Shown here: positions 1 to 37,347 of the stretch, in pieces
Position numbering within the stretch: position 1 is the first letter of the stretch
How the letters are laid out: each line of letters starts with the position of its first letter
From: a virus
Length of the DNA stretch: 37,347 bases
Direction: 5' to 3' (one strand)
IMG/VR virus record: IMGVR_UViG_3300020583_000025
Coordinates: 1 to 37,347 of that record
The notes under the pieces: generated by a model
What the model was told of the DNA's origin: nothing
Databases searched by the model: none
Seen by the model: only the letters and a program-made list of their open reading frames with translations
Made by a program: the position numbers and the translations under genes

Positions 1-8
1 TCCGATCT
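1..8. other. Residual sequencing-adapter bases
   Basis: The first eight bases read TCCGATCT, the 3' end of the standard Illumina adapter. In the second copy of this region near the window's right end the sequence before the shared part is different and continues the terminase reading frame. These bases are therefore very probably a library artefact. The first two terminase codons in the window should be ignored. Confidence 0.85.
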
Positions 9-741
9 ATCTGACTTTGACGGTGACTATGGGCAAAAGTGCAAAGGATTTAGCCAAGAATACCCATTTACGGATGAGGAGGCGTTCTTAAATTCAATCA
101 CTGATACCTTTATCACAGTCGAACCGGTACAAAGAGCCAGGAAGGCTCAAGTTGAATCAGAATCGGCTTTGCTGCTTGGGGTTGATCCAGCACGAGGCGG
201 ACAAGATAAAAGCGCAATCATTAGACGACGTGGCCGAAAAGCTTTTAAAAGCGAAACGTTCCAAGGATTGGACACAATGCAGCTCGTGGGGAAGATTAAG
301 CACATTATTGATACTGAACGACCCCACAAAGTATTTATTGATTGCATTGGGATAGGCGCGGGCGTGGTGGATAGGTTGCACGAAATGGGCTACGAGTGTG
401 TTGTGGGTGTGAACGTGGCGAGAGCTGCCAATAACCCTGACCAATTCTTAAACCTGCGTGCGGAATTATGGAGCGAAATGCGTGACTGGTTTAACCAGGA
501 TATGCCCGTACAGATTCCAGACGACCCAGACTTACAAAAAGAGCTTTGCGGCTTGGGCTACGATTACAACAGTTCAGGGCGTTTAGTGATTGAGAGTAAG
601 AAAGATGCGAGAAAGCGTGGCATGAATAGCCCAGACAAAGCCGACTCGCTAATGATCACGTTTGCTTATGGACAGCATGCGGGAACGTCTTCTTACCAAC
701 CTAATTTTATACCGGAGCATACAGCAGGGAGATTGATATAG
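1..741 (+). CDS. terL: Terminase large subunit, C-terminal part (nuclease domain)
   Basis: This is the 3' portion of a gene that begins at 36453 near the right end. Joined across the overlap the protein is 500 residues. This part carries the RNase H-fold nuclease that cuts concatemeric DNA during head filling. Acidic residues sit where the family expects them: Asp316 in LGVDPARGG, Asp368 in VFIDCIGIGAG, and the late DKADSLM motif (Asp466/Asp469). The frame is open from the window edge to TAG at 739-741. The gene lies between small terminase and portal, the usual late-operon position. The identification is firm; the window edge explains the missing N-terminus. Confidence 0.93.
   Translation, partial: SDLSDFDGDYGQKCKGFSQEYPFTDEEAFLNSITDTFITVEPVQRARKAQVESESALLLGVDPARGGQDKSAIIRRRGRKAFKSETFQGLDTMQLVGKIKHIIDTERPHKVFIDCIGIGAGVVDRLHEMGYECVVGVNVARAANNPDQFLNLRAELWSEMRDWFNQDMPVQIPDDPDLQKELCGLGYDYNSSGRLVIESKKDARKRGMNSPDKADSLMITFAYGQHAGTSSYQPNFIPEHTAGRLI
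8..133. repeat. Left copy of the contig-end overlap
   Basis: These 126 bases are identical to 37222-37347, and both copies lie in the same terminase reading frame. Such an overlap is what an assembler produces from a circular or circularly permuted molecule. Because it falls in the middle of terL it is unlikely to be a biological terminal repeat. Joining the ends gives a unit of about 37,214 bp. Confidence 0.9.
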
Positions 742-745
742 AAGT

Positions 746-813
746 GTTTACTAGACGTTTAGTAAACGTTTAGTAGACGACCACTGGACATCCACTGGAT
801 AGCCACTGGACAT
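746..813 (+). repeat. 11-bp-period iterated repeats between terL and portal
   Basis: Two families of short direct repeats follow each other with an 11-bp period. ACGTTTAGTA occurs at 755-764 and 766-775. CCACTGGA occurs at 781-788, 792-799 and 803-810. GTTTACTA (746-753) and TAGTAAAC (760-767) also form an inverted repeat. A spacing close to one helical turn suggests several protein molecules bound on one DNA face. Terminase recognition or local regulation are possible roles; neither is shown by the sequence. Confidence 0.75.
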
Positions 814-840
814 ACATAACCAAACTAAAAGGATTTAGTG

Positions 841-3150
841 ATGGCCAAGAAAGCGGAAAAGATAGCGCATGAAGCGCGACTCGCCTGTGAAAAATGGCGC
901 GAGGGGTTTAAGTGGAATATTGACCAATACCACGAGATGCATACCTTTGTACTCGGCCAGCAATGGACAGACGAGGAAGAGGACGACATGATTAAGACGT
1001 TCCGTAAAGTGCCGATGGTTGCTAATAAACTCGGTGCAATGGCGAACTCTTTGCTGGGCGAACAACAACAAAACACGCCACAGCTTCAAGTCGTACCGAT
1101 GACTAACTGTGATGAGAATACGGCTCATTTGCGAGAGCTGATTGTCAAAGACATTATGTTCTCAACTGATGCAACCATCACTTACCAGGTCGCAGCCGGA
1201 CAAGCAGCCATCGGAGGCTATAGCGCGTTCTATGTAGGAACTGATTACACACACCAACGCTCATTTGACCTTGATATTTGTTACGGTCATTTCAAAGATG
1301 CTACACGCACATACTTCGATATAAGTGCCGAGACTCCAAACAAAACGGATGGTATGCACTGCGGATATATCACACGCATGAGTCGCGATAAATTCCGTGA
1401 GATTTACGGTAAAGACTTAGAAGAAAAAATATCAAAGACTATGAGTCCAACAGCAAGCGCAGAAGATATAGCCCTTGCAGTCCAACCAGAAGCAGGGGAA
1501 GACCCGTTTACCTGGGCAGATAATGAAGCAATTACAATTATTGACCACTTTAAGCGCAAGTTTGAGAACGATACGCTTTATAAATTATCAAATGGTAAAA
1601 CATATAATCAAGAAGAACTTGACGAGCTGATAGAAAAATCTCGCGAGATGAATGCCCAGCTAGAAGAGAACCGAGACGATTTAGATTTAACCGCAGCCGT
1701 TGGCCAAGACATGCCAGGTATGGACTTGATGCCTCAAGATACCAACATGGACTTGATGTCTACAGAAACCAAGGAAGCCCAAGGCATAGCAAGCATGGGT
1801 GATTCTAATGCCGAAGAAGTCGAAGAGATTCCCATCGAGGAAGATTACGACATGATAACACTTTGGGATGATGGCGAGCCTGTTCGCATTGAGGACAAGC
1901 GGAAGTTTAAATCGTACAAAATTTGGCATTACAAAATTGCCGGTGATTACATCCTGGAAGATGGCGAATTCCCAGCCGAACAACTGCCCGTTATATTCAT
2001 GGATCAAAATAGTTTCTATGACAAAAACGGCAAACAAGTTTGTCGCAGCTTCTTTGGTGACTGTAGAGATACTCAGCGTTATATCAACTACATTCGCACG
2101 CAATCAGCCTTTATCCTCAAGATATCCCGTTACGACCAATTCATAGGCAGCAAGAAGAACGTACAAGGCTTAGATACCCAAAGAAATTGGCGTGATCCAA
2201 ATGCCGTTCAGGGATTACTTGCTTACGATGAAAGCCCAAGCGGTGCTAAACCTGAACAATTAAGACCGCCTGAGTTATCAGCCTCTTTGCTTCAACAATA
2301 CGAAATCGCAATACAAGATTTGTACTTAGCTACTGGTCTTTATCCTACGCAACTCGGCCAACAAGGTAACGAAGTCTCAGGCAGTGCAATCGATGCGCGT
2401 ACCCGTCAAGGCTCCTATTCAACTTATTGTTTCTTCAATTCCGTAAATCGTGCCATTACAACAGGTGGATCGGTTGTAAACGAGATGATCCCTCGTGTTT
2501 ATGATTCTGAGCGCGTTATCACCCTCATGATGCCTGACGAGGGAATGAAGAACATCACAGTTAATAAACAAATGGATGACTACGGTGAACTTATTGAAAA
2601 CGACATTCGCAAGGGTACTTATGAAGTACGCCTTAAAGCTGGTCCTAGTTTTGAAGGCCAAAAGGAACAGGCATTACAGTCATTACGAGAAGTCCTACAA
2701 GCAGACCCAGAGACTTTTAAACTTGTTGCAGATTTGTACGCTGACAACCTCCCATTATCAAATAACCTTGAGATTAAAAACCGCCTTAAAACGATTGTTC
2801 CGCCTGAAATCATTGAGGCAGGCAAGACAGGCAAGATGCCACACGAAAGCGGTCAACCAACACCCGAACAACAAATGATGCAGCAACAAATGCAGATGCA
2901 ACAACAGCAAATGCAAATGCAGCAAAAAGAAATCCAACTAAAAGAGGAGGAGATAAGACTTAAACAACAAAAAATCCTAATGGATGCACAAGTAGCACTT
3001 CAAAAACTTGAAACGGAAAAACTAGTAGTTGCAGGAGATATACAAGAGCAGGAGCTACGTTATCTCGCTGAAACGCAACGTACACAAAGTGATGAGTCAA
3101 TAGCTCACGCTGACAATTTGGTGAGGATATTGACGCATAAGATTCAATAA
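841..3150 (+). CDS. Portal protein, P22 gp1-like
   Basis: The product is about 769 residues, near the size of the P22 portal (725), and lies directly after terL. The dodecameric portal sits at one head vertex, docks the terminase motor and forms the DNA channel. The N-terminal two thirds resembles P22-type portals; the last ~120 residues are an extended Gln/Met-rich coiled coil (repeated QMQMQQ, then KEEEIRLKQQ), consistent with the helical barrel of this family. An in-frame GTG at 838 is possible, but AAAAGGA lies 7 bases before the ATG at 841, so 841 is preferred. The next gene is the scaffold, 19 bp downstream. Confidence 0.9.
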   Translation: MAKKAEKIAHEARLACEKWREGFKWNIDQYHEMHTFVLGQQWTDEEEDDMIKTFRKVPMVANKLGAMANSLLGEQQQNTPQLQVVPMTNCDENTAHLRELIVKDIMFSTDATITYQVAAGQAAIGGYSAFYVGTDYTHQRSFDLDICYGHFKDATRTYFDISAETPNKTDGMHCGYITRMSRDKFREIYGKDLEEKISKTMSPTASAEDIALAVQPEAGEDPFTWADNEAITIIDHFKRKFENDTLYKLSNGKTYNQEELDELIEKSREMNAQLEENRDDLDLTAAVGQDMPGMDLMPQDTNMDLMSTETKEAQGIASMGDSNAEEVEEIPIEEDYDMITLWDDGEPVRIEDKRKFKSYKIWHYKIAGDYILEDGEFPAEQLPVIFMDQNSFYDKNGKQVCRSFFGDCRDTQRYINYIRTQSAFILKISRYDQFIGSKKNVQGLDTQRNWRDPNAVQGLLAYDESPSGAKPEQLRPPELSASLLQQYEIAIQDLYLATGLYPTQLGQQGNEVSGSAIDARTRQGSYSTYCFFNSVNRAITTGGSVVNEMIPRVYDSERVITLMMPDEGMKNITVNKQMDDYGELIENDIRKGTYEVRLKAGPSFEGQKEQALQSLREVLQADPETFKLVADLYADNLPLSNNLEIKNRLKTIVPPEIIEAGKTGKMPHESGQPTPEQQMMQQQMQMQQQQMQMQQKEIQLKEEEIRLKQQKILMDAQVALQKLETEKLVVAGDIQEQELRYLAETQRTQSDESIAHADNLVRILTHKIQ

Positions 3151-3169
3151 ATGACAGGGAGATGTCGAA

Positions 3170-4069
3170 ATGGCTACAGAAGTAAGCAACATTGATGATT
3201 TGTTAATGGGGGGCAGTTCGCCATCAATTCCGGCAACGCCCGAGAGCCGATACGAAGAGCAGGAGACACCAGATACATCTTACGGTGATATTGATTCACC
3301 TGAGCCAGACGCTAGAGACTTAGAGTCACCTCAAGATGAGCGAGACGAGCCACAAGATGAGGAACCGAAAGAGAGAGAGGAAGATTATGACGATTATGGA
3401 AATACTAAAACGCCTCCTAAAACATATACTGAGGAAGAAGTTAACGAGCGCATTAATAAAGCAGTTCGTGAGAGGCTTTCTCGGGGTGATAATAAGAATC
3501 AACAGCCTACGCAGCAACAAGTGGCCCAACAAGCTCAAGGTTTCGAGTACAATCCCGATTCGGAGGAATCTTGGGAAGGTCAACTAGAGAAATTTGTTGA
3601 GAGAACCGTATCAAAGATTGGCCAGAAACAAGCGCAGCAACAACAACAAGCCCGAGATGAGCAAGTACAAGCTGATTTTGAAGACAAGTTTAGCCGTGGC
3701 ATGAATCGCTTTAGTGACTTTAGAGACGTTGTAGGGTCACAGCCTGTCACAGACCCAATGACCTATGCGCTTCGTGGATTGCCTGACCCTGCGGCCTTTA
3801 TTTATGCAGCTAGTAAGCGTCATCCGCAAGAATTGTCACGGATATCACAAATCCAAGACCCCGCAGCACAAATCATGGAAATGGGAAGACTAGAGGAACG
3901 TATGAGAAAAGCAGCTCCGAGTACCAAAGCCCCTAGACCTGTAAGCAAAAGTCGTGAAGATAGTAGTTTGCCAGTTAAAGGCAAGAAGACTGAGCCATCT
4001 ATTGAAGATTTAATAGCTAAGTCTGATGCAAAACGAAAGGCTCATTTGAACCAGAAGAGGGGTAGATAA
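3170..4069 (+). CDS. Scaffolding protein, P22 gp8-like
   Basis: The 299-residue product has the length of P22 scaffold (303) and the same place between portal and coat. It would template procapsid assembly and leave before DNA packaging. The first ~90 residues are acidic and Pro-rich. The middle (about 110-165) is Gln-rich coiled coil. The C-terminus is short and strongly basic (AKRKAHLNQKRGR), as expected for the coat-binding helix-turn-helix at the end of gp8. AGGGAG precedes the ATG by about 8 bases. The call rests on position, size and charge pattern, since scaffold sequences diverge strongly. Confidence 0.85.
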   Translation: MATEVSNIDDLLMGGSSPSIPATPESRYEEQETPDTSYGDIDSPEPDARDLESPQDERDEPQDEEPKEREEDYDDYGNTKTPPKTYTEEEVNERINKAVRERLSRGDNKNQQPTQQQVAQQAQGFEYNPDSEESWEGQLEKFVERTVSKIGQKQAQQQQQARDEQVQADFEDKFSRGMNRFSDFRDVVGSQPVTDPMTYALRGLPDPAAFIYAASKRHPQELSRISQIQDPAAQIMEMGRLEERMRKAAPSTKAPRPVSKSREDSSLPVKGKKTEPSIEDLIAKSDAKRKAHLNQKRGR

Positions 4070-4269
4070 TGGAGCATAAGTTAGATATGGAATTTAGAGC
4101 GTATTGTCATGATTTTAATTGCCATATTTCTTATAGTCTTAATGATTTTGAGCGAAGTAAACCAGAAATTTTAGCTGAAATCCTTAAGACTATTGAGGCG
4201 CAAATGAATCAACATATTCAATTAAAAAAGATAAAAATGAATAAAGAGGCGAATTTGACAGATTGTTAA
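4069..4269 (+). CDS. Small protein of unknown function between scaffold and coat
   Basis: This 66-residue ORF starts inside the scaffold stop codon (TAATG overlap), which suggests translational coupling. The product is polar with a predicted helical centre (ILAEILKTIEAQMNQH) and a basic tail. Cys12, His13, Cys18 and His19 fall in a short stretch that might bind a metal, but no known finger pattern is evident. I do not recognise a family. Overlap with the scaffold and same-strand placement in the head operon make it probable as a real gene. Confidence 0.6.
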   Translation: MEHKLDMEFRAYCHDFNCHISYSLNDFERSKPEILAEILKTIEAQMNQHIQLKKIKMNKEANLTDC

Positions 4270-4450
4270 TCACGTTCTAAGATGTTTTTAATCGCTGTAC
4301 AGACGTGTATAGGCTTTCCGTCGGCCGAGTTATAAAGCAGTAAAAATTTAGGCGTGTATCTCTTGTCGCCCGCCGGACAAATGGTAGTTAGGCACTTAAG
4401 CATGATGCTTGAGTAATTAATCAACATTTGTTCGGTCAGGGAGACTGCAA
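4270..4450. other. Intergenic leader of the coat gene with a hairpin
   Basis: No convincing gene lies here. ACTTAAGCA at 4394-4402 and TGCTTGAGT at 4406-4414 form a 9-bp hairpin with a 3-base loop and one wobble pair, 36 bases before the coat start. There is no clear T-run, so it is more likely a leader structure than a terminator. GGGAG about 8 bases before the coat ATG is a good ribosome binding site. Confidence 0.5.
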
Positions 4451-5698
4451 ATGCCAAATATTTTTCGCGAAACCCAGTACGTTCTGGATGACGTTTTTGT
4501 ACGCTTCTGGAACTCTCTAGCCTTTGCTAGAACTGCTAATAGAAACCTTGAAGGCGATTTTAAGAACTTAAGATTCGCTACTGGTCAAACAATCGACTAC
4601 CGCTTAGAAGAAAGATACCTTGCTGGTGAAGGCGCTACAGCTACAGCCGAAGCTCGTGTACAGGTAATTCGACCTCTAACAATTTCTAAACAATTCCGTA
4701 CCATGATTGAATACACAGGGTTTAACCTGACGTTCGACCGTGCGCGAGATGAACCTTATTTAGAAATGGCGAATGCTCCAAGGGCTAAACGTCTTGGTAA
4801 CTTGGTTGAGAACTTCATTGCTGACACGTTCCAAAACCAAGTCTATCAATCCGTGGGTACTCCTGGCGTTCCTGTAGACTTTAACACCATTCTAAGCGCT
4901 GATGCTTTAATGACTCAGCTTGGTATACCCGAAGATGGCAAGCGTTATGCTGCTGTACCTCCTCGCGTATCAGCTAACTTGAACAATGACTTGTATAACG
5001 TCTTCAACAACACTGTAAACACTGGTGCGTTGATTGATGGCTTTATTGGTCACTTGTCAGGTTTTGACTTCTTCAAGACTAACTTCTTAAGACGACAAAT
5101 TGCTGGTGCTGGTCAGTTAGGCGGTACTCCTCCTGCTGGTATGTTGCTCGCTGGTACTGTAACCAATGGCCCTATCGTTGGTGGCAATACAATCGCTGTG
5201 ACTGGATTGGGTCAAGCCCCTGGAACTGTCGTATTTAATCTAGGTGACGTGATTCAAGTAGCTCCTGCTGCTGGTGTGTACATGGTTAACCCATTGACCT
5301 ACGAACCCATCTACGAAGCTCCTGCGCAATTCGTTGTTACTGCTCAGGTCATATCTTCCGATGGTAACACTGCAACTATCCCTGTTAACCCTACGATTGT
5401 TATTGATGGTGCGCGTCAAAACATCAGTGCTGCTATTCCTAACGGCGCTCAAATGTTGCTGTACGCATCTCATAACGTGTCATTGGCTTACCACACCCAA
5501 GCCGTAGTCTTTGCTGCTCCTCCTATCAAAGAACTGCGCGGTGGTGTTGAGGCTGTGACTCGATACTCTGACTTGTACAAACTTTCTATGACCTACTCAT
5601 TGGGTGCAGACATCAGAAACTACGAACAGTTAGACCGTATCGACGTAATTTGCGGGGTCGCAATTAACCCTGAGTTTGCTGTGATGATTATGTCCTAA
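4451..5698 (+). CDS. Major capsid protein, P22 gp5-like coat
   Basis: The product is 415 residues against 430 for P22 coat and directly follows the scaffold. The N-terminal arm and long helix region (about 1-150) are followed by a beta-rich insertion at about 230-335, where P22 coat carries its inserted telokin-like I-domain. A HK97-type core resumes before the C-terminus. Genes in this block follow P22 order exactly, which supports the assignment. A strong hairpin lies just downstream and may set the ratio of coat to later genes. Capsomer assembly would be guided by the scaffold upstream. Confidence 0.9.
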   Translation: MPNIFRETQYVLDDVFVRFWNSLAFARTANRNLEGDFKNLRFATGQTIDYRLEERYLAGEGATATAEARVQVIRPLTISKQFRTMIEYTGFNLTFDRARDEPYLEMANAPRAKRLGNLVENFIADTFQNQVYQSVGTPGVPVDFNTILSADALMTQLGIPEDGKRYAAVPPRVSANLNNDLYNVFNNTVNTGALIDGFIGHLSGFDFFKTNFLRRQIAGAGQLGGTPPAGMLLAGTVTNGPIVGGNTIAVTGLGQAPGTVVFNLGDVIQVAPAAGVYMVNPLTYEPIYEAPAQFVVTAQVISSDGNTATIPVNPTIVIDGARQNISAAIPNGAQMLLYASHNVSLAYHTQAVVFAAPPIKELRGGVEAVTRYSDLYKLSMTYSLGADIRNYEQLDRIDVICGVAINPEFAVMIMS

Positions 5699-5704
5699 GT
5701 TCAT

Positions 5705-5749
5705 AGCCCTACGACACAGTATAGATTTTGGATGTTGTGTCGTAGGGCT
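5705..5749 (+). terminator. Long hairpin after the capsid gene (attenuator or partial terminator)
   Basis: A perfect 14-bp inverted repeat, AGCCCTACGACACA (5705-5718) and its complement (5736-5749), encloses a 17-base loop seven bases after the coat stop codon. The following bases are GCTTTC, not a strong T-tract. It probably acts as partial terminator or 3' stabiliser so that coat mRNA is more abundant than distal message. Confidence 0.6.
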
Positions 5750-5769
5750 GCTTTCAACAGGGGTTAATG

Positions 5770-6015
5770 ATGCAAGAACATGAACACGAAGAGCTAGTAC
5801 CTTATCTTGGAAAATCCGTACCACGCAGAGGCTTTAGAGCTTTTATCTATGCCCGTGATGGACGTGAAAAGATAGCTGAATCCTACGATGAATTCGAGTT
5901 ATTTACTCATAGTGACGATTGGTTTGCTACGAAAGAAGATGCTCTAGCACCAAAAAAAGAAGCTATTGAGGAACCAAAAGAACCAGTTAAGCCCCGTAAA
6001 AAAACGGAGGGATAA
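5770..6015 (+). CDS. Small charged protein between coat and gp4
   Basis: The 81-residue product has an acidic His-rich start, a compact middle (residues about 15-60, with RGFRAFIYARDG and DDWFATKEDA) and a Lys/Pro-rich tail. Similar small ORFs occur at this place in P22-type genomes, from memory and without a search. It may be a virion or assembly protein, but no function is assigned. ATG at 5767 is also available, but the GGGG purine run at 5760-5763 lies 6 bases before 5770 and only 3 before 5767. The stop codon overlaps the start of gp4. Confidence 0.65.
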   Translation: MQEHEHEELVPYLGKSVPRRGFRAFIYARDGREKIAESYDEFELFTHSDDWFATKEDALAPKKEAIEEPKEPVKPRKKTEG

Positions 6016-6956
6016 TGGCTTACACATTCCGAGACTATGCTTTTCAAGTCTACCGCTTGATAAGTGCGTCTAATCCTACAACGCCGCTACATGGTGATGA
6101 TGAAAAGCTCTGCTTGCAGGTTTTAAATCAGCTCATGCAGTCTTATGCGGGCAATGGTCAAATGCTAACGATAGCGAAGACTCTGACTTGCCCTATTAAT
6201 ATTGGCATTAATACCATTCGCTTTGTGGATAATAACTATCCCACTGATACCATCATGCGCGAGATTGTGACGCTGACATTAAACTCACCGTCTTTCACTG
6301 TCGCTGATGGAACACTTTATAACCCTGGCGAACAAGTCACAGGGAACGGAATTCCTACATTAAGTTTTATCGATTCTATTGATGGCAATTTGGTAACACT
6401 AAACAACGTCTCAACCATCACTGGAACCTCAACGCTTCAATTCATTCAGCCTATTGTTATACCTGGGATTGTCTTTATTAAGCAGGGAAGGCTCGCAAAC
6501 CTTGATAATGCCTGGTTAATTTTATCAGGGGTGACTTACCCATTAATTGATAAATCTCGTGATGACTTTTTAGCGGCTTGGAAATATGAACCACTTCAAG
6601 GATTGCCACGCTTTGCGATCACTTTTCCCGACACAGAATATGTTGATATTAGGCTTTATCCTGCACCTAGCCAGTTCTTTGAATTCTTTTGTAGAGGAAA
6701 ATTCCAGCTCTCGGCATATACCAAAGATTCCGACATGTCGAATTTACCTCAATATTTTGTACGATTTTTGCTCTTCGCGGGTGCGCGTGACGTTTGCATG
6801 TACAAAGGACGAACCGAAGCATGGACACCCAAACTAGAACAAATGTACATGGAAGCCTATGACATCATGGTATCAACCAGTGAAGTTAATCTCTCCATTA
6901 CTGGTGATGAGCAATCCCTACTAAATGGCGCATGGCGTGTCAGGGCAGGGATATAA
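6015..6956 (+). CDS. Tail accessory / DNA stabilisation protein, P22 gp4-like, with an inserted beta domain
   Basis: P22 gp4 binds under the portal once DNA is packaged and forms the first ring of the neck. This protein has 313 residues against 166 in P22. The N-terminus (about 1-60) matches the family pattern, with conserved LCLQVLNQLMQ and YAGNG. The gp4 fold appears interrupted by an insertion at about residues 85-146. That insertion closely resembles a segment of the tail-collar protein at 13771-15402, noted as a separate finding. ATG lies in the stop of the previous gene and its own stop overlaps the next ATG, so the three genes are coupled. Confidence 0.85.
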   Translation: MAYTFRDYAFQVYRLISASNPTTPLHGDDEKLCLQVLNQLMQSYAGNGQMLTIAKTLTCPINIGINTIRFVDNNYPTDTIMREIVTLTLNSPSFTVADGTLYNPGEQVTGNGIPTLSFIDSIDGNLVTLNNVSTITGTSTLQFIQPIVIPGIVFIKQGRLANLDNAWLILSGVTYPLIDKSRDDFLAAWKYEPLQGLPRFAITFPDTEYVDIRLYPAPSQFFEFFCRGKFQLSAYTKDSDMSNLPQYFVRFLLFAGARDVCMYKGRTEAWTPKLEQMYMEAYDIMVSTSEVNLSITGDEQSLLNGAWRVRAGI

Positions 6957-8740
6957 TGCCTATCCAACAACTACCCATATTTTGCTACTACGACGTTCAA
7001 CGCTTTACGCAATTTGGTTCTATGGATTGCGCGAACTGGTACGGTATTCAAGTTGAATCTGGAAAAAAGCAACAAGCTTTATATCCAGCAATGGGTAGAA
7101 AACATGTTACTTATTTAAATGAAAATCGTCTGGTTTATAACACTGAACCACGAGATGAATTTCGGACTATTAATTATTTGTACGTCATTGATGGCACGCA
7201 AGTTATAGCCTATGACAGTGCATTTAATGCGCAAACAATTGGAACTATTGGCCTTACAGGTGAGCTGTGGTTTGCCTATTTGCCGGTGGGTGATTCAGTT
7301 TATGCTTTGCTAACTAATGGCGTAAATATTTACATCATCACTGAGACAGGAACGACAGTCACAATGACTGTGTGCACTGATACGAACGCTCCTACAAAAC
7401 CTCAGTATGTCGCAGCTTTCGGCGGCCGATTTGTCGTAAGTCAAATGGGAACCCCGATAAATTATCTTACTCAGATTAACTTGGGTGGCTCTCCTCCTGT
7501 TAATCCGGCTAAGATTTTTACTATTCCAGACGGAGGAGCTGGATTCGCCCTGTTTTTCAGCTCTTCTGGAATTGTAAGGTCTTATGCAGTATTACACACG
7601 CAATTATACATTTTCACCGACTTCACAACCGATATTTGGGCAAATATTGCCACTCAAATCACCGTTGCCGGTGTGACTCGTGAATTTCCGTGGAAAATTA
7701 ATACCTCTTATAACTGGGATTATGGAATAGCTGACCCTTTGAGTCTATCTGTAGACTTTGGGCGCATGGTCTGGCTCGGTAAAAATACCAGTGGGCTTGT
7801 CACTTTTATGGCTTCTGATGGTGGTCAACCAGTTGTTATATCCACTCAAGCGGTTAACGTACTGCTTGAAAATGCGTCGGATGATGACAACGGATTAAGC
7901 CCATTCTTACGTGCAACGACTGACGGGTTTTTGTATCAATACGAAAATACGATTTTTTATCGTGTATCGGCAGGGATTTATGATAATACTGAATTACTAG
8001 ACCCAACGACTTTTGCAAACTCCTTGGAATATAACTTTGAAACCAAGACATGGGGAAGAGTTATTGAATTAAATGGTAGCCGTTGCCGTATTCAAAAGCA
8101 TGTTTACTTTAACAATAAACATTTGGTAATTGTTCAAGGTGATCCAGCCATTTACGAGATGGCAGGAAATATCTATCATAATGAATTAAGGAACCCTGCG
8201 CAGTCAGACGCACAAGAAGCTAATGCATTTTTGAAGTTCCCAATGCGTTATGAGCTGATTACGCAGCAAATTTATAATGAAGACTATTCGGAATTCATAG
8301 ATGATTATGTCGAAATTGACTTTGTATTTGGTGATCAGACGTTCTATAAGAGCAATGCACCTTTTCTTAACACCACATTCATTATTGACGAAATGGGCAA
8401 TGGACTCCTTCCGCCAAGCCCTGTGTACATGGTCACAGAAGACGGAAGTCAATTCATCATTGCGGAAGGAGGAAATACACCTACTTTTGATGATAATCAT
8501 TACAATGCCCTCTTTAAGCCTCACATTGAATTATATTATTCTGATGATGGTGGCGTATCTTTCCTTACTGCTGATTTGCGAGAGTTTAGTCAATTAGGAC
8601 ACTACCGATGGCGCATGCGCTGGTATGAACTCGGAATCAGTCGGAATCGTTGCTATAAACTTGTTTGTGTAAGCTCGGCTCCCATAGTTATACTAGGAGC
8701 TGTACGCAATACTCGGCGTGCGAGCGGAGGAGCTAACTAA
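6956..8740 (+). CDS. Packaged-DNA stabilisation protein, P22 gp10-like
   Basis: P22 gp10 follows gp4 in the neck and carries the tail needle and spikes. This product is 594 residues, longer than P22 gp10 (472), and is beta-rich throughout. Its start pattern (MDCANWYGIQVESGKKQQ, then ALYP) fits the stabilisation-protein family, in which a rotated N-terminal strand precedes a beta-propeller-like body. An in-frame ATG at 6932 exists, but the ATG at 6956 overlaps the gp4 stop (TAATG) and is preferred. The order gp4-gp10-ejection proteins strongly supports the role. Confidence 0.87.
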   Translation: MPIQQLPIFCYYDVQRFTQFGSMDCANWYGIQVESGKKQQALYPAMGRKHVTYLNENRLVYNTEPRDEFRTINYLYVIDGTQVIAYDSAFNAQTIGTIGLTGELWFAYLPVGDSVYALLTNGVNIYIITETGTTVTMTVCTDTNAPTKPQYVAAFGGRFVVSQMGTPINYLTQINLGGSPPVNPAKIFTIPDGGAGFALFFSSSGIVRSYAVLHTQLYIFTDFTTDIWANIATQITVAGVTREFPWKINTSYNWDYGIADPLSLSVDFGRMVWLGKNTSGLVTFMASDGGQPVVISTQAVNVLLENASDDDNGLSPFLRATTDGFLYQYENTIFYRVSAGIYDNTELLDPTTFANSLEYNFETKTWGRVIELNGSRCRIQKHVYFNNKHLVIVQGDPAIYEMAGNIYHNELRNPAQSDAQEANAFLKFPMRYELITQQIYNEDYSEFIDDYVEIDFVFGDQTFYKSNAPFLNTTFIIDEMGNGLLPPSPVYMVTEDGSQFIIAEGGNTPTFDDNHYNALFKPHIELYYSDDGGVSFLTADLREFSQLGHYRWRMRWYELGISRNRCYKLVCVSSAPIVILGAVRNTRRASGGAN

Positions 8741-9042
8741 TGACTACTATCTTTTTAGACCGTATTGATGCTTCCCCGATTCTAAGTGACACATTTGAAC
8801 CGGCATTTGCTACGTGGCTTGCTGTTCTCGTCAACGTTCTGAACGAAGATATTCAAGATATTCAGGGTTATTTTAATTTATTGCAAGCTCAAGGCTATAC
8901 GGATGCTCAAATCACAGCTATGAACACTGCTACACCAAGCTTGTTAAACAACGGTGTTTTGCTTTATGACACTACAAATAATGTTTATGTTGGAAAAATT
9001 AGTGGGTCATTAGTCAAGTTCACTACGACCTCATACCCATAA
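8740..9042 (+). CDS. Small virion-operon protein of unknown function (tail-needle position)
   Basis: A 100-residue protein coupled to gp10 by TAATG overlap. In P22 the genes here are gp26 (tail needle) and gp14 (assembly factor). This protein is too short to be a full needle. Residues about 1-65 look helical (LAVLVNVLNEDIQDIQGYFNLL), and the last 35 are beta-like, ending in a repeat seen in small phage tail proteins (VGKISGSLVKFT). It may be a reduced needle, a head-closure partner or an assembly protein. No function is assigned. Confidence 0.6.
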   Translation: MTTIFLDRIDASPILSDTFEPAFATWLAVLVNVLNEDIQDIQGYFNLLQAQGYTDAQITAMNTATPSLLNNGVLLYDTTNNVYVGKISGSLVKFTTTSYP

Positions 9043-9051
9043 GGAGATGTT

Positions 9052-9717
9052 ATGAGCTGGCTATCAAGTTTTTTACATCCAGAAAAAAGCTACGACAAAG
9101 CCCAAAAAGAGCTTGAAAAATATTATCAAGAAGCTCAAAACGGATTGCAGCCATACAATCAAAATGGACTTGATACCTATGGCAAATATTCAGGTGCTAT
9201 GGATAAACTTTTAAATCCATCCGCTTTGCAAGATGAATGGTCTAAAAATTACCAAGAAAGTGATTTAGCCAAGCAAAATGAAGCAATGGCCTCTCAAAGT
9301 GGTTTAAATGCTGCACAGCAAATGGGATTAAATGGTTCTTCTCCTGCGATTCAAGCGATTCAATCAGGAACATCGGGGATTGTGGCCCAAGACCGTCAAA
9401 AGTATCTTGATGATTTGATGCAAAAATACATGACTGGAATTGGTGTAGGCTCTGATATTTATGGAAAGGGTGCGAGTGCTGCTAATTCCATGAGCCAGAA
9501 TGCTATGAATATGGGGCAAAATTCTGCACAAAATAAATTTAATCAGAGTAATGCTCAAGGCGATTTGTTTGGTAAACTCTTAGGCGGTGGCTTTGGTTTA
9601 GCAGGAAGCGCATTAGGTGGCCCAATAGGTGGTGCATTAGCTAGTGGGCTTGCTCAAAAAATGGGATGGTCGCCAAAGGGTAGCTATAACCCTTCTCCAA
9701 CTTACGGGAGTAAATAA
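9052..9717 (+). CDS. DNA ejection protein, P22 gp7-like
   Basis: The 221-residue product matches P22 gp7 in size (229) and position. It has a Gln/Asn/Ser-rich helical body and a Gly/Ala-rich hydrophobic stretch at about 174-200 (GKLLGGGFGLAGSALGGPIGG) that could insert into a membrane. Such proteins are packaged in the head and pass out with the DNA to help it cross the envelope. AAGGAG lies 6 bases before the ATG. Its stop overlaps the start of the next ejection gene. Confidence 0.78.
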   Translation: MSWLSSFLHPEKSYDKAQKELEKYYQEAQNGLQPYNQNGLDTYGKYSGAMDKLLNPSALQDEWSKNYQESDLAKQNEAMASQSGLNAAQQMGLNGSSPAIQAIQSGTSGIVAQDRQKYLDDLMQKYMTGIGVGSDIYGKGASAANSMSQNAMNMGQNSAQNKFNQSNAQGDLFGKLLGGGFGLAGSALGGPIGGALASGLAQKMGWSPKGSYNPSPTYGSK

Positions 9718-11138
9718 TGGCCTTAAATATTCCTAATACTGATTTGCCAGGTGCAAGTTTTCTAAAAGGCATTGATACAGGTTCTACGATGTTTTCGCGC
9801 CTGATGCAACCTGTTTTAGAACGAGAAAAACAAAAAAAACAAGCGGAACAGTTTTCGCAAGAACTTGCCCTAAAGAAACAACAAGAAGCCCGAATGGGTG
9901 CAAATTCTGGATTAAACAGACAAATACTTGAACAAAACTTGCTAAAATTAAAGCATTCCAACGATCCACAATGGGCAATGCAGCAATTACAAGCAAAGCT
10001 CGATTATATACAGAATCTAGGAAAAGAAGGCGGTCAATCTGGTCAATCGGGTGCTGGCGGGCAAAGTATGGGTGGGCAACAACAACCGCCTTTGAACTTG
10101 ATGGACATGATTAACCAAGGCCAACAGATGCCACAAGGCCAAGGCGCTATGATGCCCCAAGAGGAACCGCAGCAACAACAAATGATGCCAGGTCAAGAGC
10201 AAGAACAACCACAAGGCGGAAATAAAGTACCTGGAAAATTGAACTTTGAAGAAATTAAAAGGGCTTTGACCTATCAAGCGCTTGGCCTACCTATTCCTAG
10301 AAACTCTACAAGTGGCATTACTCCTGAAATGAGAGAAAGAGAATACTTATATAAGCAAAAATCATTAGACGAAAGAATGCGTCATAACAAAGCTATGGAA
10401 AAGCTTGCAAATCCTGATGAAAAAATTCGTTTAGCTCAAGAAAAGGCTAAAATTGAAGCTGAAAAACAACAAAACATTAATGATCATAAAGCTGATTTGG
10501 AATATACAAAATCGTTGAATAAAGAAGAGGGTAAAACCTTTTCTAAGATGCAGGATGAAGCAATATCAGGCATTAAAGCCCAACCTGTACTTGACGAAAT
10601 GAAAAGTATTGTAAGTGACCCAATATTGGAACAAATCCGGCAACATCCATATTTAGGACATTATGAATTGGGTTATTACCGAAGAAGTGGAACTCCTGAA
10701 CAAAAACAACTTATAGCTCGATTTGATGTGGCGGCCAATAAGGTAATTGCTGATACGGCAAAAGGATTGAATACGCGTTTCACTGACAAAGATTTAGCAC
10801 TTGCGCGTGAAATGAAAATTAAAGATGATGATTCTCTAGATGCTATGAAAGCGAAAGCAGAATCGTTAGCTGTTCTTCATGAAATTGGACAACATCGTCT
10901 TGATAAAGCGATTGAAATTGCTTCCTCACAACGAATTTCTCCTTATGCTGCATTTAAACAAGCCGATGCTGCAATTAATGGAGATGAAATTCGAAAAGGG
11001 ATTAGAAAACAAATTTATGGTTCTGAAAATAAATTACCTTCTGGCATCACAGAAGCTGATATAGATGAAACTAAAAGAGCAACAGGCCTTACTCGTGACC
11101 AAATAATAAATGAATTTAAACGTAAGCATGGAGGCTAA
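9717..11138 (+). CDS. DNA ejection protein, P22 gp20-like
   Basis: At 473 residues this is almost the length of P22 gp20 (471), and it lies between the gp7-like and gp16-like genes. The N-terminal third is coiled coil with many Gln, Lys and Glu residues. Residues about 100-165 are low-complexity Gly/Gln/Met. The C-terminal half is helical and ends in a small domain (about 440-473, ADIDETKRATGLTRDQIINE). Protein of this type is co-ejected with DNA. Assignment comes from order, size and composition; sequence identity with P22 is probably low. Confidence 0.75.
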   Translation: MALNIPNTDLPGASFLKGIDTGSTMFSRLMQPVLEREKQKKQAEQFSQELALKKQQEARMGANSGLNRQILEQNLLKLKHSNDPQWAMQQLQAKLDYIQNLGKEGGQSGQSGAGGQSMGGQQQPPLNLMDMINQGQQMPQGQGAMMPQEEPQQQQMMPGQEQEQPQGGNKVPGKLNFEEIKRALTYQALGLPIPRNSTSGITPEMREREYLYKQKSLDERMRHNKAMEKLANPDEKIRLAQEKAKIEAEKQQNINDHKADLEYTKSLNKEEGKTFSKMQDEAISGIKAQPVLDEMKSIVSDPILEQIRQHPYLGHYELGYYRRSGTPEQKQLIARFDVAANKVIADTAKGLNTRFTDKDLALAREMKIKDDDSLDAMKAKAESLAVLHEIGQHRLDKAIEIASSQRISPYAAFKQADAAINGDEIRKGIRKQIYGSENKLPSGITEADIDETKRATGLTRDQIINEFKRKHGG

Positions 11139-11139
11139 A

Positions 11140-13380
11140 ATGACAGGAAGAAATATTTTAGCTGACGATTTCAAGCCTCCTGCTCAAAGCGGAAGAAATA
11201 TTTTAGCTGATGATTTCAAGCCTCAAAACAAAGGCGGAAATTCGTTAGAAGATTTTTTTAAAAAGATGATCAGAGAATCTTCTAAACAATTTCTTGGGCA
11301 AGCTTTGGGTCAATCTTTTGGGCAGATATCTAAACCATTAGGGCATGTCGCAGAGCGTGCCGGATATGGTGCTTTGCCAGCGGTTGAGAATTTACCTACT
11401 GGGGTTAAAGAAGGATTACAAAGTGCCTATGCTGGATTAACGGGCGGTGAATTTAAACCATCTGAAATTCCAGACGAATACGGTGCTGGATTTGGCCGAA
11501 ATGTGGGTCACATGCTTGGTCAGGGTGCAGTAGCCGCCCCGATTGCTGCCTTAGCGTCTACTGGTGCGGGGGCTGTAGGTGTTCCAGCTTTATTAAGTGC
11601 ATTGGGAGGTACTGCGATTGGATTTGGCGCGACTACTCCAGGAAATGCTTTTGACCGTCTTGTAGCCGGAGGTGAAGCTGCTACCTTACACGGTGCAGGG
11701 AAAGCATTAAAAAACCTTGTAAGCGGTGAAGTACCTATAAAGGAAATAGGAAAGCGGATTAAAAATGTTTTTGAATCACCTAAATTGCGCAAAAAAGCAG
11801 AAGTCGCTGAGAGTGCGCTTGAAGATGCGGAATCGAATCAGGAAAATCAAAATATTGATTTAAAAGCACGCAAAGATATTTTAGAGCAAAATCCTGAAAT
11901 GGGATCAGCTAATCCCAATACATTACAGCGCAAAGCAAACGCATTAGCGGCTGAAAAAGAAGAACTTGAAACGGGAATAGCGGGTTCACCTGAAATGAAT
12001 ACATCTCAAATGCCACTTGCTCCTTTGACCGAAAAACCTATTGATGAAGAGGCCTTTAATACTTCTCAATCCTTATTAAAAACAAAAGAGCAAAAAGCTT
12101 CGGAAGCCGAAGCTGGGATTGAACCTCACGAAGAAGCTTTATCTGAAAAAGAAGAAGAAGTCGGGAATGTTTTAGGATTAGGTCAAGCTCATAGAGTTCG
12201 AACTGCTAAACGATTAAATCCAATTCTTGAAGCGCGACAAAAAGAAGTGGGAAATGAGTTTAATACATACATTGATGACTTAAAAGAACAACAAGTTCAG
12301 TTGCCAATGAATAGGTCTACTCAAGAGGTTTTAGCTGATTTAACCAAACATCTTCAAGAAGGTGATACCAAATCTCCCGAGGTCATCCAGTTAACAAAAG
12401 AACTAGAAACAGCTGGTAAAGAAAACTCAATGCCCGCTAATAAATTTGTCTCTGGGTATAGAACATTGAAGGAAATGGCTCAAAAAACCCGTTCATCAGC
12501 TTATGGGAAGACCTCTCAAGAGCATGACAGGCTTATTGAAGCTGCTGATGCAATGGATATTGATGTTAAACGTATGGAAGAAATTCTTGATAAAAGTTTG
12601 GGTGGTGAAAACCTAAAGGAACTTAATCGAATTAAAAAACGTTATGCGACTGAAATTGCGCCTTTATTTAAAAATAAATTCTATCAAGAGCTGCAATTTA
12701 AAGGGAAAGCGCCACGCAATATGCTGGAAGCGTTAAGTGGTGAGCCTCATGTTAAAGCGTCTAATCCTAATAAAGTCACAGGTCAGAAAATATTAAACGA
12801 CCTCTTTAAAAATGATCCTGAATTACTGCGTTTGTTAGTAGGTGAATCTTTTGCCAAAAATCCTGGAGAATTGCTAAAACCTAACGAATTATTGGAACAG
12901 TACTTACCTCATATGCCTGAGTTACAAGGCCATATGAATGAACTCACTGTTTTAAGTGAAAATTTAAATAATGCTAAGGCTGCTTCAAAAACTGCAAAGT
13001 CGGAATATAACGCTCATAAACAAGCGCATAATGATACGGTTGAGCAGTTTAACGCGCAAAAGTCCGAACAAAAGGCTCAAAGTAAAACAAATAAAGAAGA
13101 ACAGGCCAGAAGACAAAAAGTTCAAGATTCATTTTCACGTATTGAAACTCTGAATAAAACGATATCTGAACTTGAATCTGCTGCAAAAGAAGCTGAAAGT
13201 ATTAGTAATGAAGAAGGTTTGAGTTTAAAAGAAAAAACTAGATTAAAAAGTGAGGCTAAAAAGGCTCGTTCTGCTTATGAAAAAGCAAGAGCTGATAGGA
13301 ATAAAGCATTAATTGGGATGGGAATACTTCTTGGCGGAGGTGAAGTGACTTATATAGCCAAGAAAACTGGAATCTTATAG
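11140..13380 (+). CDS. Large DNA ejection protein, P22 gp16-like
   Basis: The third ejection gene encodes 746 residues (P22 gp16: 609). The start is ATG 11140, behind GGAGG, rather than the in-frame ATG 11110 inside the previous gene. The N-terminus holds an 11-residue direct repeat (GRNILADDFKP, twice, about residues 3-13 and 19-29). Residues about 130-180 are a Gly/Ala-rich hydrophobic segment suited to membrane insertion, followed by long coiled coils. A final hydrophobic stretch (ALIGMGILLGGG) lies near the C-terminus. It would build part of the channel across the cell envelope during infection. Confidence 0.77.
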   Translation: MTGRNILADDFKPPAQSGRNILADDFKPQNKGGNSLEDFFKKMIRESSKQFLGQALGQSFGQISKPLGHVAERAGYGALPAVENLPTGVKEGLQSAYAGLTGGEFKPSEIPDEYGAGFGRNVGHMLGQGAVAAPIAALASTGAGAVGVPALLSALGGTAIGFGATTPGNAFDRLVAGGEAATLHGAGKALKNLVSGEVPIKEIGKRIKNVFESPKLRKKAEVAESALEDAESNQENQNIDLKARKDILEQNPEMGSANPNTLQRKANALAAEKEELETGIAGSPEMNTSQMPLAPLTEKPIDEEAFNTSQSLLKTKEQKASEAEAGIEPHEEALSEKEEEVGNVLGLGQAHRVRTAKRLNPILEARQKEVGNEFNTYIDDLKEQQVQLPMNRSTQEVLADLTKHLQEGDTKSPEVIQLTKELETAGKENSMPANKFVSGYRTLKEMAQKTRSSAYGKTSQEHDRLIEAADAMDIDVKRMEEILDKSLGGENLKELNRIKKRYATEIAPLFKNKFYQELQFKGKAPRNMLEALSGEPHVKASNPNKVTGQKILNDLFKNDPELLRLLVGESFAKNPGELLKPNELLEQYLPHMPELQGHMNELTVLSENLNNAKAASKTAKSEYNAHKQAHNDTVEQFNAQKSEQKAQSKTNKEEQARRQKVQDSFSRIETLNKTISELESAAKEAESISNEEGLSLKEKTRLKSEAKKARSAYEKARADRNKALIGMGILLGGGEVTYIAKKTGIL

Positions 13381-13450
13381 TTAATCCATGAGATTCCAGA
13401 TGATTAAAATGACCGTACATAAAAAAATTAGATGCATCATGACGCTTCTA

Positions 13451-13696
13451 TTAATGAACAAATTTAATGAGAACAGTGATGAATGCACTACCGAATAAAA
13501 TATAAAGACCGCTAATTAGGCCGATGCACCATTTTTGACTCGCATCTATTTTGGTATCAAGTTTATCGAATTTAGCGTCAATCTGGTCAAATCGTTTTTC
13601 GAAGCGAACCAGTGTATTATTGATATTGTTAATGGATTGCTCAAGAAGAGCAATTCGAGTTTCATCACTGTAAGTATCTTTAATTTTTGTAGACAT
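13451..13696 (-). CDS. Small membrane-anchored coiled-coil protein (XhlA-like), antisense in the late operon
   Basis: The 81-residue product has a helical coiled coil (about 12-52, with repeats like DQIDAKFDKLDTKID) and one C-terminal transmembrane segment (about 57-79). This resembles XhlA/haemolysin-type phage proteins that help holins, and also some small exclusion proteins. It runs against the surrounding virion genes, with its own promoter at 13721-13749 and an AAGGTG ribosome site. Such a self-contained gene is a typical moron and may be expressed from the prophage. Function in lysis or superinfection immunity is a guess. Confidence 0.75.
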   Translation of the reverse strand: MSTKIKDTYSDETRIALLEQSINNINNTLVRFEKRFDQIDAKFDKLDTKIDASQKWCIGLISGLYILFGSAFITVLIKFVH

Positions 13697-13720
13697 AGTT
13701 TCACCTTAAATTATAAATAG

Positions 13721-13749
13721 ATTATAATTCGATAATGGGCAAAAAACAA
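13721..13749 (-). promoter_or_regulatory. Sigma-70-like promoter of the antisense gene
   Basis: On the minus strand TTGTTT is followed after 17 bases by a perfect TATAAT, 25 bases before the ATG of the 81-residue gene. The -35 box is weak but the -10 is consensus. The promoter sits just upstream of the ribosome site of the divergent tail-collar gene. Confidence 0.6.
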
Positions 13750-13770
13750 GCATTATAAGGATATAATGAT

Positions 13771-15402
13771 ATGACTATGGTCAGAGGGAGTAATCCGATT
13801 TGGTACGAGGTTGACTTAACTGCGCATGCATTTGATGATACCTTTTACATGTTCGTTTTAGATAATGAGATTCCATACGCCCCATTACCTACTTGGCAAG
13901 ACCCATTTGGTAATGTTGCCTGGGATAACCCTATAAGGTTCTTAGCCAATGGCACACTTCCAAATAATATTTATTTTGATCCTGATACTGTGTACAGGCT
14001 GGAATTTAGACAAGGCCCAACCCAACAAGATCCACTTATATATTTGGTTGAAAATTACGTGCCTGGTTCTAGCGGTGATACTCCTATTAATGAGACTTCC
14101 TTTTCTACTGACAACCAAATTAGTAACCCGCAATTTGCGTTAATTAACTTTGCAAGTCCTTTAACACTAAACAGTATTAGTACCCAAATTATCAAAGTTG
14201 CTCCTGATTGGTTCTTGCATTTAACCGGTACAGGTAATGTGACATTGACTCAGGTGTTATTAAATAGTGCAGTTGTTAACCCTACAAATGCATCTTATGC
14301 CTTACAAATTCAATTAAGTGGAAGCTGGACTAATGCATACCTTAGCCAAAGATTTACTAAAAATGGGGTGCTTTGGTCTAATAGCTTTGTATCTTCTTCT
14401 ATTATGGCTTTGTCGGGTAATGCTCCTCAGAATATTTCTGCAACGATTGTCGATTCTCAGGGAAATACTTTAACCACTGTTTTAAATACTACTCCTTTAA
14501 CAGAAGCATTTAATGCTTATCCTGGAATTGGCCAAATAGGCGCGTCAATGGACACTGATTTTCCGCCTACAGCTTACATTGAATATCAATTGCTATTGCC
14601 TAATAACTGCAACATTACTTTGTCTAGCGTTCAATTAATTTCTGGGGATGTCAACGTAGAATATCCTTACGAGCAAACAACGATAGAACGTCAAATTGAT
14701 CAGACTTATCATGATGCCTATCCTGTTGTTCCTGTTGGAACAGTAATTGATTATTATGGTTTTGGTACCCCCCAACATTATTTATTATGTAATGGTGCTG
14801 CTGTTTCTCGTCAGACCTATAATCAATTGTTTTCAAAAGTTACAAATTTAGAAACGGTCACATTAACTTCTGGATCACCTACAATCACAGTCGCAAATGG
14901 TGCGCTTTATGCGATTAATACTCCTGTTGAAGGAAATGGCATTTCAGCAGGAACTACAATTATTGGAATTTCTACTAATACGGTTACTTTAAGTTCGAAT
15001 GCAACGGTGAATGGAGCTAATCAACTTAGATTTTTTGCAGTTTTAGGTGGAGATGGTTCAACAACATTCAATTTGCCTTCATTATCCGGTTATGTGATTG
15101 CGGGAGCATTTGGCAATCTATTTTCTGGTGCGGGCATTACAAATGGTATTGGGCAGGAAAATGGTGCGAATGCGGCTGTATTAGTAGCTGCAAATATTCC
15201 CGCGCATACCCACAAAACAACGGTTCCTGTTCAAGGAAGTATTAGTGGGTTTGGTTATGCTAACGGTACTAATACCACCTCACAGACCTTTACATCTGAT
15301 GGAGGGGAATCACTTGCTAACGTACCTTTGACCACGCCTCCAACTGGTTTTTCAATTGTACAGCCTACAGCTTTAGCACAAAAAATGATTCGATACGAAT
15401 AA
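13771..15402 (+). CDS. Tail fibre / tail-collar protein with a split collar domain
   Basis: The 543-residue protein has an N-terminal attachment part (1-110, starting MVRGSNPIWYEVD), a beta-sandwich middle (about 110-300) and a phage tail-collar domain. The collar begins PVGTVIDYYG (321), contains LLCNGAAVSR (339-347), and resumes at GDGSTTFNLPSLSG (427-440), with PAHTHK at 477-482 near the end. A 60-residue insertion (about 361-423) splits the collar and resembles the insertion in the gp4-like protein. Collar proteins trimerise and often recognise receptors. This gene stands where P22 has its tailspike region, so it is a probable adhesin component. Confidence 0.85.
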   Translation: MTMVRGSNPIWYEVDLTAHAFDDTFYMFVLDNEIPYAPLPTWQDPFGNVAWDNPIRFLANGTLPNNIYFDPDTVYRLEFRQGPTQQDPLIYLVENYVPGSSGDTPINETSFSTDNQISNPQFALINFASPLTLNSISTQIIKVAPDWFLHLTGTGNVTLTQVLLNSAVVNPTNASYALQIQLSGSWTNAYLSQRFTKNGVLWSNSFVSSSIMALSGNAPQNISATIVDSQGNTLTTVLNTTPLTEAFNAYPGIGQIGASMDTDFPPTAYIEYQLLLPNNCNITLSSVQLISGDVNVEYPYEQTTIERQIDQTYHDAYPVVPVGTVIDYYGFGTPQHYLLCNGAAVSRQTYNQLFSKVTNLETVTLTSGSPTITVANGALYAINTPVEGNGISAGTTIIGISTNTVTLSSNATVNGANQLRFFAVLGGDGSTTFNLPSLSGYVIAGAFGNLFSGAGITNGIGQENGANAAVLVAANIPAHTHKTTVPVQGSISGFGYANGTNTTSQTFTSDGGESLANVPLTTPPTGFSIVQPTALAQKMIRYE

Positions 15403-15418
15403 CTAAGGGGATTAAGAA

Positions 15419-15754
15419 ATGACGATTCAATACAATGCTAACTACATCGAAACGATGCCTTTCAGTGACACAGCCTTCCAGGTTGGTTGCACTGTTAATT
15501 CCGCGCAAACCGTAAATATACCTGGTGACGATACTATGCAGTATCAGGCATATTTTGAATATGCTTCTAATTCAAATGTCTTTGTGTGTAAAAATGGTGT
15601 ACCTGTCATTCCAGCCGGTGGCAGTGTTGGCTCACAACCATACAATGAGTACAAGCCTAAAAAGCGTTATGTGAGAGGTGGTGACGTGCTACAATTAATC
15701 ACACCAGATGCAACGGCTTATGTTGGAGTTACATTAAGACAAATACAAGGATAG
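15419..15754 (+). CDS. Small beta-rich virion protein, unknown
   Basis: A 111-residue ORF between two fibre genes, with AAGGGG 9 bases before the ATG. The product is almost all beta strand and ends in VGVTLRQIQG, a form seen in small jelly-roll or decoration-type phage proteins. It contains a conserved-looking KKRYVRGGDVLQL stretch. Placement between fibre genes suggests a fibre cap, head decoration or assembly partner. I do not recognise a specific family. Confidence 0.65.
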   Translation: MTIQYNANYIETMPFSDTAFQVGCTVNSAQTVNIPGDDTMQYQAYFEYASNSNVFVCKNGVPVIPAGGSVGSQPYNEYKPKKRYVRGGDVLQLITPDATAYVGVTLRQIQG

Positions 15755-15781
15755 TACATTAACTAATCACAAGGATTCGTG

Positions 15782-18175
15782 ATGGTAAACACTATAAAAT
15801 TTAGTCAGATGACACCTGGCGGTGATATTGCTAATGGCAATCAAATACCTGGATTATTATTGGGTTCTAACGTTCTCTTTGATATTCCATGGACTTTTTT
15901 ACCTCCTGGTACAACGGCTCAAAGACCAGCACCATCAGCTGCTATCAATTACAGATTGCGATTTAATACCGATGATCAGCTTTATGAATATTATGATGCT
16001 GCTGCGGGTCAATGGACACAAATTCAAGAAAGCACATTTACAACAGGCCCATTCATAACCTACACCGCAGATGCTTCTCTACCTGATGCATTCAATCTTG
16101 CAACCTTAGCCAATGGAATTTTAAAACAATCAGTTAGTACTGGAGTTTCTACGTTAAGTATCGCTGTAAATGGAACTGATTATTATGGACCTGGATTCAC
16201 CGGATATTTTCAAAGTCCACAGGGTGTAAAAGATTCCAATGGAAATATCATTGTTCAATGGAATACATCTGGATCTAGTGCTGCTTATTATTTAACTATA
16301 ACAAGTGCCAACGCTGTTGTTAACGCTGGTCCAACTTTGTCAGCAAGCGGTGTTGACCCAAACATTCCATTAATCCTCATTGGTAAAGGACAAAATGGAA
16401 TTGCAATAATTGGTGATTTGGGGGGAAATATTCCTGTAAGTTTCAGCAACGGAACCGCATACCAACATCAAACTTTATTTAGTTTTGCTGACACGGCTAA
16501 TATTAGAACCGTTACATTCCCGGATGCCGACGGTACGGTAGCATTCACTTCAGGAATTCCTTCATTGGGAGACTTCACCTTCACAGGCGATGTCATGTCT
16601 ACAGCAACACTAAATACCAATTTGAGCATCATACCCAATGGAACCGGAAACTTGCTAATAGGCGATATTACCCCGATTGCAGCCGGTAGTTCAGGAACAT
16701 TACGAACTGAGTTTGCTCAGGGTGGATCGAGAATTGTTGCGCCTTTCGCTACTTATCAGAATAACGCTACTGGCTCAGTAATTGGTCTTGTGAAATCCAG
16801 ATCAACTACGATTGGAGTTTTTGTTGCGGTTCAAAACGGTGATTCCCTTGGGGGGTTCTCGGCGTTCGGAGATGATGGTACTACTATCAATACAAATGGA
16901 AGTGGTACTCTAGGGTGGACTGTATCAGGAGCAGTCAGCGCAGGTATTGTTCCGACACAATTTACCATTACTACGCAGACTACGGCTGGCGTCAACAATA
17001 CAGCTTTCACGATTAGTAATGCGCAGATTGTTACTCTAGCCCATGCGCTACCTACGGGTTCAGGTGGAACTAATCTTACGACTTTTACTTCTAATGGTCT
17101 ATTTTACGCCTCAAGTGCCAGCGTTATGGCACAAGTTACCCCAGTGAATAGTGCGGTACTGATAACCAGTGCTGGTGGAGTGCCTTCACTCAGTACGACT
17201 TTACCTTCTGGGCTGACGATTCCAGGTTATCAAACAACTATTACTCCCGCAGCCCTGACAGCCAGTAATGACACAAACGTAACTATTACTTTGGGTGGAA
17301 CTCCCGCAACTGCATTATTGCAAGCAACATCATTAACAATGGGTTGGAGTGGGCAGCTTAGTTTAGCTAGAGGCGGTTCTAATGCGAGTTTAACTGCTAG
17401 TAATGGCGGCATTGTTTATAGCACGGCTTCTGCAATGGCTATTCTTACTGGAACTGCAACAGCAAACCAATTATTATTATCTGGTGCAAGTGGTGCTCCT
17501 GCTTGGTCAACGACCACTTATCCAACCACTAATGCTATAAATACAATTATGTATGCCTCCTCAGCGAACGTATTGGGGGTTATCACTCCGGTAAACAGTG
17601 CCGTATTAGTTTCAAGTGCAGGTGGTGTACCTAGTATGAGCACCACATTGCCTAATATAGCTCATGGCACTCCGACATCGATTACGCTAACTAATGGTAC
17701 AGGACTGCCAATAGCAGGAATAACTGGTTTAGGAACTGGTGTTGCAACTGCTTTAGCGGCTAATACTTTGGGTGCGGGTGGAATTACTTTAGAAACTGAT
17801 GGGACATTTACTCCAACCTTAACATTTGGTGGTGCGGCTGTTGGATTAACCTATACGCAACAAAATGGGGTCTATCGAAAGATAGGAAACCACATTTCAT
17901 TTACAATGACCTTGCAAGTTAATGCTGTTGGTTCTTCCACAGGAACCGCATTGATTTCTGGATTACCTTCCGCAATGGCTGCTGGTGCAACATTTGCATG
18001 TTTTACAATGATTCCAGGTATTACTTATACTGGAACTCCAGTTGCCTTTATAAGTGGCGGATCGGCAGTTATCGGACTACAAACCTACTCTATTGCAGGC
18101 GCACCCACTAATATAAGTAATACGGCATTTACATCTGGCTCTATTTTAATCATCAGTGGAACCTACCCAATATAA
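15782..18175 (+). CDS. Tail fibre protein with repeated beta modules
   Basis: A 797-residue fibre. The N-terminal ~90 residues (TIKFSQMTPGGDIANGNQIP, then LRFNTDDQLYEYYDA) form a typical virion-attachment domain. The shaft has related repeats: ITPVNSAVLVSSAGGVPSMS near residue 610 and QVTPVNSAVLITSAGGVPSL near residue 450, each preceded by YASSA(N/S)V. The last ~135 residues (from TLETDGTFTPTLTFGG) resemble a trimeric fibre tip that binds receptors. A GTG at 15779 is in frame, but AAGGA lies 6 bases before ATG 15782. The host-range determinant is probably the C-terminal tip. Confidence 0.85.
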   Translation: MVNTIKFSQMTPGGDIANGNQIPGLLLGSNVLFDIPWTFLPPGTTAQRPAPSAAINYRLRFNTDDQLYEYYDAAAGQWTQIQESTFTTGPFITYTADASLPDAFNLATLANGILKQSVSTGVSTLSIAVNGTDYYGPGFTGYFQSPQGVKDSNGNIIVQWNTSGSSAAYYLTITSANAVVNAGPTLSASGVDPNIPLILIGKGQNGIAIIGDLGGNIPVSFSNGTAYQHQTLFSFADTANIRTVTFPDADGTVAFTSGIPSLGDFTFTGDVMSTATLNTNLSIIPNGTGNLLIGDITPIAAGSSGTLRTEFAQGGSRIVAPFATYQNNATGSVIGLVKSRSTTIGVFVAVQNGDSLGGFSAFGDDGTTINTNGSGTLGWTVSGAVSAGIVPTQFTITTQTTAGVNNTAFTISNAQIVTLAHALPTGSGGTNLTTFTSNGLFYASSASVMAQVTPVNSAVLITSAGGVPSLSTTLPSGLTIPGYQTTITPAALTASNDTNVTITLGGTPATALLQATSLTMGWSGQLSLARGGSNASLTASNGGIVYSTASAMAILTGTATANQLLLSGASGAPAWSTTTYPTTNAINTIMYASSANVLGVITPVNSAVLVSSAGGVPSMSTTLPNIAHGTPTSITLTNGTGLPIAGITGLGTGVATALAANTLGAGGITLETDGTFTPTLTFGGAAVGLTYTQQNGVYRKIGNHISFTMTLQVNAVGSSTGTALISGLPSAMAAGATFACFTMIPGITYTGTPVAFISGGSAVIGLQTYSIAGAPTNISNTAFTSGSILIISGTYPI

Positions 18176-18211
18176 ATGATATTGTAGTTCATTTGAATTT
18201 GTGGTTTAGTT

Positions 18212-18340
18212 ATGAGATGGAATAATGCTGTAGGTATAACATTTGGGTTAATAGTTGGAATAAGAGCTTTGAGACGTGATCCATGTCATTATTTGGATGC
18301 TATTTTAATTTTTATTGGTGCAGCTTTGATTTATGCGTAA
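18212..18340 (+). CDS. 42-residue membrane protein
   Basis: A short ORF beginning MRWNNAVGITFGL has two hydrophobic stretches: residues 6-20 and 29-42, separated by a basic turn (RALRRDP). It falls between the fibre gene and a coiled-coil gene and fills most of an otherwise empty gap. The ribosome site is weak. Two short membrane segments in so small a protein fit a pinholin-like or other lysis accessory role, but nothing proves that. It is too short for routine ORF calling. Confidence 0.5.
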   Translation: MRWNNAVGITFGLIVGIRALRRDPCHYLDAILIFIGAALIYA

Positions 18341-18369
18341 GGATTCTATAACAACATGGAGAGTAGAAG

Positions 18370-18612
18370 ATGTCAGAAGCAAAAACGGAAGTTCCAAAAT
18401 TAAATATTCTTGAACAACTGAAACAACAACATGGTCAGTTTGTTCAACAAAGAGATTTTGCACAAAATAATCTCAATCAATTAATAGGGGCTATTTACGC
18501 TTGTGAAGTGATGATTAAAAAACATGAAGAGCAGGATGCTCAAACTGGTTTATCGCAAGAATGTCTAGGAGACAAGGAACATGGCGAAGCTGACAACCAA
18601 GAAAAGAAATAA
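18370..18612 (+). CDS. Small coiled-coil protein, unknown
   Basis: The 80-residue product is helical (residues 10-55, EQLKQQHGQFVQQRDFAQN and onward) with a polar acidic tail. Proteins with this heptad layout are common near phage fibre and lysis genes, where they are unassigned. GGAGAG lies about 7 bases upstream of the ATG. Its end overlaps the next small gene by 32 bases in another frame, and that overlap supports both as real. Confidence 0.65.
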   Translation: MSEAKTEVPKLNILEQLKQQHGQFVQQRDFAQNNLNQLIGAIYACEVMIKKHEEQDAQTGLSQECLGDKEHGEADNQEKK

Positions 18613-18802
18613 ACTGCCGGATAGTGCTTTCGCAGGGCCTGATAGAAGCTATCCCGTTTTTGATAAAAGTCATGCCAGAAATGCAAAAAGTCGCGCGTCA
18701 GAAATGGAACATAAAGGGAAGCTGTCACCGGCTTCCAAATCCAAGATTGACGCAAAAGCCGATAGGATATTGGATAGCGGAAAGCGTGGAGGTAAAGGAT
18801 AA
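18581..18802 (+). CDS. Small basic phage protein of the LPDSAFAGP type
   Basis: A 73-residue protein rich in Lys, Ser and Ala. The pattern KLPDSAFAGPDRSYPV followed by DKSHARNAKSRASEM and KAKADRIL is one I know from many phage and prophage proteins, sometimes fused to head-maturation or virion proteins. Its function is not established. AAGGAA lies 5 bases before the ATG. The stop codon at 18800-18802 overlaps the possible start of the following unusual ORF. Confidence 0.75.
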   Translation: MAKLTTKKRNKLPDSAFAGPDRSYPVFDKSHARNAKSRASEMEHKGKLSPASKSKIDAKADRILDSGKRGGKG

Positions 18803-19071
18803 TTAATATTCTTTTAAGTGCTTTAATTAATCATTTTTTAAGTGTTGCCGAACAGGAACTCATCAAAGACGAACCTGAAATTGTACAAGCCATAGAGAAT
18901 GAGCTTAAACTATTAGTCTCAAAGATTGAAAATTTACTTTCAATCAAATCATCCAGCGTAGCAGCCATTGTTAATCCTGTATTAACAAGTGCTGAAACCG
19001 TGGCTGATAGCGCTATAAGTGCTGCGGGAAACGCTGCTGTTGGCGTGCAAACTCCACAATCTTCAAATTAA
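18802..19071 (+). CDS. ORF without a standard start codon, helical protein
   Basis: An open frame of about 90 codons runs from 18796 to TAA at 19069-19071 with no ATG, GTG or TTG in its first three quarters. GGAGGT at 18788-18793 lies 8 bases before an ATT at 18802, which overlaps the previous stop codon; an ATA at 18799 is 5 bases away. The translation looks like a real protein: an amphipathic helical half (SALINHFLSVAEQEL, then IENELKLLVSKIENLL) and an Ala/Val-rich second half. It may use a non-AUG start by coupled re-initiation, or be a damaged gene. No family is recognised. Confidence 0.45.
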   Translation: MNILLSALINHFLSVAEQELIKDEPEIVQAIENELKLLVSKIENLLSIKSSSVAAIVNPVLTSAETVADSAISAAGNAAVGVQTPQSSN

Positions 19072-19081
19072 GGATAATAAA

Positions 19082-19198
19082 ATGGCTACTAAAGAAAAGA
19101 AAATGGACAAGAAAGAAGATAAAAAAATGGATAAAAAGATGGATAAGAAAATGGAACGTAAAGGCGAGAAGAAAGGTAAGAAGGATTGCCGCTACTAG
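19082..19198 (+). CDS. 38-residue lysine-rich repeat protein
   Basis: The product begins MATKEKK and then repeats a four-residue unit MDKK with small variations, ending KGKKDCRY. About half of the residues are lysine. AAGGATAATAAA precedes the ATG and gives a plausible ribosome site. A peptide so basic could bind nucleic acid or acidic virion proteins. It is short, but position between two small genes with regular spacing and a good ribosome site favour translation. Confidence 0.55.
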   Translation: MATKEKKMDKKEDKKMDKKMDKKMERKGEKKGKKDCRY

Positions 19199-19207
19199 GA
19201 GATAATC

Positions 19208-19417
19208 ATGGCTTATGATGATGTTCCACGCAAACCTATTGAAGTAAGAGAAGGAAGAAGAGAAGGGTTTAAAGGTCACGATCCTCTCATTGAGACGGCC
19301 GGTGACACAGGTAAATATGGCGTGCGAACGGATGCCGCAGCCGAAGGAGTTGGTTATTTATGTGTTGATGATTTGGACAGGATAAGACGAAAAAATCTTA
19401 AACATAAAACCAGATAA
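19208..19417 (+). CDS. Small charged protein, unknown
   Basis: A 69-residue protein with a basic N-terminal third (RKPIEVREGRREGFKGHDP), a Gly/Ala centre and a basic end (DDLDRIRRKNLKHKTR). TAGGAGATAATC before the ATG is a good ribosome site, and an almost identical leader (AGGGAGATAATTAA) precedes the next gene. Small proteins of this form occur next to head decoration genes, but I do not recognise a family. Confidence 0.6.
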   Translation: MAYDDVPRKPIEVREGRREGFKGHDPLIETAGDTGKYGVRTDAAAEGVGYLCVDDLDRIRRKNLKHKTR

Positions 19418-19436
19418 ATTATAGGGAGATAATTAA

Positions 19437-20288
19437 ATGATTACATCGATTAAAAGGGAATTTAATCTTTTCCCGAACATCGTCGGGATTGTAACGACTG
19501 ATGATTTAAGTACTATAACAACTGCTGATTATTTCAGTTCCCAAGCTGCTGATGTTGAGTTATTAAACAACGGTGTTTGGCAATGGGAAAATGAAGACAT
19601 CGTTTTAATTTATTACGCTACTGCTCAAATTGGTTGGTTCACTTATGATGCTACTACTGATGCATTTGTTGCTTTAGCGGCTAATGGTGGATTGTCTAAT
19701 ACATTGCCTTCTGGCGATATATTCGTTGGTAATGCTTCAAACGTAGCTACTGCTGCTGCAATGTCTGGCGATGCTACTCTAAGCAATACAGGTGTGTTAA
19801 CTATCGCTGCTGGTGCTGTTTCAGGCTCTAAGATTGCTAATAACGCAGTTGATTATGCGCAATTGGCAGTAGATGTTGCTGCAACTGCTACTGTAACCTT
19901 GACTGCTGCACAGATTAAAGCTTTATACGATACACCTGTGCAACTGATTGCTGCTCCTGGTGCTGGTAAGTTAATTCTCATTGATAGCATTCTTTGGGAT
20001 ATTGCTTATGGTACTTTACAATATACAGCTGGTGGTGCAATCCAAGCTCAGTACGGTAACACTGTACATGGCGCGGGTTCTCCTGCTTCTGCTTCAATTG
20101 CCGCAGCTACATTAAACGGTGTTGCTGCAAGTGGATACCTCGCTAACGGTTCAGGTGCAGCTACTTTAAATGCTCCTGCAACTGTAAGAAATACCGCAGT
20201 ATTTTTATCAAATGCTACTGCGGACTTTGCTTCGGGAGATTCAACAGCCACTTTGTATGTTCGTTATCGTATAGTGACTCCAGCTTAA
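19437..20288 (+). CDS. Beta-rich virion protein (fibre or head decoration)
   Basis: The 283-residue product has three parts: an N-terminal ~90 residues (including DYFSSQAADVELLNNG), a linker typical of phage fibres at about 92-145 (LPSGDIFVGNASNVA, then MSGDATLSNTGVLTI), and a C-terminal compact beta domain (150-283) that could be a jelly roll. Similar linkers connect fibre shafts to tips. It is the last same-strand virion gene before the HNH insertion. It may be a short side fibre or head fibre. Confidence 0.7.
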   Translation: MITSIKREFNLFPNIVGIVTTDDLSTITTADYFSSQAADVELLNNGVWQWENEDIVLIYYATAQIGWFTYDATTDAFVALAANGGLSNTLPSGDIFVGNASNVATAAAMSGDATLSNTGVLTIAAGAVSGSKIANNAVDYAQLAVDVAATATVTLTAAQIKALYDTPVQLIAAPGAGKLILIDSILWDIAYGTLQYTAGGAIQAQYGNTVHGAGSPASASIAAATLNGVAASGYLANGSGAATLNAPATVRNTAVFLSNATADFASGDSTATLYVRYRIVTPA

Positions 20289-20870
20289 TCAATTTGATAG
20301 ATTATTATTCAGATAGGTATAAGCATTTAATATATGATTTGGGTTATCTAAAAAATAACCCAAACCCATATTGCAGCGATTGCATAACAATCCTCTAATG
20401 TTTCCTGTTAGATGACAGTGATCAACATTGAAATATAATCTTGGTCTCTGACAAGGTATTTTTGAATACTCTTCAAATGTTATTTTACAAATAGCACATT
20501 TATTGTTTTGTTTTTGTAGAATTGAATTATATTCATCTAAAGACAATTTATGCTTCTTAAATAAGGCATAATTTTTTCTATGGATAGCTTTGGTTTTTAT
20601 ATATTCTTTTTGTTTTTTAGGGTCATAATTTAATTTTCTTTTTATAACAATACATTTGTTGCAAAGATAACAAGAGGTAGCTTTATGATAATAAACTTGA
20701 TCATAATTTAATAGTCCATGTGCTTCGCATCTTTTGAATGACCATAAAGGAAGTAATTCTATATAAGCAGGAATTTTTAATTTTTCAAATTGCCAGCGAT
20801 GCTTAGAACAATATGATTTAGAATAAGGACGAAGTTTATCGCAAAAAGGAACATTACATCGATATGTCAT
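20289..20870 (-). CDS. HNH endonuclease, recombination endonuclease VII family
   Basis: The 193-residue protein contains the endonuclease VII signature: CAIC (125-128), NVDHCHLTG (149-156), RGLLCNRCNMGLG (159-171). The two CxxC pairs bind structural zinc, and DHxH with the following Asn forms the HNH active site. An extra zinc-like cluster lies at the N-terminus (Cys5, Cys10, Cys21, His24). ATG at 20870 is preferred over 20903 because the latter adds residues inside the leader. The gene runs against its neighbours, is very AT- and Lys/Asn-rich, and directly abuts the virion gene, so a free-standing homing endonuclease is likely. Confidence 0.85.
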   Translation of the reverse strand: MTYRCNVPFCDKLRPYSKSYCSKHRWQFEKLKIPAYIELLPLWSFKRCEAHGLLNYDQVYYHKATSCYLCNKCIVIKRKLNYDPKKQKEYIKTKAIHRKNYALFKKHKLSLDEYNSILQKQNNKCAICKITFEEYSKIPCQRPRLYFNVDHCHLTGNIRGLLCNRCNMGLGYFLDNPNHILNAYTYLNNNLSN

Positions 20871-20960
20871 AATCACCACTCTAGTGAACTCAAATAAGAA
20901 CAAAACCAGACTGGTGAGTTTCCAGCTTTTCGCGTTGCAATCGCTAGGTTTTGAATTTGT

Positions 20961-20969
20961 ATTATAACA
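20961..20969 (-). promoter_or_regulatory. Extended -10 promoter of the HNH gene
   Basis: On the minus strand TGTTATAAT combines an extended TGn with a perfect TATAAT, about 90 bases before the HNH ATG. No good -35 is seen, which extended -10 promoters can tolerate. Confidence 0.5.
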
Positions 20970-21126
20970 TGTTATTGTAGAAGGCGTGAGTTATTACTCA
21001 AAGCACTCTGGTATCAACTGGAATTTAGTAACCCGCTAAAGTTAATTTAAATTCCAGTTGAGTCGTGCTGTTATCAACATATTTAAGGTTGTAGATGGAC
21101 AAGCTAAGGATAGCTTACATTTTGTG

Positions 21127-21176
21127 CCTGTGGAGATGCTTAGGATGAGCAAATCTCCACAGGTTCTTTTTCTATT
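21127..21176 (+). terminator. Rho-independent terminator before lysozyme
   Basis: A perfect 11-bp stem, CCTGTGGAGAT (21127-21137) and ATCTCCACAGG (21153-21163), is followed by TTCTTTTTCTATTT. The 15-base loop can form a small inner GCT/AGC stem. It would stop transcripts from the virion operon or a small RNA upstream; lysozyme starts 52 bases further on. Confidence 0.85.
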
Positions 21177-21227
21177 TCCCAAAATTCTTATTAAATCACT
21201 TGTTCATTTATCAGGAGGATATTTGCT

Positions 21228-21629
21228 ATGCAAGATTTACAGGATTGGATAAAAAACTGTGAAGGACTGGATTTAAAATCATACGTTGATACAAATGGCC
21301 ATTTAACCATCGGATGGGGTAGAAATTTAGAGGATGGCATTCGTTTAGACGAAGCAGAATTAATGTTTAAGAACGACTTAGAGCAAACCATCAGCGAATT
21401 ACAAGCATGTGAATGGTTCACTATGCAACCTCCTGGCGTTCGAAACGCACTTATCAATATGAACTTTAATCTAGGCATTACTAAGATGAATGGATTTAAA
21501 AAGATGATCGCAGCGTTACAAGCCAAAGATTATACGACTGCCGCATTAGAGGCTTTGGATAGTCGCTGGGCGAACCAAGTTCATAAGAGAGCTAACGATA
21601 TAGCGGTGATGATTCGGACTGGGAAATGA
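21228..21629 (+). CDS. Endolysin, GH24 (T4-type) lysozyme
   Basis: The 133-residue protein has the T4-lysozyme catalytic triad with exact spacing: Glu12, Asp21 and Thr27 in CEGLDLKSYVDTNG and HLTIGWG. It hydrolyses the MurNAc-GlcNAc bond of peptidoglycan. There is no signal peptide or membrane segment, so release would need a holin, and none is clear next to it. CAGGAGG lies upstream of ATG. The stop overlaps the next ATG (ATGA). A short GH24 enzyme of this size is common in podoviruses. Confidence 0.93.
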   Translation: MQDLQDWIKNCEGLDLKSYVDTNGHLTIGWGRNLEDGIRLDEAELMFKNDLEQTISELQACEWFTMQPPGVRNALINMNFNLGITKMNGFKKMIAALQAKDYTTAALEALDSRWANQVHKRANDIAVMIRTGK

Positions 21630-22021
21630 GCCTTAAGCCTGAACAAATTGACCATATCAACTTAGTGAACTGGTTTCATTATAACTTTCCAGAATTGGCT
21701 GCTGACTTCCATCACTTTGCTAATGAGCGTAAATGTAGCGAATATGAAGGTAAAAAATTAAAAAAAATGGGTGTTAAAAAAGGGGTTGCTGATTTTTTTT
21801 TGGCTTTACCTGTTCAAAATGATGATGGGGTTTGGTGGGCTGGATTATGGATTGAATTAAAAGTTGGAAAGGGAAAACTTACCATAGAACAATCTGCATT
21901 TATCCATCGTAAATTACAACGTGGTTATGAAGCGGTTGCGGTCTGGGGTGAGGATGCTGCGAAAGCGGTTATTTTGACTTATTTAAACAGGGGCGTTAAT
22001 GATGAGCGAAGCAAGTTATGA
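21626..22021 (+). CDS. VRR-NUC domain nuclease
   Basis: The 131-residue protein matches stand-alone phage VRR-NUC proteins, a PD-(D/E)xK nuclease family that includes structure-specific junction nucleases. Visible active-site elements are GVADFFLA (Asp56), the GLWIELKVGKGKLT motif (Glu77 and Lys79) and Gln89 in the helix after it. It may process branched DNA before packaging or in replication. It is coupled to lysozyme by a 4-base overlap and its end overlaps the next start. Confidence 0.87.
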   Translation: MSLKPEQIDHINLVNWFHYNFPELAADFHHFANERKCSEYEGKKLKKMGVKKGVADFFLALPVQNDDGVWWAGLWIELKVGKGKLTIEQSAFIHRKLQRGYEAVAVWGEDAAKAVILTYLNRGVNDERSKL

Positions 22022-22550
22022 GTTTGACCCATGCAGTATAGATGGAAGTGACCAGGAAGAGCCGGTAACATTGGATAACTGGAAACCAAGCAGCAAGCAA
22101 CCAAAAATAGTTGCATCCAAATGGCGACAAGAACAAATAGACGGTAACTATAATCAGCAACCAGGATTGGACGAACTTAACAAAATACACATGTACCTTA
22201 AGAAAAAAGCCTCCGATTCCGATATTATGAAAGCATTTGGGATTAATGCCGAAACCTTAGTTGCCATTAAAAAAGATAAATATGATCCCGTTGATGGAAT
22301 ATCACTTGATAATCAAAGTAAGATTTACAAGGAATTTAAGCGCCTTGAAGATAGAATAGACAGCCTATTAAGAGGGATTGATTATATAGCTGAATGCATG
22401 TTTAGCAGCAAGAAAGATAAGGCAGCTTATAAAAAATCATTTAAAAAACCTAAGAAAGTTTCACCTGGTAAAAAGCCAAAAGTCGAGAAAAATGAGGAAT
22501 CTGAGGAAATTTCTAAGCAAAGTGACAATTTTGGCGGTGAAGAAGAATAG
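21999..22550 (+). CDS. Unknown 183-residue protein with basic tail
   Basis: The N-terminal ~55 residues are polar and acidic. Residues about 57-90 may form a small helix-turn-helix-like unit (IHMYLKKKASDSDIMKAFGI). Residues about 100-130 form a coiled coil. The last 45 are Lys-rich with an acidic end. It overlaps the VRR-NUC gene by 23 bases. ATG at 22002 is equally possible. Helix-turn-helix followed by coiled coil might indicate DNA binding or a small-terminase-like regulator, but I do not recognise the family. Confidence 0.65.
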   Translation: MMSEASYEFDPCSIDGSDQEEPVTLDNWKPSSKQPKIVASKWRQEQIDGNYNQQPGLDELNKIHMYLKKKASDSDIMKAFGINAETLVAIKKDKYDPVDGISLDNQSKIYKEFKRLEDRIDSLLRGIDYIAECMFSSKKDKAAYKKSFKKPKKVSPGKKPKVEKNEESEEISKQSDNFGGEEE

Positions 22551-22579
22551 AATCTGATCCCTCCATGAAGGAAACAGTT

Positions 22580-22610
22580 AAGGGGTTCGTTATGCGACCC
22601 CTTCTTTATT
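22580..22610 (+). terminator. Rho-independent terminator after the lysis/nuclease genes
   Basis: AAGGGGTTCG (22580-22589) pairs with CGACCCCTT (22595-22603), leaving one bulged T and a TTATG loop, followed by CTTTATTT. It separates the lysis and nuclease transcript from the partition module that starts with the repeats below. Confidence 0.85.
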
Positions 22611-22616
22611 TCAAAA

Positions 22617-22680
22617 CATCTTGACATCAAGACCTCAATACATCAAGATTCCTGCGTTTCAAGACATCAAGGAATCAAGA
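22617..22680 (+). repeat. Heptad repeats upstream of parA (candidate centromere and operator)
   Basis: The 7-base unit ATCAAGA or close variants occur at 22626-22632, 22642-22648, 22666-22672 (last base G) and 22674-22680, with TCAAGA at 22659-22664. TCTTGACATCAAGA at 22619-22632 is a dyad of the same unit. Another inverted pair, ATCAAG and CTTGAT, lies at the end of the RHH gene near 23508-23530. Omega- and ParG-type RHH proteins bind such short heptads as both centromere and autoregulatory operator, so this is a candidate parS. Confidence 0.7.
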
Positions 22681-22681
22681 T

Positions 22682-23323
22682 ATGATTATTTCAATATTAA
22701 ATCAGAAAGGCGGTACTGGTAAAACCACGCTGGCCGTTAATATAGCTCGTGAATATACGCTTCGTGAAAAGTTAACATTACTTATTGATACTGATAGTCA
22801 GGGTTCGGCTCAACGATGGCATGAGCGTTCGGGTGGCGATTTAATTGATATGACCTGTTTGACTATGACAACCTTACATAAAGACATTCTTAAATATATT
22901 CCCAGATATGAGCGAATTGTTATTGATGGAATACCTCAAATTTCAGCGTTAACTATGGCATCAATTAGATGCGCTAATTTGATTTTAATTCCGGTTCAAC
23001 CTTCACCCTATGACATTTGGGCTACAGAAGATTTAATTAGACATGTTAAATATAGAATTGATATGACTGAGGGAAAAGTTAAGGCAGCTTTTATCGTTAG
23101 TAGAAAAATTACAGGCACGAATCTCGGTAATGAAATATATAATGAATTAAAGAAGTTTGAATTACCCATATTTAAAACTGAAACCCATCAAAGAGTCGCC
23201 TATGCAACTTGTGTTGAAAAAGGACTTACAGTAGTAGACGAAGAATATCAAAACTCAAGTGCGTGTATAGAGATAAAATGTATCGTTAATGAAATTGAGG
23301 AATTTACTAATGGCGTTTATTGA
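22682..23323 (+). CDS. parA: ParA-type partition ATPase
   Basis: The 213-residue protein has the deviant Walker A KGGTGKTT (9-16) with the signature lysine, Walker A' LLIDTDSQG (33-41) and Walker B RIVIDGIP (about 77-84). No DNA-binding domain precedes the Walker box, so it belongs to the short type Ib ParA class that works with a small RHH partner. These ATPases pull plasmid copies to daughter cells. The start follows iterated repeats and a terminator, and the partner gene overlaps its end. In a phage genome it points to plasmid-like prophage maintenance. Confidence 0.9.
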   Translation: MIISILNQKGGTGKTTLAVNIAREYTLREKLTLLIDTDSQGSAQRWHERSGGDLIDMTCLTMTTLHKDILKYIPRYERIVIDGIPQISALTMASIRCANLILIPVQPSPYDIWATEDLIRHVKYRIDMTEGKVKAAFIVSRKITGTNLGNEIYNELKKFELPIFKTETHQRVAYATCVEKGLTVVDEEYQNSSACIEIKCIVNEIEEFTNGVY

Positions 23324-23516
23324 TTCGGGAAAAAACTTCGACAAGGAAGAAAATGGCGATACTATGCAACTTAGGTTGGATAATAGCGATATCAAACAGT
23401 ATCCTTTGAGAATCCCTGCTAAATTGTATAAAAAGGTCAGAATTAAACTCATGCAGGAAGATAAAAACCTTCGCGAGCTTATCCTCGATATGCTAAATCA
23501 ATACATCAAGGAATAA
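23310..23516 (+). CDS. Ribbon-helix-helix partner of ParA (ParG/Omega-like)
   Basis: The 68-residue product has a flexible acidic N-terminus (about 1-25) and a C-terminal RHH core: strand QYPLRIPAKLYKKV, then helices VRIKLMQEDK and LRELILDMLNQYI. In ParG/Omega proteins the disordered arm stimulates ParA and the RHH dimer binds heptad repeats. GAGGAA lies 7 bases before ATG 23310. An earlier in-frame ATG at 23289 has no such site. It overlaps parA by 14 bases, so both are co-translated. Confidence 0.8.
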   Translation: MAFIDSGKNFDKEENGDTMQLRLDNSDIKQYPLRIPAKLYKKVRIKLMQEDKNLRELILDMLNQYIKE

Positions 23517-23543
23517 AGAAATCTTGATATAAAGACATATTAG

Positions 23544-23567
23544 GTCTGATTATAAGCAAAATCAGAC
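23544..23567. terminator. Hairpin between convergent genes
   Basis: GTCTGATT (23544-23551) and AATCAGAC (23560-23567) form a perfect 8-bp stem with an 8-base loop exactly between the RHH gene and the convergent small gene. There is no clear T-tract in either direction, so it is at best a weak bidirectional terminator. Confidence 0.45.
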
Positions 23568-23801
23568 TTAGTAAGGGTATGGCTCATGATTAAAATTAGA
23601 CTTGCATTTTATACAATGAAGCCAAGGACGACTACCTCCAGGATGCCATTCATGCTCACAATAGTTTTCAATCATGGTTTGGAGTTTCACCACTAATTCA
23701 CTTCGTCTTATAGCATTTGTTTCCGACATGGGGATATTTTTTAATTGAAGTGCAATCGCATTGTGCAAGCACTCTAGCTCTTGTTTCGTAAATTCATTCA
23801 T
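23568..23801 (-). CDS. Small putative zinc-binding protein, unknown
   Basis: The 77-residue protein is helical (NEFTKQELECLHNAIALQL) and ends in a likely zinc site: CEHEWHPGG and HCIKC, plus a later His. The ATG at 23801 has GGAG 7 bases upstream; the upstream in-frame ATGs at 23825 and 23822 have no good site. Proteins with this layout are frequent in phage early regions and have no assigned role. It may be the last gene of the leftward operon, beyond the structured non-coding region. Confidence 0.7.
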   Translation of the reverse strand: MNEFTKQELECLHNAIALQLKNIPMSETNAIRRSELVVKLQTMIENYCEHEWHPGGSRPWLHCIKCKSNFNHEPYPY

Positions 23802-23825
23802 TGGTGGCTCCAAGAGGGTCATCAT

Positions 23826-24307
23826 TGATGATCATATGCGCAAGACGCTGCCGGAGCCATAATTGGTGAGCCGGACGACTTATATAACCGCATGTGGCTG
23901 GCCGTATCACAGCCCTTTGGACTCATGCCGACTTAAGTCATAGCTATATAAGCCCCGTAGCCCATAATTGGCGAATGGGGGGATTTACACCCCTACAGCC
24001 TTTTACCGGCACAATCTCATAGCCTCACCATACCTGAGCGAGTTTACGCTTTCATGGGTTTGCCGTTCTCGCATTGCTGCTTGAAAGGGCGGCTTACCGA
24101 TTCGCCTCACGAATAAAAATAACTAGGATTCCCCAATCATTCCATCCGATAAGCCATAAATGGAGACAGCTAGTCGGGAGTTGCACCCGAACTCGTAGGA
24201 TGACGGTTAAATGCCGACTCTACTTAACCTAAACTCTAGGACTGCCATAACATTGCTGGGAACGCCTTAACGAACCCGTGTACTGTTTCACCGTCATGGG
24301 TGATCAG
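23826..24307 (-). ncRNA. Candidate structured RNA or degenerate tRNA-like array
   Basis: No ORF of note occupies these 482 bases. Inverted repeats fill it. A nested rod uses 23879-23886/23945-23952, 23890-23894/23924-23928 and 23896-23900/23910-23914. GGCGAAT (23970-23976) pairs with ATTCGCC (24100-24106). GGCTTATCGG and TCGGTAAGCC (24146-24155 and 24091-24100, read on minus) pair over 10 bp with two G-U pairs that work only in minus-strand RNA. Two 7-base-loop hairpins resemble tRNA T-arms (TGCAACT at 24174-24190, TGTAAAT at 23979-23993). Three places read TCNCCA then WTTATGG on the minus strand. I could not fold a normal cloverleaf. Confidence 0.5.
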
Positions 24308-24631
24308 CTAATTAGCCATAAATTCATTACCATACTTCCTAATTGCTTGCTTGGACATGCATTCCTTATACAAAAATAACTTGCTAGAAGGATGCGTGGT
24401 TGGGTCTTTAGCGTCATATTTCCATAAAGCAGGGGGCAAAGTCAACCCGCATTTCTCCATATAGTCTGAACATTCCAATAAAATACACGTAATATGAGCT
24501 ATATAACCCGCTAATGTCTCTTTATCTAGATTAATAACCCTGGTTTTTTTATCCTGATAGGAGGCAATATGCTTACCAATAATATCAGCTTGCTTCCTGT
24601 ACTTATGCCAAACGCTTAAATGAAAGTTCAT
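24308..24631 (-). CDS. Unknown helical protein after the helicase
   Basis: The 107-residue protein is helical throughout, with four Cys residues spread without finger spacing. ATG overlaps the helicase stop (ATGA), so it is translationally coupled. It ends just before the structured non-coding region. Nothing in it suggests a function to me; its coupling suggests an accessory replication or recombination role. Confidence 0.65.
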   Translation of the reverse strand: MNFHLSVWHKYRKQADIIGKHIASYQDKKTRVINLDKETLAGYIAHITCILLECSDYMEKCGLTLPPALWKYDAKDPTTHPSSKLFLYKECMSKQAIRKYGNEFMAN

Positions 24632-26352
24632 AACGATCCCTGTGTTGGTTGAAAAATTTTCCTTTTTATCCTATACCCATTATCATCTTGATGAAGCATT
24701 ATGTGCGTAGGAGTGTTCACACTTTGAAGCATCTCTTGCATTTTCTCGCGCTTATCGAGATGGATATACCAATCACTTGGCTTCTCGCAGTGTTTTTTAA
24801 CGAACTGTCCATAGAAGACATGGCGTGCCTTGTCACTTATGGGCGTATAGTTCTCATAAAATGCTGCAATGCGACCTTTGTCATCCCGACATCGGTACAT
24901 GCAATTTATTCTAAATCCTGTTTTAGAGTCAGATATTGCGTATTTTGCATCAATAACCTCAAGTTCTTTTAATTCTGGTGTTGCTGAGGGTAACGTTAAT
25001 TTATCATTGGGGTCTATCAGTTCATGCTGGCAAGCTCTGCAATGGCGACTTGCGAGGTCGTTCTTAACCCCGCATTCTTGGTTTGGACACTCCTTAAACT
25101 CAAAGAAATATTCGCAGCGTTTATCATTGATGACTCCAACGCAACGTCTAGCGGTTTCTTTGTTTAATTCCATACAAGCAGGGCATTTAATAACGAGCGG
25201 CCTATCCTCATCTAAAGCCATTTTAACGGCCTTTAACAAGACAGGATTATCCCAATGGCTATGACGCTCTATGTTTCCTGCAAAGTCTAAAACTAAGGCT
25301 TCGGTTTTGTCGGTATGGGGTGATAATCGTAGGACTCTTCCCATTGTTTGTACGAGGAGCACAAGGCTTTCAGTGGGGCGAAGATAAGCCAACGTGTCGA
25401 AGGCAGGTACGTCAACACCAACGCTAATAATAGCAATGTTAACCAAGTATTTAATAAGTCCAGTACGCGCATTTTCTAATATCCTCGTTCGTTCATCTTG
25501 TGGCGTTTCACCTAATATTAAAGCACTTTGCTCTGGGGGCAAATGACCCATTATCTCTTCGGCGTGTTTTTTGGTTGTTGCAAAGATAAAAACCCCATAT
25601 CTGGACTGAGTTTCCATGATATGAATGATTTGCTTACAGATAAGCTCTGTTAAACGAGCATTCTCACTAATTACCAGATCAAGGTCTTTGGAATCAAATT
25701 TTCCATTGCTTTTAATTTTAACCTTGGAAAAATCAATAACAAGATTCGGGTCTATTTTAAAATCAGGGTCGATTAAATATTTGTCATTGATTAATTGTTC
25801 AGTGGTGATGTTTCCGACTTGTCGTTTGAAGAGACAATTATTTCCAACGATTTCTGTTCCTTTAAATCTAAAGTTGGTTCCCGTTGCGCCGAGCAATCGC
25901 ATTTGGGGGTATTCTTGCTTGTAGTGGCGAAGTATGCGCATAAAGACGCTACGATCATCCATATAATTAATCGCATGAGCTTCATCGACAATAATGATAT
26001 TAAACTTGATTTGGGCGATTCGTTCATTTTTATTAATTCCGTTTAAAATTGATTGTGGCGTACCAAAAATAACTGATGCGCTTTCGTCTTTCTCTCCCAG
26101 AGCAGCACAATAAATCGAAGCCTCACCGCCTTGTTCTTTAAATGTAGCACAGTTATTTCGAACGAGTTCAGCATTATTTACTAAGCATAAAGCACGTTTC
26201 GCAAGTCTTTGCATTCTTAAGAGTATATCGGCAAGCATGAGGCTTTTACCCGCTCCAACACTTGCCATTAATAGAACCGGTTCATCGGTTTCTTTAAGTA
26301 CGTTCCAGCATTCCTGTACTGCTTTCTTTTGGTATATCCGCAATTCTTTCAT
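24628..26352 (-). CDS. Superfamily II DNA/RNA helicase with zinc-ribbon tail
   Basis: The 574-residue protein has SF2 motifs in order: Q-motif-like start (LRIYQKKAV), Walker A SVGAGKS (31-37), DEAH (123-126), GATGT motif III (155-159), GETPQDER (281-288) and QTMGRVLR motif VI (335-342). Two Cys4 clusters follow (390, 393, 404, 413 and 422, 427, 438, 441). Phage helicases of this type unwind replication or recombination intermediates. The start at 26352 (AGGA 6 bases upstream) is preferred over the upstream ATG at 26403, which lies deep in the previous gene. It belongs to the leftward recE-recT operon. Confidence 0.88.
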   Translation of the reverse strand: MKELRIYQKKAVQECWNVLKETDEPVLLMASVGAGKSLMLADILLRMQRLAKRALCLVNNAELVRNNCATFKEQGGEASIYCAALGEKDESASVIFGTPQSILNGINKNERIAQIKFNIIIVDEAHAINYMDDRSVFMRILRHYKQEYPQMRLLGATGTNFRFKGTEIVGNNCLFKRQVGNITTEQLINDKYLIDPDFKIDPNLVIDFSKVKIKSNGKFDSKDLDLVISENARLTELICKQIIHIMETQSRYGVFIFATTKKHAEEIMGHLPPEQSALILGETPQDERTRILENARTGLIKYLVNIAIISVGVDVPAFDTLAYLRPTESLVLLVQTMGRVLRLSPHTDKTEALVLDFAGNIERHSHWDNPVLLKAVKMALDEDRPLVIKCPACMELNKETARRCVGVINDKRCEYFFEFKECPNQECGVKNDLASRHCRACQHELIDPNDKLTLPSATPELKELEVIDAKYAISDSKTGFRINCMYRCRDDKGRIAAFYENYTPISDKARHVFYGQFVKKHCEKPSDWYIHLDKREKMQEMLQSVNTPTHIMLHQDDNGYRIKRKIFQPTQGSL

Positions 26353-26509
26353 CTGACATCCTGTCATTAGAAGGTGCATAACAAAAAGTGGATTTTTTAT
26401 CATCCATTATTATATTTTTTCTTAAATGAGCTGCTAATTGCGGTGAAATTTTTTCTATTTCACGAATAACTTGCTCAATATTTTCTTTTACTTCATTAAA
26501 TTCATTCAT
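26294..26509 (-). CDS. Small helical protein, unknown
   Basis: The 71-residue product has a helical N-terminal half (VKENIEQVIREIEKISPQ, then LAAHLRKNI) and a polar tail. Its start overlaps the end of the DUF551-like gene and its end overlaps the helicase start by 59 bases in another frame. The tight packing favours a real gene. I see no diagnostic motif. Confidence 0.55.
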   Translation of the reverse strand: MNEFNEVKENIEQVIREIEKISPQLAAHLRKNIIMDDKKSTFCYAPSNDRMSDERIADIPKESSTGMLERT

Positions 26510-26714
26510 CTATTTCTACCGGATCAGGAATGGCAAAATGAGTTACAGTGTATCTATAATTTTCTACCAAAGGTTCCTGGTTAAAATCCCATCTATCACA
26601 ATCTAAAGCATAGCTTCCCATAATTATAGTTTCTCCATATTCACAATCTAATACTCTACAAATCACTGGCATATACAGAGGTGGTAAATGTTTTTTTACG
26701 CTATACCATTTCAT
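26502..26714 (-). CDS. DUF551-like small protein
   Basis: The 70-residue protein follows the DUF551 pattern: WYSVKKHLPP at the start, a beta-rich middle, and VTHFAIPDP near the end. This domain is common in phages and prophages and its role is unknown. The gene overlaps both neighbours by a few bases in the leftward operon. Confidence 0.75.
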   Translation of the reverse strand: MKWYSVKKHLPPLYMPVICRVLDCEYGETIIMGSYALDCDRWDFNQEPLVENYRYTVTHFAIPDPVEIDE

Positions 26715-27034
26715 CGTAAATTCACCTGACCCATTTTTTCTAAATTACGTTTAATGTTATCCAAAACTGTTTGATAGGAATCAGCCACAATGGACATAAT
26801 CTCATTTGCGCTTACTTCTTTATGACCTTCATTAAGATATTTATCAATGTTACCAACTGCTAAATTGACCATATTGAAGAGGGAAATTTCCATAAAGTCA
26901 TGAATTCCGCCACGTTTAGCACTGTGAAACTTATCAAGGAATCTAACAAGAAATTCGTGGGCATCCATAGCATGATTTTGAGCTATAATATCTGGTGTAT
27001 TATTTGCCCTCTGAGCGTTTGTTAATTCATTCAT
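26711..27034 (-). CDS. Unknown 107-residue protein of the recombination operon
   Basis: A mostly helical protein with a conserved-looking core (HAMDAHEFLVRFLDKFHSA, then FNMVNLAVGNIDKYLNEG). It is coupled by 4-base overlaps on both sides. The regular operon position makes it real; no family is recognised and no catalytic motif is visible. Confidence 0.65.
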   Translation of the reverse strand: MNELTNAQRANNTPDIIAQNHAMDAHEFLVRFLDKFHSAKRGGIHDFMEISLFNMVNLAVGNIDKYLNEGHKEVSANEIMSIVADSYQTVLDNIKRNLEKMGQVNLR

Positions 27035-27381
27035 TCTGCTTGCTTCCTAAATTTAGGTTGTATGATTTCCTCATGATATTTAACAACTTCAAACCAGTCA
27101 GCTATCCAAAATAATGCATCTAAATAACCTTTCTTTACGCCCTGAAAAAATAACTCTCGCTTATCAGGTTCTTCGCAAAATGTGATGTCCGACAAATTAT
27201 TTTTATCCCAATGATAATCAAGACTAGATACCTCATTTAAAGCTGCGCACACATAATCTTTGTCAAACATTTCTAGTTCATTACAACATCCATTGCAAAA
27301 AATAGACCCTTCGCATTGTTCAAGGTCTATTTTTTTCTCACATTTCTCGCAGTTAGTTATAATTGATATATCATAAATCAT
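27031..27381 (-). CDS. Putative zinc-ribbon protein
   Basis: The 116-residue protein starts with a Cys4-type zinc ribbon: CEKC (11-14) and CNGC (29-32), followed by one more Cys. The rest is acidic and Trp-rich (FWIADWFEVVKYHEEI). It lies between recT and the unknown gene, overlapping each by 4 bases. A role as a small adaptor in recombination or transcription is possible, but no specific family is recognised. Confidence 0.65.
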   Translation of the reverse strand: MIYDISIITNCEKCEKKIDLEQCEGSIFCNGCCNELEMFDKDYVCAALNEVSSLDYHWDKNNLSDITFCEEPDKRELFFQGVKKGYLDALFWIADWFEVVKYHEEIIQPKFRKQAE

Positions 27382-28415
27382 TTATCTGCCTCTTTATTTA
27401 AAATTGCTATAAAATCTTCGGCTTGTGCTTTGGTTATTTCAGGTAACTTTTCAACGCCATAATGTTTAAGCGCATCAAGGAATCGAGAAGGGGAAAACTC
27501 TTTAACTGCAACCAAGCCTTCAATTTCCTTCAATTGCTTTTCTGTAACCACCTCACCCGTTTCATTCTCAGTCGGTTTGCCTTTAGCTGCATTTAATTTA
27601 TCCAATAACGCATCATGTTTGCGAGAAGGTTTTTCATTTGGAGTTTCACCTAATTCACCTTCGATAAAGTCTATATCAAATTCCTCACTGGCAGATGCTT
27701 TGATATTCTGTATGCCAGCTTCTTGCAACTCATCCAGTGACACGGCTTTTTGCATCTCAACACTGCAAGGCAACCATTTAAACAGCTTTCTAAGTACTGT
27801 CTTCTTAGCCATCTCTTCATAATGAGTTACCCATGGGCCATTATTTTTAGACTTGGATTGATTCTTGATAATGTCCACGTCCTTTTTGCTCATGACATCG
27901 AATTGATGACCGCCATCTTTAAGCAATGCAACTGCATAAACTGCCACTAATTCGCCACGGTCATTCATAGCTGGTTTATGGATTAAGTTCTCTTTCAATC
28001 CAAATTCATAACTAAACTCATCATTTGAATAAACAGCACGAGCCACGAGAGATACAATTTGCCCTGACCGTCTGGCTAAATCCAAGAACCCACGATAACC
28101 AGGCATAAAAGTACATTCTACTTTGCCAGTTTGGTTATTGTTGAAAGGAATTAAATAGCATGACCCCAAAATACCAGGCTCAAGACCTAATTGACTTGCT
28201 TGCATAATCGCAGCAATAAAGCTCAAAGGATCGCATTCTTGAAGCTTAGGGGTTTTCCTAAGCTCAGTCATTGCAATACGTGCCATTCTTTCAGGGGTTA
28301 AATGCTTTGGTAAGCAGCGAGCAATCTCACCTTTCATCTGGTCTAGCAATCCCATGACTGACTTTTGGTTAGCCATCATCAAGCTTTTTTTCTCACTTAA
28401 ACTCATGTTACTCAT
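27378..28415 (-). CDS. recT: RecT-family single-strand annealing protein
   Basis: The 345-residue protein carries the RecT core over about residues 10-235: QASQLGLEPGILGSCYLIPF, then GYRGFLDLARRSGQ, WVTHYEEMAKKTVLRKLFKWLP. RecT coats single strands left by the paired exonuclease and anneals homologous DNA. The C-terminal 90 residues are variable and charged, as usual. ATG overlaps the stop of the nuclease gene. The pair provides recombination-dependent replication and concatemer formation, as in Rac and many phages. Confidence 0.95.
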   Translation of the reverse strand: MSNMSLSEKKSLMMANQKSVMGLLDQMKGEIARCLPKHLTPERMARIAMTELRKTPKLQECDPLSFIAAIMQASQLGLEPGILGSCYLIPFNNNQTGKVECTFMPGYRGFLDLARRSGQIVSLVARAVYSNDEFSYEFGLKENLIHKPAMNDRGELVAVYAVALLKDGGHQFDVMSKKDVDIIKNQSKSKNNGPWVTHYEEMAKKTVLRKLFKWLPCSVEMQKAVSLDELQEAGIQNIKASASEEFDIDFIEGELGETPNEKPSRKHDALLDKLNAAKGKPTENETGEVVTEKQLKEIEGLVAVKEFSPSRFLDALKHYGVEKLPEITKAQAEDFIAILNKEADK

Positions 28416-29314
28416 GCTGCTTTCTCCTCTAAATCAATAGTAGCGTACTTTGGAACTGCTAATTCCTGTACAAGGTATCCTTCCCATTTATTCTCATCTA
28501 AACACTTTTTAAGTTTACGTTTATAGGTTGTAAACTGATTTATTCCAAATTGCAAAGCGTCATCTTTCATAATGTATATTGCTGGAACATGTGGCGCTTC
28601 TTTTTCGCAAGCCAAAATAACAAACATATCAAAGGGTTTGCCCAGGGCTTTACATGCCTCATGTGCCATACCCGCTTGAAGATAATACCCATATTCTAAA
28701 GCACTTCTCATAAAGCTATGAGCACTTGCGTTATTTGTAGTCTTTAAGTCAACTACCATCTTTGATGACCAAATGTCAGGCCGTGTTTTAAACTGTAAAC
28801 CTGTCTCTTTGTCAGTCCAGAATATTGATTGCTCATAGACTGCCTCATCTAAAAGGGTTGTGACAATCTCATGTCTATTCACCAATTCAACCATTTTGCT
28901 AACCTTAGAGAATTGTTCATCAGTTAGAAGAATTTTACCTTCGGAATATTGCTTAAATTCTTCCATTAATTCGTGATTACGATTCTGAACAATTGTTCTA
29001 GCCGCTTTAACTTGTTCATACTGTTCTTTGCCTACATCCTTCATTAATACAGCTGGTGGTAGTACTTCTAATTTTGGTTTAACACAAAATTCTCTTTGAA
29101 AGTTCACTGGCTCTAATAACATCGTGTGAAAAGCTGACCCAATATTCATTGCTGGCGTTGCTTCTTGTTTATCAGCAAGACCCGACATTGTTTCATACCA
29201 AAAGTGATACGGGCTTTTATCTAACAACATTAATTTGCTACGTGATATCCCCTCGGAAGCATGGTATTGCTCATTTGTTATGTCATAAACCCCATCTGTA
29301 TAAACTGTTTTCAT
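28412..29314 (-). CDS. RecE-like exonuclease (PD-(D/E)xK)
   Basis: The product is 300 residues from ATG 29314, with a start at 29317 equally close to AAAGGA. An upstream ATG at 29371 lies inside the promoter region and is rejected. Family features include GISRSKLMLLDKSPYHFWY (22-40), the GSAFHTMLLEP motif (59-69) and the nuclease centre RPD (178-180) with VVDLKTT (187-193). The later YLQAGMAHEA helix (211-220) also fits. This is the exonuclease-VIII-type partner of RecT and would resect dsDNA 5' to 3'. Confidence 0.9.
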   Translation of the reverse strand: MKTVYTDGVYDITNEQYHASEGISRSKLMLLDKSPYHFWYETMSGLADKQEATPAMNIGSAFHTMLLEPVNFQREFCVKPKLEVLPPAVLMKDVGKEQYEQVKAARTIVQNRNHELMEEFKQYSEGKILLTDEQFSKVSKMVELVNRHEIVTTLLDEAVYEQSIFWTDKETGLQFKTRPDIWSSKMVVDLKTTNNASAHSFMRSALEYGYYLQAGMAHEACKALGKPFDMFVILACEKEAPHVPAIYIMKDDALQFGINQFTTYKRKLKKCLDENKWEGYLVQELAVPKYATIDLEEKAA

Positions 29315-29342
29315 CATAGTTTCCTTTGTTAGTGAAGCGTCC

Positions 29343-29371
29343 ATTTTATGATGACTGTCGTCATATGTCAA
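29343..29371 (-). promoter_or_regulatory. Leftward promoter close to the recE-like gene
   Basis: On the minus strand TTGACA (29366-29371) and TAAAAT (29343-29348) are 17 bases apart. The -35 is consensus and overlaps the 15-bp operator dyad at 29366-29380. A start near 29335 would leave a short leader before ATG 29314. Confidence 0.65.
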
Positions 29372-29380
29372 TACTCGACA
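29366..29380. promoter_or_regulatory. Operator dyad 1
   Basis: TGTCAATACTCGACA matches the pattern TGTCRA-N3-TYRACA shared by four sites in the genome. It covers the -35 box of the proximal leftward promoter, so a bound repressor would block it. Confidence 0.65.
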
Positions 29381-29414
29381 GATATTAATATTTTTTGTCT
29401 TAAAGTGCAGACGA

Positions 29415-29443
29415 ATTATATGTCAAGTGTTAACATACGTCAA
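29415..29443 (-). promoter_or_regulatory. Distal leftward promoter
   Basis: On the minus strand TTGACG (29438-29443) is followed after 17 bases by a perfect TATAAT (29415-29420). Operator dyad 2 occupies most of the spacer. This is the stronger match of the two leftward promoters. Confidence 0.7.
29421..29435. promoter_or_regulatory. Operator dyad 2
   Basis: TGTCAAGTGTTAACA fits the shared 15-bp dyad. It lies in the spacer of the distal leftward promoter and its end forms the -35 box of the rightward promoter, so one bound protein could control both directions. Confidence 0.65.
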
Positions 29444-29458
29444 AAATATTGGTAAATT
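29430..29458 (+). promoter_or_regulatory. Rightward early promoter of the Cro-like gene
   Basis: TTAACA (29430-29435) and TAAATT (29453-29458) are 17 bases apart, ahead of the ATG at 29486. The -35 box is part of operator dyad 2, which suggests autoregulation by the gene product. Confidence 0.5.
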
Positions 29459-29485
29459 AGCAACAAAATTAATGAGGTATATCAC

Positions 29486-29695
29486 ATGACACCAAACGAT
29501 GTTTTAAAAAAATACGGGAGCCAGTACCAATTTCACAAAGAGACTGGCATGTCTCACTCTTCTTTAGGTCTTTGGCTTAAATTGGGCTACGTGCCAGAAG
29601 CATCTCAATACAAATTAGAGCGGTTGACTAAAGGCGAATTAAAAACGGAATGGAGCGAACAGGATGAGCGAAAATCCAAACATACAGGAAGCTAA
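29486..29695 (+). CDS. Cro/YdaS-like helix-turn-helix regulator
   Basis: The 69-residue protein has a five-helix-like DNA-binding fold: DVLKKYGSQYQFHKETGMSH, with recognition helix SSLGLWLKLG near 26-35. Size and position, next to a divergent control region, match Cro or CII-type regulators. It is the best candidate for the protein binding the 15-bp dyads. No larger CI-like repressor with a protease domain is visible in the window. TGAGG lies about 10 bases upstream of the ATG. Confidence 0.75.
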   Translation: MTPNDVLKKYGSQYQFHKETGMSHSSLGLWLKLGYVPEASQYKLERLTKGELKTEWSEQDERKSKHTGS

Positions 29696-29864
29696 AAAGA
29701 GTTTAAAAGCACACATTAAGTTTTTAAAAAGTCTAAATGATCACATAGCAAAAGCAGAAGAACCTTTTTTAAGCCGTTCTATGTTTGCCGCTTGGTGCAT
29801 TGATAAATATCTCAATGAACAATTAAAAAATGATATTGAAGAGGCAATGAAAAATGGAAATTAA
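29664..29864 (+). CDS. Small helical protein, unknown
   Basis: A 66-residue charged, helical protein (KKSLKAHIKFLKSLNDHI). Its ATG is preceded by CAGG and lies inside the regulator gene, a 32-base overlap; its end overlaps the next start by 11 bases. Tight overlaps favour translation. No motif is recognised. Confidence 0.6.
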   Translation: MSENPNIQEAKKSLKAHIKFLKSLNDHIAKAEEPFLSRSMFAAWCIDKYLNEQLKNDIEEAMKNGN

Positions 29865-30219
29865 ACGACTGACTAGAGAGGAAATAGAATCTATTCATAA
29901 TGAATTTAAGGCGCAATTAGTGGATTTATGTCATGCATTTAATGCTAAATATTTAGGTCATAATAGCCCTTATTATCCCCAGGCTGCTTATATTCAATTA
30001 GCTGCTGTGGCTGAATTACAGGAAGAAATGAAGCGCCAATTAAAAACTCCTGTAGGTCAAAAATGGACAGTTATATATACCCATCCCAATGGTGAGCAAG
30101 GAATGGGAATGACTGATCATTATGGGATGATTCCAAATCTGATTGAGGATTTACAAAGACTAAACTGCCGTAACATTTTGGTTAGAGATGAAACAATTTA
30201 TAAGGACTTTGATAAATGA
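29854..30219 (+). CDS. Unknown early protein
   Basis: The 121-residue product has an N-terminal helical half (EEIESIHNEFKAQLVDLCHAF) and a beta-rich second half (KWTVIYTHPNGEQGMGMTDHYG). It is coupled to both neighbours by short overlaps. I do not recognise the family; it may be an early host-takeover or replication-accessory protein. Confidence 0.65.
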   Translation: MEIKRLTREEIESIHNEFKAQLVDLCHAFNAKYLGHNSPYYPQAAYIQLAAVAELQEEMKRQLKTPVGQKWTVIYTHPNGEQGMGMTDHYGMIPNLIEDLQRLNCRNILVRDETIYKDFDK

Positions 30220-30713
30220 GCTGCATTACAAAAATATTAGAATTGAAAGGCGATAAAGAATTTTTACCTTTACATGACCAAGTTGTCATAGAAGGAGGCG
30301 GTACACATAAGGGGTTTGAGTACCTCATTACTTTTACCCATTATGGCACTCGTTGCGGTTATGTGGCCGTATCTCCTGATTTTAAATACCACAGTGATGA
30401 TATTTCGGTTCATGGAGGAGTAACTTTTGAAGGTGAAGACCATGGTGCTAAGAATTTATTACCGATGCCATGTAGTGATATTTGGATTGGGTTTGATGCT
30501 GCTCATTGGGGCGACATGCGTGACTTTGAAAAGGCTAGAAAATATTTCGGTCATGATGAAAAAGAGAAATACCAAATTAATTTGATGGAAGAATTGCATA
30601 AAGATGTTGATGAATTAGAACGCCAAGACCCAAGTTTCTCACATAAGACTTATGATTACATGGTTGATCAATGTAAATCCGTTATTGAGCAATTAATCGA
30701 GCAAGCAGCATGA
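30216..30713 (+). CDS. Conserved phage protein of unknown function
   Basis: The 165-residue protein has a compact N-terminal domain with GFEYLITFTHYGTRCGYVAV, then ISVHGGVTFEG and WIGFDAAHWGDMRDF, and a helical C-terminus. I have seen the pattern HYGTRCGYV..VHGG.TF..WIGFDCAH in many phage and plasmid proteins, always uncharacterised. Here the usual Cys in the last motif is Ala. It overlaps its neighbours by 4 bases each side. Confidence 0.75.
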   Translation: MSCITKILELKGDKEFLPLHDQVVIEGGGTHKGFEYLITFTHYGTRCGYVAVSPDFKYHSDDISVHGGVTFEGEDHGAKNLLPMPCSDIWIGFDAAHWGDMRDFEKARKYFGHDEKEKYQINLMEELHKDVDELERQDPSFSHKTYDYMVDQCKSVIEQLIEQAA

Positions 30714-30919
30714 ATGAAACGTTTTATCAAATGTATAAAGCAGGTCGTGACATGGTTGAAGTCATGAGGCATAAAGAACTTTCCGAGCCATTTCAAGAAT
30801 TTATTAACAGTATAGAATCGGGTACAAAATCTTTAGATAAATCAAATCCAAATTATTACGAACGATGGAAAAAGGAACGATTTAACCAACAGGGAGAAGT
30901 AAATGAAGTTGAAGCATAA
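30710..30919 (+). CDS. Small protein upstream of the SPFH gene
   Basis: A 69-residue charged helical protein (FYQMYKAGRDMVEVMRH). It overlaps the previous gene by 4 bases and the SPFH gene by 17 bases. No motif is recognised. Operon position suggests co-expression with the membrane proteins that follow. Confidence 0.6.
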   Translation: MNETFYQMYKAGRDMVEVMRHKELSEPFQEFINSIESGTKSLDKSNPNYYERWKKERFNQQGEVNEVEA

Positions 30920-31790
30920 GATTCAAGCAGGGTTGCTAGCTGGTGTTACATTTGTCAGCGCCGTTTATATTGGGTGTAATTTAACTCGGGTTCCCGCAGG
31001 TTATCGGGGGGTAATTGTAAACCTGTATGGTTCGGACAAAGGAGTTTCGGAGCAATCGGCAGGAGTAGGGCGTTATTATCTTGGATGGAATAAAGAAATG
31101 TATTTATTTCCTACATTCTTGCAAAACCGCTCTTGGAATAAAGAACAAGCCATTACTATGCAAACTTCGGAAGGTTTAACTATCACAACCGATGCTGGCA
31201 TAACATATCAGATTGAGCCTGATAACATCGTCAAAGTCTTCACTAAATACCGCTTGGGCATTGAAGAGATAACCAATACTTTCTTGCACAATATGGTTCG
31301 TGATGCCATGAATGAAGTAGCGAGCCGAATGACCGTAGACCAAATTTACGGCTTGAAAAAAGAGGAATTTATTACCTCAGTAAATCAAATTGTCATCAAG
31401 GAAGCGGCCAGCAACGGCATTAATGTCGATAAAATTTATCTCATTGGTAGCTTTGTATTGCCTCCTTCTGTAATGAACTCCATTAATACTAAAATTGAGG
31501 CTTCTCAAAATGCCGTTAAAGTTGAAAATGAAATCGCTACCAGTCGCGCCGAAGCTCAAAAAACCATCGTTGAAGCAAAAGCCCGAGGAGAACGACAAAT
31601 CATTGAAGCCGAAGCTAACGCCAAGCAAATTACCCTAAATGCTGAAGCTCAAGCTAAAGCAAATAAAATCCTAGCTGATAGTCTGACTCCTGAGTTTGTG
31701 CAGTACCAGGGTATTCTAAAATGGGATGGAAGATTACCCACTACAAACGCCTCAAATGTAATGCCTTTTATTAACATAGGAAAGAAATAA
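30903..31790 (+). CDS. SPFH/band-7 (prohibitin-like) membrane protein
   Basis: The 295-residue protein has an N-terminal membrane segment (about 9-27, AGLLAGVTFVSAVYIGC), a PHB domain (about 30-200; VPAGYRGVIVNLYG, then RSWNKEQAITMQTSEGL and TDAGITYQIEP) and a long Glu/Ala coiled coil (205-262, with KARGERQIIEAEANAKQ). It resembles HflK/HflC and prohibitins, which form ring scaffolds around membrane proteases. AGGGAG precedes the ATG. Its stop overlaps the start of a two-TM gene. A prohibitin-like protein is unusual in a podovirus of this size. Confidence 0.88.
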   Translation: MKLKHKIQAGLLAGVTFVSAVYIGCNLTRVPAGYRGVIVNLYGSDKGVSEQSAGVGRYYLGWNKEMYLFPTFLQNRSWNKEQAITMQTSEGLTITTDAGITYQIEPDNIVKVFTKYRLGIEEITNTFLHNMVRDAMNEVASRMTVDQIYGLKKEEFITSVNQIVIKEAASNGINVDKIYLIGSFVLPPSVMNSINTKIEASQNAVKVENEIATSRAEAQKTIVEAKARGERQIIEAEANAKQITLNAEAQAKANKILADSLTPEFVQYQGILKWDGRLPTTNASNVMPFINIGKK

Positions 31791-32023
31791 TGAAATCAAG
31801 ACATCTCTTAAAGGGAATTGGAATGTTCATGCTTTTGATGTTTACAACAGGAATTTTTTTGCCCTGGGTAATCAGCAATGTGATTATGCCCGTATGGATG
31901 ATTATGTTTACTCTAGGCGCGATTCTTTGTCTTTGGGTAGTGATTTTAGAAAGACCGTACCGGCAGTTAATTAGATTCGCTATACGCGCATACCGCAGGG
32001 AGGACAAAGTAAATGTGGATTGA
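31790..32023 (+). CDS. Two-TM membrane protein paired with the SPFH protein
   Basis: The 77-residue product has two hydrophobic segments: about 11-31 (FMLLMFTTGIFLPWVI) and 34-55 (PVWMIMFTLGAILCLWVVI), and a basic tail. SPFH proteins are often coupled to NfeD-like or protease partners; this protein is far shorter than NfeD. One-base overlap with the SPFH gene points to a joint role. It might also serve as a holin, since it has a suitable topology and no holin is otherwise clear. Confidence 0.75.
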   Translation: MKSRHLLKGIGMFMLLMFTTGIFLPWVISNVIMPVWMIMFTLGAILCLWVVILERPYRQLIRFAIRAYRREDKVNVD

Positions 32024-32354
32024 ATACGAATTAAATTTTAAGGGAGAAGTTCGTGAAAAAGGGATGTTTAACTCAGCGCATATCAAATGGATTCAAATCG
32101 AACAGCATGGCGGAGGATATGGCCAAGCAATCGAAATGTACTATGATGGTTATGACTCCAAGTGTGTATTTATTGCTGATGATAAAGACGCTATTGCCAA
32201 GGTGTGGATTGCTCTACAAAATGCAATTGCGGGGGTTCCTAGTAGCGTTACGGGTATTGGATTTATTAGACCTGTACAACGGCCATTCCTTAACGATTCA
32301 ACGCTTATTCCTTCGGCTTATGATGCTGAATTGCCTGATAAACCGCTCTGTTAA
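32013..32354 (+). CDS. Unknown small protein after the membrane pair
   Basis: The 113-residue protein is beta-rich at first (MWIEYELNFKGEVREKG, then KCVFIADDKDAIAKVWI) and ends in a loose Pro-rich tail. It begins inside the previous gene (11-base overlap). It resembles small one-domain phage proteins with no known role. Confidence 0.65.
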   Translation: MWIEYELNFKGEVREKGMFNSAHIKWIQIEQHGGGYGQAIEMYYDGYDSKCVFIADDKDAIAKVWIALQNAIAGVPSSVTGIGFIRPVQRPFLNDSTLIPSAYDAELPDKPLC

Positions 32355-32379
32355 ATTCTAATTAGTTGATATAAGATGA

Positions 32380-32412
32380 CCTAATGCCTAAGTTCACACC
32401 TTAAGCATTAGG
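32380..32412 (+). other. Stable hairpin in the early-operon gap
   Basis: CCTAATGCCTAAG (32380-32392) pairs with CTTAAGCATTAGG (32400-32412), 12 of 13 positions, with a 7-base loop. No T-tract follows. It lies in the 159-base gap before the next gene and may be an mRNA processing or regulatory structure; a GGCT/AGCC stem follows. Confidence 0.55.
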
Positions 32413-32513
32413 CTGGCGCAAGCCGCTGACAGTACATCGTATAAATCTTCAATGGATACGCTGCACTGACGACATTTTAACCCATTGGAGTGGCAAAAAG
32501 CAAAGGAGATTTA

Positions 32514-32678
32514 ATGGCAATTGACATCTATGCTAAGTCCGTGCAGCTTTTAGAGCGCGTTGCGAATTCGGTTCATGACCGTGACCCAAAGAATCCTAAC
32601 CTACTTACATTTAGTTTAAGCGAAATACACATTGTAGAAGAATGGTTAAAAGAATTACTGAAAGAATTAAAGGAGTAA
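32514..32678 (+). CDS. 54-residue helical protein, unknown
   Basis: The ATG at 32514 follows AAAGGAG by 6 bases and is preferred over GTG 32490. The product has a helical start (YAKSVQLLERVANSVHD) and a C-terminal helix (EIHIVEEWLKELLKELKE). A terminator immediately follows, so this is the last gene of an early transcript. Confidence 0.6.
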   Translation: MAIDIYAKSVQLLERVANSVHDRDPKNPNLLTFSLSEIHIVEEWLKELLKELKE

Positions 32679-32713
32679 AAAGCCCGAAAGTGGAGACACC
32701 AACGGGCTTTTTT
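32678..32713 (+). terminator. Rho-independent terminator
   Basis: AAAAGCCCG (32678-32686) and CGGGCTTTT (32703-32711) form a perfect stem with a T-tract at its end. It separates the SPFH early genes from the replication block. Confidence 0.9.
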
Positions 32714-32770
32714 GTATCCACAACTTAACAAGGAAGTTCAATATGAAAATAACAACAAGGTAACTATAGC

Positions 32771-33022
32771 ATGAATATGACAAAAGAAAATCTCCCTGTG
32801 TTTGTTTTAGAAAATAAAGACGTAGAGCAAATTAGAGACTTGCGTGTCCTCGGAATTTACACATTTGTAAAAATGATGATTACTCAAGGTGAATGCACTG
32901 TTTGTGTTATTATTGAGAAAATGAAAGAGCAATTTCTAATCACTGACAAAGAAATTTTAGATGGCTTTAAAATAATTATTGAGGATTTACTTTTGATTAC
33001 GATGACAAAACAAGCGGATTAA
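32771..33022 (+). CDS. Unknown protein upstream of the initiator
   Basis: An 83-residue protein, helical and hydrophobic at its centre (DLRVLGIYTFVKMMITQGE). The layout of short helices could be a winged helix, as in DnaD-type or replication accessory domains, but no family is firm. A six-codon reading frame (MKITTR) lies at about 32742-32762 upstream. The gene starts the replication block after a terminator, so a promoter should be close by, though none is convincing. Confidence 0.6.
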   Translation: MNMTKENLPVFVLENKDVEQIRDLRVLGIYTFVKMMITQGECTVCVIIEKMKEQFLITDKEILDGFKIIIEDLLLITMTKQAD

Positions 33023-33043
33023 ATTTAGGGCATCCAGCCCTAG

Positions 33044-33073
33044 CCCGTTAATCAATTTGCAGTTGATTAAGGG
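33044..33073 (+). other. Inverted repeat upstream of the initiator gene
   Basis: TTAATCAA (33048-33055) and TTGATTAA (33063-33070) form a perfect dyad, extended by CCC and GGG outside one bulged G. A short GGGC/GCCC hairpin lies before it. It may be an mRNA leader structure or an operator for the initiator gene. Confidence 0.5.
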
Positions 33074-33125
33074 AACATCCCTACGATAACAGTTCTACCA
33101 CGAACTACAACAAGGCAATTATACC

Positions 33126-34025
33126 ATGAATGATCATGCGAACAACACCTATAACTCAGCTTTCTTCATAGTTCCCTCATATATTCTTGATTTACCAGGA
33201 TTGACTTTAGGATTTTTAAAAGTCTATGAATCCATCTTTCAATTCTGGAATCATAACAAAACGTGTTTTCTTTCTGAGAAGTCTCTTTGTGCTCGTACAA
33301 CCCTTAAACGCAGTCAAATATATGAGGCTCTAGCCTATTTTGAACGCCATGGAGAAGTCAAAAGAGTACGCAAAGGACTCAAGCGATACCTGGTCAGACC
33401 TGAGAAAATAATTGAAACAGATTGCACTGATGTTATTCAAACGTCCGCTGTACCGGACATTGGTACAACAATTGATCAAACGTCCGCTACACCGGACGTA
33501 GACGTCCGCTCGACCGGACGTAACACGTCCGCTACAGCGGACTATAATACTAAGAAGAGAACTAAAGAAATTAAAAAGACTAGTACTACGTCAGTTAGTA
33601 GTAGTTTTATTATTACTGAAAAGCTTGATAACCAGTACTTAGCCTACAAGGTTGACACAGACCCACGTAGTGATGAGGTATTTCTAAAGCACTGCAAACA
33701 CCACATCGAAAACAATAGCGATCCGGCATTACACATTAACCAACGTAGAAGCGGAATAAAGAAGATTTTAAGCAAATGTTTTGAAGCTAAAGAAATCTTT
33801 GAATCCCGTGATTATTTAGACCCAGAAGAGCAACGAATCAAGAAAGAGGAACAAGAGGCACGAATGGAGGCGCAGTCAGAAGCCCAGGAAAAGCTTCATT
33901 GGGAGAAAATGGAAAGATTAAAAAAAGAGCAGGAAACACGCCAGCAATCAAAACCCAGTCAAGAAAGAAGAGGAAGCCCAACCCGATTGGCTGATATGTT
34001 AAAGAATTTCAAAAATGCCAACTAA
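33126..34025 (+). CDS. Replication initiator, lambda O-like
   Basis: The 299-residue protein has an N-terminal winged helix (about 8-95: SAFFIVPSYILDLPGLTLG, CARTTLKRSQIYEAL, YFERHGEVKRVRKG), an unstructured middle (100-150) coded by the iterons, and a helical charged C-terminus that could contact a helicase or its loader. Architecture, size (lambda O is 299 residues) and iterons inside the gene all match the lambda O plan. It would bind the origin at 33441-33544 and recruit host DnaB. AAGG lies 12 bases before the ATG, a weak ribosome site. Confidence 0.8.
   Translation: MNDHANNTYNSAFFIVPSYILDLPGLTLGFLKVYESIFQFWNHNKTCFLSEKSLCARTTLKRSQIYEALAYFERHGEVKRVRKGLKRYLVRPEKIIETDCTDVIQTSAVPDIGTTIDQTSATPDVDVRSTGRNTSATADYNTKKRTKEIKKTSTTSVSSSFIITEKLDNQYLAYKVDTDPRSDEVFLKHCKHHIENNSDPALHINQRRSGIKKILSKCFEAKEIFESRDYLDPEEQRIKKEEQEARMEAQSEAQEKLHWEKMERLKKEQETRQQSKPSQERRGSPTRLADMLKNFKNAN
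33441..33544. other. Predicted replication origin: four iterons inside the initiator gene
   Basis: Four near-palindromic 20-bp copies of ACGTCCGCT-N2-ASCGGACGT lie at 33441-33460, 33480-33499, 33502-33521 and 33525-33544, with steps of 39, 22 and 23 bases. A purine- and AT-rich stretch (33541-33640) follows, like the unwinding region after the lambda iterons. Codons here give variants of QTSA.PD and are probably constrained by DNA function. Confidence 0.8.
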
Positions 34026-34242
34026 ACCAGAATGCCAAAAGATGATAAGCACTGTAGGATGGTTGTGTGGTTGTAGCCCAAAGTTAATAGCAACGCGCCT
34101 ATTGAGTGAAGACGACAAACAGGATATGTTAAACGGAGACTTAGACATCGAAGCGCTAGAATGTGCTGTTAAGGTCTGGATGAGTAACGGAATGCCTGAT
34201 TATGCTAATGGGTTAACCGAACCGATGAAGAAGAACTTTTAA
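34015..34242 (+). CDS. Small protein downstream of the initiator
   Basis: The 75-residue protein occupies the place of lambda P or a helicase loader but is far shorter and has no Walker motif. It has several Cys residues near the N-terminus (QKMISTVGWLCGCSPKLIA) and a helical end. It overlaps the initiator by 11 bases. The helical layout could be a loader fragment or another primosome accessory; I do not recognise it. Confidence 0.6.
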   Translation: MPTKPECQKMISTVGWLCGCSPKLIATRLLSEDDKQDMLNGDLDIEALECAVKVWMSNGMPDYANGLTEPMKKNF

Positions 34243-34258
34243 CTAACGGATGAGATAA

Positions 34259-34459
34259 ATGCAAACTGGAACGGTAAAGTGGTTTAATGAAGCGAAAGGA
34301 TTTGGATTTGTGGCTAGTGATAACAAAGATTATTTTGTGTACTACAAGGAGATTCAAGGCACAGGATTTAAGACATTGAAGGAAGGCCAAAAGGTGCAAT
34401 TCGTAGCTGGAACGTCACCTAAAGGCGCATGTGCTAAAGAAGTCCAGGTTATTGCGTAG
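34259..34459 (+). CDS. Cold-shock domain protein
   Basis: The 66-residue protein is a complete [18 protein letters not shown] with RNP1 at 13-18, and an RNP2-like DYFVYY (24-29) in which the usual His is Tyr. It would bind single-stranded RNA or DNA. Phages seldom carry such genes. It lies at the end of the rightward early operon and its stop meets that of the leftward operon (convergent, 11-base overlap). Confidence 0.92.
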
Positions 34460-34829
34460 GCTCTGCATAATAAAGCGCTGCTACATCTTTTGAGAGCTTA
34501 TGGAATAAATCTGTAAGCTTACCTCGAAGTTCCTCATCAGGGCTTTTAAGTATTTCAGCAATTCCGCCGTGAGTAATTCCTAAGACAAAAGAGACATTCT
34601 CTAAAAACCTGATAGTGTCTTCTAGCTTTTCAACGTGTGATTTAAGTTTGTCGCTATTATCTGTGTATTCATCACCGCAAATTAAAGTCTTAAGCTGTTC
34701 TTTAGCAACTCCTAGCCAATGTTGATTCGGTTTCCCATCTACCCACATTTTTCGTTCCCATTGGAGATACCATTCTCCAATTTGATAGCAAATGTGGTCT
34801 ATTTGTTGTGTTGTAAATCCTAAACTCAT
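34449..34829 (-). CDS. Unknown helical protein, end of second leftward operon
   Basis: The 126-residue protein is helical: [17 protein letters not shown], then [18 protein letters not shown] and [20 protein letters not shown]. No motif is recognised. AAGGAAACATC before the ATG gives a good ribosome site. It is the last of five small genes read from the operator-controlled promoter near 35.7 kb. Confidence 0.65.
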
Positions 34830-34844
34830 GATGTTTCCTTGTTG

Positions 34845-35003
34845 TTATTCAATCACTGGTAAACTTTCCACGGCATATTCTTCCTCTGGAAAATCTGATT
34901 CTAACTGACGAAGATGTTTAATTGCATCATCTTGGTGAAGAAAAACACCCTCTAATTCATCCCAGCCCATGCAGTCTTGACGGCTTAATATCCAAACACG
35001 CAT
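34845..35003 (-). CDS. 52-residue conserved-looking phage protein
   Basis: The product begins MRVWILSRQDCMGWDELEGVF and ends with an acidic helix. Its start follows GGAGGG by about 5 bases and comes straight after the previous stop. I recall similar MxVWILSRxDCMGWDE proteins from other phages, without known function. It is too short for common ORF cut-offs. Confidence 0.65.
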   Translation of the reverse strand: MRVWILSRQDCMGWDELEGVFLHQDDAIKHLRQLESDFPEEEYAVESLPVIE

Positions 35004-35195
35004 TTAACCCTCCCCGTTTTCTAATAAGCTTATATGCCCTATGGCTGCAAATCCTGCTTGAGCTTCACTATCAAACCATTCGTCAGATTCAACAATAAGA
35101 CTTGGCTTTTCATCCTGGGTATATATCTCATATACCCATTCATGCTCCTTGTCTTCAAAAACTATGTATTGATAATAATCGCCCTGTTTTTTCAT
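35004..35195 (-). CDS. Small acidic protein, unknown
   Basis: The 63-residue protein is Glu/Asp- and Trp/Tyr-rich (YYQYIVFEDKEHEWVYEIY), with a helical end. It overlaps the upstream gene's stop by one base. Its acidic character would suit a DNA-mimic or inhibitor of a host enzyme, which is speculation. No family is recognised. Confidence 0.65.
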   Translation of the reverse strand: MKKQGDYYQYIVFEDKEHEWVYEIYTQDEKPSLIVESDEWFDSEAQAGFAAIGHISLLENGEG

Positions 35196-35482
35196 TATGC
35201 CGCCTCTAAAGTTTCATAGAAACCGAGATATCTACGGCAAAAAGATGCTAAACTTTCGGCTGCGTATGGGTGGATGCATTTTTCTATGATTGTTTGCCCC
35301 TCATCGTTTTCAATCTCAAGGATGAAACCGAACTGTTTGTTTTTACTTAGCCAAACTGAATGGTCATCACCCATTAATTCAGCTATAGATAAATCCTCTA
35401 ACGTTCGTTCGGGGAGCGAATTATCCTCGCTCTCCCATGGATTGTATAGATTATCATCACTAATTCTGCATGGCATTGTCAT
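35195..35482 (-). CDS. Small acidic protein, unknown
   Basis: A 95-residue acidic protein with a beta-rich middle (SVWLSKNKQFGFILEIEN) and a C-terminal helix (YAAESLASFCRRYLGFY). TAGGAG lies 8 bases before ATG 35482, which directly follows the previous TAG. A second in-frame ATG at 35476 is less well placed. No family is recognised. Confidence 0.65.
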   Translation of the reverse strand: MTMPCRISDDNLYNPWESEDNSLPERTLEDLSIAELMGDDHSVWLSKNKQFGFILEIENDEGQTIIEKCIHPYAAESLASFCRRYLGFYETLEAA

Positions 35483-35662
35483 CTAGTTTGCTCCTATTTT
35501 TTTATTGTAATATTTTTGAACTGGATCAAGTTCCTTGTTGGCATATAGTGGATAATCCTTGCCATCCACTACTTTTATCACCCCGAACAACCCGCTTTTC
35601 TCTTTCACTAATTCAATTCGTGATCGGGTACTTAAAAATACTATCTCATATACTTCTCTCAT
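35483..35662 (-). CDS. First gene of the second leftward operon, 59 residues
   Basis: The product begins MREVYEIVFLSTRSRIELVK and has a compact alpha/beta look. GAGGAT lies 7 bases before the ATG. It is the first gene after the operator-bearing promoter at 35692-35720. It lies just below a 60-residue cut-off. First-gene position suggests an early, abundant product such as a host inhibitor or anti-repressor; the sequence does not say which. Confidence 0.65.
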   Translation of the reverse strand: MREVYEIVFLSTRSRIELVKEKSGLFGVIKVVDGKDYPLYANKELDPVQKYYNKKIGAN

Positions 35663-35691
35663 TTTTTATCCTCTTTGTTGTTGATAGGTGA

Positions 35692-35720
35692 ATGATATAT
35701 GTCGATTGTCGACATGTCAA
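35692..35720 (-). promoter_or_regulatory. Strong leftward promoter with two operators
   Basis: On the minus strand a consensus TTGACA (35715-35720) and TATCAT (35692-35697) are 17 bases apart. Operators 3 and 4 cover the spacer and the -35 box, so this promoter should be tightly repressible. Confidence 0.75.
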
Positions 35721-35729
35721 GAGTCAACA
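35700..35729. promoter_or_regulatory. Operator dyads 3 and 4, abutting
   Basis: TGTCGATTGTCGACA (35700-35714) and TGTCAAGAGTCAACA (35715-35729) follow each other without a gap. Both fit TGTCRA-N3-TYRACA; the first has perfect 6-bp arms. Abutted sites suggest cooperative binding. Confidence 0.75.
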
Positions 35730-35838
35730 TAAATATTTGTTGTTTTTTTCTTATCCCCAGACTTATTCCCGTATTTTGTGGATAACTACCTATGTGCTAT
35801 CTTTAGAACTAAGCGGTGCATAGGATTTGCTCGCGAAG

Positions 35839-35856
35839 TTATTAATCGATTAATAA
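35839..35856. promoter_or_regulatory. 18-bp perfect palindrome before the late operon
   Basis: TTATTAATCGATTAATAA is a perfect palindrome followed by TTTTTAC and then the ribosome site (AAGGAG) of the next gene. It could be an operator or hairpin for late-gene control. A weak promoter candidate (TTGTGG, 16 bases, TATCTT; about 35779-35806) lies upstream. Confidence 0.5.
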
Positions 35857-35876
35857 TTTTTACAAGGAGCGCTTAA

Positions 35877-36059
35877 ATGAGCGAAATTAAAGACTATTCA
35901 GAAGAAAAAGAGGACACGCATTACAATGGTGTTCCTTCCATGTATGGCAAAATGGTTAATAAACAAAACCGTGAACAGCCAAAATACTGCGAGCCTGGCA
36001 TGCCATCAGATGACGGTGCTATGAAGGGCGCTAAACGCAATGAACAAGCAGGGCCATAA
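35877..36059 (+). CDS. 60-residue protein at the start of the packaging operon
   Basis: A small hydrophilic protein (MSEIKDYSEEKEDTHYN start, Gly/Asn/Lys-rich end) with AAGGAG 8 bases before the ATG. Small ORFs at this place often sit before terS. No motif is seen and no function is assigned. Confidence 0.6.
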   Translation: MSEIKDYSEEKEDTHYNGVPSMYGKMVNKQNREQPKYCEPGMPSDDGAMKGAKRNEQAGP

Positions 36060-36085
36060 GTCGGACACTACAAAAGGGTCGTGCT

Positions 36086-36460
36086 ATGGGAACACCCAAT
36101 AAGTACAAAAATGAGTACTGTAAAAAAGCGGAGGAGATTCTGGCCGGTGGCCGGAGTCTCGCTGCTGTTTGCGCAAAATTAAATATCGCTAGGTCAACTT
36201 TATACGAGTGGCGCGATAATAACCCAGAATTTAAACAAGCGATTGAGAAGGGATTGCAGAAGTGCCAAGCCTATTGGGAAGAGCTAGGCATTGATGGCGT
36301 GACGGGCAATTATGAGAAGTTTGCCGCTGCCCCCTGGATTTTCACCATGAAGAACCGTTTTCGTGATGATTACACCGAAGACAAAGACGACAAGCAAGAC
36401 AATGCCGTTTCGGTATTGGAGAAGATTATAACCGGTGAGATAAAGGTCAAGCATGATTAA
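36086..36460 (+). CDS. terS: Terminase small subunit
   Basis: The 124-residue protein has an N-terminal helix-turn-helix (RSLAAVCAKLNIARSTLYEW, about 24-43), then NNPEFKQAIEKGLQK and the conserved stretch YEKFAAAPWIFTMKNRF (about 78-94) common in TerS proteins. It binds packaging-start DNA and hands it to TerL. Its stop overlaps the terL start by 8 bases. The acidic C-terminus likely contacts TerL. Confidence 0.88.
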   Translation: MGTPNKYKNEYCKKAEEILAGGRSLAAVCAKLNIARSTLYEWRDNNPEFKQAIEKGLQKCQAYWEELGIDGVTGNYEKFAAAPWIFTMKNRFRDDYTEDKDDKQDNAVSVLEKIITGEIKVKHD

Positions 36461-37347
36461 TGTCTATGACTTGGAAGAGTTTGCACCGTCTTTTTTTAAA
36501 ATAGCTGATAAGTCGGGGCAACTTACGGCATTTGAGTTTAACCGTGCGCAAAAGTATGTACACGGAAAGCTAGAAGCGCAATTAGCATTACTTGGTTATG
36601 TGAGAGCAAATATATTAAAAGGCCGTCAGCAAGGAATTAGCACGTATATAAGCGGTCGTTACTTCCATAAGGCTCTTACCCTACCAGGAACGCAAGCGTT
36701 CATTCTAACCCACATGGGAGACGCTACACGCAGTCTTTTTGCAATGACCAAGCGATACAATCTTAATTTGCCGCCTGGACTTGCACCAAAGCCCGATAAA
36801 GATAACGAAAACCAGTTGCTATTTAACAAACTTAACTCAGGCTATCGAGTGGGAACTGCGGGCAGTAAAGAGATAGGCCGGTCAATGACTAACCAGCTTA
36901 TGCACTTATCCGAATATGCGTTTTATGATAACCATGTCGAGATTAAGCGCGGGATAGAGCAAACGGTTGCCGATATCCCAGGAACCGAGAAGATTAAAGA
37001 GTCAACGGCTAACGGAATTGCAAACGCTTTTTACCTCGATTGGCAAGATGCCAAAGAAGGCAAGAGCGATTACATAAACATCTTTGTGCCGTGGTATTGG
37101 CAAGATGAATATACACGTAGCGCGGAAGGCATGGAGCTAACCGACGAGGAAAAAGACTGGATGATGCTATACGGCCACGATGGCCTTACAGCGCGTCACT
37201 TAGCATGGAGACGTAACAAGTTATCTGACTTTGACGGTGACTATGGGCAAAAGTGCAAAGGATTTAGCCAAGAATACCCATTTACGGATGAGGAGGCGTT
37301 CTTAAATTCAATCACTGATACCTTTATCACAGTCGAACCGGTACAAA
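36453..37347 (+). CDS. terL: Terminase large subunit, N-terminal part (ATPase domain)
   Basis: This is the 5' portion of terL, running off the window and continuing at its left end. The ATPase motor has a Walker A of the KGRQQGIST kind (56-64), usual in terminases of this group, where the lysine is moved to the front. Walker B is LMHLSE (149-154) with the catalytic Glu154. ATG overlaps the end of terS. The full protein is 500 residues, the length expected for P22-type large terminases. Confidence 0.93.
   Translation, partial: MINVYDLEEFAPSFFKIADKSGQLTAFEFNRAQKYVHGKLEAQLALLGYVRANILKGRQQGISTYISGRYFHKALTLPGTQAFILTHMGDATRSLFAMTKRYNLNLPPGLAPKPDKDNENQLLFNKLNSGYRVGTAGSKEIGRSMTNQLMHLSEYAFYDNHVEIKRGIEQTVADIPGTEKIKESTANGIANAFYLDWQDAKEGKSDYINIFVPWYWQDEYTRSAEGMELTDEEKDWMMLYGHDGLTARHLAWRRNKLSDFDGDYGQKCKGFSQEYPFTDEEAFLNSITDTFITVEPVQ
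37222..37347. repeat. Right copy of the contig-end overlap
   Basis: Identical to positions 8-133. The reading frame of terL is the same in both copies, so the genome closes here into a circle. Confidence 0.9.

What the first reader, a model, noticed from the sequence alone, without database searches (positions are those of the whole stretch)
23826..24307. 480-bp gene-free block of nested stems and tRNA-sized repeats
The block has at least seven perfect or near-perfect stems, two hairpins with T-arm-like 7-base loops (TGYAAMT), and three places reading TCNCCA followed by WTTATGG on the minus strand. GCCATAA occurs five times on the plus strand (about 23856, 23960, 24152, 24244, 24314). G-U pairs in one 10-bp stem point to a minus-strand RNA. 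It could be an array of degenerate or unusual tRNAs, or a new structured phage RNA. It lies beside the partition module, so an origin or incompatibility region is another option.
Basis: seen in the sequence. Interest (0 to 1): 0.75.

Follow-up and report, generated by a model that had tools for sequence, protein, structure and literature searches.

The report
Array of tRNA-like small phage RNAs
Between two phage genes lies a tightly packed row of folded, tRNA-like RNA genes with tRNA-style CCA ends, most matching no catalogued RNA family and shuffled or swapped for true tRNA genes in related phages, which suggests that these phages make a whole set of tRNA mimics whose purpose is unknown.

Summary
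The block is real and is best read on the minus strand as about six discrete structured RNA units (A, T1, C5, C, T3, D) inside an early RecT/helicase operon of an uncultivated P22-like phage. It has the highest G+C in the window, no long ORF, and CCA-WTTAT-GG three times where shuffles give 0.003. Relatives carry the same units in other combinations. D, A and T1 covary well above shuffled and slid controls. T1 folds as a cloverleaf: 6-bp acceptor, T-arm (5 bp, loop UGCAACU, three compensated pairs) and encoded NCCA, but no valid anticodon loop; ARAGORN and Rfam call no tRNA. In a relative the T3 position holds a true tRNA-Tyr. A blind scan of 20 related phages plus the window found 15 acceptor+T-arm units against 0-2 in shuffles; several belong to a second undescribed tRNA-like type. 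Best explanation: precursor RNAs cut out by host RNase P and 3' tRNA processing, released as tRNA mimics, perhaps decoys or substitutes against tRNA-directed host factors. Processing and function are inferred; no transcript was seen. The origin/incompatibility idea is not supported. New variant of a known kind (phage tRNA clusters), with several RNA families absent from Rfam.

The parts
24255..24309 (-). Unit A: two-hairpin RNA element that begins at the stop codon of the upstream gene (TAGCTGAT...)
   Evidence: 9 relatives aligned; 5 of 15 pairs changed on both sides, 99.3% of cells paired, slid controls at most 1 double-changed pair; full-length match in 7 of 30 phage records
24161..24246 (-). 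Unit T1: tRNA-like cloverleaf (6-bp acceptor, 4-bp arm, middle arm, T-arm with loop UGCAACU, encoded NCCA)
   Evidence: 4 relatives; consensus four-way junction, three compensatory pairs in the T-arm; model R3 finds only these four copies among 18 loci at a strong score; T-arm 15/15 identical to the tymovirus tRNA-like consensus, but at only 13.2 bits
24156..24160 (-). Spacer WTTAT after CCA; the next unit starts GG
   Evidence: CCAWTTATGG three times in the block, 0.003 expected
24087..24155 (-). Unit C5: hairpin closed by a 9-bp stem GGCTTATCG/CGGTAAGCC, ending GCCC here and ACCA in L005
   Evidence: MFE z -3.2 in the window and -5.8 in L005; closing stem covaries between them (sequences)
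23969..24080 (-). Unit C: about 112 nt with a T-arm-like hairpin (loop UGUAAAU) and 3' end TTCGCCA
   Evidence: Conserved in L002 and L005; diverged relative in L158/L155 with T-arm GAGGG-UGCAAAU-CCCUC and TTCGCCA. Acceptor pairing weak
23864..23963 (-).
   Evidence: Found only in the window; MFE z -2.0. In L002 this position holds tRNA-Tyr(GTA)
23806..23858 (-). Unit D: outer stem plus two hairpins with conserved core GGCAGCGUCUUGCGCAUAUGAU...ACCCUCU, followed by ACCA (23805-23802) and the ATG (23801) of the next gene
   Evidence: 13 relatives; 8 of 18 pairs changed on both sides, 96.5% of cells paired, 0/500 shuffles; strong matches in 6 of 30 phage records
24308..24631 (-). Upstream gene (107 aa, no family), directly after the helicase gene 26403..24628
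23568..23801 (-). Downstream gene (small protein, likely start MNEFTK; D's GGAG may be its Shine-Dalgarno)
   Evidence: start site is inference

Best explanation
The block is a co-transcribed array of separate small structured RNAs on the minus strand of the early recombination/helicase operon. Shown by sequence: discrete units, most closed by their own ends, several with an encoded NCCA, packed with 5-nt WTTAT spacers, exchanged as modules between relatives and in places swapped for true tRNA genes. At least T1 is a tRNA-like cloverleaf with acceptor and T-arm but no usable anticodon. Inferred: host RNase P cuts at U^GG before each tRNA-like unit, and tRNA 3' enzymes trim to CCA, as they do for phage tRNA clusters. 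The released RNAs then act as tRNA mimics: most likely decoys or variant substrates that keep tRNA-directed host proteins (for example anticodon nucleases) off real tRNAs. A and D are separate cis or small-RNA elements in the same transcript. Array of structured, tRNA-like RNAs: about 0.75. tRNA-type processing: about 0.55. Decoy role: about 0.25.
For: Module sharing and shuffling among relatives. Covariation in D, A and T1 above slid controls. Cloverleaf consensus and three compensated T-arm pairs in T1. Motif statistics. Unit ends pair with themselves better than any reassignment, rank 1 of 40,320 (ends chosen by eye). True tRNA-Tyr in the array of L002 and of L032, tRNA-Asn and -Gln further along in L032's contig. 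A blind scan of 20 related phages plus the window: 15 acceptor + T-arm units against 0-2 per shuffle and 16 T-arm + NCCA against 0-2. A second tRNA-like type with 13 of 18 pairs double-changed. Literature: RNase P accepts non-tRNA substrates carrying 3' RCCA and the TYMV tRNA-like structure (PMC12710915), and reads the T-stem-loop and RCCA (PMC11143913). Phage tRNA-Tyr defeats retron-Eco7 (PMC11555353).
Against: No unit in the window is called as tRNA by ARAGORN or Rfam, even at E of 10. C5 and T3 are rods, C has a weak acceptor, and D usually lacks CCA outside the window. T1 rests on four sequences. T3 has no homologue. No promoter or transcript evidence. The decoy function has no direct evidence. 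Single-unit folding energies are mostly unremarkable.
Confidence: 0.55

Rival explanations
1. mRNA punctuation: the units are cleavage and stability signals between genes of a polycistronic mRNA (RNase P or other RNases cut there, ends are protected by the folds), and the excised RNAs themselves have no function.
For: Single tRNA-like units of the second type sit in gene junctions, for example at the very end of the helicase gene in L072/L161, between genes in L155, and after the terminase gene in L160. D occurs alone in many junctions. The window array lies between two co-directional genes.
Against: Arrays of up to six different units in one junction, true tRNAs in the same position, and strongly conserved internal cores (D, and the GACAGUGA loop of the second type) exceed what a cut site needs.
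Confidence: 0.2
2. Decaying tRNA genes: an old phage tRNA cluster now eroding, kept by chance.
For: True tRNA genes in relatives; a tRNA at 29 bits in L030; tRNA-like genes with damaged middles in L139 and L131.
Against: Compensatory changes in T1, D, A and the second type show selection on structure. Pseudogenes would not keep acceptor and T-arm intact while the sequence changes. The UGCAAYU T-loop is shared across units.
Confidence: 0.1
3. One or more ribozymes: D or A self-cleaves and matures the neighbouring tRNA, as HDV-like theta ribozymes do beside phage tRNAs.
For: D follows a tRNA or tRNA-like unit by a few nt in the window, L002 and L030; theta ribozymes sit with their cleavage site at tRNA 3' ends (PMC10879173).
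Against: D's 5' strand pairs with its own 3' end, not the nested double pseudoknot of HDV-like ribozymes. Rfam finds no ribozyme. D also occurs away from tRNAs.
Confidence: 0.08
4. Replication origin, incompatibility region or attachment site.
For: ParA-like gene nearby; repeated GCCATAA; tRNA-3'-end-like sequence could be an attP.
Against: Repeats are unevenly spaced unit boundaries. Units occur in other genes' junctions in relatives. Both halves of the acceptor are present, and stems covary. The T-loop UGCAACU differs from the usual TTCRANT of the tRNAs found here. No integrase was found among the proteins examined.
Confidence: 0.03

Closest known systems
tRNA clusters of T-even and T5-like phages, with their tRNA-like stable RNAs (Moen et al. 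1978, cited in PMC11143913; T4 RNA C and RNA D recalled from memory)
   Same: Phage-borne, tightly packed (spacers under about 10 nt), true tRNAs mixed with other small RNAs, expected to be cut by host RNase P
   Different: Here most units are not tRNAs, carry no anticodon, belong to sequence families absent from Rfam, and lie in small P22-like phages
Tymovirus tRNA-like structure (RF00233)
   Same: T-arm GGGUGCAACUCCC identical to the consensus in unit T1; CCA end; RNase P substrate by literature
   Different: Match is only the 15-nt hairpin at 13.2 bits (cut-off 40); T1's acceptor is an ordinary stem, not a pseudoknot, and it is not the 3' end of a genome
Theta ribozymes beside phage tRNAs (PMC10879173)
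   Same: Structured phage RNA element next to tRNA 3' ends (unit D)
   Different: No HDV-like topology or Rfam match; D also occurs alone
Phage tRNA-Tyr that defeats retron-Eco7 (PMC11555353)
   Same: tRNA-Tyr(GTA) is a tRNA found in two of these arrays
   Different: That one is a functional tRNA; in the window its position is filled by a rod-shaped RNA
GOLLD / ROOL
   Same: Large phage RNAs often near tRNAs (from memory)
   Different: Rfam search negative; units here are 53-112 nt

Membership tests
tRNA | Match to tRNA model (RF00005) or ARAGORN | tested here: not met
   No hit in the window block at E up to 10 and none in any strict ARAGORN mode; only loosened ARAGORN thresholds gave calls, not matching the units
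tRNA | Acceptor stem next to a 5-bp T-arm with 7-nt T-loop, NCCA end | tested here: met
   Unit T1 only, with three compensated T-arm pairs over four sequences; acceptor 6 bp and nearly invariant
tRNA | Anticodon loop with U33 and a usable anticodon | tested here: not met
   Middle arm of T1 has loop CAUUUAA in the window and UGAAAUU in L035; no U at position 33 (sequence)
tRNA | D-loop with GG that docks on the T-loop | tested here: inconclusive
   T1's GG is paired in the 4-bp arm; tertiary contact not testable
tmRNA | tmRNA call with tag reading frame | tested here: not met
   ARAGORN -m finds none at the normal threshold
Tymovirus tRNA-like structure (RF00233) | Score over the family cut-off | tested here: not met
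   13.2 bits against 40, E 8.1
HDV-like / theta ribozyme | Nested double pseudoknot and Rfam match | tested here: not met
   No Rfam match; D's covarying helices are nested hairpins
HDV-like / theta ribozyme | Self-cleavage | not testable with these tools
   needs an in vitro transcript
GOLLD / ROOL | Rfam match | tested here: not met
RNase P substrate | Cleavage at the unit 5' end | not testable with these tools
   Only the substrate features (U-1, G+1, T-arm, NCCA) were seen in sequence

The most novel reading that the evidence does not exclude
A clade of small phages carries a dispersed, modular repertoire of tRNA mimics: RNAs that keep the acceptor/T-arm half and CCA end of tRNA but have replaced the decoding half. 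They are matured by host tRNA enzymes and used as decoys or regulators against tRNA-directed defences or translation factors.
Probability: 0.25. Interest if true: 0.85.

Novelty: new variant of a known kind. Interest (0 to 1): 0.62.

Why it matters
Phage tRNA clusters are increasingly seen as counter-defence devices. An array in which most members look like tRNAs only at the part that RNase P, CCA enzymes and EF-Tu recognise would point to RNA mimicry as a phage strategy. It would also explain why such regions escape tRNA finders and Rfam. It supplies concrete, short, testable RNA families (T1, D, A and the GACAGUGA/UGCAAUU type).

Tried and rejected
Relaxed, intron and mitochondrial ARAGORN modes: only at loosened thresholds were there calls, on both strands and not matching the units. 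Rfam at permissive E for the window and relatives: nothing for the new units. DNA similarity to named phages and plasmids: none; host not identified, though the nearest named coat-protein relatives are mostly Vibrio and Shewanella phages at about 29% identity. Genome-collection scans for D and for the helicase: none, so no host prophage. An attachment-site reading was dropped because both acceptor halves are present. Hammerhead and group I intron readings of A and B were considered by eye and dropped for lack of the conserved cores. A phage antiterminator (HK022 put-like) reading of the two-hairpin unit A could not be tested; the paper search gave nothing. The C hairpin as a strict T-arm is doubtful because L005 pairs best with a 9-nt loop. 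Paper searches on phage tRNA-like RNA arrays found none describing this.

Full report
What the window is. It is a 37,347-base virus record with a P22-like portal and coat protein. On its minus strand, from 29,371 down to 23,568, runs an early operon with an exonuclease VIII-like gene, RecT, a helicase, a 107-aa gene, the block, and a small gene. A bidirectional terminator-like palindrome (about 23,542-23,568) follows, facing the parA operon on the plus strand.

Checking the observation. The block has no long open frame, the highest G+C in the window, several stems, both T-arm-like loops, and the three CCA-WTTAT-GG sites where shuffles give 0.003. The fifth GCCATAA is really GCCCATAA. Read on the minus strand, the repeated word is the boundary between units: a unit ends NCCA, five bases WTTAT follow, and the next unit starts GG.

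Relatives resolve the units. The helicase gene led to close relatives, and DNA patterns from single units to more. No block is shared whole; the units come and go. A is followed in the window by T1, C5, C, T3, D. L002 has A, B, E, C, true tRNA-Tyr, D. L005 has A, B, C5, C, D. L035 has A, B, T1. L008 has A, D. L007 has A plus another unit. L037 has another ACCA-ended unit, then T1. L039 has one UCCA-ended unit closed by nine pairs. L032 has A, another unit, an A-like hairpin and true tRNA-Tyr, with tRNA-Asn and tRNA-Gln further along its contig. The position of the window's T3 is thus taken by a true tRNA gene in L002.

Covariation. D: 13 sequences, 8 of 18 pairs changed on both sides, 96.5% of cells paired, at most 3 double-changed pairs when slid; most sequences were collected with an exact core pattern, so core conservation is biased, but the varying stems are not. 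A: 9 sequences, 5 of 15 pairs, 99.3% paired. T1: 4 sequences, RNAalifold gives a four-way junction in which the 3' arm has five pairs and loop UGCAACU, with three compensated pairs. The T1 T-arm equals the tymovirus tRNA-like consensus over 15 bases, too short to be significant. B, a further unit of relatives only, shows by eye compensated stems and a possible pseudoknot; it was not counted.

Unit ends. For eight units the 5' end pairs with its own 3' end better than under any reassignment of ends (rank 1 of 40,320). I had chosen the ends partly by eye, so this is supportive only. A blind test followed: 20 related phage records plus the window, 778,519 bases, were scanned for a 7-bp acceptor directly stacked on a 5-bp T-arm with a 7-nt T-loop. 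There were 15 hits against 1, 0, 2, 0 and 0 in five shuffles. T-arm plus NCCA gave 16 against 0-2, the window's T1 among them. Besides true tRNAs, the first scan revealed a second tRNA-like type: 8-bp acceptor, a hairpin with loop GACAGUGA, a variable middle, T-arm loop UGCAAUU and an NCC(A)-like tail, about 70-195 nt. In an alignment of its ends 13 of 18 pairs are changed on both sides (the middles were cut out and one linker base removed for alignment). Rfam does not know it. Some relatives also carry tRNA-like genes with ordinary T-loops but unusual middles.

What it is and how it may work. The units are RNA genes or RNA elements of one minus-strand transcript. RNase P reads the T-stem-loop, the stacked acceptor/T helix and the 3' RCCA (PMC11143913), and accepts non-tRNA substrates with RCCA and the TYMV tRNA-like structure (PMC12710915). 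T1 and the second type present these features and the array is spaced like a phage tRNA precursor, so excision by host tRNA enzymes is the simplest inference. What the products do is open. The swap with tRNA-Tyr and the known use of phage tRNA-Tyr against retron-Eco7 (PMC11555353) make a role around tRNA-directed host proteins the leading guess. mRNA punctuation is the main rival. D's outer stem holds the GGAG before the next gene's likely start, so a local translation role for D is possible in the window, though not in L002 or L008, where no gene follows it directly on that strand.

Limits. No transcripts, no host, four T1 sequences, no homologue of T3, and hand-chosen unit ends.

Noticed in passing
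window 20888-20954 (-): int-alpA RNA (RF02996, 42.5 bits) next to an endonuclease VII-like gene; the only Rfam match in the window at gathering score.
   Followed up: no
window 22554-22592 (+): An A-like two-hairpin element right after the stop codon of ORF 21999-22550, ahead of parA, conserved in L002; its second hairpin and T-rich tail look like a terminator. Model R2 does not reach it at E 0.01.
   Followed up: partly
L161 2431+, L160 12994+, 15333+ and 5988-, L155 16878+, L172 12372-, L150 2770-: Undescribed tRNA-like RNA type (8-bp acceptor, GACAGUGA hairpin, UGCAAUU T-arm) in gene junctions of related phages; the L161 copy starts at the very end of the helicase gene. L150 is a divergent member.
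   Followed up: partly
L002 6108-6260, also L005, L006, L030, L035, L036, L104: Unit B, about 150 nt, with compensated stems and a possible loop pseudoknot (ACGAUU/AAUCGU); no Rfam family.
   Followed up: partly
L139 3159-3227 and 3440-3519; L131 about 390-500: tRNA-like genes with ordinary TTCGAAT T-arms but missing or odd D and anticodon arms, in gene junctions, the L139 ones between terminase and portal genes.
   Followed up: no
L129 2382-2609: About 225-nt structured-looking stretch between tRNA-Asn and tRNA-Gln, partly alike to a stretch after the helicase in L043.
   Followed up: no
L002 6267-6539 (-) and 6395-6604 (-): ORFs that read antisense through tRNA-Tyr, of the kind often mis-annotated as proteins.
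   Followed up: no
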